A stretch of DNA of 35,260 nucleotides from a virus: positions 1 through 35,260 of the IMG/VR virus record IMGVR_UViG_3300032050_000423; one strand, 5' to 3'. Made by a program: the position numbers and the translations under genes. Shown here piece after piece: positions 1 to 35,260 of this stretch. Each line of letters begins with the position of its first letter. Position 1 is the first letter of the stretch. The notes below the pieces were generated by a model. The model was not told where the DNA came from, did no database searches, and was given only the letters and a program-made list of their open reading frames with translations.

Positions 1-108
1 GCTTACCGACTCGGCTTCCACATCAAGTGGGCAAACGACAAGCGAGAGCCAAAGTGGACAAACCGTGGCCACCCAGCTTGGTTCTCTGCAGTCGTCGCTG
101 CTGTATGA
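1..108 (+). CDS. C-terminal end of an unknown protein (partial)
   Basis: Frame 1 is open from the left edge and ends at TGA 106-108, giving 35 residues rich in W, H, R and F (AYRLGFHIKWANDK near the edge, then KWTNRGHPAWFS). The start lies outside the window. The composition looks like real protein, whereas the overlapping frame 2 reads as Ser/Thr/Gln-rich text and is more likely a shadow here. I do not recognise the family. It is on the plus strand, opposite to the late block, and the next plus-strand gene begins five bases after its stop, so the two are probably co-transcribed. Confidence 0.45.
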   Translation, partial: AYRLGFHIKWANDKREPKWTNRGHPAWFSAVVAAV

Positions 109-112
109 GTTC

Positions 113-307
113 ATGGAACTTCTCCGTGTACTCAAGCTTCAGGACATGCCTGACAATCACATAAACGGCTACGAGATCGCCTGCTTCAACGGCTACAGCG
201 TAAAGGTCACGTGCTGCGGCATGCTGGAGCCTTCAGACAACGAAGACATCTGCTGCGGCGTGTTTGTCCTTAGATGGCAAGGATGTGGATCATGCGCGAA
301 AAGATAA
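113..307 (+). CDS. Small cysteine-rich hypothetical protein
   Basis: 64 residues if started at ATG 113, four bases after the upstream stop. The frame is also open upstream, with a GTG at 65, but that stretch overlaps the more convincing end of the preceding gene. Cysteines occur as CC pairs (VTCCGM, DICCGV), two single Cys near the end (QGCGSC), and one in EIACFNGY; this could bind metal, but no family is recognised. There is no clear Shine-Dalgarno for ATG 113, so translation may depend on coupling. Its last 16 bases overlap the next gene. Confidence 0.45.
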   Translation: MELLRVLKLQDMPDNHINGYEIACFNGYSVKVTCCGMLEPSDNEDICCGVFVLRWQGCGSCAKR

Positions 308-483
308 TCAACAAGATAAACATGCTCAGCTCTGAGGCTTGGGCGATATCAGAGAAGATCGAGGTTCTGAAGGGCGAGATCTCAAGCTTCGAGACGAGAC
401 TCTCGCAGATCACGGGGGCTATTCAGGCTCTAGACGAGATCTTAAAAGAAGAGGGCGCAGAAGACGCCCTCCCGGTCGATTAG
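292..483 (+). CDS. Short coiled-coil hypothetical protein
   Basis: 63 residues from ATG 292, which has AAGGA eight bases upstream; an in-frame ATG at 274 is possible but has no such site. The sequence is almost wholly a charged heptad-like helix (ISEKIEVLKGEISSFETRL, then AIQALDEILKEEG), so a small coiled-coil protein. It overlaps the preceding gene by 16 bases and its stop TAG (481-483) overlaps the stop codon of the convergent minus-strand gene ending at 480. Function unknown. Confidence 0.55.
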   Translation: MREKIINKINMLSSEAWAISEKIEVLKGEISSFETRLSQITGAIQALDEILKEEGAEDALPVD

Positions 484-770
484 ACCAGACGAAGAGCGAT
501 GTAGAGGTCGCCTATCACTGCAGCAGCAGGAGCGGTTCCGTCTGCTACGCAGACATCGAACAGAGCGCCGCCGGTTGCGCCAGCCTTGATGCGAACCAAG
601 AAATCACCGACCTTGAGGGCGCCGAAGTCTACGGTCGTAGAGGTGCTGGTCGCTACAACGCAGAGAACGACTGCGTGCGAGCCGAAGGCAGAGACCATCT
701 CGTTCTTGGCAACGCGGTTTGCGAGGGCAACTTCCAGGATTCTTTTTGTCTTAGAGGACATGAGTGACAT
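480..770 (-). CDS. Small hypothetical protein, possibly virion-associated
   Basis: 96 residues starting MSLMSSKTKRIL. The start at 770 is chosen because GGAG stands seven bases upstream; an in-frame ATG nine bases further in is an alternative. A basic helix (SSKTKRILEVALANRVAKNE) is followed by a hydrophobic, Gly/Ala/Thr-rich beta-type region (TTVDFGALKVGDFLVRI and later AAVIGDLYIALRLV). No family is recognised. It is the last gene of the minus-strand late block and converges on the plus-strand genes at the left, with overlapping stop codons. A small capsid or tail accessory protein is a guess from position only. Confidence 0.55.
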   Translation of the reverse strand: MSLMSSKTKRILEVALANRVAKNEMVSAFGSHAVVLCVVATSTSTTVDFGALKVGDFLVRIKAGATGGALFDVCVADGTAPAAAVIGDLYIALRLV

Positions 771-795
771 AGTGTATCTCCATGATTCTTCAGGG

Positions 796-813
796 CGCGG
801 CATTATTACCGCG
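796..813 (-). other. GC-rich hairpin between genes
   Basis: CGCGGTA-ATAA-TGCCGCG on the minus strand can form a 7-bp stem with a 4-base loop in the 69-base gap between two minus-strand genes. There is no T-run after it, so it is not a classical terminator. It may be a leader hairpin or processing site. Confidence 0.3.
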
Positions 814-839
814 TCACTATATGCTTATATTATCATCTG

Positions 840-1259
840 CTACAGCTTCAAGACGTAGATCTCGTACAAGAATTTTGCAAACCCTGCCAACGCTGCAACC
901 ACGGCGGCAATCTTAGCAATGAGAATCATCATCGTTTTACGCTGCGTGTATGAACTTTCAAGCGGCTGCAATCTTTGATCTAATCTTAGACTGATGTTCT
1001 TGAGCTCGCTGATGCTCATCTCGTTTATGTCTGTGCGACGCATGTGCTCGACCAGGGAGTCGGTGTTCTTCTCTAGGATGCGGCCTATGCGTGCGATCTC
1101 TACGTTCATCTGACGGTCTGTGGCTATGTGCTCGTGAAAGTCCCTAGAGAACTGGCCAGTAGCCTCCTCTAGGCTAGAGACGCGACGGCTAGTGTCTTGA
1201 ACGATGTCCTTGACAAACTCGATGTCTTTACTGATCAAATCGATCTTATCGTCGCGCAT
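840..1259 (-). CDS. Coiled-coil protein with C-terminal membrane anchor
   Basis: 139 residues starting MRDDKIDLIS with GAGGG five bases ahead of ATG. Residues 1 to about 100 are a charged, heptad-rich helix with few hydrophobic stretches. Residues about 109-135 (TMMILIAKIAAVVAALAGFAKFL) form one transmembrane helix followed by a short basic/hydrophobic tail. This topology, an N-terminal coiled coil and a single C-terminal anchor, resembles XhlA-type phage lysis-associated membrane proteins, but I see no diagnostic motif and no holin or lysin next to it. It lies directly after the large adhesin gene. A role in lysis or in anchoring something at the inner membrane is inference. Confidence 0.6.
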   Translation of the reverse strand: MRDDKIDLISKDIEFVKDIVQDTSRRVSSLEEATGQFSRDFHEHIATDRQMNVEIARIGRILEKNTDSLVEHMRRTDINEMSISELKNISLRLDQRLQPLESSYTQRKTMMILIAKIAAVVAALAGFAKFLYEIYVLKL

Positions 1260-1288
1260 ATAGGCCCTCTCACTCGGAGTCTACATCC

Positions 1289-1294
1289 ATTATA
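1289..1294 (-). promoter_or_regulatory. Candidate -10 box (TATAAT)
   Basis: The minus strand reads GATTAGGATATAATGG directly after the stop codon of the large adhesin and about 30 bases ahead of the coiled-coil membrane protein start. The hexamer is a perfect -10 match, but no convincing -35 is seen, so only a weak case. Confidence 0.3.
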
Positions 1295-1296
1295 TC

Positions 1297-4200
1297 CTAA
1301 TCGACGTCTATGTTCCAGTTGTTAGCGTTCATTATGAACGATGCCGGAACCGTGACGAAGTTGTTGTTGGCGTCTTCTACGATGACCTTGTGCACAGCGA
1401 AAATCTCAGCGTTTTTGGCTCTGAAGGTCCCCAGCATCTGAGAGAAGTCCGTGATCGAGACGACGACACGCTTGGCCGACGTGGTTGATTTGTAGATGAT
1501 GTGGACCTTTGCCCAGTTACGCGGCTTAGACAGCGTAGGGTTTGACACAACCTGAGGCAGAGTCTTGATCTTGTCTATGGAGCTCTCGACCACTACGGCC
1601 TGGTTTACGGCAACCGGAGTGCTCGGGACCTCGACGACGTCGTTTCTGGTTCTCTGGGTCTTGGTCGCGTATATGGACTTGTTGCCTTTGGCGTCTTTTA
1701 CTATGACGTTGAAGTAGTAGGTCTCGCCTGAGTTTAGCCCGCTCACCGTAGCGTACGTGAGAGACGAGTACGCGCTCACGATGGTCCCGTTTGCCTCCGC
1801 GCTCACCACGGTCGAGATGTTGTTCAGCGAAGATATCCTGACCTGGTACTGAAGGTTAGGCGGCGACGAGGCGTTGTCTACGGCAGGGTTCCAGCTGAGT
1901 ATCATCCCTGTCAGGCCTACGTTGCTTGCGGTTATTACGCCGGATCCGCCCGGAACAGGAGCTTCGATGTCCTCGAGCGTCGTGGCCTGAACCGTGCTGT
2001 AGCAAGACCTGTTACCGGCAGAGTCTCTGATCATCACGTTGAAGTAGTACGTCTCGTCTGAGTCTAGGCCCGTTACGGTCTGTACCGCTATGTCTCTTGA
2101 GAAAGGTCTCGCAAGCGTGCCGTTGGCGTCGATGTCTGCGATGGTGGAGATGTTGTTGAGCTTGGAGTAGTATACGCCGTACATCAGGAAGCCTGCGTCC
2201 GTTACGTTGTCGGTTCCCTTTGTCCAAGATACGGTCACGGTGCTAGGCGTAACGAGACTTGCACCCAGTACGCCGGATCCGCCCGGAGAAGGTACGGACG
2301 TGTCGGAGACCGTTGTCACTTTTGCTGTAGAGTACGCTGCCTTGTTTCCGGCCTCGTCCCTTGCTAGGACATTGAAGTAGTACGTGTAAGACGGAGTAAG
2401 ATCCGAGATCTCAAGCTCCAGAACGTCTGCCGCCCAGTCCATTATCTTGGTGCCGTTCGTCTCTGTCTGGTTGACGGTGGTCATGTTGTTGGACATAGAT
2501 CTGTACACAGCGTACATCATGTCCTGCTCTTCTGTTACGTTGTCTACGGCCTTGAACCATCTCAGCGTCACGCTGCTGGTGGTGGTGTCGTTCGGCAGTA
2601 TGGTTCCGGAGTTGTCTGGAACCGGTGCCGTGACGTCTGGAAGCATAGACACGTTAGACATCGAGTACGCAGACTTGTTGCCCTGCTCGTCTCGCGCGAT
2701 GACGTTGAAGTAGTACGTCGTGCCCGGTGTCAGGTCCGTCATAGGATACGGGCTCGCGTAGAGATCGTAGTCCATCACCAGCGTACCGTTCGTCTCTGCA
2801 CCGGCTACGGTTGAGATGTTGGGAGAAGTGCTATAATATAGCGCGTACTCGAGATCCTCGAAGTATGTCGCCTCGTCTGATGCTCTTGCCCAGCTGACGA
2901 CAGTTTCTTGAAGAGTGGTTCCGGTGAAGCTGATGAGACCAGAGTTTCCAGGAGTCGGTCCTTGTGCGTCGACCAGCGTCGTTGCGTTGGCCATCGAGTA
3001 TACGGCCCTGTTTCCGAAAGCGTCCATGACCAGCACGTTGAAGTAGTACTGAGTGTTCGGCAGAAGGCCTTCTACAGACACGGTGTTTATGTCGGTCGTG
3101 AAAGCTCTGACAACCGTACCGTTCCTGAAGGTGGCGACCGTTCCTATGTTGTTGGACGTCGACCTTCTGACCTCGTACCTTAGACCAGACTGAGCGGTGT
3201 GGTTGTCGACCGCTTTTGTCCACGAAAGTACGAGACTTGATTTAGTAACGTAGCTTACTGATATTGTTCCAGAAGATCCCGGAACCGGTGGCGTGATGTC
3301 TGCCTGAGTCATGGCGCTGGAAGGAACGTAAGCTGACTTGTTGCCGGTCGCGTCGCGTACGACAACGTTGAAGAAGTAAGACGTAGCAGGAACTAGACCG
3401 GATGCTGTGAAGCTGGTCGTGTTGGCGGTGTAGTTCATGACGACAACGCCGTTCGTCTCTGCGTCTGCCACGGTCGAGATGTTGTTGGAAGTAGATCTGT
3501 AGAGAGCGTACTGAAGGCTGGCTGCCGCAGTGATGTTGTCAGAGGCTGCTGCCCAAGACACGTTGATGCTCGATACGGTGATGCCAGACGTAGACACATT
3601 GCCCGAACCACCAGGAGTTGGTGCTTGGGCGTCGGTTGCGGTCGTTGCGTTCACCGACGAGTACAGCGACTTGTTGCCCGACGAGTCCGACACGATCACG
3701 TTGAAGTAGTACGTGGTCGCCGGCGTAAGTCCGGTAACGTTGAAGGTCTCTATGTTTATGCCGGTTCCTATCAGTGTACCGTTGGTCTCTGTCTGGTTGA
3801 TCGACGTAAGAACGTTGCTGGTGGATCTGTAGACCTTGTAGACCAGCGCGGTAGAGATGTCGTAGTTGTCGCTCGACCTGTTCCAGCTTAGCGTGAGCGA
3901 GATGTCGGCAAGGTTCGTGACGGCGATGCTGGTCGGCGAGCCGAGGACCGGTACGGTCGTATCTGCCTGCGTGGTCGCGTTGGTCATCGAGTACGCTGCC
4001 TTGTTTCCGGCCACGTCGCGCACCATAACGTTGAAGTAGTACTGTGTGTCTTTTGTGAGACTGCCGACCATCTTGTACGTGGTGTCGGCAGTGAAGTCCA
4101 TCACCTTGGTTCCGTTCGACTCCATGTCGGCAACGGTCGAGATATTGTTGGAGCTTGACAGATACACAGCGTACTCTAGCGCAGAAGCAGCAACAAGGTT

Positions 4201-6852
4201 GTCTGTGGCTGCGGTCCACGAGAGATCGATGCGACGCTCGGACATCGGCGTTGCGGCTATCGTTCCCGAGTTGCCTGGAACAGGCGAACCGGAGTCGCCC
4301 AAGGTAGACTCGCTAGCTGAAGTGTAGACTGCTTTGTTTCCGTACTGATCCTTGACTATCACGTTGAAGTAGTACTGCGTGTTGTACGACAAACCCGTCG
4401 CCGAGTAGGTGGTGGTGTTCGCGGTGTAGCCCATTATAAGCGTACCGTTCGTCTCTGCGTTTGCCACGGTCGAGATGTTGTTGGATGTCGAGCGGTACAC
4501 AGCGTACGTCACGTTGCTGCCGGTAGAGTAGTTGTCTGTCGCTGCTGTCCACGAAACCTCGATCTCGGTCTCTGACACTGCTACGGCAGATATTATGCCA
4601 GAGTTTCCAGGAACAGGCGCCGAAGTGTCTGCGATCGTCTTCTGGCTTATCGCAGAGTAGGCGACCTTGTTGCCGTACTCGTCTTTGGCCACCACGTTGA
4701 AGTAGTAGGTCGTGTCTGGCACAAGGCCGGTAAGCTGGTAGGTTCTAGGAGTGTTCGCGTAGTCTCTGATCAGCGTGCCGTTCGTCTCTGCGTCTGCTAC
4801 GGTAGAGATGTTGTCGGAGGTCGAGTAGTAGACCGCGTAGGATATGTTCAGCGATGTGCTGTAGTTGTCTGTCGCGGCGGTCCACGACACGGAGATCTGC
4901 GTGAGATTTAAAGCAGAGACCGACAGGACGCCCGGCGAAGGAGCGGATGTGTCTGCCTGAGTAGAGGTGCTGGACGAAACGTACGCGGCCTTTACTGCGA
5001 ACTCGTCCTGGGCCACCACGTTGAAGTAGTATGTCGTATCTGGCACAAGGTCGTTTATGGTGTGGCTGCTTATGTCTGCCGTAAAATTGAGCGCTCGCGT
5101 ACCGTTGGCCGCGGCGTTGGCAGCGGTGCCGATGTTGTTGGATGTAGAGTAGTAGACCGCGTAGGATATGAGGTCGCCTGTGCTGTAGTTGTCGGTGGCT
5201 TTCTGCCAGTTTACTGTCACAGACGATACGCCGACGTTCGAGAAACTGAGGGCACCAGATCCGCCTGGAACAGGAGCGGTTGTGTCTGCCTGAGCGCCGG
5301 TGTTCCTGGTCGTGTACAGCGTCTTGTTTCCTGCGGCGTCTTTTACGGCCACGTTTATGTGGTACTGACGACCTGGGTAGAGGTTCGTTATGGTGTACGA
5401 GCTTACGTCGGCCGTGTAAGCCATGGCGATCGTGCCGTTTGCCTCAAAGTCTTCTACGGTCGAAACGTTGGCGAGGGTCGAGTAGCGCACCTCGTACTGA
5501 AGGCCAGAAGGAAGACTGATGTTGTCGATGGCTTTTTCCCAGGACACGGAGATCGACGTCATGGTTGATGCTGTGACGGTTATGGTCTTGCTCGAGATCA
5601 CGAGCGGACTGTACACGTCAGAAGCGGTCAGAGCAACCGAGTACGAGTAGATGTTTCCGGCGTTCGACGAAGGGACGTCGCTGCTGTAAGGTGCGGTCAC
5701 GACCATGCTCGAAAGGTTCGAAGCGAGCGCGACCGAGTAGCCGAAGTATGTCGCAAGATCTGCATCAGAAGGAACGATCCTCTGCGCCTGAGACCATGTG
5801 CCTGATGATCTTCTGAAAACGTAGGCCGAACCAGACTCCGCCGATGCGACCGTGTCGCCTTCCCACACGCCTACTAGGACCGTGTCGCCGTCGAAGGACG
5901 TGGACACTGCGTGCGCCATGTACTCGGCAGTAGAGCCAGAAGAGGACTTAAGGAGACCTCCCTCTACCGACCACGTGGTCGACGTGCGCTTCAGCACACA
6001 GAGCGCAGAGAGATTTGCGGTGTTGCTGTCGTCGGCCGACGAGGCTCCGACGGCCAGAGTGGTGCCGTCAGATGACATCGACACCGAGTAGCCAAAGTAG
6101 TTTCCTGAAGAAGCCTGAACCGCCGTTATCTTCTGCTGCTGAGCCCATGTCCCAGAGGACCTGAGATAAACATACACAGCGCCCTGAGGGTTTGAGCCCG
6201 TGAACTCGCCTATCGCTCCCACCGCTATGTAGTTTCCGTCGTACGACATCGATATAGAGTGACCGAAGACGTCGCCGAAAGATGAGTCGGATCCGTTCAG
6301 TTTCTGAGCGTAAGCATACGAGGTGCCGTTGTGCACGTACGTGTAGACCGTGCCCGAGTCTGGGTTTACGCCGGACTTGTCGCCCCTGGTCGCGCCGACA
6401 GCGATAATGTCGCCTGTGCCAGATACGGCAACGCTGATGCCGAAGTTGTCGTCTGCGCCTTCGTCAGGATTAGAGATTGCCTGCACGAGCGACCATGTTC
6501 CGCCTGAGAGCTTGTAGACGTAAGCCGCGCCTTGGTCCGCAGCGGCGCCGTCGACAGACATAACACCTACGACCAGCGTGGTTCCGTCGTATGACAGAGC
6601 GACCGCGTAGTCTAGGTAATCGTCGTTGCTGCTGCTTGGGGTGATTATGGACGCGCTCTGGGACCATGCTCCACCAGACTTGGTGAGTATCCTTACTGCG
6701 CCGTTTGCTTGGTTTGAGGAACTTGAAACGTACGATACGGCCGCAGCCATCGTGTTTCCGTCTGCAGATATCGCGACCGAGCTTCCGTAATGGTTTCCGC
6801 CGACAGAGTTTGAAGCCGATATCTTCTCGAGGTAGGTGGCCGTGAAGCTCAT
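1297..6852 (-). CDS. Giant FG-GAP propeller / fibronectin type III virion adhesin
   Basis: 1851 residues, start supported by AAGGAA upstream. Residues 1 to about 400 hold seven FG-GAP-like blades, each with a core such as FGHSISMSYDGNYIAVG or FGYSVSMSSDGTTLAVG, enough for a closed seven-bladed beta propeller as in integrin alpha chains. Residues about 405-1730 hold twelve fibronectin type III domains of about 110 residues, each with SWTKATDN-type and TYYFNVxxxDxxGNK strands and joined by linkers like DTSAPVPGGSG. The last 110 residues are a separate unrecognised domain. There is no signal peptide. It follows the repeat fibre gene in the late block, so it is probably a tail-tip or capsid-surface adhesin; FG-GAP and Fn3 are both adhesion folds. 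Exact virion location is inference. Confidence 0.8.
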   Translation of the reverse strand: MSFTATYLEKISASNSVGGNHYGSSVAISADGNTMAAAVSYVSSSSNQANGAVRILTKSGGAWSQSASIITPSSSNDDYLDYAVALSYDGTTLVVGVMSVDGAAADQGAAYVYKLSGGTWSLVQAISNPDEGADDNFGISVAVSGTGDIIAVGATRGDKSGVNPDSGTVYTYVHNGTSYAYAQKLNGSDSSFGDVFGHSISMSYDGNYIAVGAIGEFTGSNPQGAVYVYLRSSGTWAQQQKITAVQASSGNYFGYSVSMSSDGTTLAVGASSADDSNTANLSALCVLKRTSTTWSVEGGLLKSSSGSTAEYMAHAVSTSFDGDTVLVGVWEGDTVASAESGSAYVFRRSSGTWSQAQRIVPSDADLATYFGYSVALASNLSSMVVTAPYSSDVPSSNAGNIYSYSVALTASDVYSPLVISSKTITVTASTMTSISVSWEKAIDNISLPSGLQYEVRYSTLANVSTVEDFEANGTIAMAYTADVSSYTITNLYPGRQYHINVAVKDAAGNKTLYTTRNTGAQADTTAPVPGGSGALSFSNVGVSSVTVNWQKATDNYSTGDLISYAVYYSTSNNIGTAANAAANGTRALNFTADISSHTINDLVPDTTYYFNVVAQDEFAVKAAYVSSSTSTQADTSAPSPGVLSVSALNLTQISVSWTAATDNYSTSLNISYAVYYSTSDNISTVADAETNGTLIRDYANTPRTYQLTGLVPDTTYYFNVVAKDEYGNKVAYSAISQKTIADTSAPVPGNSGIISAVAVSETEIEVSWTAATDNYSTGSNVTYAVYRSTSNNISTVANAETNGTLIMGYTANTTTYSATGLSYNTQYYFNVIVKDQYGNKAVYTSASESTLGDSGSPVPGNSGTIAATPMSERRIDLSWTAATDNLVAASALEYAVYLSSSNNISTVADMESNGTKVMDFTADTTYKMVGSLTKDTQYYFNVMVRDVAGNKAAYSMTNATTQADTTVPVLGSPTSIAVTNLADISLTLSWNRSSDNYDISTALVYKVYRSTSNVLTSINQTETNGTLIGTGINIETFNVTGLTPATTYYFNVIVSDSSGNKSLYSSVNATTATDAQAPTPGGSGNVSTSGITVSSINVSWAAASDNITAAASLQYALYRSTSNNISTVADAETNGVVVMNYTANTTSFTASGLVPATSYFFNVVVRDATGNKSAYVPSSAMTQADITPPVPGSSGTISVSYVTKSSLVLSWTKAVDNHTAQSGLRYEVRRSTSNNIGTVATFRNGTVVRAFTTDINTVSVEGLLPNTQYYFNVLVMDAFGNRAVYSMANATTLVDAQGPTPGNSGLISFTGTTLQETVVSWARASDEATYFEDLEYALYYSTSPNISTVAGAETNGTLVMDYDLYASPYPMTDLTPGTTYYFNVIARDEQGNKSAYSMSNVSMLPDVTAPVPDNSGTILPNDTTTSSVTLRWFKAVDNVTEEQDMMYAVYRSMSNNMTTVNQTETNGTKIMDWAADVLELEISDLTPSYTYYFNVLARDEAGNKAAYSTAKVTTVSDTSVPSPGGSGVLGASLVTPSTVTVSWTKGTDNVTDAGFLMYGVYYSKLNNISTIADIDANGTLARPFSRDIAVQTVTGLDSDETYYFNVMIRDSAGNRSCYSTVQATTLEDIEAPVPGGSGVITASNVGLTGMILSWNPAVDNASSPPNLQYQVRISSLNNISTVVSAEANGTIVSAYSSLTYATVSGLNSGETYYFNVIVKDAKGNKSIYATKTQRTRNDVVEVPSTPVAVNQAVVVESSIDKIKTLPQVVSNPTLSKPRNWAKVHIIYKSTTSAKRVVVSITDFSQMLGTFRAKNAEIFAVHKVIVEDANNNFVTVPASFIMNANNWNIDVD
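1640..5640 (-). repeat. Tandem fibronectin III coding repeats (12 units of about 330 bp)
   Basis: Twelve tandem units inside the adhesin gene recur about every 330 bases, marked by eleven near-identical linker sequences (coding for xDxxAPxPGxSG) and by recurring blocks coding for YYFNV and STSNNIST. Units are diverged but similar enough to recombine, so unit number may vary between related phages. Confidence 0.8.
5640..6849 (-). repeat. Seven FG-GAP blade coding repeats
   Basis: Seven units with a hydrophobic-G-x-S-V-x-x-S-x-D-G-x-x-h-x-V-G pattern, plus an outer strand with GTWSxxQ or similar. The last blade (FGYSVALASNLSSMVVT) is the most degenerate. The calcium-binding DxDxDG loops typical of integrin blades are not obvious, only the fold pattern. 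Confidence 0.65.
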
Positions 6853-6947
6853 CTCAGGTTCCTTTTATTTATAAGCCATGGAACTGGCAGATGCAACAAT
6901 CCACGGCGTATAGTTCTGTTTAACGCGTGCGGTCTTTAAACTGGTGT

Positions 6948-6979
6948 AAAAATGGGGCACCCCGCGCAGGGGTACCCCA
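6948..6979 (-). terminator. Strong intrinsic terminator after the repeat fibre gene
   Basis: On the minus strand an 11-bp stem (TGGGGTACCCC pairing with GGGGTGCCCCA, one G-T wobble), a 5-base loop, then TTTTTA. It begins eight bases after the stop codon of the fibre gene. The adhesin downstream would then need its own promoter or readthrough; the 95 bases up to the adhesin start show only a TATAAATA that is too close to the start codon to be convincing. Confidence 0.85.
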
Positions 6980-6986
6980 CTAAGGG

Positions 6987-9900
6987 TTACGAGTAGCGGT
7001 ACATCACGCGAACGACGTCGCCTGCGACCAGCTCTTCTTCTTCACCTACGACAAGGCTTCCTGCGAAGGTGATGCGAGTTACGCCACCTACAACCGATAC
7101 TGTGTAGTCGTCACCTGCGTGAGCGACCAGACGATCAACGGTCATCAGGATGGATTTCTCGATCGCCTGATGAGAGAGGTTGATGTATCCGTTGGTGATG
7201 TTTGTCGAGCTGAGGACGAACTTCTCTTTCTCGTGTACGATCGCTTCGAGTGCGTCGATCGCGCTCTGGAGAGCGGCGTCGGCGGTCGAGCGGGTCGAAG
7301 CTTCGGCTGCAACTTCTGAATCGGTGTATGCTTTAGCATCTTTGAGTGCTTTAGCAACCGAACCAGCGACGTTGTCTGCACCTTCGAGGACGTCTAAACG
7401 GCCATCAAGAGCGTTGTCAGCAGCGATACGGGCAGATTCTTCGGCGGTGACTTCTGAATCGGTGTAAGCCTTAGCATCTTTGAGTGCCTTAGCAACCGAG
7501 CCAGCGACAGTGTCTGCGCCTTCGAGGATGTCTAAGCGGCCGTCGAGGGCGTCGATGTTGCTCTGAAGCACGCCGTCAGCAGCGATGCGGGCGGTCTCTT
7601 CTGCGGAGACTTCCTGATCGGTGTAGGCTTTGGCATCTTTGAGCGCTTTGGCTACGGAGCCAACGACGTTGTCTGCGCCTTCGAGGACATCAAGTCTTCC
7701 GTCGAGGGCGTTATCTGCAGCGATACGAGCAGATTCTTCTGCGTCGATGTTGCCTTGCAGCGTGCCGTCTGCCGCGATGCGAGCAGATTCTTCAGCAGAA
7801 ACCTCAGAGTCGGTGTATGCTTTGGCATCTTTCAATGCTTTGGCTACAGAACCAACTACTGTATCAGCGCCTTCGAGGACGTCAAGTCTTCCATCGAGTG
7901 CGTTATCGGCGGCGATGCGAGCAGATTCTTCAGCGGAGACAGCGGCGATACGTGCAGAGGTCTCTACGTCGGTGTAGTCTTTGGCGTCTTTGAGTGCCTT
8001 AGCAACGGAACCAACTACTGTATCAGCGCCTTCGAGGACGTCTAAGCGACCGTCGAGAGCGTTGTCGGCGGCGATACGTGCGGATTCTTCTGCGGAGACT
8101 GCAGCGATACGAGCAGATTCTTCTGCGTCGATGTCACCCTGAAGGGCATTGTCGGCAGCGATTCGTGCGGACTCTTCTGCGGTGACTTCCTGGTCAGTGT
8201 AAGCTTTGGCGTCTTTCAAGGCCTTAGCTACGGAACCGACTACGGTATCAGCGCCTTCGAGGACGTCTAAGCGACCATCGAGGGCATTGTCAGCCGCGAT
8301 ACGAGCAGATTCTTCGGCGTCGATGTCACCCTGAAGGGCATTGTCGGCAGCGATACGGGCGGACTGCTCGCTGGCGATGTTGTTTGCAACGGTGACTGCA
8401 AAGTTCTCGTCTTCGTTGATGGCGTCAGCGAGTTCTTTGAGTGTGTCGAGCAGAGCAGGAGCACCGTTTACTAGAGCTGAAACTTCAGAGTCAGTGTAAG
8501 CCTTAGCATCTTTCAGTGCTTTGGCTACGGAACCGACTACGGTGTCTGCACCTTCAAGGACGTCGAGGCGGCCATCAAGAGCGTTGTCGGCAGCGATACG
8601 TGCGGACTCTTCTGCAGAGACAGCTGCGATACGTGCGGATTCTTCTGCGGAAACCTCAGAGTCGGTGTAGTCTTTGGCATCTTTGAGGGCTTTGGCTACG
8701 GAACCTGCTACGGTATCGGCACCTTCAAGGATGTCTAAGCGGCCATCGAGGGCATTGTCAGCAGCGATGCGGGCGCTTTCTTCTGCGTCTACTTCCTGGT
8801 CTGTGTAAGCCTTAGCATCCTTGAGGGCCTTAGCTACGGAACCAACTACAGTATCGGCACCTTCAAGGGTGTCAAGACGACCGTCGAGGGCGTTATCGGC
8901 TGCGATACGAGCAGATTCTTCAGCAGAGACTGCAGCGATGCGGTCGCTGATCTCTTGGTCGAGGTCGCCGCGGAGGTCGAGGGTGTAGCCGTCCAAGGAG
9001 TCGATCTGACCCTGAAGGTCGGTGTCGATGGCGTCTGCGTATGCTTTGGCATCTTTCAGTGCTTTGGCGATAGAGCCAACTACCGTGTCGGCACCTTCGA
9101 TGATGTCGAGGCGGCCGTCGAGGGAGTTATCAGCTGCGATACGGGCAGATTCTTCAGCAGAGACTGCAGCGATACGGGCGGACTCTTCTGCGGAAACCTC
9201 AGAGTCGGTGTAGTCTTTGGCATCTTTCAAGGCCTTAGCTACGGAGCCGGCTACGGTATCAGCGCCTTCGAGGATGTCAAGTCTTCCGTCGAGGGCGTTG
9301 TCGGCTGCGATACGGGCTGATTCTTCGGCAGTGACTTCTTGATCGGTGTAGTCTTTGGCATCTTTCAATGCCTTAGCTACGGAACCAGCAGTACTGTCGT
9401 TGCCTTCGAGGATGTCTAGGCGTCCGTCAAGGGCGTTGTCTGCGGCGATACGAGCGCTTTGCTCGGCGTCGTCGGCTGCGACACGTGCAGATTCTTCGGC
9501 AGAGACCTCAGAGTCGGTATAAGCCTTAGCGTCTTTCAGCGCTTTGGCTACAGAACCTACTACAGTATCAGCACCTTCAAGGATGTCTAAGCGACCGTCA
9601 AGGGCGTTGTCAGCGGCGATACGGGCTGATTCTTCTGCGTCGAGGTCTAAGCCGCTTGCGTTTTGAAGGGCGGTGATGTCGCCGCTTAGTCCTGCGATCT
9701 GGTTAGCAATCGAAGTTGCGAAGCTCTCGTCGTCGCCGATAGCTGCAGCCAGCTCGTTCAGCGTGTCGAGGAGGCCTGGGGCTCCATCAACGAGGTCTGA
9801 GATCTTTTGGTCAGCGTAGGCTTTGGCATCTTTAAGCGCTTTGGCTACGGAACCAGAAGTACTGTCGTTGCCTTCGAGGACGTCTAAGCGACCATCAAGT

Positions 9901-10199
9901 GCATTGTCGGCTGCGATACGGGCAGATTCTTCTGCGGCGATCGCTGCTGCACGAGCAGATTCTTCGGCGTTGATCTCGTCGTCTACGTACTTCTTGCGAA
10001 CGAGGTCGTTCTGTGCGCTTGGGTCAACAGACAACTTAGGAGCGATGCTGAACTGCCACTCGTTGCTGCTGTTGAAATGAAAAAGGGTACGGTCTGAACC
10101 GTCAGTGTTCTTTACTCTAAACCCCTGACCGTTCAACAGTTGAAGCTTAAGGCCGTCTATGGCATTATCTTCAATAAACTTCTTTTTAATTTGTGACAT
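6987..10199 (-). CDS. Tail fibre-like protein with 14 coiled repeats
   Basis: 1070 residues starting MSQIKKKFIEDN; this ATG has GGGAGAG upstream, whereas an in-frame ATG ten codons earlier does not. The N-terminal about 85 residues are a non-repetitive head (NGQGFRVKNTDGS, then VRKKYVDDEINAEESA). Residues about 85 to 960 are tandem units of roughly 45-60 residues built on AEESARIAADNALDGRLD, LEGADTVVGS and VAKALKDAKAYTDSEV; DGRLDxxEG occurs 14 times. Two units contain an extra module (GAPxLLDTLxELAxAI). The last about 90 residues are a unique beta-rich tip. Long heptad repeats with a distal globular end are typical of trimeric phage fibres. Function as host-binding fibre is inferred from architecture and position. 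Confidence 0.8.
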   Translation of the reverse strand: MSQIKKKFIEDNAIDGLKLQLLNGQGFRVKNTDGSDRTLFHFNSSNEWQFSIAPKLSVDPSAQNDLVRKKYVDDEINAEESARAAAIAAEESARIAADNALDGRLDVLEGNDSTSGSVAKALKDAKAYADQKISDLVDGAPGLLDTLNELAAAIGDDESFATSIANQIAGLSGDITALQNASGLDLDAEESARIAADNALDGRLDILEGADTVVGSVAKALKDAKAYTDSEVSAEESARVAADDAEQSARIAADNALDGRLDILEGNDSTAGSVAKALKDAKDYTDQEVTAEESARIAADNALDGRLDILEGADTVAGSVAKALKDAKDYTDSEVSAEESARIAAVSAEESARIAADNSLDGRLDIIEGADTVVGSIAKALKDAKAYADAIDTDLQGQIDSLDGYTLDLRGDLDQEISDRIAAVSAEESARIAADNALDGRLDTLEGADTVVGSVAKALKDAKAYTDQEVDAEESARIAADNALDGRLDILEGADTVAGSVAKALKDAKDYTDSEVSAEESARIAAVSAEESARIAADNALDGRLDVLEGADTVVGSVAKALKDAKAYTDSEVSALVNGAPALLDTLKELADAINEDENFAVTVANNIASEQSARIAADNALQGDIDAEESARIAADNALDGRLDVLEGADTVVGSVAKALKDAKAYTDQEVTAEESARIAADNALQGDIDAEESARIAAVSAEESARIAADNALDGRLDVLEGADTVVGSVAKALKDAKDYTDVETSARIAAVSAEESARIAADNALDGRLDVLEGADTVVGSVAKALKDAKAYTDSEVSAEESARIAADGTLQGNIDAEESARIAADNALDGRLDVLEGADNVVGSVAKALKDAKAYTDQEVSAEETARIAADGVLQSNIDALDGRLDILEGADTVAGSVAKALKDAKAYTDSEVTAEESARIAADNALDGRLDVLEGADNVAGSVAKALKDAKAYTDSEVAAEASTRSTADAALQSAIDALEAIVHEKEKFVLSSTNITNGYINLSHQAIEKSILMTVDRLVAHAGDDYTVSVVGGVTRITFAGSLVVGEEEELVAGDVVRVMYRYS
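7320..10010 (-). repeat. Tandem in-frame repeats of the fibre gene
   Basis: Fourteen units of about 140-200 bp share near-identical blocks such as those coding for ARIAADNALDGRLD and VAKALKDAK. Neighbouring copies often differ only at third codon positions, as expected from unit duplication followed by drift. The block should be prone to unit gain, loss and sequence-assembly collapse. Confidence 0.85.
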
Positions 10200-10228
10200 A
10201 TCGGAGACTCTCCCAGTGAGGTTGTGCA

Positions 10229-10630
10229 CTAGGAGTATTCTATCACGAGACTATCGCCTTCCTCTAAAAGACCGTCTAATCCCATTCCGCCCCATGTTAT
10301 GGTCGCGGGAGATACTACTGTGAAATCTTGAGCGTAGATCTGGGCTGGTCCGCCCTGAGGAAAAATCTTAGTTCTTGAAGGGTACTGGATCATCTTTGAA
10401 ACTGTTAGAGTTTTTGTAAGAAGATTTGCTGCAGTAACGACAACAGTCTCTGAGAAAGACGTATCGTTCAAGCGTATGATCCCGCCTGTTCTAGCGATGT
10501 TTATTGAGTTGGTGTTTACATTGATCCACAGCTGGTTCTCAGCAGGAGAAGATGGATCTGTTGTGCGGATCTGTAGGGCCTTCTCAGACACGCCGTCTTC
10601 TTGCTTTGTTAAATGTACTTTCCTAGTCAT
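10229..10630 (-). CDS. Small virion-type protein upstream of the fibre
   Basis: 133 residues starting MTRKVHLTKQEDG. The ATG overlaps the TGA of the upstream gene (ATGA), suggesting translational coupling. Residues about 20-55 contain ALQIRTTDPSSPAENQLWIN, a pattern common in phage tail and fibre-associated proteins, followed by beta strands and a C-terminal GDSLVIEYS that resembles the last strand of the neighbouring fibre (GDVVRVMYRYS). It may be a short structural homologue of the fibre tip or a fibre adaptor. I do not recognise a named family. Confidence 0.6.
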   Translation of the reverse strand: MTRKVHLTKQEDGVSEKALQIRTTDPSSPAENQLWINVNTNSINIARTGGIIRLNDTSFSETVVVTAANLLTKTLTVSKMIQYPSRTKIFPQGGPAQIYAQDFTVVSPATITWGGMGLDGLLEEGDSLVIEYS

Positions 10631-11343
10631 GATATGACCAACCCGCCAGTGCTAAAGTATCTCCAAGCGGTACCGTCGTAGAAAGCCGGCTGACTGGTTT
10701 CGCCGTCTTTAACGAAGACCCACGGTAACGTATTATTTATACTCACAGGGCTCGTAGGTAAGCTGTTCTTCTCGTACACTGACATATAACTAAGCGAACC
10801 TGAGTCCTGCTGCTGAACAGTGCTGAAAAGTACGTCGTCCTGCTGGTTGACGATCTTGAACGCTGGAAACGGTGTTGAAGCCGTTTCGGTGTAGAACTCG
10901 CCAGCGTCGGTTACGCCCAGACCAAACATATACCCGCTGTCGCTTGCCACGAAGATCTTGCTTATGTCTACGCCTTCGGAGCTGGGTGGACTTACCATGA
11001 TCAGCTCTCCGTCGGAGTTCACCTCTATAGATGCTATGGAGTCGTCTGGCCTGGTGAACTGCCAGTACGTCACTATGCCTGACTCTTCTTCGTCCATGAG
11101 CCTAGTGTAGAGCTCGCCTTCGTCGGTCGCCTTAACCTCCCAGCGCCCTACGGGACTAGACAGTATCACCGAGGTCGGTGAGGCGCCGATCCTTAGGACG
11201 ATGTCTCCGTCCTGGTTCAGAAGGTTAGACGCCTGCGTCAGGAACGCGAGCTTCTTTAACGCGTCTAGCACGTTCAATGAACCAAGACCGCTTCCGGATA
11301 CCGGAATAGACTCAGCGGTCGGTGTAAAGAACGTGTTAAACAT
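10627..11343 (-). CDS. Hypothetical virion protein, possible tail/fibre component
   Basis: 238 residues; start ATG shares its A with the upstream TAA and has GGAGG seven bases ahead. It begins with a short hydrophobic/Thr-Ser stretch (MFNTFFTPTAESIPVSGSGL), then alternating beta-rich segments with many Asp/Ser/Gly (GDIVLRIGASPTSVILSS, GELYTRLMDEEESG) and ends in WVFVKDGETSQPAFYDGTAW. The final motif, an aromatic-rich PAFYDGTAW, is like the short segments seen at the ends of phage fibre and appendage proteins. It sits between two other tightly coupled virion-type genes. Family unknown. Confidence 0.55.
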   Translation of the reverse strand: MFNTFFTPTAESIPVSGSGLGSLNVLDALKKLAFLTQASNLLNQDGDIVLRIGASPTSVILSSPVGRWEVKATDEGELYTRLMDEEESGIVTYWQFTRPDDSIASIEVNSDGELIMVSPPSSEGVDISKIFVASDSGYMFGLGVTDAGEFYTETASTPFPAFKIVNQQDDVLFSTVQQQDSGSLSYMSVYEKNSLPTSPVSINNTLPWVFVKDGETSQPAFYDGTAWRYFSTGGLVIS

Positions 11344-12092
11344 TAACCGACCTCCCAGATCCTAGCTTCAGCACTTCCTGAGTGGTTGTGCACGAGCCAT
11401 ATGCTCATCTGAGCGGTGGCAGGGATATAGATCATCTGGTTTATGAAGATCGGCATGCCGTTGACGACAGTCACAGCGTTGCTGAATCCCATGTACATGT
11501 TCTTGTCTATGGGCATGATGAAGAGGCCCTTGCGAGTGGCAAGCGCGGTAGCGCCGCCTTTAGCCTCTATGGGGCTGTTGCCTACGCTTATAGCCTGCCC
11601 CTGAGCGTTGCCCTGCAGCGAGTCTGATACCCTTGCCTCGTTGAACGTGGTGAAGGTAAGGTTGTCTACGTTTACCGCCATGCTCTTAGCCTGGCCCGGT
11701 GCAGATCTCACGAACTTCAGGATATTGCCCGCTTCGTCGACGGGTATGGTCCTGCGAGCAACGGTCGGCTCTTCCTCGTAGGTCCAGCGATCGATCTCCT
11801 GGATGGGGATCGACGGCCTAGGCTGCTCCGGCGCACTTATGGTCGAGCTGGTTCCGTAGGAAGAGAAATCTATGCGCATGTTGGGGTTTGGCCCCTGAGG
11901 CCCGATGGCAATCTGCGTCTCGGACAGTATCGCCTTTATCTCGCCGACTATGGACGGAAGACTCGGGTTAAGCACGACCACGAACTGCTTGATCTTGAAC
12001 GGTGAGGTCGCAGCAACGGTCACAACGCCGTCCGATGTTCCGGTGGCGGTAAAGAACTGCGATGGCACCTCTTTCCAGAATTTCTCTAGCAT
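11343..12092 (-). CDS. Hypothetical tail or baseplate-type protein
   Basis: 249 residues from ATG 12092, one base after the TGA of the gene upstream, which fixes the start better than earlier in-frame codons that would lie inside that gene. MLEKFWKEVPSQFF is followed by beta-rich text (GVVTVAATSPFKIKQFVVVL) and a second half rich in Gly, Asn and Thr with NMYMGFSNAVTVVNGMPIF and MSIWLVHNHSGSAEARIWEV. The pattern fits a small beta-sandwich or jelly-roll virion protein. It overlaps the next gene by one base. No named family recognised. Confidence 0.55.
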   Translation of the reverse strand: MLEKFWKEVPSQFFTATGTSDGVVTVAATSPFKIKQFVVVLNPSLPSIVGEIKAILSETQIAIGPQGPNPNMRIDFSSYGTSSTISAPEQPRPSIPIQEIDRWTYEEEPTVARRTIPVDEAGNILKFVRSAPGQAKSMAVNVDNLTFTTFNEARVSDSLQGNAQGQAISVGNSPIEAKGGATALATRKGLFIMPIDKNMYMGFSNAVTVVNGMPIFINQMIYIPATAQMSIWLVHNHSGSAEARIWEVG

Positions 12093-12093
12093 A

Positions 12094-12588
12094 TCAGTAT
12101 CCGAACTCTTCCTCTGGTTGTTTGACTTGAGCTTGCTGTGCTTGCTCGATTCTTCTATGGTTGTACTCAAGCAGCATGGCGATCTCGCTGTCGGACGGCT
12201 GACGCATAGACACATGGCGCATAAGATCTGCAGCCTCTGCATCTGTGAGAGTCTTGTGCAGCTCTGCCTTGGAAGCGTACTTTGCCTTTATAGACTCCAG
12301 TTCCTCAGAAGTCATGTCTTTCATGGTCTTGACGGGGTTTTCCTTGGAGCGCTTCTTGTCTGCTTTTGCCTGGGCGGACGCCTGCTGGCTAGCGGTACCC
12401 TGCAGAGCAGAAGTGTACTCGCGGACGCCTTTGTTCTGCCCTACGTGCTCCAGCTCTTCGCCGGTCCTGGTCTGCTTGCGCTTGATGTTGTCTACAGGGT
12501 TGTAGAGACCCATGTCCTTGGGGCCGTAGTTGGATTTAACAAGAGACCATTGGCCATTTGGCGATGTGATTATTTTTTCATTAGACAT
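12094..12588 (-). CDS. Hydrophilic late protein with N-terminal NGQW motif
   Basis: 164 residues starting MSNEKIITSPNGQWSLVKSN. After this short motif the chain is mostly charged and Gln/Ala-rich with predicted helix (SAQAKADKKRSKEN, EELESIKAKYASKAEL) and ends in PEEEFGY. The NGQWxLxKS motif recurs at the start of the protein at 14203-14553 and the end of the one at 13207-13521. The start codon lies inside the last codons of an HNH endonuclease gene, with an 8-base overlap, so expression may now depend on that gene's transcript. Possibly an internal virion or morphogenesis protein; function unknown. Confidence 0.55.
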   Translation of the reverse strand: MSNEKIITSPNGQWSLVKSNYGPKDMGLYNPVDNIKRKQTRTGEELEHVGQNKGVREYTSALQGTASQQASAQAKADKKRSKENPVKTMKDMTSEELESIKAKYASKAELHKTLTDAEAADLMRHVSMRQPSDSEIAMLLEYNHRRIEQAQQAQVKQPEEEFGY

Positions 12589-13162
12589 ATTTATTACTCT
12601 TTATAAGATTGTCTTTCGCCCACATTGGTTGCAAATTAGTATAATGACATGCTTTTCTTAGTTGATCTGAATCGGTTAGATCAAATTTACTTAATGGAAC
12701 TATATGATCTATGTGCCAGCCAGTTAGCGACCAATTTTCCCATGTCATGCCAGGTTGAAATTTAGACTCCAAATAAGTCTTTAATTCCTCAATTGTACAC
12801 CCAACATCTCTAACAGCAGAGCCTGATTTAGCTTTGTTCTTTATGGCGCTATTTAATCTTTTTCTTAACAATTTAGTCAACTTATATTGTATATCAGAGC
12901 GCCTTCTTTCAAGAGATCTTAACCTACATGCCTCTTGGTGTTTGAGCTTATTTTCTAAATAATACTGTTTGTTTTTAAGTAAATGATTTTCTCTATTTGC
13001 TTTATAATGCTCTTTTGCATATTCTGATCTTTTGTCTTTGTTCGCAGCATGATATGCTTTTTGATATTCAGAAAAACAAGCTTTACATTTAGTTAAACTA
13101 TAACTATAGAAACAATCTATAGATTTTGTATTTTTACAATTGTTGCAAACAATTACCTGCAT
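12581..13162 (-). CDS. HNH homing endonuclease 1 (free-standing)
   Basis: 193 residues. Two N-terminal CxxC pairs (C6/C9 and C26/C29) make a zinc ribbon, followed by a Tyr/Asn/Lys-rich helical linker with repeated NK/NRE-Y units. The HNH core is WHIDHIVPLS (H150, D152, H153), then YTNLQPMW (N176) and KDNLIKSNK. A conserved GCTIEELKTYLESKFQPGM segment precedes the core and recurs in the other HNH genes here. The gene is clearly more AT-rich than its neighbours, as expected for a mobile gene. It lies between two late genes and its end overlaps the start of the downstream gene by 8 bases. Probably a site-specific nicking or cutting enzyme that spreads itself; its target is not visible. Confidence 0.88.
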   Translation of the reverse strand: MQVIVCNNCKNTKSIDCFYSYSLTKCKACFSEYQKAYHAANKDKRSEYAKEHYKANRENHLLKNKQYYLENKLKHQEACRLRSLERRRSDIQYKLTKLLRKRLNSAIKNKAKSGSAVRDVGCTIEELKTYLESKFQPGMTWENWSLTGWHIDHIVPLSKFDLTDSDQLRKACHYTNLQPMWAKDNLIKSNKYV

Positions 13163-13206
13163 ATTTAGAAATCCTTAAGCCACTATTAGCTCTTAATAAG
13201 ACAATA

Positions 13207-13521
13207 TTATTTATATCTTAATTTAGACTTACCCAACGACCACTGGCCGTTTGTCTCTACCTTGAGGACCTCGTCGTCTTTCTTGATCGGCTGACATGAG
13301 CCCTTCTCGTAAGGCTTCTTACCTGGGGTGGGCTCGTAGCCTTCCCAGCAGCGCTCTTTCTTGGCCATCATCTCTTTAAGTTCTTTTAGCTGACGCTTGG
13401 CTTCGTCGATCTGCTCTTTTTTAGAGCCAGAACGAAGTACGCCGACCAGTCGCTTATGCTCTTCGATAAGCTCCGGCTTTGCCTTGTAAAGGGCCATCAA
13501 CTCTTCCTTAACGGTCAGCAT
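13207..13521 (-). CDS. Small basic late protein with C-terminal NGQW motif
   Basis: 104 residues from ATG 13521; AGGAG lies six bases ahead, while the in-frame ATG two codons earlier abuts that site. Residues 1-55 are a charged helix (EEHKRLVGVL, QLKELKEMMAKKERC). Then comes CWEGYEPTPGKKPYEKGSC, a two-Cys segment I have seen as a stand-alone motif in phage late-region proteins, and the end reads VETNGQWSLGKSKLRYK. It overlaps the upstream gene by seven bases. Function unknown; the short reused motifs suggest interaction tags rather than an enzyme. Confidence 0.55.
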   Translation of the reverse strand: MLTVKEELMALYKAKPELIEEHKRLVGVLRSGSKKEQIDEAKRQLKELKEMMAKKERCWEGYEPTPGKKPYEKGSCQPIKKDDEVLKVETNGQWSLGKSKLRYK

Positions 13522-14192
13522 CGCCATCTCCTAAGTGCTAGAGCTTTGCGGGTCGGTCTACCTTTTTTGTCCTTCATCGGCCCCGGCATGCCGGACATCC
13601 TGGCGCAGAAAGATCTCCTGCGCTTGGCCCGCTTGCCCTTTGGGTTCTTCTCTGAGACCGCGGTCTGAAGCTTTGATCCTGGATTCTCGCGGCGGTAAGC
13701 CTTTACTCCAGCAGCGGTCATGCCGCCTTTGGGGCTCTTGTGCTCTGCCTTAAGGCCTTTGTCCAGTATCTCCTCGTAACCTTGAGACCTTATATATTCT
13801 ACAGCGGACTTTTCTAAGACTTCTGAAACGTCAGGACCGAACTCTAGATCCACGGTACCGTCTGAGTAAGCTATTATGTTTATTGAAGAATCGTCTAAGG
13901 ACTTGTTCATGGGTCTGTCTTTGGCGTGGTCCCCGCCGCCTGTGAGGTACCGATCGCTTAGCTGCCCAGCGTCCTGTATGTTACCCGAGCCGATCAGAAA
14001 GTTTACGTGAGAGACCATCGCCGCGTGATCGGGATGATCTTTTGGTATGGTGTCTTTCCATTTGGTGCCCATCTGCTGCAGCTGGCCTTGGCTCAAGCTC
14101 TTCCACTGAGAAGGAGTAGGCTTGCGGACGTTAGGCTGGTCGCTCCTAAGCATCGCTTTCAGTAGATCCGCTATCTTTTCGACTTCTGACAT
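13515..14192 (-). CDS. Late protein with SPKGG...FCARMSGMPG C-terminal domain
   Basis: 225 residues from ATG 14192 (AAGGA upstream); the earlier in-frame codons would lie in the preceding gene. The N-terminal 150 residues are mixed helix and include DHPDHAAMVSHVNFLIGSG. Residues about 165-225 form a strongly conserved basic module with KSPKGGMTAAGVKAYRREN, NPKGKRAKRRRSFCARMSG and RPTRKALALRRWRC. This module recurs in many phage late proteins and is, to my recollection, catalogued as a domain of unknown function; I do not trust myself on its number. It is Arg/Lys-rich and could bind DNA. The stop overlaps the start of the next gene. Confidence 0.6.
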   Translation of the reverse strand: MSEVEKIADLLKAMLRSDQPNVRKPTPSQWKSLSQGQLQQMGTKWKDTIPKDHPDHAAMVSHVNFLIGSGNIQDAGQLSDRYLTGGGDHAKDRPMNKSLDDSSINIIAYSDGTVDLEFGPDVSEVLEKSAVEYIRSQGYEEILDKGLKAEHKSPKGGMTAAGVKAYRRENPGSKLQTAVSEKNPKGKRAKRRRSFCARMSGMPGPMKDKKGRPTRKALALRRWRC

Positions 14193-14202
14193 GTTGCTGT
14201 CC

Positions 14203-14553
14203 TTACTTCTTCGCGGCTTTCTCGCCCTGGATGTAGTGCGCGACGTCTGACAACTGCTTGGCCGCTTCTGTGATCTTGGCATCAACCCAGTCCGGAGCAT
14301 CTTCCTCAGGAGACATCGCTTCTCTTATTTCTTTGATATGGTGCATGATCGCCTCGAGCTGTGAGAAGAGCATCTTCGAGTCGTGGTCTTCTTCCTTTGC
14401 CATAGCAGCGGTGCAGACAGCATGCGGGCTCTCTACTTTACCTTCTGCCTTGACGTCTTCTACGCAGCGATCCCATTTTTCTTTGTTTACGCCCTTTGGT
14501 GCCGCTTTTACCAGCGCCCACTGGCCGTTGTCTGACTTGATAAGCTTTTCCAT
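14203..14553 (-). CDS. Small late protein with N-terminal NGQW motif
   Basis: 116 residues starting MEKLIKSDNGQWALVKAAP, one base after the stop of the upstream gene. Three short modules can be seen: the NGQW motif; WDRCVEDVKAEGKV then PHAVCTAAM, a two-Cys helical module; and the final DWVDAKITEAAKQLSDVAHY helix. I recall the last two as recurring small modules in unrelated phage late genes. It is acidic in the middle. The mosaic of short modules suggests a structural or packaging-associated protein; no enzymatic motif is present. Confidence 0.6.
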   Translation of the reverse strand: MEKLIKSDNGQWALVKAAPKGVNKEKWDRCVEDVKAEGKVESPHAVCTAAMAKEEDHDSKMLFSQLEAIMHHIKEIREAMSPEEDAPDWVDAKITEAAKQLSDVAHYIQGEKAAKK

Positions 14554-14554
14554 A

Positions 14555-15415
14555 TCACTCACCTTTAGATCTGTTCTTGAGGTTCTCAACTTTTGATTTG
14601 AGCTCTTCCTCTAGATATTTAAGTCTCATCTCTTTCTCGCGCTTGGCGTGGTCGTGCTCCAGGTCTGCCATGCGCTTTGCGTGGTCGAGCTTTAAGTCGC
14701 TCTCGCTGCGGCTGTGATCCATCTTGTGGTCATGCTTCTCCTGCTCGCGCGCCTGCTCAAGATCCATCTGCTGCGCGGCTGGGTCTTGCACCGGTGTGTG
14801 GCCGTGGACGATGTGGGCAATCTCTGCTGGAGAGTACCCTTCCTGCTCTAGGAGCTGGGCGAGTTCCTCTTCACCGAGTAGGTCTGAACCGGCATCTTGG
14901 TCCACTTCGGACCCGCCACTATCCTGAGCGACGCCAGCACCATCCTGAACAGCATCGCCTTGGAGCTGCTGTCCATCATCGCTTCCTCCCGATACCAGAC
15001 CATCTTGTCCTCCTAGTTGGCTGGCGTCCACCGCATCTGACGCGTCGTCCACGTCTGGGCCCTTTATGCCAGCCTGCGTAGGTTGGTCTTGATCTTCCTG
15101 AGGCTGCTGATCTTCGTCTTGATCTTCCATGGGCATGAAAGCTTGCTCGTGGCTTATCATCGCCTTTATCATCTCCCACCGCTCGTGGATGGATTTCTTC
15201 ATCGGCTTCATGAGCGGTTCTTTGCCAGGGCCTCTCGTGATGGATCCGTCTGGGTTCTTGATCTCGTGCATCTCAGCTTTAGACATCTTCACGTCGTCGA
15301 TGTCTTTGGCGTAAACTTTGCCGTCGATGCCTTCGAGCTGGTATCTGAAGCCGTCTTCGCACTTCTCGATGTCTGAGATATTGTGCCATTTCTTTTTATG
15401 CAGTGCTTTCGGCAT
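14555..15415 (-). CDS. Acidic late protein with His-rich coiled-coil tail
   Basis: 286 residues; AAGGA seven bases before ATG. Residues 1-90 are basic and ordered-looking (KKKWHNISDIEKCEDGFRYQ). Residues about 95-190 are low-complexity and strongly acidic, rich in D, Q, G and S. Residues about 205-286 are a long charged helix in which DH or HDH recurs at heptad-like spacing (EKHDHKMDHS, LKLDHAKRMADLEHDHAK). Such acidic linker plus coiled coil could be an internal scaffold-like or ejected virion protein. It has no recognised family. It is tightly coupled to the following gene, with one base between stop and start. Confidence 0.55.
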   Translation of the reverse strand: MPKALHKKKWHNISDIEKCEDGFRYQLEGIDGKVYAKDIDDVKMSKAEMHEIKNPDGSITRGPGKEPLMKPMKKSIHERWEMIKAMISHEQAFMPMEDQDEDQQPQEDQDQPTQAGIKGPDVDDASDAVDASQLGGQDGLVSGGSDDGQQLQGDAVQDGAGVAQDSGGSEVDQDAGSDLLGEEELAQLLEQEGYSPAEIAHIVHGHTPVQDPAAQQMDLEQAREQEKHDHKMDHSRSESDLKLDHAKRMADLEHDHAKREKEMRLKYLEEELKSKVENLKNRSKGE

Positions 15416-15433
15416 ACGTCGATCCTTGGTGTT

Positions 15434-16267
15434 TCAGATATGGTCGATCAGGAACTTCTTTAAATAGTAGTTTTTAGCCGCATCGGTCTCTTCTTGAATC
15501 TGCTGTTGCAGTTGCTGCAGTCTGGCTGCTAGAAACTGCGGGCCGGGAAGGCCCACATTTTGCCCGGTCCCGTCTAGTGATATCCCTACCGAACTGTATG
15601 GAAACAGTAGATGCCCTATCGTGCTCAAAACCATGTACGCTGCCATCTTCTCTATCAAGCCCGATATCATCGCTGGGACTTTGTTTGGCTCGAATCCAGC
15701 GCGATATTTAACAAGCACCGCACCAGGAAAGTTCCAGATCCCCATGGCGATCAAAGCCATGAACTGCGCGCCCGCGAAAGAAGACAGAACAAAACCAGAC
15801 GTAGGCGTTCCTAAAACAGGAACTAAACGAATCGCACCTTCTTGACCGTTGACGTACACGAATTCCAAAGGAAATTCTACCAGCGGAGGAAGCGGGGTTC
15901 CGTTGCCGAAGCTGAGCTGGACCGACTGCACGTCGAGTATGGGCGAGTTGTTCAGTTTAACCCAGGCGTACTGCTGCGTCCAGATCTCGCGATCGTAGTC
16001 GTGTCTCTCCTCGAAGTGCACAGGAGTTATGAACATATTGAGGGTGTGCTCTAGGCTCGAGATCGCTTTAATGATGTACTTATCGAGCGTGTCGTCTGAC
16101 AAGGTCTGCCCGGTGAGCGCAGACTTCAGCGGTATGCCGAACAGACTAGTATCCTTGAGCGTCTGGGCAGTAGGAAGCGACAGGTAGCGGGTCACACTCC
16201 CTGGTTCTTTCTCTTCGCCCTCCATGAACGGAAACGGAGGATTGTTCGGCGAGTTGCTGATTGCCAT
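15434..16267 (-). CDS. Putative head-tail connector/neck protein
   Basis: 277 residues. The N-terminal half contains SLEHTLNMFITPVHFEERHD, AWVKLNNSPILDVQSVQLSF and FPLEFVYVNGQEGAIRLVP, and the second half a predicted amphipathic/hydrophobic segment around GAQFMALIAMGIWNFPGAV, then YRAGFEPNKVP and SSVGISLDGTGQNVGL. This order is one I associate with conserved phage connector or neck proteins of the late region, but I cannot name a family with certainty. It ends in a Gln-rich helix and the tail YLKKFLIDHI. The start ATG is three bases after the upstream stop. Membrane location is unlikely despite the hydrophobic stretch. Confidence 0.5.
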   Translation of the reverse strand: MAISNSPNNPPFPFMEGEEKEPGSVTRYLSLPTAQTLKDTSLFGIPLKSALTGQTLSDDTLDKYIIKAISSLEHTLNMFITPVHFEERHDYDREIWTQQYAWVKLNNSPILDVQSVQLSFGNGTPLPPLVEFPLEFVYVNGQEGAIRLVPVLGTPTSGFVLSSFAGAQFMALIAMGIWNFPGAVLVKYRAGFEPNKVPAMISGLIEKMAAYMVLSTIGHLLFPYSSVGISLDGTGQNVGLPGPQFLAARLQQLQQQIQEETDAAKNYYLKKFLIDHI

Positions 16268-16270
16268 GTC

Positions 16271-17632
16271 TTACCCCTTCTTCTCTGCCATCTTGGCTGC
16301 GTCTATGCGGGACATTCGCTCGACCTGCTCTGGCGAGGCTCGGCGTCTTATGACTGCTTTCGCTGGCTCAGCCGGCGCTGCGGGTTTCGGCTCTGCCGAC
16401 ACTGCTACGGGCGCTGCGGGTGCTTGCTGTGCCTGCTTTGCGCGAACCTGAGGAGCAAGCTGGCTCTCGATGAACTTCTTGTGGGCACCGGCAAACTGCA
16501 TCGCAGGATCTTTTGTCGTAGCGTACTGCATGCCGCCTTCCTCGTCCTGCTTTAGGCCCATGTGCTCGGCCACCGCGCGACCGGTCATCGGTGCAGATTC
16601 GAACTCCTCGCCAGACGCAGACTCGACCGGCATGCCGCCGTGAACGAGATGCGCCTTGATCTCGTCGACGTGTTGACGACGAGCGGCCTCAGATTCCTTG
16701 AACTGCTTTCCGGCCTGGTTTACGTCGACTATCGAGGCGTCGTGCTCTGGGTTCTTGGAGCGCCAGTCGGTTTTCCAGGCTTGGACCGCTTTGTGTCGCT
16801 CCATGGGAGATTTTCCCTTGAGCTCGTCCGAAGCAAGGAAATCTGAGAACTCTTTGTCGAACTTTGCCGATCTGCCCTGGTGAGCTGCCTTCATCTGCGC
16901 CGAAGCGTGCTTGATGGGATTCTTCTCTGGCTCGAGGTATTTTGCCGTCTTGGTGTGGTAGTTGTCGAGCCACTGTCTGGCGACGTCGCGCATCTCGCCC
17001 ATCATCTTGTCTGACATCATGGTTGGCTTTACACCGCTGGTCAGAGCACGCATGAAGTCGCGAGGCTCGCCGCGGCCGCCTAGTCCCTTAGACACAAGAT
17101 GCGCTGCCTCGCGAGGATGGTATCCCTCCTGGATCAGCTTGTTCATCTCGGCCATCTCCTGAGGAGTGTGGTTCTTGCTCATCTCCCACTCGCGAGACGA
17201 TGACTTCTTGCTGTCTTTGCGCAGGTCTTCTGCGATCACCTGACGAAGCGCGCTAAGTGCACCATACAGGCCCTCTAGCTCGCGCGCCTTAGCGAGCTTC
17301 AAGTTAGGCTTTGGCTTGTTCTTTGCGGTCTTGATGTCCGCTAAAGCCTGATGCTGCTCATGTGTGAGCTTCTTTGCATTGTTGTCGTTCCACCACGAGT
17401 GAAGAACCTGATGAACCTCGTCTGGCATGACGGTCTTTTTTCCTTGGCGCTCAAGGGCGCGCTCGATGAGCACGTTCCTGTCCTCGCCCTCGACCTTTGA
17501 CATGCCTCCAAGTTCCTTGAAGATGTGCATTATCAAGGGCCACCGCTTTCCTTTGCCCTGCTTCTCTGCGATGTCTTTTGCTCGCTCCCACTTCTTCTCT
17601 TGGGCTTGAGTCTCTACGACACCTTTTGGCAT
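16271..17632 (-). CDS. Large hydrophilic late protein, unknown
   Basis: 453 residues; GGAGG eight bases before ATG, which lies one base after the upstream stop. The N-terminus holds WERAKDIAEKQGK then WPLIMHIFKELGG, a short helical module I have seen in phage proteins. The centre is Lys/Glu/Gln-rich helix with HTPQEMAEMNKLIQEGYHPR, a motif resembling the EGYSPAEIAHIVHG of the gene two positions downstream. Residues about 390-440 are a Pro/Ala linker, and the end is RRRASPEQVERMSRIDAAKM. Neighbouring genes share the mix of charged helices and Pro/Ala linkers. Possibly an internal head protein; no enzymatic motif was seen. Confidence 0.55.
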   Translation of the reverse strand: MPKGVVETQAQEKKWERAKDIAEKQGKGKRWPLIMHIFKELGGMSKVEGEDRNVLIERALERQGKKTVMPDEVHQVLHSWWNDNNAKKLTHEQHQALADIKTAKNKPKPNLKLAKARELEGLYGALSALRQVIAEDLRKDSKKSSSREWEMSKNHTPQEMAEMNKLIQEGYHPREAAHLVSKGLGGRGEPRDFMRALTSGVKPTMMSDKMMGEMRDVARQWLDNYHTKTAKYLEPEKNPIKHASAQMKAAHQGRSAKFDKEFSDFLASDELKGKSPMERHKAVQAWKTDWRSKNPEHDASIVDVNQAGKQFKESEAARRQHVDEIKAHLVHGGMPVESASGEEFESAPMTGRAVAEHMGLKQDEEGGMQYATTKDPAMQFAGAHKKFIESQLAPQVRAKQAQQAPAAPVAVSAEPKPAAPAEPAKAVIRRRASPEQVERMSRIDAAKMAEKKG

Positions 17633-17633
17633 A

Positions 17634-18707
17634 TCATTTACCTCCGAGCAACGCGCGTGCGGCGGGTGAAAGCTTGGACATATCGACGTCGCCGGACGGA
17701 GTCACGGCTGAACCGGCGGATCTGCGAACGACAGGCGCCTGGGCTGGAGCCGGTTGCGCTGGTGCTGGAACCGGTTGTGCTGGCGCCGGTGTTTTTTCAC
17801 CGTGGACCGGTGCGCCGAACGTACGGCCTCTTCCCTCGAGCTGACCAGAGCCGTGAAGATCTTCTTGGTGCTGAAGATGGCGTCCGACATGCTCAGAGTC
17901 CATATACGCGTCTCTTTGAGAGACATACTGAGAGTCTCGCTCAGGAGAGCGGCTCTTGCTAGACTCGTTGTAGTGAGACATTATAGGGTGATGGTCGAAC
18001 GGATGGTTGAAATTTCCGTCGTGAATCTCTGACACGTCTTCTATGGGAATGTGTTTTCCGTTGATCTTGGTCCGCTCCATCGGGTATGCGCCGGTGTGGC
18101 CTGTCTTGAGCGTCTCGCCTGCGTACGCCTCGTGAGGGTTGCCCTGAAGGAAGGACCAGTCGTTTCCTTTAGGCTTGAAGGAGAAGCCTTCTGTGTCGTT
18201 GACGAACTGGTGCGGTTTTTTCTTGCCGCGAGTGACCGGGTTGTCTTTGGCGTACTCAGGATCGCGTGCTATGCGCTGCGCGAAAGTCTCGGACTTAGAG
18301 GAATGCGTTCGCTCCCACGGCTTTATGTCTACAGCGTCGGCGTGAAGTTTTCCGCCAGAGTGAGGCTGAAGCTTGTGCACCATGTCCAGTAGTTTAAAGA
18401 ACTGCTCGGCGTGCTTGTTTGCCATGCCCTGATTTTCGCCCTGCAGCGCAGCTTTGTAGCGAGACGCGTGGTGCCCGAGCGCTTCGCGTATCATCGCTGG
18501 CTCGAGCTCTGGGTCCATCTGCGAACCCAGATCCCGGATCGCGGCGTTCGCGTGAGATCCGGCGCTCTTGTTCGTCGCCATCTTCTCGAGCGACTCGAGA
18601 ACATGATCCGCTATGACTTCGTCTGCGGCCGTCTTTATCAGATACCGTAAATCGTTGTCGTCTGTTTTCCTGAGCAGAAGCTCGCGAAACGAAGCAAGAG
18701 TGCGCAT
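17634..18707 (-). CDS. Hypothetical late protein with Pro/Ala linker
   Basis: 357 residues starting MRTLASFRELLLRKTDDN, with one base between the upstream stop and this ATG. Residues 1-120 are helical (LIKTAADEVIADHVLESLEK; ALGHHASRYKAALQGENQG). The middle is His/Ser/Gly-rich and probably loosely folded, with several HxH and PFDHHP segments. Residues about 305-330 are a PAPAQP repeat linker, and the end reads MSKLSPAARALLGGK, which looks like a small helical peptide on a flexible arm. Function not recognised; late-operon position suggests a structural or morphogenesis role. Confidence 0.55.
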   Translation of the reverse strand: MRTLASFRELLLRKTDDNDLRYLIKTAADEVIADHVLESLEKMATNKSAGSHANAAIRDLGSQMDPELEPAMIREALGHHASRYKAALQGENQGMANKHAEQFFKLLDMVHKLQPHSGGKLHADAVDIKPWERTHSSKSETFAQRIARDPEYAKDNPVTRGKKKPHQFVNDTEGFSFKPKGNDWSFLQGNPHEAYAGETLKTGHTGAYPMERTKINGKHIPIEDVSEIHDGNFNHPFDHHPIMSHYNESSKSRSPERDSQYVSQRDAYMDSEHVGRHLQHQEDLHGSGQLEGRGRTFGAPVHGEKTPAPAQPVPAPAQPAPAQAPVVRRSAGSAVTPSGDVDMSKLSPAARALLGGK

Positions 18708-18708
18708 G

Positions 18709-19020
18709 TTATGCCCTGTCTACTTCTATGCCTAGTTGGATAAAGCAGTTGCCGCTGACCGTAAGGGTGACGGTGTCTTTCGTGTCGGAGTTCAATCCGC
18801 GACCGCTGTTGAAGATCAGGACCTCTGTGTCCGCCATCGTCGCCGAAAGAACAGAGTCGAACGAGACCGTAAGGCTCGCGATGGCAGACCGCACGCGAAC
18901 GGCGCAGTACTTTGGAACCTCGAAGGTGGTCGATCCACCGCCGGACTTGATCTCTTGCCAAACCAGCCCAACGTCTGCGATCCTGCTCGCTCCGGTTGGT
19001 AAATTTATAGCGCGTGCCAT
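18709..19020 (-). CDS. Small beta-rich hypothetical virion protein
   Basis: 103 residues starting MARAINLPTGASRIADVG, with AGGAG seven bases ahead. The rest is beta-strand-like (STTFEVPKYCAVRVRSAIAS, LTVSFDSVLSATMADTEVLI, TLTVSGNCFIQLGIEVDRA), without a signal peptide or catalytic motif. It is first in a long coupled run of genes and stands just after a candidate promoter with the GATAGTATAAT element, so it probably opens a transcription unit. Its size and composition are like small capsid or tail decoration proteins; this is a guess. Confidence 0.5.
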   Translation of the reverse strand: MARAINLPTGASRIADVGLVWQEIKSGGGSTTFEVPKYCAVRVRSAIASLTVSFDSVLSATMADTEVLIFNSGRGLNSDTKDTVTLTVSGNCFIQLGIEVDRA

Positions 19021-19048
19021 CTAGGCTCTCCTTATCAAAGCTATATCA

Positions 19049-19059
19049 ATTATACTATC
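19049..19059 (-). promoter_or_regulatory. Candidate promoter element GATAGTATAAT
   Basis: The minus strand carries GATAGTATAAT 28 bases ahead of the 103-residue gene. The identical 11-mer occurs at 24910-24920 ahead of another late gene. TATAAT is a perfect -10; no good -35 is seen at 16-18 bases. Confidence 0.55.
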
Positions 19060-19081
19060 AACCGAAGTTAATGACATCGGT

Positions 19082-19115
19082 AAAAAGCAAAAAGGTCCGA
19101 CCTAAAGGCCGAACC
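19082..19115 (-). terminator. Intrinsic terminator after the 122-residue gene
   Basis: On the minus strand a 9-bp stem (GGTTCGGCC with GGTCGGACC, two wobbles), loop TTTA, then TTTTTGCTTTTT. It lies 22 bases past the stop at 19138 and ends the short unit before the promoter at 19049 starts the next. Confidence 0.8.
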
Positions 19116-19137
19116 CAAAAGGAGGATCTCACTGCGT

Positions 19138-19506
19138 TCACTCGCCTACGCTTATGTCCAGCGATGAGATGGTAGGTATGGCGGTGGCGAGCGCGGGTCT
19201 GCCTAAGGTGAAGGTCGCGCCGTCGTAGTCGATAAGGGTTATCAGGTCCAGCTGAAACTCGTCGTCCGCCGACAGCGAGAAGAATACATCGGCCTCTGGC
19301 TGGGCGTCTTCTACGTGAAAAGTCAAGATCTTGCGCTGCTTGTTTGCAGCAGACGCGTAGTGGACGAGCACGCGGTCGACGTTGAAGTCGTCCGACCAGT
19401 ACGGGTCGCCGGAAACGGGCGATAGTCCAAAAAGTGTAGTCTTGTCCAGGGTCACGACCACGGAACCGCCTTTTGATGCCGATGCTGATAAGGTAACGAG
19501 CGCCAT
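19138..19506 (-). CDS. Small hypothetical beta-rich protein
   Basis: 122 residues starting MALVTLSASASKGGSVVV; this ATG has GAGG ahead of it, and earlier in-frame codons would run through the divergent promoter region into the plus-strand glycosyltransferase. The chain alternates beta strands and polar turns (VDRVLVHYASAANKQRKILT, DEFQLDLITLIDYDG). It is similar in size and style to the 103-residue gene next to it, though not clearly homologous. It is a single-gene unit, divergent from the GT9 gene and closed by its own terminator. Function unknown. Confidence 0.55.
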   Translation of the reverse strand: MALVTLSASASKGGSVVVTLDKTTLFGLSPVSGDPYWSDDFNVDRVLVHYASAANKQRKILTFHVEDAQPEADVFFSLSADDEFQLDLITLIDYDGATFTLGRPALATAIPTISSLDISVGE

Positions 19507-19540
19507 ACGATCCTCACGTTGCGTTACTACGATCTTATAC

Positions 19541-19576
19541 TTTGTACAAACACGATGTGCACAAACGACGCACATC
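19541..19576. promoter_or_regulatory. Divergent intergenic region with palindromes
   Basis: Between the divergent 122-residue gene and the GT9 gene lie a 10-bp perfect palindrome TTTGTACAAA (19541-19550) and an inverted repeat GATGTGC / GCACATC (19554-19560 and 19570-19576). A TATACT (plus) or TATAAG (minus) sits just left of them. They are candidate operators or mRNA leader structures for the GT9 gene; no binding protein is known. Confidence 0.4.
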
Positions 19577-19591
19577 ACCAGGAGACGATGA

Positions 19592-20512
19592 ATGTTCGCC
19601 AACAAGACCGTATACGCACTAAACAGCGCCGCGGTGGGCGATCTCGTGGCGGCCGCACCGACGCTGAAGTACACCATAGACAACTACCACGCCAAGACAC
19701 CGTACCTGGTGGGGATATACGACGACTTCAAGGACCTGTTTCCGTTCGTGCCGGCGGACAGGTTCGTGGCCATAACGCCAGACTATCCCAGCGATTACTC
19801 GGTCCGCTTCCTGAACCCGCCCAGAGACAAAAGCAACGTCTGCAAGATTACGCCGTCCAGGATGAAGCTCGCGCACTACGGGTCGATAAACTTAATGGCC
19901 AAGGTCCTGAACGACGTCGAGCTGCAGTACGTGCCGCTGGAGCCGGTGGACGTCTCGCGCTACGGCGTAGACTTCGATAAAGCAGTAGTCATAATAACGA
20001 CTTACCGCGACAGACAGCGGAGCATCTTGCCGGACGAGATCCTCAAGATCTCGCAGTACGTCGCCTCGAAGGGACTGACGCCGGTGTACGTCGGAAAAAC
20101 CGGTGCGATAAGCATATGGAAGAAGAACCTGGCCATATCGGACTTCGAGTATCCAGGATTCGGCGTTGACCTACGGAATCAGACCACGTTCCGCGAGCTG
20201 GCCTCGGTGATGGCAAGGTCGAAAGCCGTCGTCGGCATGGACAGCGGGCCCATACACATCGCCTTCACGACCCAGACCCCGGTGGTGTGCGGATTTACGA
20301 CGGTTCGGCCTGAGTATCGCGTACCGTTCAGGGGCAACGCAAAGACAATAGCGGTGGTGCCGAACATTCACTGTAACTTCTGCGAGTCAGACTGGAACCT
20401 TAACTTCTGGAACTTCAACAACTGCCCGAGGAAGATGGATCTTGCGGAGTGTGTGACCAAGATGACCGCTGCGAGGTTCATAGACGGACTAGACTCGCTT
20501 GGGATATACTGA
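19592..20512 (+). CDS. GT9-family glycosyltransferase (heptosyltransferase-like)
   Basis: 306 residues, ATG chosen with AGGAG seven bases ahead (another ATG at 19588 is in a different frame). The first Rossmann half opens with VYALNSAAVGDLVAAAPTL, matching the glycine-containing N-terminal loop of ADP-heptose:LPS heptosyltransferases. The nucleotide-sugar half shows PVYVGKTG (164-171), VDLRNQTTFRELA (192-204) and VGMDSGPIHIA (214-224). A four-Cys cluster (C261, C264, C278, C287) matches that of many GT9 members. It is the only plus-strand gene inside the late block, with its own leader and terminator. It could modify host surface sugar, for example to block superinfection, or glycosylate virion proteins; substrate unknown. 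Confidence 0.8.
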   Translation: MFANKTVYALNSAAVGDLVAAAPTLKYTIDNYHAKTPYLVGIYDDFKDLFPFVPADRFVAITPDYPSDYSVRFLNPPRDKSNVCKITPSRMKLAHYGSINLMAKVLNDVELQYVPLEPVDVSRYGVDFDKAVVIITTYRDRQRSILPDEILKISQYVASKGLTPVYVGKTGAISIWKKNLAISDFEYPGFGVDLRNQTTFRELASVMARSKAVVGMDSGPIHIAFTTQTPVVCGFTTVRPEYRVPFRGNAKTIAVVPNIHCNFCESDWNLNFWNFNNCPRKMDLAECVTKMTAARFIDGLDSLGIY

Positions 20513-20526
20513 GCGAAGGTATGCGA

Positions 20527-20549
20527 GTACTTCGTCGGAGGTGCTTTTT
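20527..20549 (+). terminator. Intrinsic terminator of the GT9 gene
   Basis: GTACTTC-GTCG-GAGGTGC forms a 7-bp stem with two G-T pairs followed directly by TTTTT, 14 bases after the GT9 stop. It separates this gene from the convergent endonuclease gene ending at 20553. Confidence 0.6.
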
Positions 20550-20552
20550 AAA

Positions 20553-22094
20553 TTAAACACAATACATAACATACTTTGCCTGACCTGCGTCATATAGCCT
20601 TGTCCATCCAAGTTCTTCTGCGTGTTGTTTCTCTGACAGCAGCCTGTCGTCCATATTTGCGCGACAACGCAGTCTATTAAACGTATTATGATTGTCTGTC
20701 CACTGCCATCCTAAGGTCACAGACATCAAATTAAAACCTACAGCCTTTAAGCTGGAACCGTCAGCGTAGCGCAGATCTACAAACGACTGAATGAATCGTG
20801 GTTTAGATAACGTTTCTATACGCTTCAGAAGACGAGACAATCCGCCCTGAATCTGAAAACCAATCTTTGTTGCGACTCTGACCAAGTCTATGCCATCCTT
20901 GTGACGACGATACGTTATAACCATCATTGGTTCTGAGTTAAGGACCAAAGCAATAGCAGTCGAGCATCTTGCTGAGCCCATAAGATGGTTGCTTTGCATA
21001 AAGGCAGCGGCATCGTCGACCGAGATGCTTTTAACTTCAAGTTTTCTAGCTCCTATCTTTTTGCTTAAACCCAATACATTGGCGACCATAGAACAGACTA
21101 TGTCAGGAGTATTCTTTATTTCGTCCTGGCGAAACTGAAGTAGACGCACGTTGTTTTCTTTATATGTATATGCCTTTTTAATGTGGTATTGTTTGTCGCG
21201 CATCGAGTGTGAATATAGTCCGTCTACATCTACATATATAGTTTTATTGTCGTGCTTCAATATGATATCTGGCCTATATCTAATACCTTTTTCCAGCATC
21301 TCTGGGACGCCAAGATTGTAAGCCTCTGCATCTAACCCGCTGTTCTTAAACATGTTTATTGACAGAAGCTCCAAAGAAGAACGATGTTTATGATAATTAT
21401 CCAACCAGTCTTGCGCAGCGTCCCATCCAAGCTCTCTAGCGACATTGCGAAGCGAAGTAGGCCTTACTCCTTTTTCTTTACAGGAATCGACGACTATCCT
21501 GCCATCTGGAAAAGATTGAATTCCCTTTTCTCTTAGAGTTTGAGATATAGAACTTGCAACCTTCATTGCTACGTCTTTGTTGAGCATAGCATTTTCTACA
21601 CCGTAGCGTTCTAAGTTTGTCATAGACATCTTTGCGAACACTTCTTTATTTTGACTTGGAGCAGAAGTTCCGTAGCGGTCAATATTGGTAGACTTGATCT
21701 TATCCTTGATATCAGGGCTGCATGCAGGAGCTGCTCCGCCGTATTTGAGCTGATTAGTGGACTTTCTTTTGTTTTTGGTCTGTTGAGACTTGGAGGCTTC
21801 GACTGCCCTTTTTAAGATCTCTGGTCTGTTAGGATCAGACTTCATAGATTGTCTTACTTTTTCAACAATATCTTCTCTGTACATTGGATTGTTTTCAGAA
21901 AAGAACTCTGATTTGTAGCAGCCACAAGACTGAGACTTACCGTGAAGAATAGTGTTGGGCGTCTTTATCAATCGCTCTGTTCCACAGTCACACCTACAGA
22001 TCCATCCAACCTGGCGACCGTCGTCTCCAAGTTTCTTTTCTACGAAAGTCCATCTATTGTATTTATCGTTTGCTTTTGCTGTAAGTCTAGACAT
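20553..22094 (-). CDS. EDxHD/Vsr-like homing endonuclease (free-standing)
   Basis: 513 residues; AGAGGTG ahead of ATG. Residues 10-60 are a Cys-rich ribbon (CRCDCGTE, SQSCGCY). Residues about 85-190 hold repeated DNA-binding-type units with RYG or KYG (TNQLKYGG, TNIDRYGTSAP, TNLERYGVENA). Residues about 240-330 form a Vsr/PD-(D/E)XK-like nuclease with RPDIIL (D276) and YVDVDGLYSH (D289, D291, H296). Residues about 355-513 are a separate C-terminal domain with MGSARCSTAIALVL, SFVDLRYADGSSLKAVGF and LGWQWTD. This last domain is closely similar to the partial gene at the right edge. It lies directly downstream of the capsid gene terminator and has its own promoter element. Likely mobile by homing; target unknown. 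Confidence 0.82.
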   Translation of the reverse strand: MSRLTAKANDKYNRWTFVEKKLGDDGRQVGWICRCDCGTERLIKTPNTILHGKSQSCGCYKSEFFSENNPMYREDIVEKVRQSMKSDPNRPEILKRAVEASKSQQTKNKRKSTNQLKYGGAAPACSPDIKDKIKSTNIDRYGTSAPSQNKEVFAKMSMTNLERYGVENAMLNKDVAMKVASSISQTLREKGIQSFPDGRIVVDSCKEKGVRPTSLRNVARELGWDAAQDWLDNYHKHRSSLELLSINMFKNSGLDAEAYNLGVPEMLEKGIRYRPDIILKHDNKTIYVDVDGLYSHSMRDKQYHIKKAYTYKENNVRLLQFRQDEIKNTPDIVCSMVANVLGLSKKIGARKLEVKSISVDDAAAFMQSNHLMGSARCSTAIALVLNSEPMMVITYRRHKDGIDLVRVATKIGFQIQGGLSRLLKRIETLSKPRFIQSFVDLRYADGSSLKAVGFNLMSVTLGWQWTDNHNTFNRLRCRANMDDRLLSEKQHAEELGWTRLYDAGQAKYVMYCV

Positions 22095-22111
22095 ATCTCA
22101 CCTCTGGTATT

Positions 22112-22120
22112 ATTATACAC
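22112..22120 (-). promoter_or_regulatory. Candidate promoter element TGTGTATAAT
   Basis: GTGTATAAT lies 17 bases ahead of the homing endonuclease start; the same TGTGTATAAT stands ahead of the nucleotide kinase gene. There is no clear -35. Confidence 0.5.
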
Positions 22121-22183
22121 AGAAGATGAATTAAGCAGTGGGAGAAATGGAGATCTTATATGGCACGCTGTTCGTATACTGAT

Positions 22184-22214
22184 AAAGAAAAAGGGTACCG
22201 TATAAACGGTACCC
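22184..22214 (-). terminator. Strong terminator after the major capsid gene
   Basis: On the minus strand GGGTACCGT-TTAT-ACGGTACCC makes a perfect 9-bp stem, followed by TTTTTCTTT. It lies 32 bases beyond the capsid stop and ends the head-gene unit. Confidence 0.9.
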
Positions 22215-22245
22215 TAAAGATCATTTAGTCAACAATCTTAAGAAC

Positions 22246-23700
22246 TTATTTGCCAACGTTTCTCATGACGCCTTGGAAGCGAGGAGCATACACGAAAAGC
22301 GCTCCGTACATCAAGAGCAAGAATTCCAAAGCAGTAGTGACTACCGCTAGGTTCATCTTAGCCAATGGGGCAAGTTGCTTAAACTTCATCGACTCAGCGC
22401 CGAGATCCAGCAAGAATGCTTCGCCGAGGCCTGGACGCTTACGACCAGCATCAACGATAGCCGAGATGCCTACGCGGTAGTTACCGATGAACTGAGCCGT
22501 GCTAGCAGCGGCGCCGTTAGCCGAGCGGTACAGCTTGTAGTACTTGGCGGTAGACGGAACCGAGCCGGTGATGGCGATGGTCACGCGTTGGCCAGCCGTT
22601 GGGCTGACAGCCGATGCAGTCAACACTGGAGCAGACTCACCGAAGTCGTTAACCAAGGTCAACGCGTAGCTGTAAGCACCAGCGGCGAGATCAGATCCTG
22701 AACCAGCAGCAGTACCAGCGATGCTGAGGCCTGCGATGCTTGGTGCGCTTGCGTTTACTGCGCTCGAGCGAACCTGCTGACGAGGACGGAGGAAGAGGTT
22801 CGGCTTGAGGTCGATCGCGCCCGCCGTGGTCGTAACCTTAGAAACGTCGTAACCTACGGTCTGACCGGAGAGACCTGGCTCGCTACGGAACTGAGGATAG
22901 AACTGGCGTACGAAGGTCGAGATCGCGAGCGGCTCGGCGTGGAACTGGGTCGGTGCACCGAAGTTCTCGAGTGCTTTTACTGCGAGGTCTTCTACGTCGT
23001 CCTGCGCGAAGCTTGCGCCGGCGAGGTCTTTGACGATCGAGGTCGACTCAGCGCCCCAGCCTTCAAAGTCTTTAGAGATGAACTGGCTGTCGCGGTCACC
23101 TTTCAGGATCTGCTGGAGAAGGCCGGACATCGCGATGCTGTTTACTGGAAGATCGGCGGTTGCACCGGTCTGGTCGCCGTTGGCGTCGGTGAAGTGTGCG
23201 TGGCCCCAGTAGAGTTCGCGCTCGACGTTCTTCAGAAGGTCCATCGTTCCTTCTTTTGCCTGCTGAGCAACTACGTCGCCTACGGAGGTGCGAACGAGTG
23301 TCATCTGGTGCGAGACCTTACGACGCTTGCTGAAGAAAGCGATCCGTTGGCCGTCGCGTACGTATGTTGAATCTTCTTCTTGTCCGCTGCCGCCTTCGCC
23401 GATGTACGGAGAAGCGTCGGAGCCGTAGCCTACCAAGCGGTTGTACTGCTCGAACAGGTTGTAGGCTTTGTCGATGCTGAGGGCAGGCCACAGCTTCAGG
23501 TTCTTCATGTCGAAGGTCACTACTTTGAGAGTAGATTCCAGCGATTCAGTTTGGATAACGCCACCGTAGGTGAGGTCGGTCGGACGACCAGCGTAGCCGT
23601 AGCCAGCGCTGAGGGCCTTGTTGAGGTTCTCGATCTCAGCCTGGGAGACGAGACCCTGCTCCAAGCCTTGCATAATCTGATTCATTGCGTCTTGATACAT
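22246..23700 (-). CDS. Major capsid protein (HK97-like)
   Basis: 484 residues; GGGAG nine bases ahead of ATG. Residues 1-60 look like an N-terminal delta-type region and include LNKALSAGYGYAGRPTDLTY and GGVIQTESLE. The core follows with LKLWPALSIDKAYNLFEQYN, RKVSHQMTLVRTSVGDVVAQ, ERELYWGH and a C-terminal LEFLLLMYGALFVYAPRFQG. These are hallmarks of capsid proteins of this phage group as I know them. Residues about 315-425 form an added Ig/Fn3-like domain (AGAYSYALTLVNDFGESAPV, YYKLYRSANG) likely exposed on the capsid surface. Position after protease and scaffold-like genes agrees. Residues 25-54 are shared with the prohead protease. Confidence 0.85.
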   Translation of the reverse strand: MYQDAMNQIMQGLEQGLVSQAEIENLNKALSAGYGYAGRPTDLTYGGVIQTESLESTLKVVTFDMKNLKLWPALSIDKAYNLFEQYNRLVGYGSDASPYIGEGGSGQEEDSTYVRDGQRIAFFSKRRKVSHQMTLVRTSVGDVVAQQAKEGTMDLLKNVERELYWGHAHFTDANGDQTGATADLPVNSIAMSGLLQQILKGDRDSQFISKDFEGWGAESTSIVKDLAGASFAQDDVEDLAVKALENFGAPTQFHAEPLAISTFVRQFYPQFRSEPGLSGQTVGYDVSKVTTTAGAIDLKPNLFLRPRQQVRSSAVNASAPSIAGLSIAGTAAGSGSDLAAGAYSYALTLVNDFGESAPVLTASAVSPTAGQRVTIAITGSVPSTAKYYKLYRSANGAAASTAQFIGNYRVGISAIVDAGRKRPGLGEAFLLDLGAESMKFKQLAPLAKMNLAVVTTALEFLLLMYGALFVYAPRFQGVMRNVGK

Positions 23701-23718
23701 CTCTCATATCTCCCTTAG

Positions 23719-24417
23719 TTACTTGATGCCGTACTTGTTAGCGATGTCTTGAAGCTCGCCGGCTCCGCCGATCTCAGCCTTCAGGACGTCCTCGATAGAA
23801 ACTTCTTTTCCAGATTTCTTGAGTGTGATCAGTTCGTTCAGGACCTGGGCCTTGTTGAGCGGCTCTTCTTCTACTGCACCTTTAGCCAAGGCTTGAACGT
23901 GCTTGTAGGTTGCGCCGCGAGCAGGAACAGGCGCTTCCGCCAGCTGCTTTACCGCGCTAAGAAGCTCAGAGATCTGACTTTGGATAGGAGCGATCTTGGC
24001 GTCGATCGACTTGGAAAGCTCGTCCTTGTCTTCTTTCTTGTCTTCTTTGTCGTCCTTGTCGTCCTTGTCTTCTTTCTTGCCCATGTATTTGTCGCACTCA
24101 GCCTTGCACATCTCGCGCTTCTTCATAGCTTCTTTGTAAGCGTGCTCGGCTTTTTCGCACTCTTCTTCTGCTTTAGAATAAGCTTTTTCAGCTTTCTTGG
24201 CTTCGTCTTCGTGCTCTTCTTCGTCTTCGTGCTCTTCTTCTTTTTCGTCTTCGTCTTCTGATTTCGCTGCAACTTCTTCAGTGTGCGTGTCGCCGTCTGC
24301 GTCGTGGCCCATCTCGATCTCTTCTGCTGCGAAGCGATCGCTCTTCTTAAGGGCCTCGATCTCAGCCAGCGTCTCGTCGATCAGATCGGTGAGACTTTTA
24401 GCGAGATTGTTTTCCAT
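23719..24417 (-). CDS. Scaffold-like acidic coiled-coil protein
   Basis: 232 residues; AGAGGA eight bases ahead of ATG. The N-terminal 45 residues are helical; residues about 45-150 are extremely Glu/Asp/Lys-rich with alternating runs (EDEDEKEEEHEDEEEHEDEA, then KKEDKDDKDDKEDKKEDKD). A helix follows (SIDAKIAPIQSQISELLSAV) and the end is basic and ordered (EVSIEDVLKAEIGGAGELQD). It lies immediately upstream of the capsid gene, where scaffolding proteins usually sit. There is no protease signature. A scaffolding role is inference from composition and position. Confidence 0.65.
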   Translation of the reverse strand: MENNLAKSLTDLIDETLAEIEALKKSDRFAAEEIEMGHDADGDTHTEEVAAKSEDEDEKEEEHEDEEEHEDEAKKAEKAYSKAEEECEKAEHAYKEAMKKREMCKAECDKYMGKKEDKDDKDDKEDKKEDKDELSKSIDAKIAPIQSQISELLSAVKQLAEAPVPARGATYKHVQALAKGAVEEEPLNKAQVLNELITLKKSGKEVSIEDVLKAEIGGAGELQDIANKYGIK

Positions 24418-24437
24418 CGGTTTGTTCCTCTTTAACC

Positions 24438-24821
24438 TTATTGGCCCATCATCTTCATATCTGGGTGACCAGCAAGACGAGCGAGTTCGGTCGTCGTGTC
24501 ACCGGCTTCGAGGACTACGTCGTTAGTGAAGCGGGTGCAGCAAGCGAGTACTGCAAGGTCTGAGGCGTTCACAAAGATGGCTGCGATGCTGTTTTCGCCG
24601 GCTGCACCTTTGATCTTGATCGTCCCTGGGTTGCCGATGCCGATACCTAGGAAAGGAGATGTTGTGTCGTTGATGCCGCCCATCGGGGACTGGATCGACG
24701 CGTCTGTGTAGCTGATGGTCAAACCAGCTGCTGTAACTGAGGTAGCATTTCGAGTAGCCGCAACGCCTACTGCGTCGAGGTTTCTCTTAATTTTGTCGAG
24801 TACTTGAACTGGATTGCTCAT
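24438..24821 (-). CDS. Small head protein, possible capsid decoration protein
   Basis: 127 residues; AAGGAG seven bases ahead of ATG. After a short helix (VQVLDKIKRNLDAVG) the chain is beta-rich with Gly/Thr/Ala turns (SVTAAGLTISYTDASIQSPM, FLGIGIGNPGTIKIKGAAGE). It ends in TTTELARLAGHPDMKMMGQ. It is first in the unit that contains scaffold-like and major capsid genes and has a promoter element and hairpin ahead. Small beta-rich proteins in this position are often decoration proteins; no family motif is certain. Confidence 0.5.
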   Translation of the reverse strand: MSNPVQVLDKIKRNLDAVGVAATRNATSVTAAGLTISYTDASIQSPMGGINDTTSPFLGIGIGNPGTIKIKGAAGENSIAAIFVNASDLAVLACCTRFTNDVVLEAGDTTTELARLAGHPDMKMMGQ

Positions 24822-24873
24822 TTTTCACTCCTTTAAGTGAATGCATTTAAACATTCGTAATTTACTATATCAC

Positions 24874-24892
24874 GCTGCTGTAGTTAAGCAGC
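24874..24892 (-). other. Leader hairpin ahead of the head-gene unit
   Basis: GCTGCT-TAACTAC-AGCAGC on the minus strand gives a 6-bp stem with a 7-base loop, between the GATAGTATAAT element and the start of the 127-residue gene. There is no T-run. It would lie in the 5' leader of the capsid transcript. Confidence 0.4.
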
Positions 24893-24909
24893 AAACCTAT
24901 AACCTCAAG

Positions 24910-24920
24910 ATTATACTATC
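24910..24920 (-). promoter_or_regulatory. Candidate promoter element GATAGTATAAT
   Basis: Exact copy of the 11-mer at 19049-19059, here 88 bases before the 127-residue gene and just after the HNH endonuclease 2 stop. It likely drives the decoration/scaffold/capsid unit. No clear -35. Confidence 0.6.
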
Positions 24921-24939
24921 GCTAGTAGTATGCTTTATT

Positions 24940-25584
24940 TTAAATTAGTCTGTCTTTCTTGGAAAGATTGTCAAACTCCCACAGCGGTTGTAAGTTTTTA
25001 TAATTGCAGGCTTTGTTGAATTCGTCAGGATTCGACAGGTCGAACGAGCTCAATGGAATGATGTGGTCTATGTTCCATTTTCCATCGCCTTTGCCCCAGT
25101 TGTCCCACGACATACCAGGCTGGAACATCTCGGCCAGGTGCGACTTGAGCTCCTCTATCGAGCAGCCAAGCGAGGACACCGCCGATCCGGTCTTGGCGCA
25201 GTTTTTTATCGCGGAGTTTAAGCGAGACCTTATCACCTTCAACATCCTGAAGTTTAGATCATTTTCATAGCGGTCTTTATAGTACTGCTTGCCGTTCTTC
25301 TCGTACCAGGCGCGATTCAGCCCTTTTATTGTATCTTTGTTCTCTGATCTCCACTTGGCATGTTTGGCCAGCAGCATATCTTTGTTGTCTTTGTAGTAGT
25401 CTGATCTTATCTTGCGCTTCTCTTCTTCGGTCATCGGCGTCGGTATGTCGCCCTTGCTGTAGTTTTGCTTATAGAAAGCCCTATTGCACTGCTTGCAGGA
25501 AGGGCGCTTTCCGTCGGATCTTTTGTTGTCTCCTGCAAAACTATCTAAACTCTTAGACTCTTTACACTTACTGCACGTCTTCAT
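24940..25584 (-). CDS. HNH homing endonuclease 2
   Basis: 214 residues. Zinc-type pairs C4/C7 and C30/C33, then a Lys/Asn/Tyr-rich linker with repeated short helices (YYKDNKDMLLAKHAKWRSEN). GCSIEELKSHLAEMFQPGMS precedes the core WNIDHIIPLS at about 170-179, followed by YKNLQPLWEFDNLSKKD. The architecture is the same as HNH gene 1 and the sequences align through most of their length. It starts seven bases after the prohead protease stop, so it may be co-expressed with it. Codon use is nearer to that of the neighbours than for HNH 1 and 4, suggesting longer residence. Confidence 0.88.
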   Translation of the reverse strand: MKTCSKCKESKSLDSFAGDNKRSDGKRPSCKQCNRAFYKQNYSKGDIPTPMTEEEKRKIRSDYYKDNKDMLLAKHAKWRSENKDTIKGLNRAWYEKNGKQYYKDRYENDLNFRMLKVIRSRLNSAIKNCAKTGSAVSSLGCSIEELKSHLAEMFQPGMSWDNWGKGDGKWNIDHIIPLSSFDLSNPDEFNKACNYKNLQPLWEFDNLSKKDRLI

Positions 25585-25591
25585 GCTATGA

Positions 25592-26479
25592 TCACTTGTG
25601 CGATATAAAGAACTTTGCCAATGTGTCGAACGGCAGACTCTTGCCGCAGGATCGGCATTTCACTTGGTATTTCATGTACGGCTGCTCTTTTCCGCAAGCC
25701 GGGCAGTCGATATACTTGAAAGTCCTTGATCCTTCTACGCTCTCGGTCTGAAACACTCCGCCCCCGGTGAGGCTGGTGGGCGATCCTGCTCCGCCGTAAC
25801 CAGCGGTTAGGGCTTTATCTAATCTACTGTTTTTTTTTAAGCCATCAACTATGTCGTGGATCTTCTCGATGTTGCCGCGGATCTTGGCGATCGAGGACCT
25901 CTGGGAAAGGTCGATAAGGGCCGGGACGTTGACTGTAGCATACGGCGCGTAGGATTTGATCAGGTCGATCTCGTCGAGCGTTGGGGCAGACTTAGCGAGG
26001 TCTAGGCCTTCGACTAGGGTGGCGTTGTTTGCCGGCGTAAACGTAAGCGCTAGCCCCCTGATCTTTGTCCTGGCCAGTATACGTTCGTCCTTCTTGCCGC
26101 GTTCGACGATGCCGCCTTCGACCGAGCATTTCATCTTAAGCGGAGAATCAGTTCTGAACTGGTGCTTGATTATAGCGGCAGCGGCTTTGGCAGAGCGATG
26201 GTCTTCGTCGTCGAAGAGTAGACCTTCTGTGTAGATATACGGTGCCTTTATCTTGTTCCAGTAGTATCTGTGACGATCGGTATCGCAGTCTTCTAAACCA
26301 AAGATCTTCTTTACACCAGTAATACGACCGATTACATCAGGTAACTTATTAGAATGGTTATCATTTATTATGCCACGACCAGCTTCAAGTTCTGAAATAT
26401 CAGCGCCTCCAACATCAAGGATCTCGCCTTGTGTATCTCGTAGCTGGGATCCAGCAACTGCATCAAATTTTGTGGCCAC
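25592..26479 (-). CDS. Prohead protease-like protein with C-terminal zinc ribbon
   Basis: 295 residues from GTG 26479, with GGGAG seven bases ahead. The N-terminal 150 residues fit the phage prohead protease pattern: GEILDVGGADISELEAGRGI, a conserved DNHSNKLPDVIGRI with a candidate catalytic His (H42), LKMKCSVEGGIVERG with a candidate Ser (S119), and GLALTFTPANNAT. Residues 218-249 repeat a block also found near the N-terminus of the capsid protein. The end is a four-Cys zinc ribbon (CPACGKEQ and CRSCGKSLP). It lies ahead of scaffold-like and capsid genes. The shared block may be a processing or interaction site. Catalytic residues are assigned by eye only. Confidence 0.72.
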   Translation of the reverse strand: MATKFDAVAGSQLRDTQGEILDVGGADISELEAGRGIINDNHSNKLPDVIGRITGVKKIFGLEDCDTDRHRYYWNKIKAPYIYTEGLLFDDEDHRSAKAAAAIIKHQFRTDSPLKMKCSVEGGIVERGKKDERILARTKIRGLALTFTPANNATLVEGLDLAKSAPTLDEIDLIKSYAPYATVNVPALIDLSQRSSIAKIRGNIEKIHDIVDGLKKNSRLDKALTAGYGGAGSPTSLTGGGVFQTESVEGSRTFKYIDCPACGKEQPYMKYQVKCRSCGKSLPFDTLAKFFISHK

Positions 26480-26504
26480 TATAGATCTCCCTACCTTACT
26501 ATCT

Positions 26505-27281
26505 TTATAGATTGTACCACTTAGGTTTATCTATCCACTCTCGCCCCAGAAGTTTTTGGCATATGTCTTCTCCCTCTGGGGTTTTAAAATCATTCTTAGT
26601 CCTGTTATCGATCGCCCACATCGGCCTCAAGTTTGTGTAATGCTGTAACTTTATTAGCTCTTCTTCGTTCTGCGCTTGAGAGCAAGGACATATATGATCG
26701 ATGTCCCAGCCATCTGGTCCACGTTTGCCTTTATTTTTCCAACTCATGCCAGGCTGCCACAGCGACTCTATGTGCTTAAGCACTTCGTCTATAGGCATAC
26801 CAAGCATATCCGCGGATTTTTGAGTTTTCTTATATTGCTTGCCTATAGCCATGCCGATGCACGTCCGCAGCGATCTTTTGTAATAGACATGATTCCTAGA
26901 GACCGGTCTACAACACGACGATATGCCGCCGCACTTAAAGGATGACTCGTTGAAGCTTTTCTCGCTGCCGCAAACTTCGCAGCGACAATTGTACGTGCGA
27001 CCAGAATAAGAGAAAACCACCCATGAACCGTTAGCAAGACCGACTACAGTAGAGCCGCGGGTTGAGTTGTGTCGTTCTATTGTTTCTCTTATTTTTAAGC
27101 AGCCGCAAGATTTAGACTTGCCGTATCGCAGGCAGGCATAGCTTGTTTCGTGTTCTTTTCCGCAGTCGCATAAGCATTTAAAGCGTCTATTTTGACGATC
27201 GGTACTTGTTTCTTCTACGACAACCAGTTGACCAAATCTAGTGCCAGCTTCTATCTCTACGTAGTTCCAAGCTTTCCTCAT
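26505..27281 (-). CDS. HNH homing endonuclease 3 (double zinc-ribbon)
   Basis: 258 residues from ATG 27281 with GAGG five bases ahead; the GTG two codons earlier is less likely. The N-terminus has a Cys ribbon (KCLCDCGKEHE, SKSCGC) like that of the 513-residue endonuclease, then a second Cys set (NCRCEVCGSEK, CGGISSCC). The HNH core is WDIDHICPCSQ followed by YTNLRPMWAIDNRTKNDF. MPIDEVLKHIESLWQPGMS corresponds to the GCSIEEL...PGM segment of the other HNH genes. It lies between the HTH/four-Cys gene and the protease, with a promoter element upstream. Its last codons contain a second TACAAT element that may serve the protease. Confidence 0.85.
   Translation of the reverse strand: MRKAWNYVEIEAGTRFGQLVVVEETSTDRQNRRFKCLCDCGKEHETSYACLRYGKSKSCGCLKIRETIERHNSTRGSTVVGLANGSWVVFSYSGRTYNCRCEVCGSEKSFNESSFKCGGISSCCRPVSRNHVYYKRSLRTCIGMAIGKQYKKTQKSADMLGMPIDEVLKHIESLWQPGMSWKNKGKRGPDGWDIDHICPCSQAQNEEELIKLQHYTNLRPMWAIDNRTKNDFKTPEGEDICQKLLGREWIDKPKWYNL
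26511..26517 (-). promoter_or_regulatory. Candidate -10 variant GTACAAT ahead of the protease
   Basis: GTGGTACAAT overlaps the last codons of HNH gene 3 and lies about 32 bases ahead of the protease GTG start. It differs from the GTATAAT elements by one base. Confidence 0.3.
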
Positions 27282-27321
27282 ATACACCTCAATAATAAAA
27301 ATAGCCTAAATAGGCATCTTT

Positions 27322-27334
27322 ATTATACCATATC
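27322..27334 (-). promoter_or_regulatory. Candidate promoter element GATATGGTATAAT
   Basis: A GTATAAT element with GATA just upstream, 21 bases after the HTH/four-Cys gene stop and 40 bases before HNH gene 3. A short GCCT/AGGC palindrome at 27304-27315 lies in the leader; it is too weak to call a terminator. Confidence 0.5.
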
Positions 27335-27354
27335 AAAGCCTTACGCTGACACTG

Positions 27355-27768
27355 CTACTCGCAGTATATGCTGTCGTCGCTTATCGATGAGTCCTCTATG
27401 ACGCTCTCGTCGTTGAACAATGACTTCAGCTCTGCCACGCTGGTCTTGTCTTGAAGCTTAGCGATTGATTTCTCTGATGTTTTCTTGACGGTGTCTACGG
27501 AGATCTGCAGGAGCGCGGCGATGTCGAGGTCGGACGAGGGTGAGTCGTACATGAAGTGGGCCTCGTACTTGAACCAGCAGTATCCTGAAAGTTGGTGCGC
27601 GATGGCCCAGGGGCAGCCCGGCATCCTTGCCTCTTCGTCTTCTGTGGGTTCACGACCAAGTGCCTTTATGGTCTTCAGCCTAAGCACGGCCAAAGGGCAC
27701 CACGTGTCCGGCAGCGCCTTAAGCTGCCTCGGGCATCTGGCCTTGAATCTTTTGTCCAGATCACCCAC
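27355..27768 (-). CDS. HTH protein with four-cysteine N-terminal region
   Basis: 137 residues from GTG 27768, two bases after the HNH 4 stop, with AGGGA upstream. Residues 1-70 contain C12, C24, C52 and C64 in CPRQ, WCPLAVLRLK, PGCPWAIAHQ and GYCWFKYE, possibly a metal or Fe-S site. Residues about 79-106 (DLDIAALLQISVDTVKKTSE) look like a helix-turn-helix of the sigma region 4 type (S-x-x-x-IA-x-LLQISVDTVKK). The tail is acidic. It may be a phage transcription regulator; alternatively the HTH recognises DNA in packaging, as in small terminase subunits, and its place near terminase and portal would fit either. Not identified. Confidence 0.6.
   Translation of the reverse strand: MGDLDKRFKARCPRQLKALPDTWCPLAVLRLKTIKALGREPTEDEEARMPGCPWAIAHQLSGYCWFKYEAHFMYDSPSSDLDIAALLQISVDTVKKTSEKSIAKLQDKTSVAELKSLFNDESVIEDSSISDDSIYCE
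27755..27768 (-). repeat. Start-context repeat, downstream copy
   Basis: GTGGGTGATCTGGA, the first codons of the HTH/four-Cys gene. It matches GTGGGCGATCTAGA at the start of HNH gene 4 (28407-28420) at 12 of 14 bases, so the two copies flank the HNH gene as a direct repeat. Confidence 0.6.
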
Positions 27769-27769
27769 T

Positions 27770-28420
27770 TTAAGTTCCCTCTCTTTTGTTTTCTTGTGAG
27801 GTTTTTAATAAGTGGTCGTTTTCCCAAATAGGCTGAGTATTCTTATAGTTATGCAAATCTAAATTACTATAATCTGTACTTAATGGAATTATATGATCTA
27901 TGTGCCATCCATTTATACCATAGTTTTCCCAAGTCATGCCGGGTAAGAATTTAGATTCTAAGTATTTTATATAAAAATCCATAGAGCAACCTAAGTATTC
28001 AACAATAGACATAGACTTATTGCTTTTTAATGCTCTTTTGAGTCTACTTTTAATATTTTCACGAATCTTTGAGGGTGTGTGAGTTTTCTTTCTATTGTTT
28101 TGATATTTTATTTTCTTAGTTCTTCTATTTTCTTTCGAGCAGGTTTCACACAATACACGCCTAGATCCTTTTAGAGCAACGTTTCCGCATGCACATTTTT
28201 TAGGCACTTTAGGTCTAAGGACCTTAAGTTCTTTATATTTATTTGATTTTGCTTCCGATATTTTGCGAACTCTATCTGGATCATTTGCTCTACGAATTTG
28301 TTCGTTTATTTTCCAATCTTGTTTTCTTTTATCTTTATAGCAATTGCTACACAGCCTATATCTTTTATGAGATACAGGCTGTCCGCATGTGCATTGCTGA
28401 TTAAATTCTAGATCGCCCAC
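27770..28420 (-). CDS. HNH homing endonuclease 4
   Basis: 216 residues from GTG 28420 (GAGG five bases ahead). It starts MGDLEF, the same three residues and nearly the same bases as the next gene. Two zinc ribbons are visible (QCTCGQP with CSNC, and KCACGNV with CETC). A Lys/Arg/Asn-rich linker leads to LGCSMDFYIKYLESKFLPGM, then WHIDHIIPLS and YKNTQPIWENDHLLKTSQ. It is very AT-rich and Lys-rich compared with the neighbouring genes, indicating recent arrival. It ends one base before the start codon of the downstream gene, so it sits precisely at that gene's translation start. Confidence 0.88.
   Translation of the reverse strand: MGDLEFNQQCTCGQPVSHKRYRLCSNCYKDKRKQDWKINEQIRRANDPDRVRKISEAKSNKYKELKVLRPKVPKKCACGNVALKGSRRVLCETCSKENRRTKKIKYQNNRKKTHTPSKIRENIKSRLKRALKSNKSMSIVEYLGCSMDFYIKYLESKFLPGMTWENYGINGWHIDHIIPLSTDYSNLDLHNYKNTQPIWENDHLLKTSQENKREGT
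28407..28420 (-). repeat. Start-context repeat, upstream copy
   Basis: GTGGGCGATCTAGA at the start of HNH gene 4; partner of the copy at 27755-27768. It may be the original start of the interrupted gene, captured by the incoming HNH gene, or a remnant of the copied flank. Confidence 0.6.
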
Positions 28421-28469
28421 TGAATCCTCACTTTACGTCTGCTTTTTTGCGCAGTCAGCAAAGTTATAC

Positions 28470-28634
28470 TCACGAAAGGTCTATCGGACCCCCGCAGCAC
28501 GGGCACTCCAGCGTCTTTGTTCCTGTTTTCCATATTGTTATCTGCTGATGGCGGCAGGATCGGCATTCGAGAAAACCGACGCACCATATGCGTCGGTAGT
28601 CGTCTAGGTTGAAGAGGTTCTCTTCGTCAGACAT
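28470..28634 (-). CDS. 54-residue zinc-ribbon protein
   Basis: Starts MSDEENLFNLDDYRRIWCVG at ATG 28634, 12 bases after the stop of the gene upstream, and ends IDLS at TGA 28470. Two Cys pairs (ECRSC and CPCC, with about 20 residues between them) form a classic small zinc ribbon; the strands between (QQITIWKTGTKTLE) fit the fold. It is short but its position in a tight gene run, its acidic start and the Cys spacing make it credible. Likely binds DNA or RNA or bridges proteins; the role is unknown. Confidence 0.65.
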   Translation of the reverse strand: MSDEENLFNLDDYRRIWCVGFLECRSCRHQQITIWKTGTKTLECPCCGGPIDLS

Positions 28635-28646
28635 CTTTGAAGCCTA

Positions 28647-28850
28647 TCAGGGAAAGAGCTGGTGGCACTTCATCTCGATCAGCGGCAGGGCTTCTGCACC
28701 CATGGTCTGAACGTGCATGTCTACGCAGCGGTCGCGGTAGACGTGGCGGTCTAATCGGTTAAGGACCTCGTCTCCTAGCAGGAACCCGACCACCAGGGCC
28801 AGGATCGTCGCCGACGCGTATCGCAGTAAAACTTTTAGATCTACTTTCAT
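28647..28850 (-). CDS. Small single-span membrane protein
   Basis: 67 residues from ATG 28850, which shares its A with the TGA of the upstream gene and has AGAGG seven bases ahead. Residues about 9-28 (LLRYASATILALVVGFLLGD) form one transmembrane helix after a short basic start, so the N-terminus is probably cytoplasmic; a signal-peptide reading is possible. The remainder is polar with two Cys (RCVDMH and KCHQLF). It could be a spanin-like or holin-like accessory, but it has no specific motif and stands among head genes. Confidence 0.55.
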   Translation of the reverse strand: MKVDLKVLLRYASATILALVVGFLLGDEVLNRLDRHVYRDRCVDMHVQTMGAEALPLIEMKCHQLFP

Positions 28851-29431
28851 CACTGTGCCTCTGCTTGCTGGGTTGTTGCCTTAGGTGCCGACCTGACACC
28901 GATAAGCTCTACGATGTGGCGTGATCCGTTGATGCTCGTCTCGACCGTGTGGCCGACGGACTTGCCCAGGAAACCGTCCACGATGTCCTTGTTAGAGATC
29001 TCGCTCAGCGCGGTCTTTGACCTGAAGATGCCTCTGTCTTCGGGCTCGTCGGGCGTCGTCGACGTGATGATGACGATGTCCTCAGGAGAGGACACGACCG
29101 TGGCGGCTTCCAGTCCGCGAGCGGTGTCGTCTCGGTCCGACGCCGACTGCCAGTCCTCGAGCTTGAACCTGTCTGCCTCTTTTGCTAGTAGGGTCTTGTC
29201 TACGTTCAGCGTAGAGACGATCGCGTTTAGCTTGTACTGGGTGTCGTTCAGCGCCCCGTAGAAGCGGGTAAGATCGTCCTGCATCGGGCGGAGCTGCTCC
29301 ATCAGCTGCTTCATCAGCGCCTGATTTACTCTGATGGCCAAGGAAAGGTTCGTGGCCTCTTTCTCGAGGGCTTCGAGTCTCTCCGAGGTGCTCACTACTC
29401 GTTTCTTGTTCTTGTGGTCCATAATTCTCAT
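28850..29431 (-). CDS. Coiled-coil protein with possible GreA-like C-terminal domain
   Basis: 193 residues from ATG 29431 (GGAGG four bases ahead; a neighbouring ATG three bases earlier also possible). Residues about 12-95 form a long coiled coil (LEALEKEATNLSLAIRVNQA, MEQLRPMQDDLTRFYGALND). The C-terminal part contains ALSEISNKDIVDGFLGKSVG and RHIVELIGVRSA, which resembles the C-terminal FKBP-like end of GreA/GreB (LLGKxVGDxV...YEI..I). A helical hairpin plus that end would fit a Gre factor, but the acidic tip of the hairpin is not clear and the order is loose. It may instead be a structural coiled-coil protein. It overlaps the next gene by one base. Confidence 0.45.
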   Translation of the reverse strand: MRIMDHKNKKRVVSTSERLEALEKEATNLSLAIRVNQALMKQLMEQLRPMQDDLTRFYGALNDTQYKLNAIVSTLNVDKTLLAKEADRFKLEDWQSASDRDDTARGLEAATVVSSPEDIVIITSTTPDEPEDRGIFRSKTALSEISNKDIVDGFLGKSVGHTVETSINGSRHIVELIGVRSAPKATTQQAEAQ

Positions 29432-29453
29432 CATGCCTCCCGGTTTATGTTGA

Positions 29454-30272
29454 TCAAGCTCGCTTCTCGCGGACTCGGTCTGCTAGTGCCTTAAGTATGG
29501 CGATGTCTTCTGTAGACAGCTGAGGAACGGATCTGCCGGTACCCAGCAGCTGGGCCAGCTCTACGTTCAAGAACTCTCTGATCTTGTTCTCGATGATCTC
29601 GTACTCGTTGCCCTTGCGCTTGATGATCCTTGACGACAGGATATCGTTGATCGCGTTGGCTTGCTGCAGCTTGAGCTGCTCTGGCGTTAGCTTGGATGTA
29701 GTGTCTATCTTCACGACGTTTGACTCTGGAAGTTTTTCCTGTGCCTGTGCCATATCTTCTACCTTCTCGGGTGTTGACGTCTTGGCTTCATTGAGTATCG
29801 GGGCGATGTCTTGCTTAGTCAGTTTTACGAAACCGTACTTATAGGCAAGCGCATCGTAGAGCTGAATGGCAGAATCAAAGTCTGTTCGCGTCAGGGGCTC
29901 GTTGTTGTCGACGCACCTTTTCCAGTGCGCCTCGATGTTGTCATCGTACATCAGGATGCGGGTGACGTCGTTCTGCTGCTCGATCTCGCGAAGGATCTCT
30001 AGATCGTCGTCTGAGAGTAGCGGATTTCGCCGGTATACGTAAGGCCACACGCACTCACCGTAGTGCGATCTGTCTAGTACGACATCTTGCCCAGACAATG
30101 ACACTAGGGTATCGATCATATCGTCAAGATATGATGGCCCAGTGTAGCCTGGCTGGTAGTATTTTTTATCAGGAGCGGAGAAATGAATGTAGCGGTAGCC
30201 TTGGGCCTCATATGCTTTCGCAAGCGTACTCTTGCCCGAACGATCGATGCCTTCGATTATGATCAGAGCCAT
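29454..30272 (-). CDS. P-loop nucleotide (dNMP/thymidylate-type) kinase with extra C-terminal domain
   Basis: 272 residues from ATG 30272 with GGAGG five bases ahead. Walker A is EGIDRSGKST (7-16), the form typical of thymidylate kinases, and DRSHYGE (67-73) matches their DR-Y/H-x-x-S/G loop. Residues 80-165 complete a kinase-type fold (RRNPLLSDDDLEILREIEQQ, RTDFDSAIQLYDALAYKYGF). Residues about 165-272 are extra: a linker, then PEQLKLQQANAINDILSSRI and EIIENKIREFLNVELAQLLG. That second domain looks like a small helical phage protein fused on. It would phosphorylate a nucleotide for DNA synthesis, yet the gene sits between portal and head genes; the extra domain may link it to the virion. Confidence 0.72.
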   Translation of the reverse strand: MALIIIEGIDRSGKSTLAKAYEAQGYRYIHFSAPDKKYYQPGYTGPSYLDDMIDTLVSLSGQDVVLDRSHYGECVWPYVYRRNPLLSDDDLEILREIEQQNDVTRILMYDDNIEAHWKRCVDNNEPLTRTDFDSAIQLYDALAYKYGFVKLTKQDIAPILNEAKTSTPEKVEDMAQAQEKLPESNVVKIDTTSKLTPEQLKLQQANAINDILSSRIIKRKGNEYEIIENKIREFLNVELAQLLGTGRSVPQLSTEDIAILKALADRVREKRA

Positions 30273-30291
30273 ATAGACCTCCATGCATCAT

Positions 30292-30300
30292 ATTATACAC
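30292..30300 (-). promoter_or_regulatory. Candidate promoter element TGTGTATAAT
   Basis: GTGTATAAT lies 19 bases ahead of the kinase start, between the portal stop and the kinase. It has the same ten bases as the element before the 513-residue endonuclease. There is no clear -35. Confidence 0.55.
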
Positions 30301-30323
30301 ATGGGATCTATATGTTTGAGATG

Positions 30324-32243
30324 TCACTCTTTTTCGGCTTCTGCGGCGGCGTTTATCGGGTTGCGCATGACCTGGCCTTCTACGCTTCCAGCTCGAGTTG
30401 CGCCGTACTGCTTAGCGGATTCCTGAAGCTGCTGTACAGGAGACTCTTGCTTGCTTTGCCGAACCGCTGCCTGAGCATCTGCTTGTTTTTGTCTTTCAGC
30501 CTGACCATCGACGACATCTTGCTGAGACTGAAGCTGTTGCTGCTGCATTTCCATCTGTTGCTGCTGTTGATCTTTTGCTTCTTTATGGGCCTGCTTTGTC
30601 ATAAGCAGATTTTGAAATTGAAGGAACATAGGATCGCCTGGTAGATATTTTAATTCATTTCTATTTGTTGCTCCAGTATCACCCAGAAAGAACTCACGTT
30701 GCTCTCCCTTGGTCATCATCTTGTCTACAAGAGTCCAGAACGACTGATTAAGAGGAAGATCTGCAATTGGATGACTAAGGGGTTTTTTGTCTTCATTTTT
30801 CAGAAGATCGTTCATAGAAGCAAAAACTGTCTGCTGCGCTTGTCTGAGCGATATATCTGTCTGAGGTGTATCGTCCGTGTAGCCTACGAACTTGAACTTA
30901 TAGCGCTCTGCCAGCGTTTTGTCCAGCGCAGGAACGACATCTTGGTTTATCAGGTCCTCGATGAAGAACAGTATCGGCAGCAGACCACGCTCGCGAGAGT
31001 ACGTGATCTTGAACTGGCCTGACTCTTTGGCCTGAGAGGCCGCGCGACCGTTCGCCGTGGTAAGGTAGTCGAGGCCGACCTCGATGGGGTCGATCTGGAA
31101 CTGCGCGCATATGCTTCGCATGATGTGGGAGTTGAAGTTGATGTACTCCATCTCCTTGGCCGAACCAGACATCGGTATCCACTGCACGTCGTCTAGGCCG
31201 GCGACTATAGGCGTCCGCCAAGCATTGTTGGATCCTGATATAGTGTTGTAGAACTGACGACGGAAAGATGCAAGAGTGTTCTGAGTAACCGTGCCCTTAA
31301 GGTGTAGTATTCCTCGTGCAGCGTAGCCATGGGTGAAGTAGTTCGCATTGTATGATTCCACGTTAAGGTGGTTCGTGATCATTATCACCGACTGCTCGAC
31401 CATGGATATGGCGTAACCGTTCGAGTCTGCAAAGTTCTTGGGATTGAACAGCTTGAAGATCATGTCCTCGTCGCCGAAGACGTTGAGGACTCGGTTGTCG
31501 ACCGACTGCTGGACGTACTTGAAGTACTCGATCTCGGGCGTGTTTACGTGGCCGCGGTTAGACGAGTCGTTGTCGGATCTTTTCTTGTGATACAGGTCTA
31601 CGGCGACCTTGGCCTGGCCCTCTACCGTGGCTCGGTTGATGTTGGGGTTTACCTTGTAGACCGTCTCCGCGGGCAGGGGACGGAACCTGTGAAGGCCGCC
31701 TTTCCTGGTCAGGACCTTCTCGCACGCGATGTGGCCGAAGCAGAGCGCGTCCCACACGATGAGCTTGACGAACTCGCCGAAGAGCATCTCCTCGCCGCGA
31801 GGCGTTCCGTCTATGCGACCGCAGTGGTAGACGAAGTCTTCCAGCATGCGGATGTTGTCGATGTCTTCCTGAGACATGGCCGAGTGGTCTGTCTTGACGA
31901 ACTTGTATCCCATGTCGAAGCGCTTGTGCTGGGGGCGAGAGAACCTCAGGACCGTATCGCAGCGGATCTGAAGGATCGTGTTCACGAGCCAGTCGCGCAT
32001 CGATATCTCGCGCAGGGTTCTGTTAGATATGCGAGAGACCCTGCTCTTTGAGAGAAAGTAGTTGTGGACCGCGTGGTCGTAGAACGGGTCGGTCAGTATG
32101 GCCTTGGCGCCTACGAGCTCGCCGGTGCCCGGCTGACTTTGGGATTTGTCTGGCGCGTCGTCTGCGTCGACTTTTGTTAAGTCCTCTATGTCCTTGCGAA
32201 TCGAGTCGGTAACCGCTTTCTTGATATCTTCAATCCAAGACAT
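30324..32243 (-). CDS. Portal protein
   Basis: 639 residues; GGAG five bases before ATG. Portal-type signatures in order: FLSKSRVSRISNRTLREISM, WLVNTILQIRCDTVLRFSRP, a GEEMLFGEFVKLIVWDALCF stem region, FKLFNPKNFADSNGYAISMV, then SYNANYFTHGYAARGILHLK, LASFRRQFYNTISGSNNAWR and ICAQFQIDPIEVGLDYLTTA. The last 120 residues are Gln-rich helix, a likely flexible crown or tail. It directly follows the terminase gene, as in most tailed phages. It would form the dodecameric ring at one capsid vertex through which DNA is pumped. Confidence 0.88.
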   Translation of the reverse strand: MSWIEDIKKAVTDSIRKDIEDLTKVDADDAPDKSQSQPGTGELVGAKAILTDPFYDHAVHNYFLSKSRVSRISNRTLREISMRDWLVNTILQIRCDTVLRFSRPQHKRFDMGYKFVKTDHSAMSQEDIDNIRMLEDFVYHCGRIDGTPRGEEMLFGEFVKLIVWDALCFGHIACEKVLTRKGGLHRFRPLPAETVYKVNPNINRATVEGQAKVAVDLYHKKRSDNDSSNRGHVNTPEIEYFKYVQQSVDNRVLNVFGDEDMIFKLFNPKNFADSNGYAISMVEQSVIMITNHLNVESYNANYFTHGYAARGILHLKGTVTQNTLASFRRQFYNTISGSNNAWRTPIVAGLDDVQWIPMSGSAKEMEYINFNSHIMRSICAQFQIDPIEVGLDYLTTANGRAASQAKESGQFKITYSRERGLLPILFFIEDLINQDVVPALDKTLAERYKFKFVGYTDDTPQTDISLRQAQQTVFASMNDLLKNEDKKPLSHPIADLPLNQSFWTLVDKMMTKGEQREFFLGDTGATNRNELKYLPGDPMFLQFQNLLMTKQAHKEAKDQQQQQMEMQQQQLQSQQDVVDGQAERQKQADAQAAVRQSKQESPVQQLQESAKQYGATRAGSVEGQVMRNPINAAAEAEKE

Positions 32244-32272
32244 AAAGTCTCCAATAATATGCGCTTTTATTT

Positions 32273-32284
32273 ATTATACTTATC
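32273..32284 (-). promoter_or_regulatory. Candidate promoter element GATAAGTATAAT
   Basis: Overlaps the terminase stop codon and stands about 30 bases ahead of the portal start. Same GTATAAT core with GATA just upstream; no obvious -35. Confidence 0.55.
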
Positions 32285-34946
32285 AAAACGTCCAAAGAAA
32301 TCCACCGTCTACAGACTTATCGTCTTCCTCGTCATCGATCTCAGACAGCCTTCCTATTTTACCAAGCTTATCGGCATTAACCTCTGGATTAAACGGCAGG
32401 TTGTTGAGTTTCGCGTACTCTTCTGGAGTGGGCGCCTTGAAGAAATTTCCATTGTTATCAACCAGTTTTGCCATATCGACGTCCAAACCGGCAGATGAAA
32501 GCACGATCTGGTTCTTGCCGAAAAGGTTCGTCAGCGGGTATCGTAAAGCATCCAGCCAGTGATCGTGCTCGCTGTCTGGAGTGTCTGATATCTGGCCAGC
32601 GGCATCGGTTTTGTAGTGGTAGAGCTGGAACTCCCTTATCAGAGCCTGACATGTCTCCTGAGCAATGAAAAGCTTAGACTCGGCAGTGCCTGGAATCTTA
32701 AGCCACTTCTTTATGATCTGTATGCCGGTGTTGATGTTGCCCTTGTCTGTGTTTGTCGAAGTCGGAAGGCCAAGCTTCCTCATCTCTACTGCGTCACCAG
32801 GATCCGCTTGGTCAGGAAAGTAGAGTTGGATACGGTATGGCTGATGCCACTTGTTCTTGATGTGGTGCATCCACGTGGGCCTTGATATATACGTCATGCC
32901 GTCGCATCTTACGACGTATATGTTCTCTTTTGCGTCCACGAAAAATACCACGAGCGTGTGCGGGTTTGACCATCCCCAGTCGATGCCGGCGTACGCTGGA
33001 AGACCCATGTTGTGACAGTTGCCGCTCAGCGATATTACTCCGTTGCGGCGAACAAATAACCTAGACGAGGGCATCGTTACACAATAGACCATTCCATCGT
33101 AGTCTACTTCACCTATGTTTCCTTGTGTTTTATTAGAATATTCGCTCTTGTTGGTTCCGTTGTTGATGTAGTACGAACGATCTGCTGGCTTGTTGTTTGT
33201 CTTAAAGTGAAAATTAACTCTAAAACGTCTTAGGTACTCAGTCCCTGTGTTCTTGTGCGTTTTGCCTTGATTACCCTGCATTGAAAGAGAACTCTTATAT
33301 CCCAATCTAAAGCATAGCTCTTGAACATCGTTGGCAAGCTGCTCAGAGCCTGTTGAATAATAAGGCTGTTGCCTTGATCCGTCGAACATGTACGAGCCGT
33401 CCCCGAAGCATAGCCACTCCAAAAGGATCGATAGCTGCCTGCGGGAAGCTTGTTCAAGTATGTTCCTAGATATCAACTTGTTGACGGCAAACTTTAAAGG
33501 CTTTAAGTAATTATATAGTTCTTTGTTGTATACGGACCAGTTTGTCGTATAGTCAACCTGATCCCGAGCATCAGACTCTCTGTGAAGCTTGTTGGGCCAA
33601 GCTATCGATGCCATAAGCCGCTCAACCTTGTCAGAGGCGTCTCTGCTCTTAGACTGAGAAACCTCTACCTTGTTGTGCCCCCACTCGTCGTTTGCTCTTG
33701 TCGAACTCATAGAGCCTTCGCTCAGCCAAAGCCCCATGAAGGCCATAAACTGATCGCCGGTCATGAAGCTTATAGGAGATTTTATGTCCATGTTGTTTGC
33801 TGTAGAGCCGGAAAGCCAGGTAGCCGGTATGTAAAAATCGTTCAGCTCGTCAAGAGAGTCTGCTCGCTGCTTCAAAAGCTTTATCTCTTGCTTCTTTCTG
33901 AAGTTTCTACCGTGAAGGTACTCGACATCGTGGTTGGGAGTAACCAGAAGGTCGAGATGGTGCTTGCCTCCGCCTATCTCATTGTAAAGGTTTACCATCT
34001 TTCCCTTATAGTGATACGAGATGTGCTCTATCGGTTTCTGGTAGTTTAACACACCACCGTTGTCTAGGGTGGCTAGAGTGTCATACTCAGTAAGATCTTT
34101 AAAAAGCTTAAAGCCGTTGTTCGTCAAAACCTCAGTGTCGTCACTGAAGCATTTCTTGACGAATATATCGTGGTTGCACTCGCCAGGAAACTCTTTTCCG
34201 GTCAGCGACAACCACATCTGGTTCCAGGTCTTGACGTGCATGCGCTCGTCGAACTCTTTGTAGATGATCCCCTCGACCGACGGCTTTAGATTCATCAGCT
34301 GGGACATCGCCCAGTCAGGACCCTCTGACAAGACCTTCTGCGCGAGCTCGTCTATAGACTTGAGCATCGGCGATTCTGAGACTTGATTCTTGGCGTCGCC
34401 GAGGCATATAGGAGCGAGTGGGCATTTCCCGCAGCCTATGTACATCTCGTATCTCTCGTACTCTTTCTTCCTCTGCTCGCCGAGCTTCTCGAACTCTGAC
34501 GGAGATCTCACGTCGAACGACTGCTGATCGATGTAGTATTCTTGGCGCTGCGTTCCAGATCGTGAGTCTGGGCATCGCTCGGTGAACTCAAATGCGGTCC
34601 AGCGACGAACATGTCTGCCCTGCTTCTCGGCGTTCTCGATGGCTTGGTTCATGAGACCGTATCGCGACTTTCTGGTCGATATGCCCACGCGCAGCGGCTT
34701 ACGGCCGCGCTTGGAGTCGAGCATACCGGAGATTTCTTTGTAGGCTCTAAGCCCCTCGCCTGATACTGTATCAATCTCGTCCACCACGACCAGCGGCACG
34801 TGTGGTCCATTGCAGTTGTGGTTGATGGTGCCGTCAGCTGTAACAAACGAATTTGACATCGGATTGGTCGGATCGTCGCTTGAACGAACCTCCAATTTCG
34901 CTATTTGCTTTATGCCCGTGCGCTCGATTTTCGTTACCTTAGCCAT
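32283..34946 (-). CDS. Terminase large subunit, C-terminal piece of a fractured gene, with split-intein C half and a second intein
   Basis: 887 residues from ATG 34946; AGAGG is five bases ahead, while a TTG start five codons earlier is less likely. Residues 1-44 are a C-intein. Terminase resumes at C45 with Walker B (VPLVVVDEID, 50-59) and a Cys cluster (CGKCPLAPIC), but Walker A is absent and must be encoded beyond the right edge. Residues 266-643 are a second intein. The nuclease domain follows (GIDWGWSNP with D656, PDQADPGD near 711-718, DSEHDHWLDALRY at 791-803). After splicing, this piece gives 465 residues of terminase. It packages DNA with the portal encoded next. Its start overlaps the upstream endonuclease stop by 8 bases. 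Confidence 0.9.
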   Translation of the reverse strand: MAKVTKIERTGIKQIAKLEVRSSDDPTNPMSNSFVTADGTINHNCNGPHVPLVVVDEIDTVSGEGLRAYKEISGMLDSKRGRKPLRVGISTRKSRYGLMNQAIENAEKQGRHVRRWTAFEFTERCPDSRSGTQRQEYYIDQQSFDVRSPSEFEKLGEQRKKEYERYEMYIGCGKCPLAPICLGDAKNQVSESPMLKSIDELAQKVLSEGPDWAMSQLMNLKPSVEGIIYKEFDERMHVKTWNQMWLSLTGKEFPGECNHDIFVKKCFSDDTEVLTNNGFKLFKDLTEYDTLATLDNGGVLNYQKPIEHISYHYKGKMVNLYNEIGGGKHHLDLLVTPNHDVEYLHGRNFRKKQEIKLLKQRADSLDELNDFYIPATWLSGSTANNMDIKSPISFMTGDQFMAFMGLWLSEGSMSSTRANDEWGHNKVEVSQSKSRDASDKVERLMASIAWPNKLHRESDARDQVDYTTNWSVYNKELYNYLKPLKFAVNKLISRNILEQASRRQLSILLEWLCFGDGSYMFDGSRQQPYYSTGSEQLANDVQELCFRLGYKSSLSMQGNQGKTHKNTGTEYLRRFRVNFHFKTNNKPADRSYYINNGTNKSEYSNKTQGNIGEVDYDGMVYCVTMPSSRLFVRRNGVISLSGNCHNMGLPAYAGIDWGWSNPHTLVVFFVDAKENIYVVRCDGMTYISRPTWMHHIKNKWHQPYRIQLYFPDQADPGDAVEMRKLGLPTSTNTDKGNINTGIQIIKKWLKIPGTAESKLFIAQETCQALIREFQLYHYKTDAAGQISDTPDSEHDHWLDALRYPLTNLFGKNQIVLSSAGLDVDMAKLVDNNGNFFKAPTPEEYAKLNNLPFNPEVNADKLGKIGRLSEIDDEEDDKSVDGGFLWTF
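33018..34151 (-). other. Contiguous LAGLIDADG intein in the terminase
   Basis: 378 residues between NHDIFVKK and the following Cys. Block A: CFSDDTEVLTNNGFK with Cys1. Block B: LLVTPNHDVEYL with T71 and H74. Two LAGLIDADG-type helices: FMAFMGLWLSEGS (about 135-147) and LLEWLCFGDGS (about 243-253). Block F/G: YCVTMPSSRLFVRRNG then VISLSGN before Cys+1. The penultimate residue is Gly instead of the usual His, a known but less common state that can still splice. It is inserted just before the first catalytic Asp region of the nuclease domain. It looks intact for both splicing and homing. Confidence 0.92.
34815..34946 (-). other. C-terminal half of a split intein
   Basis: 44 residues starting MAKVTKIERTGIKQIAKLEV and ending SNSFVTADGTINHN, followed by Cys+1. 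The FVxADGTINHN end matches block F/G with penultimate His and terminal Asn, both needed for splicing. Length and own start codon match known split C-inteins (about 35-48 residues). Insertion is just before Walker B of the terminase. A 10-12 residue insertion (RSSDDPTNPMSNS) separates the two beta strands of block F. Confidence 0.85.
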
Positions 34947-35260
34947 CTGAACCTCTGTCAACGCTTAAGACCATCTTCGCCTGACCCGCGTCGTAGATCT
35001 TGACCAAGCCAAGCTCTTTGGCGTACTCTTTCTGTGTCAATTTTCTCTCGTCCATGTTAGCCTTGCAGAACAGACGATTGTAGGTCTTGTCGTAGTCGGT
35101 CCACTTCCATCCCAGCGTGGTGCCGACGTGCACGAAGCCCATGTCCTTGAGCGAGGCGACGTCGCCGTACCGCAGGTCGACGAACGTGTAGATCTTATCT
35201 ATATCGAACGTCTTTATAGCATACTTGAGCAGCTTGGAGTAACCGCCAACGACCACGGTG
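34939..35260 (-). CDS. EDxHD-type homing endonuclease, C-terminal part (partial)
   Basis: The frame is open to the right edge, so the N-terminus and nuclease core lie outside. The visible 106 residues align closely with the last 100 of the 513-residue endonuclease at 20553-22094: GGYSKLLK, FVDLRYGDVASLKDMGF, TLGWKWTDYDKTYNRLFCKA, NMDERKL and IYDAGQAK have clear counterparts there. A GTG at the edge is internal by that alignment, not a start. It overlaps the terminase C piece by 8 bases. In fractured genes with split inteins the endonuclease lies between the two intein halves, as here; it may serve to mobilise the whole split arrangement. Confidence 0.8.
   Translation of the reverse strand, partial: TVVVGGYSKLLKYAIKTFDIDKIYTFVDLRYGDVASLKDMGFVHVGTTLGWKWTDYDKTYNRLFCKANMDERKLTQKEYAKELGLVKIYDAGQAKMVLSVDRGSDG

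Follow-up and report, generated by a model that had tools for sequence, protein, structure and literature searches.

The large terminase gene (terL) of the large phage described here is very probably a fractured gene, whose two separately encoded halves are joined by split-intein trans-splicing. In the full scheme, a first gene, outside the window, would encode the N-terminal half of TerL, with a Walker A motif interrupted by a cis intein and an N-intein at its end. Two further genes in the gap would code for HNH-like and EDxHD-type endonucleases, and the gene in the window, the fourth, would begin with the C-intein and continue through the Walker B half and another cis intein to the nuclease domain. 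Once the intein halves have come together as a single Hint domain, splicing would link ...TLRA with CNGPH..., both cis inteins would excise themselves, and one complete TerL would result. The endonucleases would have cut terL alleles that lack the insert at this position and so have spread the cassette. We infer trans-splicing of the TerL halves from sequence features, and likewise infer cis-splicing, target cleavage and homing.

Organization of the terL locus

The window (the whole 35,260-nt stretch analysed, IMGVR_UViG_3300032050_000423) has its right end inside the terL locus. Its features are the following:

34939-35260, minus strand: C-terminal 106 residues of an EDxHD-family endonuclease gene, cut by the window end (ORF; PHROG 3339, E 8.5e-10; complete copy at L003:8173-9876)
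34952-34956, minus strand: AGAGG, putative ribosome-binding-like sequence ahead of the C-half start, within the endonuclease gene (direct reading)
34815-34946, minus strand: C-intein, 44 residues, start ATG 34946 (alignment of 11 relatives; N partner in L054 and L003)
34152-34814, minus strand: TerL extein carrying Cys+1 and the Walker B motif LVVVDE (a query with the first 216 residues brought up 52 relatives; uninterrupted homologues)
33018-34151, minus strand: second intein, contiguous, 378 aa, with LAGLIDADG motifs, site FVKK/C (PF14528, E 4.3e-6)
32283-33017, minus strand: TerL C-terminal (nuclease-domain) extein, including the stop codon (PHROG 5653, terminase large subunit, E 1.2e-20)
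20553-22094, minus strand: free-standing 513-aa EDxHD-family endonuclease, outside the fracture (PHROG 3339, E 2.2e-49; 8-row alignment)

The C half is an 892-aa ORF on the minus strand (32283-34961). From the ATG at 34946 it opens with the 44 residues MAKV...FVTADGTINHN (34946-34815), followed by Cys at 34814 and then CNGPHVPLVVVDEID; the 892-aa sequence contains no Walker A. The first-pass annotation had described a separately started ORF of this kind, running through FVTADGTINHN and Cys into Walker B in a terminase without Walker A, and both the ORF and its sequence bear this out. The 8-base overlap that it had reported with the upstream gene follows from the end of the endonuclease ORF at 34939 and the ATG at 34946. 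TerL features are distributed over the two halves, with Walker A (GRGSGK/T) in the N half and LVVVDE and the PHROG 5653 nuclease region in the window. The Pfam Terminase_3C match to the C-terminal extein stays under the cut-off. The Pfam terminase family PF03237 passes its cut-off in none of eight records, with a sub-cut-off match in three; it is too weak for this TerL family and therefore unfit as a further test for a second TerL.

The N-terminal terminase piece with Walker A and an N-intein, which had been predicted to lie upstream, was found in L054 and in contigs spanning the locus. L054 and the window end have exactly 127 bp in common, identical in both, and 127 bp is a usual assembler word length. 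L054 contains TerL-N, a 99-aa N-intein, the HNH-like ORF and most of the EDxHD ORF. The join between the window, which itself has the C half only, and L054 is based on this overlap together with near-identical spanning contigs. Both TerL halves are found in L002 (with the C half truncated by its contig end), L003, L005, L006 and L045, at 99.7-100% identity to the window's right end. The gene order at the full locus, read directly from these sequences, is TerL-N with Walker A and N-intein, HNH-like ORF, EDxHD endonuclease, and C-intein with the Walker B half. The EDxHD endonuclease expected between the halves is present (L003), and an HNH-like gene shares the gap with it. The N-intein of the window lineage has 99 aa, with Cys1 and GTLDH, and at the junction the C-intein ends in HN, followed by Cys+1 and Walker B. 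In L003 and its relatives (13 lineages), the host gene consists of two separately started ORFs, the N-intein closing the first and the C-intein opening the second.

The window's contig ends at exactly this locus, as might also happen if terL were decayed or mis-assembled here and the genome had another, intact copy. Such a state of terL is extremely improbable, since the same arrangement occurs in 32 of 97 contigs, spanning contigs exist, and the genes have open frames with low pN/pS. No uninterrupted second terminase, the finding named in the first-pass annotation as one that would speak against a fractured gene, was met either: with a whole-TerL query, each TerL region appeared once in all 17 records, which may be fragments.

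The terL lineage of the window has two cis inteins besides the split one. The 378-aa intein, overlooked in the first-pass annotation, is located between Walker B and the nuclease domain, in the same ORF as the C-intein; it is missing from most relatives and present in L030. The other one, in the P-loop of L054, lies between the Lys and Thr of Walker A (GRGSGK/T).

The split intein and selection on its halves

The pattern goes beyond chance: the C-inteins of 11 relatives at the same site share invariant M1, G11, LEV18-20, SF33-34, G39, HN43-44 and CNGP, and 60 other relatives are without the insert at precisely this codon. Cys1, the block B His, the terminal Asn and Cys+1 are kept in all 13 lineages compared. 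Block B (TxxH) reads TLDH in 12 of them and SKDH in L071, and the penultimate His is present in 11, being missing from the C-inteins of L071 and L073, which are beyond the 11 aligned. The N part has 84-108 aa and the C part 40-44 aa across lineages; canonical split inteins comprise about 100 and 40 residues, respectively, in the accessible portions of PMC13014065 and PMC11923092. By its residues and part sizes, the intein would be assigned to the canonical class 1 split inteins. Against NCBIfam TIGR01445 (intein_Nterm, cut-off 24.5 bits), the N-intein of L046 scored 33.7 bits, that of L003 19.4 bits and that of L054 likewise under the cut-off, and Pfam Intein_splicing (PF14890) matched the L003 N-intein with E 0.096. 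The top two molecules of a profile search of the PDB were NrdJ-1 (E 6.6e-5) and gp41-1 (E 8.1e-4).

Synonymous sites are saturated, which makes dN/dS meaningless for most pairs, and pN/pS was therefore used. Its medians (55 pairs, 11 loci) were 0.23 for the N-extein, 0.30 for the N-intein, 0.38 for the C-intein and 0.14 for the C-extein. Purifying selection acts on both intein halves.

Split and uninterrupted alleles

Among 97 contigs judged distinct, terL is split in 32, uninterrupted in 60 and cut off by the contig end in 5, in a tally that is not exhaustive (80 of 186 relatives were retained from one search) and depends on matching contig names between listings. L054 was counted as split from its N half alone, and L136, L137 and L144, left unclassified by the script, were judged on visual inspection to be uninterrupted, their +1 residue being Val. 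The 60 relatives lack the insert at exactly the C-intein codon, so that the empty site is exact, and a contiguous intein at this terL site was found in none of the 97 contigs. All 31 split contigs with a visible +1 residue have Cys there, whereas 26 of the 60 uninterrupted alleles have Leu, Val or Thr. Among the uninterrupted sites, those of L039, L042 and L043 have a Cys codon and those of L021 and L022 a Leu codon.

This difference bears on whether the TerL halves are joined into one full-length chain at all. They could in principle work separately, as in the accessible part of PMC10448857, where a nuclease gene splits a nucleotide reductase whose halves are functional as two peptides. We consider this very unlikely here, given the residue difference at +1, the conservation of Cys1, Cys+1 and the last Asn in every one of the 13 lineages compared, and the purifying selection on the intein halves.

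The TerL tree took 49 of 59 loci (49 rows, 30 of them different); L004, L010, L015, L047, L049, L051, L052, L053, L054 and L100, with halves missing or short, are off it. The split or intact state changes eight times on this tree; the eight changes are forced by well-supported branches, and bootstrap trees give 7-8. The C part of L002 retains a cut intein and the N part of L048 an unremoved P-loop mini-intein, and their branches are lengthened because of this leftover intein sequence in their TerL rows. The tree thus indicates that terL has changed repeatedly between split and intact. The intein tree conflicts with the extein tree, modestly on the intein side (p-AU 0.021), for a pair that was picked after looking and whose extein-tree support (69/98) is not firm. 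L019 and L020 resemble each other most in the intein, with 99.2% identity in the C-intein and 97.7% in the N-intein against 89.2% in the C-extein and a mean of 90.9% in the N-extein, the last depressed by an artefact of the alignment where the P-loop intein was cut out. Outside the intein, identity falls off, not monotonically, from 96% next to it to 76% at the most distant point. Together with the state changes and the tree conflict, this likeness speaks for mobility of the element, but the profile would also fit ordinary recombination.

Endonucleases and other genes in the gap

The complete endonuclease of the window lineage, in L003, lies between the terL halves. An EDxHD gene is located between the halves on the same strand in L009, L019, L020 and L073, and on the opposite strand in L025 and L031. 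The gap of L048 holds a relative without the EDxHD block, and no EDxHD gene was found in the gap of L007, L012, L018, L046, L071 or L099. The only endonuclease in the gaps of L018 and L071 is HNH-like.

The first-pass annotation had called the gene upstream of the C half closely similar to the 513-aa enzyme. The family holds (PHROG 3339), but the closeness was overstated: the window-end fragment is 54% identical over 97 residues of the common C-terminal part, and the complete L003 copy, near-identical to the fragment, 34% over the full length. Both enzymes have the same domain order. E55, RPD80, D92-GLY-x-H97 and Q-F-R..E128 (L003 domain numbering) are invariant in the eight aligned endonucleases, two near-copies included, and we take their acidic and His residues to be the letters of the EDxHD motif. 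The best fold match to an AF2 model of residues 225-378 (pLDDT 74.4) was the catalytic domain of I-Bth0305I (3r3p; Z 10.2, 90 aligned, 2.7 Å), with E. coli Vsr at Z 6.5. Foldseek gave this domain model an E of only 0.013, TIGR00632 (vsr) matched with only E 0.11, and no homing endonuclease turned up in PDB sequence searches, whether these used the single endonuclease or a profile. A nuclease relative emerged only from the separate-domain fold search, the whole-protein search listing the GNAT-like domain alone. The nuclease domain is therefore predicted, from the model, to have a Vsr-like catalytic fold similar to that of I-Bth0305I, upstream of a GNAT-like domain. The piece inside the window, which had been read as the C-terminal part of an endonuclease, falls according to the model in this C-terminal GNAT-like domain and outside the nuclease domain.

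Alternatively, the middle part could be removed at the RNA level by a group I or II intron carrying the endonucleases, which would have a parallel in phages whose group II introns encode enzymes distantly like EDxHD/Vsr (PMC12350094). For terL this is highly improbable: on either side of the gap the reading frame runs on as intein sequence with the catalytic residues kept, the C half carries its own start codon, and Rfam at the gathering threshold, run without a positive control, gave no matches in L003, L012, L046, L020, L073 and L099 (91,264 bases).

Fractures without an endonuclease and a further division of the N-intein

In L012 and L046 the endonuclease is absent and the gap genes are a polymerase-beta-like gene plus one other gene, or a trypsin-like gene; an EDxHD relative was not found anywhere in either record. 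Within the L012-L017 group the gap was read in L012 alone, the other five matching it in gap length. L099 shows a different arrangement. Its first gene encodes TerL-N, then Cys1 and about 11 N-intein residues, running on into an HNH-like enzyme; its second gene covers N-intein profile positions 12-85, and its third contains the C-intein. The first piece is known from this one contig. L100, 99.2% identical to L099 over 2608 bp and unchanged at the intein codons compared, begins downstream of Cys1 and backs the second and third genes. L099 thus seems to carry a candidate natural three-piece split intein across three genes, and, if the pieces splice together, its packaging motor would be built from all three.

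An origin of L099 by tandem duplication of N-intein and HNH was considered and dropped. The remnant of the first copy shows no significant likeness to the second, since 183 of 2000 shuffles scored as well, and the N-intein profile does not recognise it (2.7 bits). Of three comparisons with HNH sequence, a single one gave a likeness, between the end of the second ORF and the start of the L018 HNH (6 of 1000 shuffles); the other two gave 131 and 435 of 1000. Only the complementary content of the pieces was therefore retained.

We tentatively suggest, with considerable doubt, that the fracture outlasts its selfish gene and keeps fracturing: the motor of L012 and L046 would be left needing trans-splicing, the gap would become a landing place for ordinary genes, and the N-intein of L099 would have been divided in turn. 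If such orphan fractures splice, an essential virion motor would depend permanently on trans-splicing after the loss of the parasite. A natural three-piece intein, if true, would take gene fragmentation to a new level.

Where the endonuclease has been exchanged, inverted or lost, the lineages may be viewed as life-cycle stages of such an element. The 32 split and 60 uninterrupted contigs at one codon constitute a natural experiment on homing, with the target DNA of the uninterrupted alleles known and the endonucleases in hand. The fast ligation tools of protein chemistry are split inteins from fractured phage genes, and the terL split inteins (13 lineages, canonical split, Cys1/Cys+1) are new candidates from a new gene context.

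Comparison with known systems

The terL arrangement is of the kind that Dassa et al. reportedly described in 2009 (Nucleic Acids Res. 37:2560), in which a split intein and an EDxHD endonuclease accompany a fractured gene. The halved gene, the canonical split intein, the EDxHD-type gene between the halves and the environmental phages are common to both, and the profile relatives NrdJ-1 and gp41-1 accord with it. In contrast, the target here is TerL, an additional HNH-like gene occupies the gap, and the window lineage has two more cis inteins; among relatives, the endonuclease is inverted (L025, L031), of the HNH-like type only (L018, L071) or absent (L012, L046).

Split inteins have been found in TerL before. 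AceL-TerL, GOS-TerL and Cat-TerL, naturally split inteins named for the phage large terminase, appear in the accessible portions of PMC11766414 and PMC13014065. They are split atypically there, with N parts of 25, 37 and 30 aa, respectively, unlike the 84-108 plus 40-44 aa found here; this comparison concerns part sizes and not the sites in TerL. In the open-access literature searched, with most subscription papers outside its scope, we noticed no report of a canonically split TerL, an EDxHD-GNAT protein, an intein naturally in three pieces or a fractured gene whose cargo had been replaced.

Among the cis inteins of mycobacteriophage TerL, TerL1-a sits in the P-loop, between Lys and Thr, and TerL1-e in Walker B, in the part of PMC5050341 available, and the P-loop intein of L054 has the TerL1-a position. 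The inteins of that set, as far as that text goes, are contiguous and in the ATPase domain, whereas the Walker B intein of the window is split, just before the motif, and its lineage has a further intein ahead of the nuclease domain. More than one intein per terL is also seen in a crAss-like phage (PMC7886860), where the accessible text gives two cis inteins and reports no split. Phage MIJ3, according to the available portion of PMC6892783, is a large phage in which the halves of a split PolB intein similarly flank an endonuclease gene; it differs in that the host gene is DNA polymerase B and the gap gene is HNH only. The kind of fracture is known; here it recurs in many related phages, some without a DNA-cutting gene in the gap.

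The C half of terL in the window

The virus record that forms the window (35,260 bp) breaks off on the right within the terL locus and has the following features:

32283-34961, minus strand: ORF of 892 codons, C-intein and TerL C half, start ATG 34946
33018-34151, minus strand: second intein, contiguous, 378 aa, LAGLIDADG motifs, in the same ORF at FVKK|C, before the nuclease domain
34939-35260, minus strand: preceding ORF, C-terminal 106 residues of a protein from an endonuclease family

From ATG 34946, 44 residues with FVTADGTINHN at their end lead into Cys and the Walker B stretch NGPHVPLVVVDEID. Walker A is absent from this ORF, and the preceding ORF overlaps the ATG by 8 bases, all as the first-pass annotation had described. 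The contiguous intein, absent from that annotation, shares one ORF with the C-intein, so the window's gene contains a half intein and a whole one. The relative L030 also carries a FVKK|C LAGLIDADG intein (91% identical to the window's).

The N half and gene order in spanning contigs

Viral contigs were searched with the Walker B stretch (52 loci), the N-intein alignment (38) and the C-intein alignment (26). The end of one 22.3-kb contig, L054, is exactly the window's terminal 127 bp (35134-35260), presumably a word overlap of the assembly graph. It encodes TerL-N, with the P-loop (Walker A) interrupted by a cis intein (GRGSGK|C...HN|T), and the N-intein junction ...TLEVLPCTLRA|CLVSSATST...GTLDHKVWTQRGW...AEVKA*, followed by an HNH-like ORF and then an EDxHD ORF up to the contig break. 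Both halves are present in five contigs that match the window's right end at 99.7-100% identity (L002, L003, L005, L006 and L045), the C half being truncated by the contig end in L002; L004 holds the C side only. The upstream TerL N piece with Walker A and an N-intein that had been predicted is therefore found in L054 and five spanning contigs. No second TerL was found in any of 17 records, and no uninterrupted copy of the kind the first-pass annotation had set against the fracture. The order in L003 is:

to 7353: TerL-N/N-intein
next: HNH-like ORF
8173-9876: EDxHD open frame, 567 residues
from 9869: C-intein/TerL-C

The P-loop insert is a contiguous LAGLIDADG intein of ~423 aa (L054:4039-6297), also found in L003, L019, L021, L025, L108 and others. 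It is present in split and uninterrupted alleles, with a mini version in L048, so its presence varies independently of the fracture.

A canonically split intein under selection

All 13 lineages compared retain Cys1, Cys+1, the terminal Asn and the block B His; 12 have TLDH and 11 the penultimate His. A profile of the joined halves, searched against the PDB, matched NrdJ-1 (E 6.6e-5) and gp41-1 (E 8.1e-4) ahead of all else, both of them inteins known from fractured genes. The TIGR01445 cut-off is passed by L046, with L003 and L054 narrowly below. The N parts comprise 84-108 residues and the C parts 40-44, in agreement with the published sizes of canonically split inteins (PMC13014065, PMC11923092). 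Judged by its sequence, the TerL insert is a canonically split intein. pN/pS is 0.30 and 0.38 for the N- and C-intein and 0.23 and 0.14 for the exteins (55 pairs; synonymous sites saturated), which indicates that the intein halves are under selection, non-synonymous change being restrained in both.

The empty site and possible mobility of the cassette

Among 97 contigs judged distinct, 60 alleles are uninterrupted, 32 are split and 5 are cut off at the insertion point; none has an unbroken intein at the split site. The uninterrupted frame reads ...P-x-T-(L/M)-(K/R)-A/S|x-NGPH without an insert, and empty-site DNA matches the split-locus flanks codon by codon. The +1 residue is Cys in 31/31 split alleles where it is visible; in uninterrupted alleles it is Cys (34), Leu (15), Val (10) or Thr (1). 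Uninterrupted alleles of the clade nearest the window have Leu or Val, remoter ones mostly Cys; Leu/Val near the window's clade may reflect either resistance to re-invasion or drift.

The TerL tree (49 rows, 30 different sequences) requires 8 changes between the split and uninterrupted states (7-8 in bootstrap trees); well-supported branches force every one of them, and gains are indistinguishable from losses. L003 and L007 are 97% alike in the Walker B part of the C-extein and 59% alike in the C-intein. A grouping of L003 and L018 is rejected by the extein data (p 2.7e-37), and one of L003 and L007, a pair picked post hoc, is disfavoured by the intein data (p 0.021). Between L019 and L020, similarity is highest at the intein. 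The tree changes, the extein/intein conflict and the L019/L020 profile are all consistent with homing of the cassette.

Uninterrupted TerL of the window's family occurs in three bacterial genome contigs from Bacteroidota assemblies (Saprospiraceae, Cytophagales, Flavobacteriaceae), which makes a Bacteroidota host likely. The major capsid protein shares ~30% identity with its counterparts in SPO1-like Bacillus phages and Bacteroides DAC phages.

Endonucleases of the gap

Within the central 154 residues of the EDxHD protein, all 8 aligned sequences share E, RPD, DGLYxH and QFR..E without variation. A model of this region (pLDDT 74.4) best matches the I-Bth0305I catalytic domain (Z 10.2, 90 residues, 2.7 A) and also matches E. 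coli Vsr (Z 6.5); a Foldseek search with it gave E 0.013. The C-terminal 170 residues adopt a GNAT acetyltransferase-like fold, near RimI (Z 14.7, 134 residues) and Mom of phage Mu (Z 13.4, 146 residues), a DNA-modifying enzyme; the EDxHD-family proteins join a nuclease to a possible DNA-modifying domain. The window's fragment lies within the GNAT-like part: the upstream gene reported earlier as an endonuclease does match the family, but the piece in the window is not the nuclease.

A Mom-like GNAT domain ends both EDxHD-family proteins of the window (20553-22094 and 34939-35260, minus strand). The former, free-standing gene is the immediate downstream neighbour of the major capsid gene (22246-23700, minus strand). 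Its 513-aa enzyme has relatives in 372 phage records, with proteins annotated Hef or 'homing endonuclease EDxHD' among them.

The HNH-like ORF is assigned by PHROG 5351 (E 1.8e-7) and its motif as read; it has no significant Pfam HNH match. The L003 (108.5 kb) and L006 (134.9 kb) records have 8 and 9 matches to this enzyme, itself included, and are thus rich in such genes. A zinc-ribbon-like stretch in the TerL N-terminal extension (L012-L017, L054) is similar to those in the L003 HNH-like ORF.

Gap content among relatives
L009, L019, L020, L073: EDxHD alone, same strand
L025: HNH-like, and EDxHD on the opposite strand
L031: EDxHD only, opposite strand
L018, L071: HNH-like only (L071 by motif)
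L048: HNH-like and a related protein without the EDxHD block
L012:8337-9801: polymerase-beta-like ORF (PF14791 E 1.8e-8, PF14792 E 1.8e-5) and an unknown 307-residue ORF
L046:9101-9868: one trypsin-like ORF (PF13365 E 1.7e-6)

The L007 gap ORFs resemble those of L012 by eye (one tested, without a match). The L012, L013 and L046 records (87.5, 109.9 and 126 kb; possibly fragments) yielded no EDxHD relative, and their HNH relatives amount to a zinc-ribbon similarity at the N-terminus of TerL or, in the record of L046, to a single weak match containing stops. The plain reading for L012 and L046 is loss of the endonuclease, or its failure to arrive, with other genes occupying the gap.

A candidate three-piece intein

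At L099:4098-6132, the TerL-N gene reads ...TLKA|CLTENSKVTIKK and continues in frame into an HNH-like enzyme, the first intein piece being Cys1 and ~11 residues. Immediately after the stop, a 140-codon ORF without Cys1 covers N-intein profile positions 12 to 85 (E 9.8e-29); the C-intein gene begins at an ATG that overlaps this ORF's stop. The first two pieces are mutually complementary in N-intein content, which makes this locus a candidate natural three-piece intein. Its second and third genes are confirmed by L100, which differs by 0 changes in 185 codons of the second gene and C-intein and by 21 in 687 of the HNH part and C-extein. The first piece, however, is known from one contig only and is given 2.7 bits by the N-intein profile, without recognition; the locus may instead be decaying in a phage with another solution.

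In other TerL families (L075, L076, L077, L079, L080, L081, L084) an N-intein ends the ORF within the nuclease domain, at NDH(G)|C or SIDA|C. A matching C-intein ORF is present in L076 and L077, with an HNH-like gene between, and in L080, with nothing between; L075, L079, L081 and L084 have none among the ORFs listed.

Comparison with known systems

The arrangement of terL is that reported for the fractured genes of Dassa et al. 2009. Among the reports listed in the literature searched, there is no canonically split TerL with an endonuclease cassette, no fracture with unrelated genes in the gap and no natural three-piece intein. TerL is a favourite intein target, P-loop and Walker B included (PMC5050341), and two cis inteins are on record in one crAss-like TerL (PMC7886860). 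The AceL-, GOS- and Cat-TerL inteins are split TerL inteins too but are split near the N-terminus, whereas the split here is canonical.
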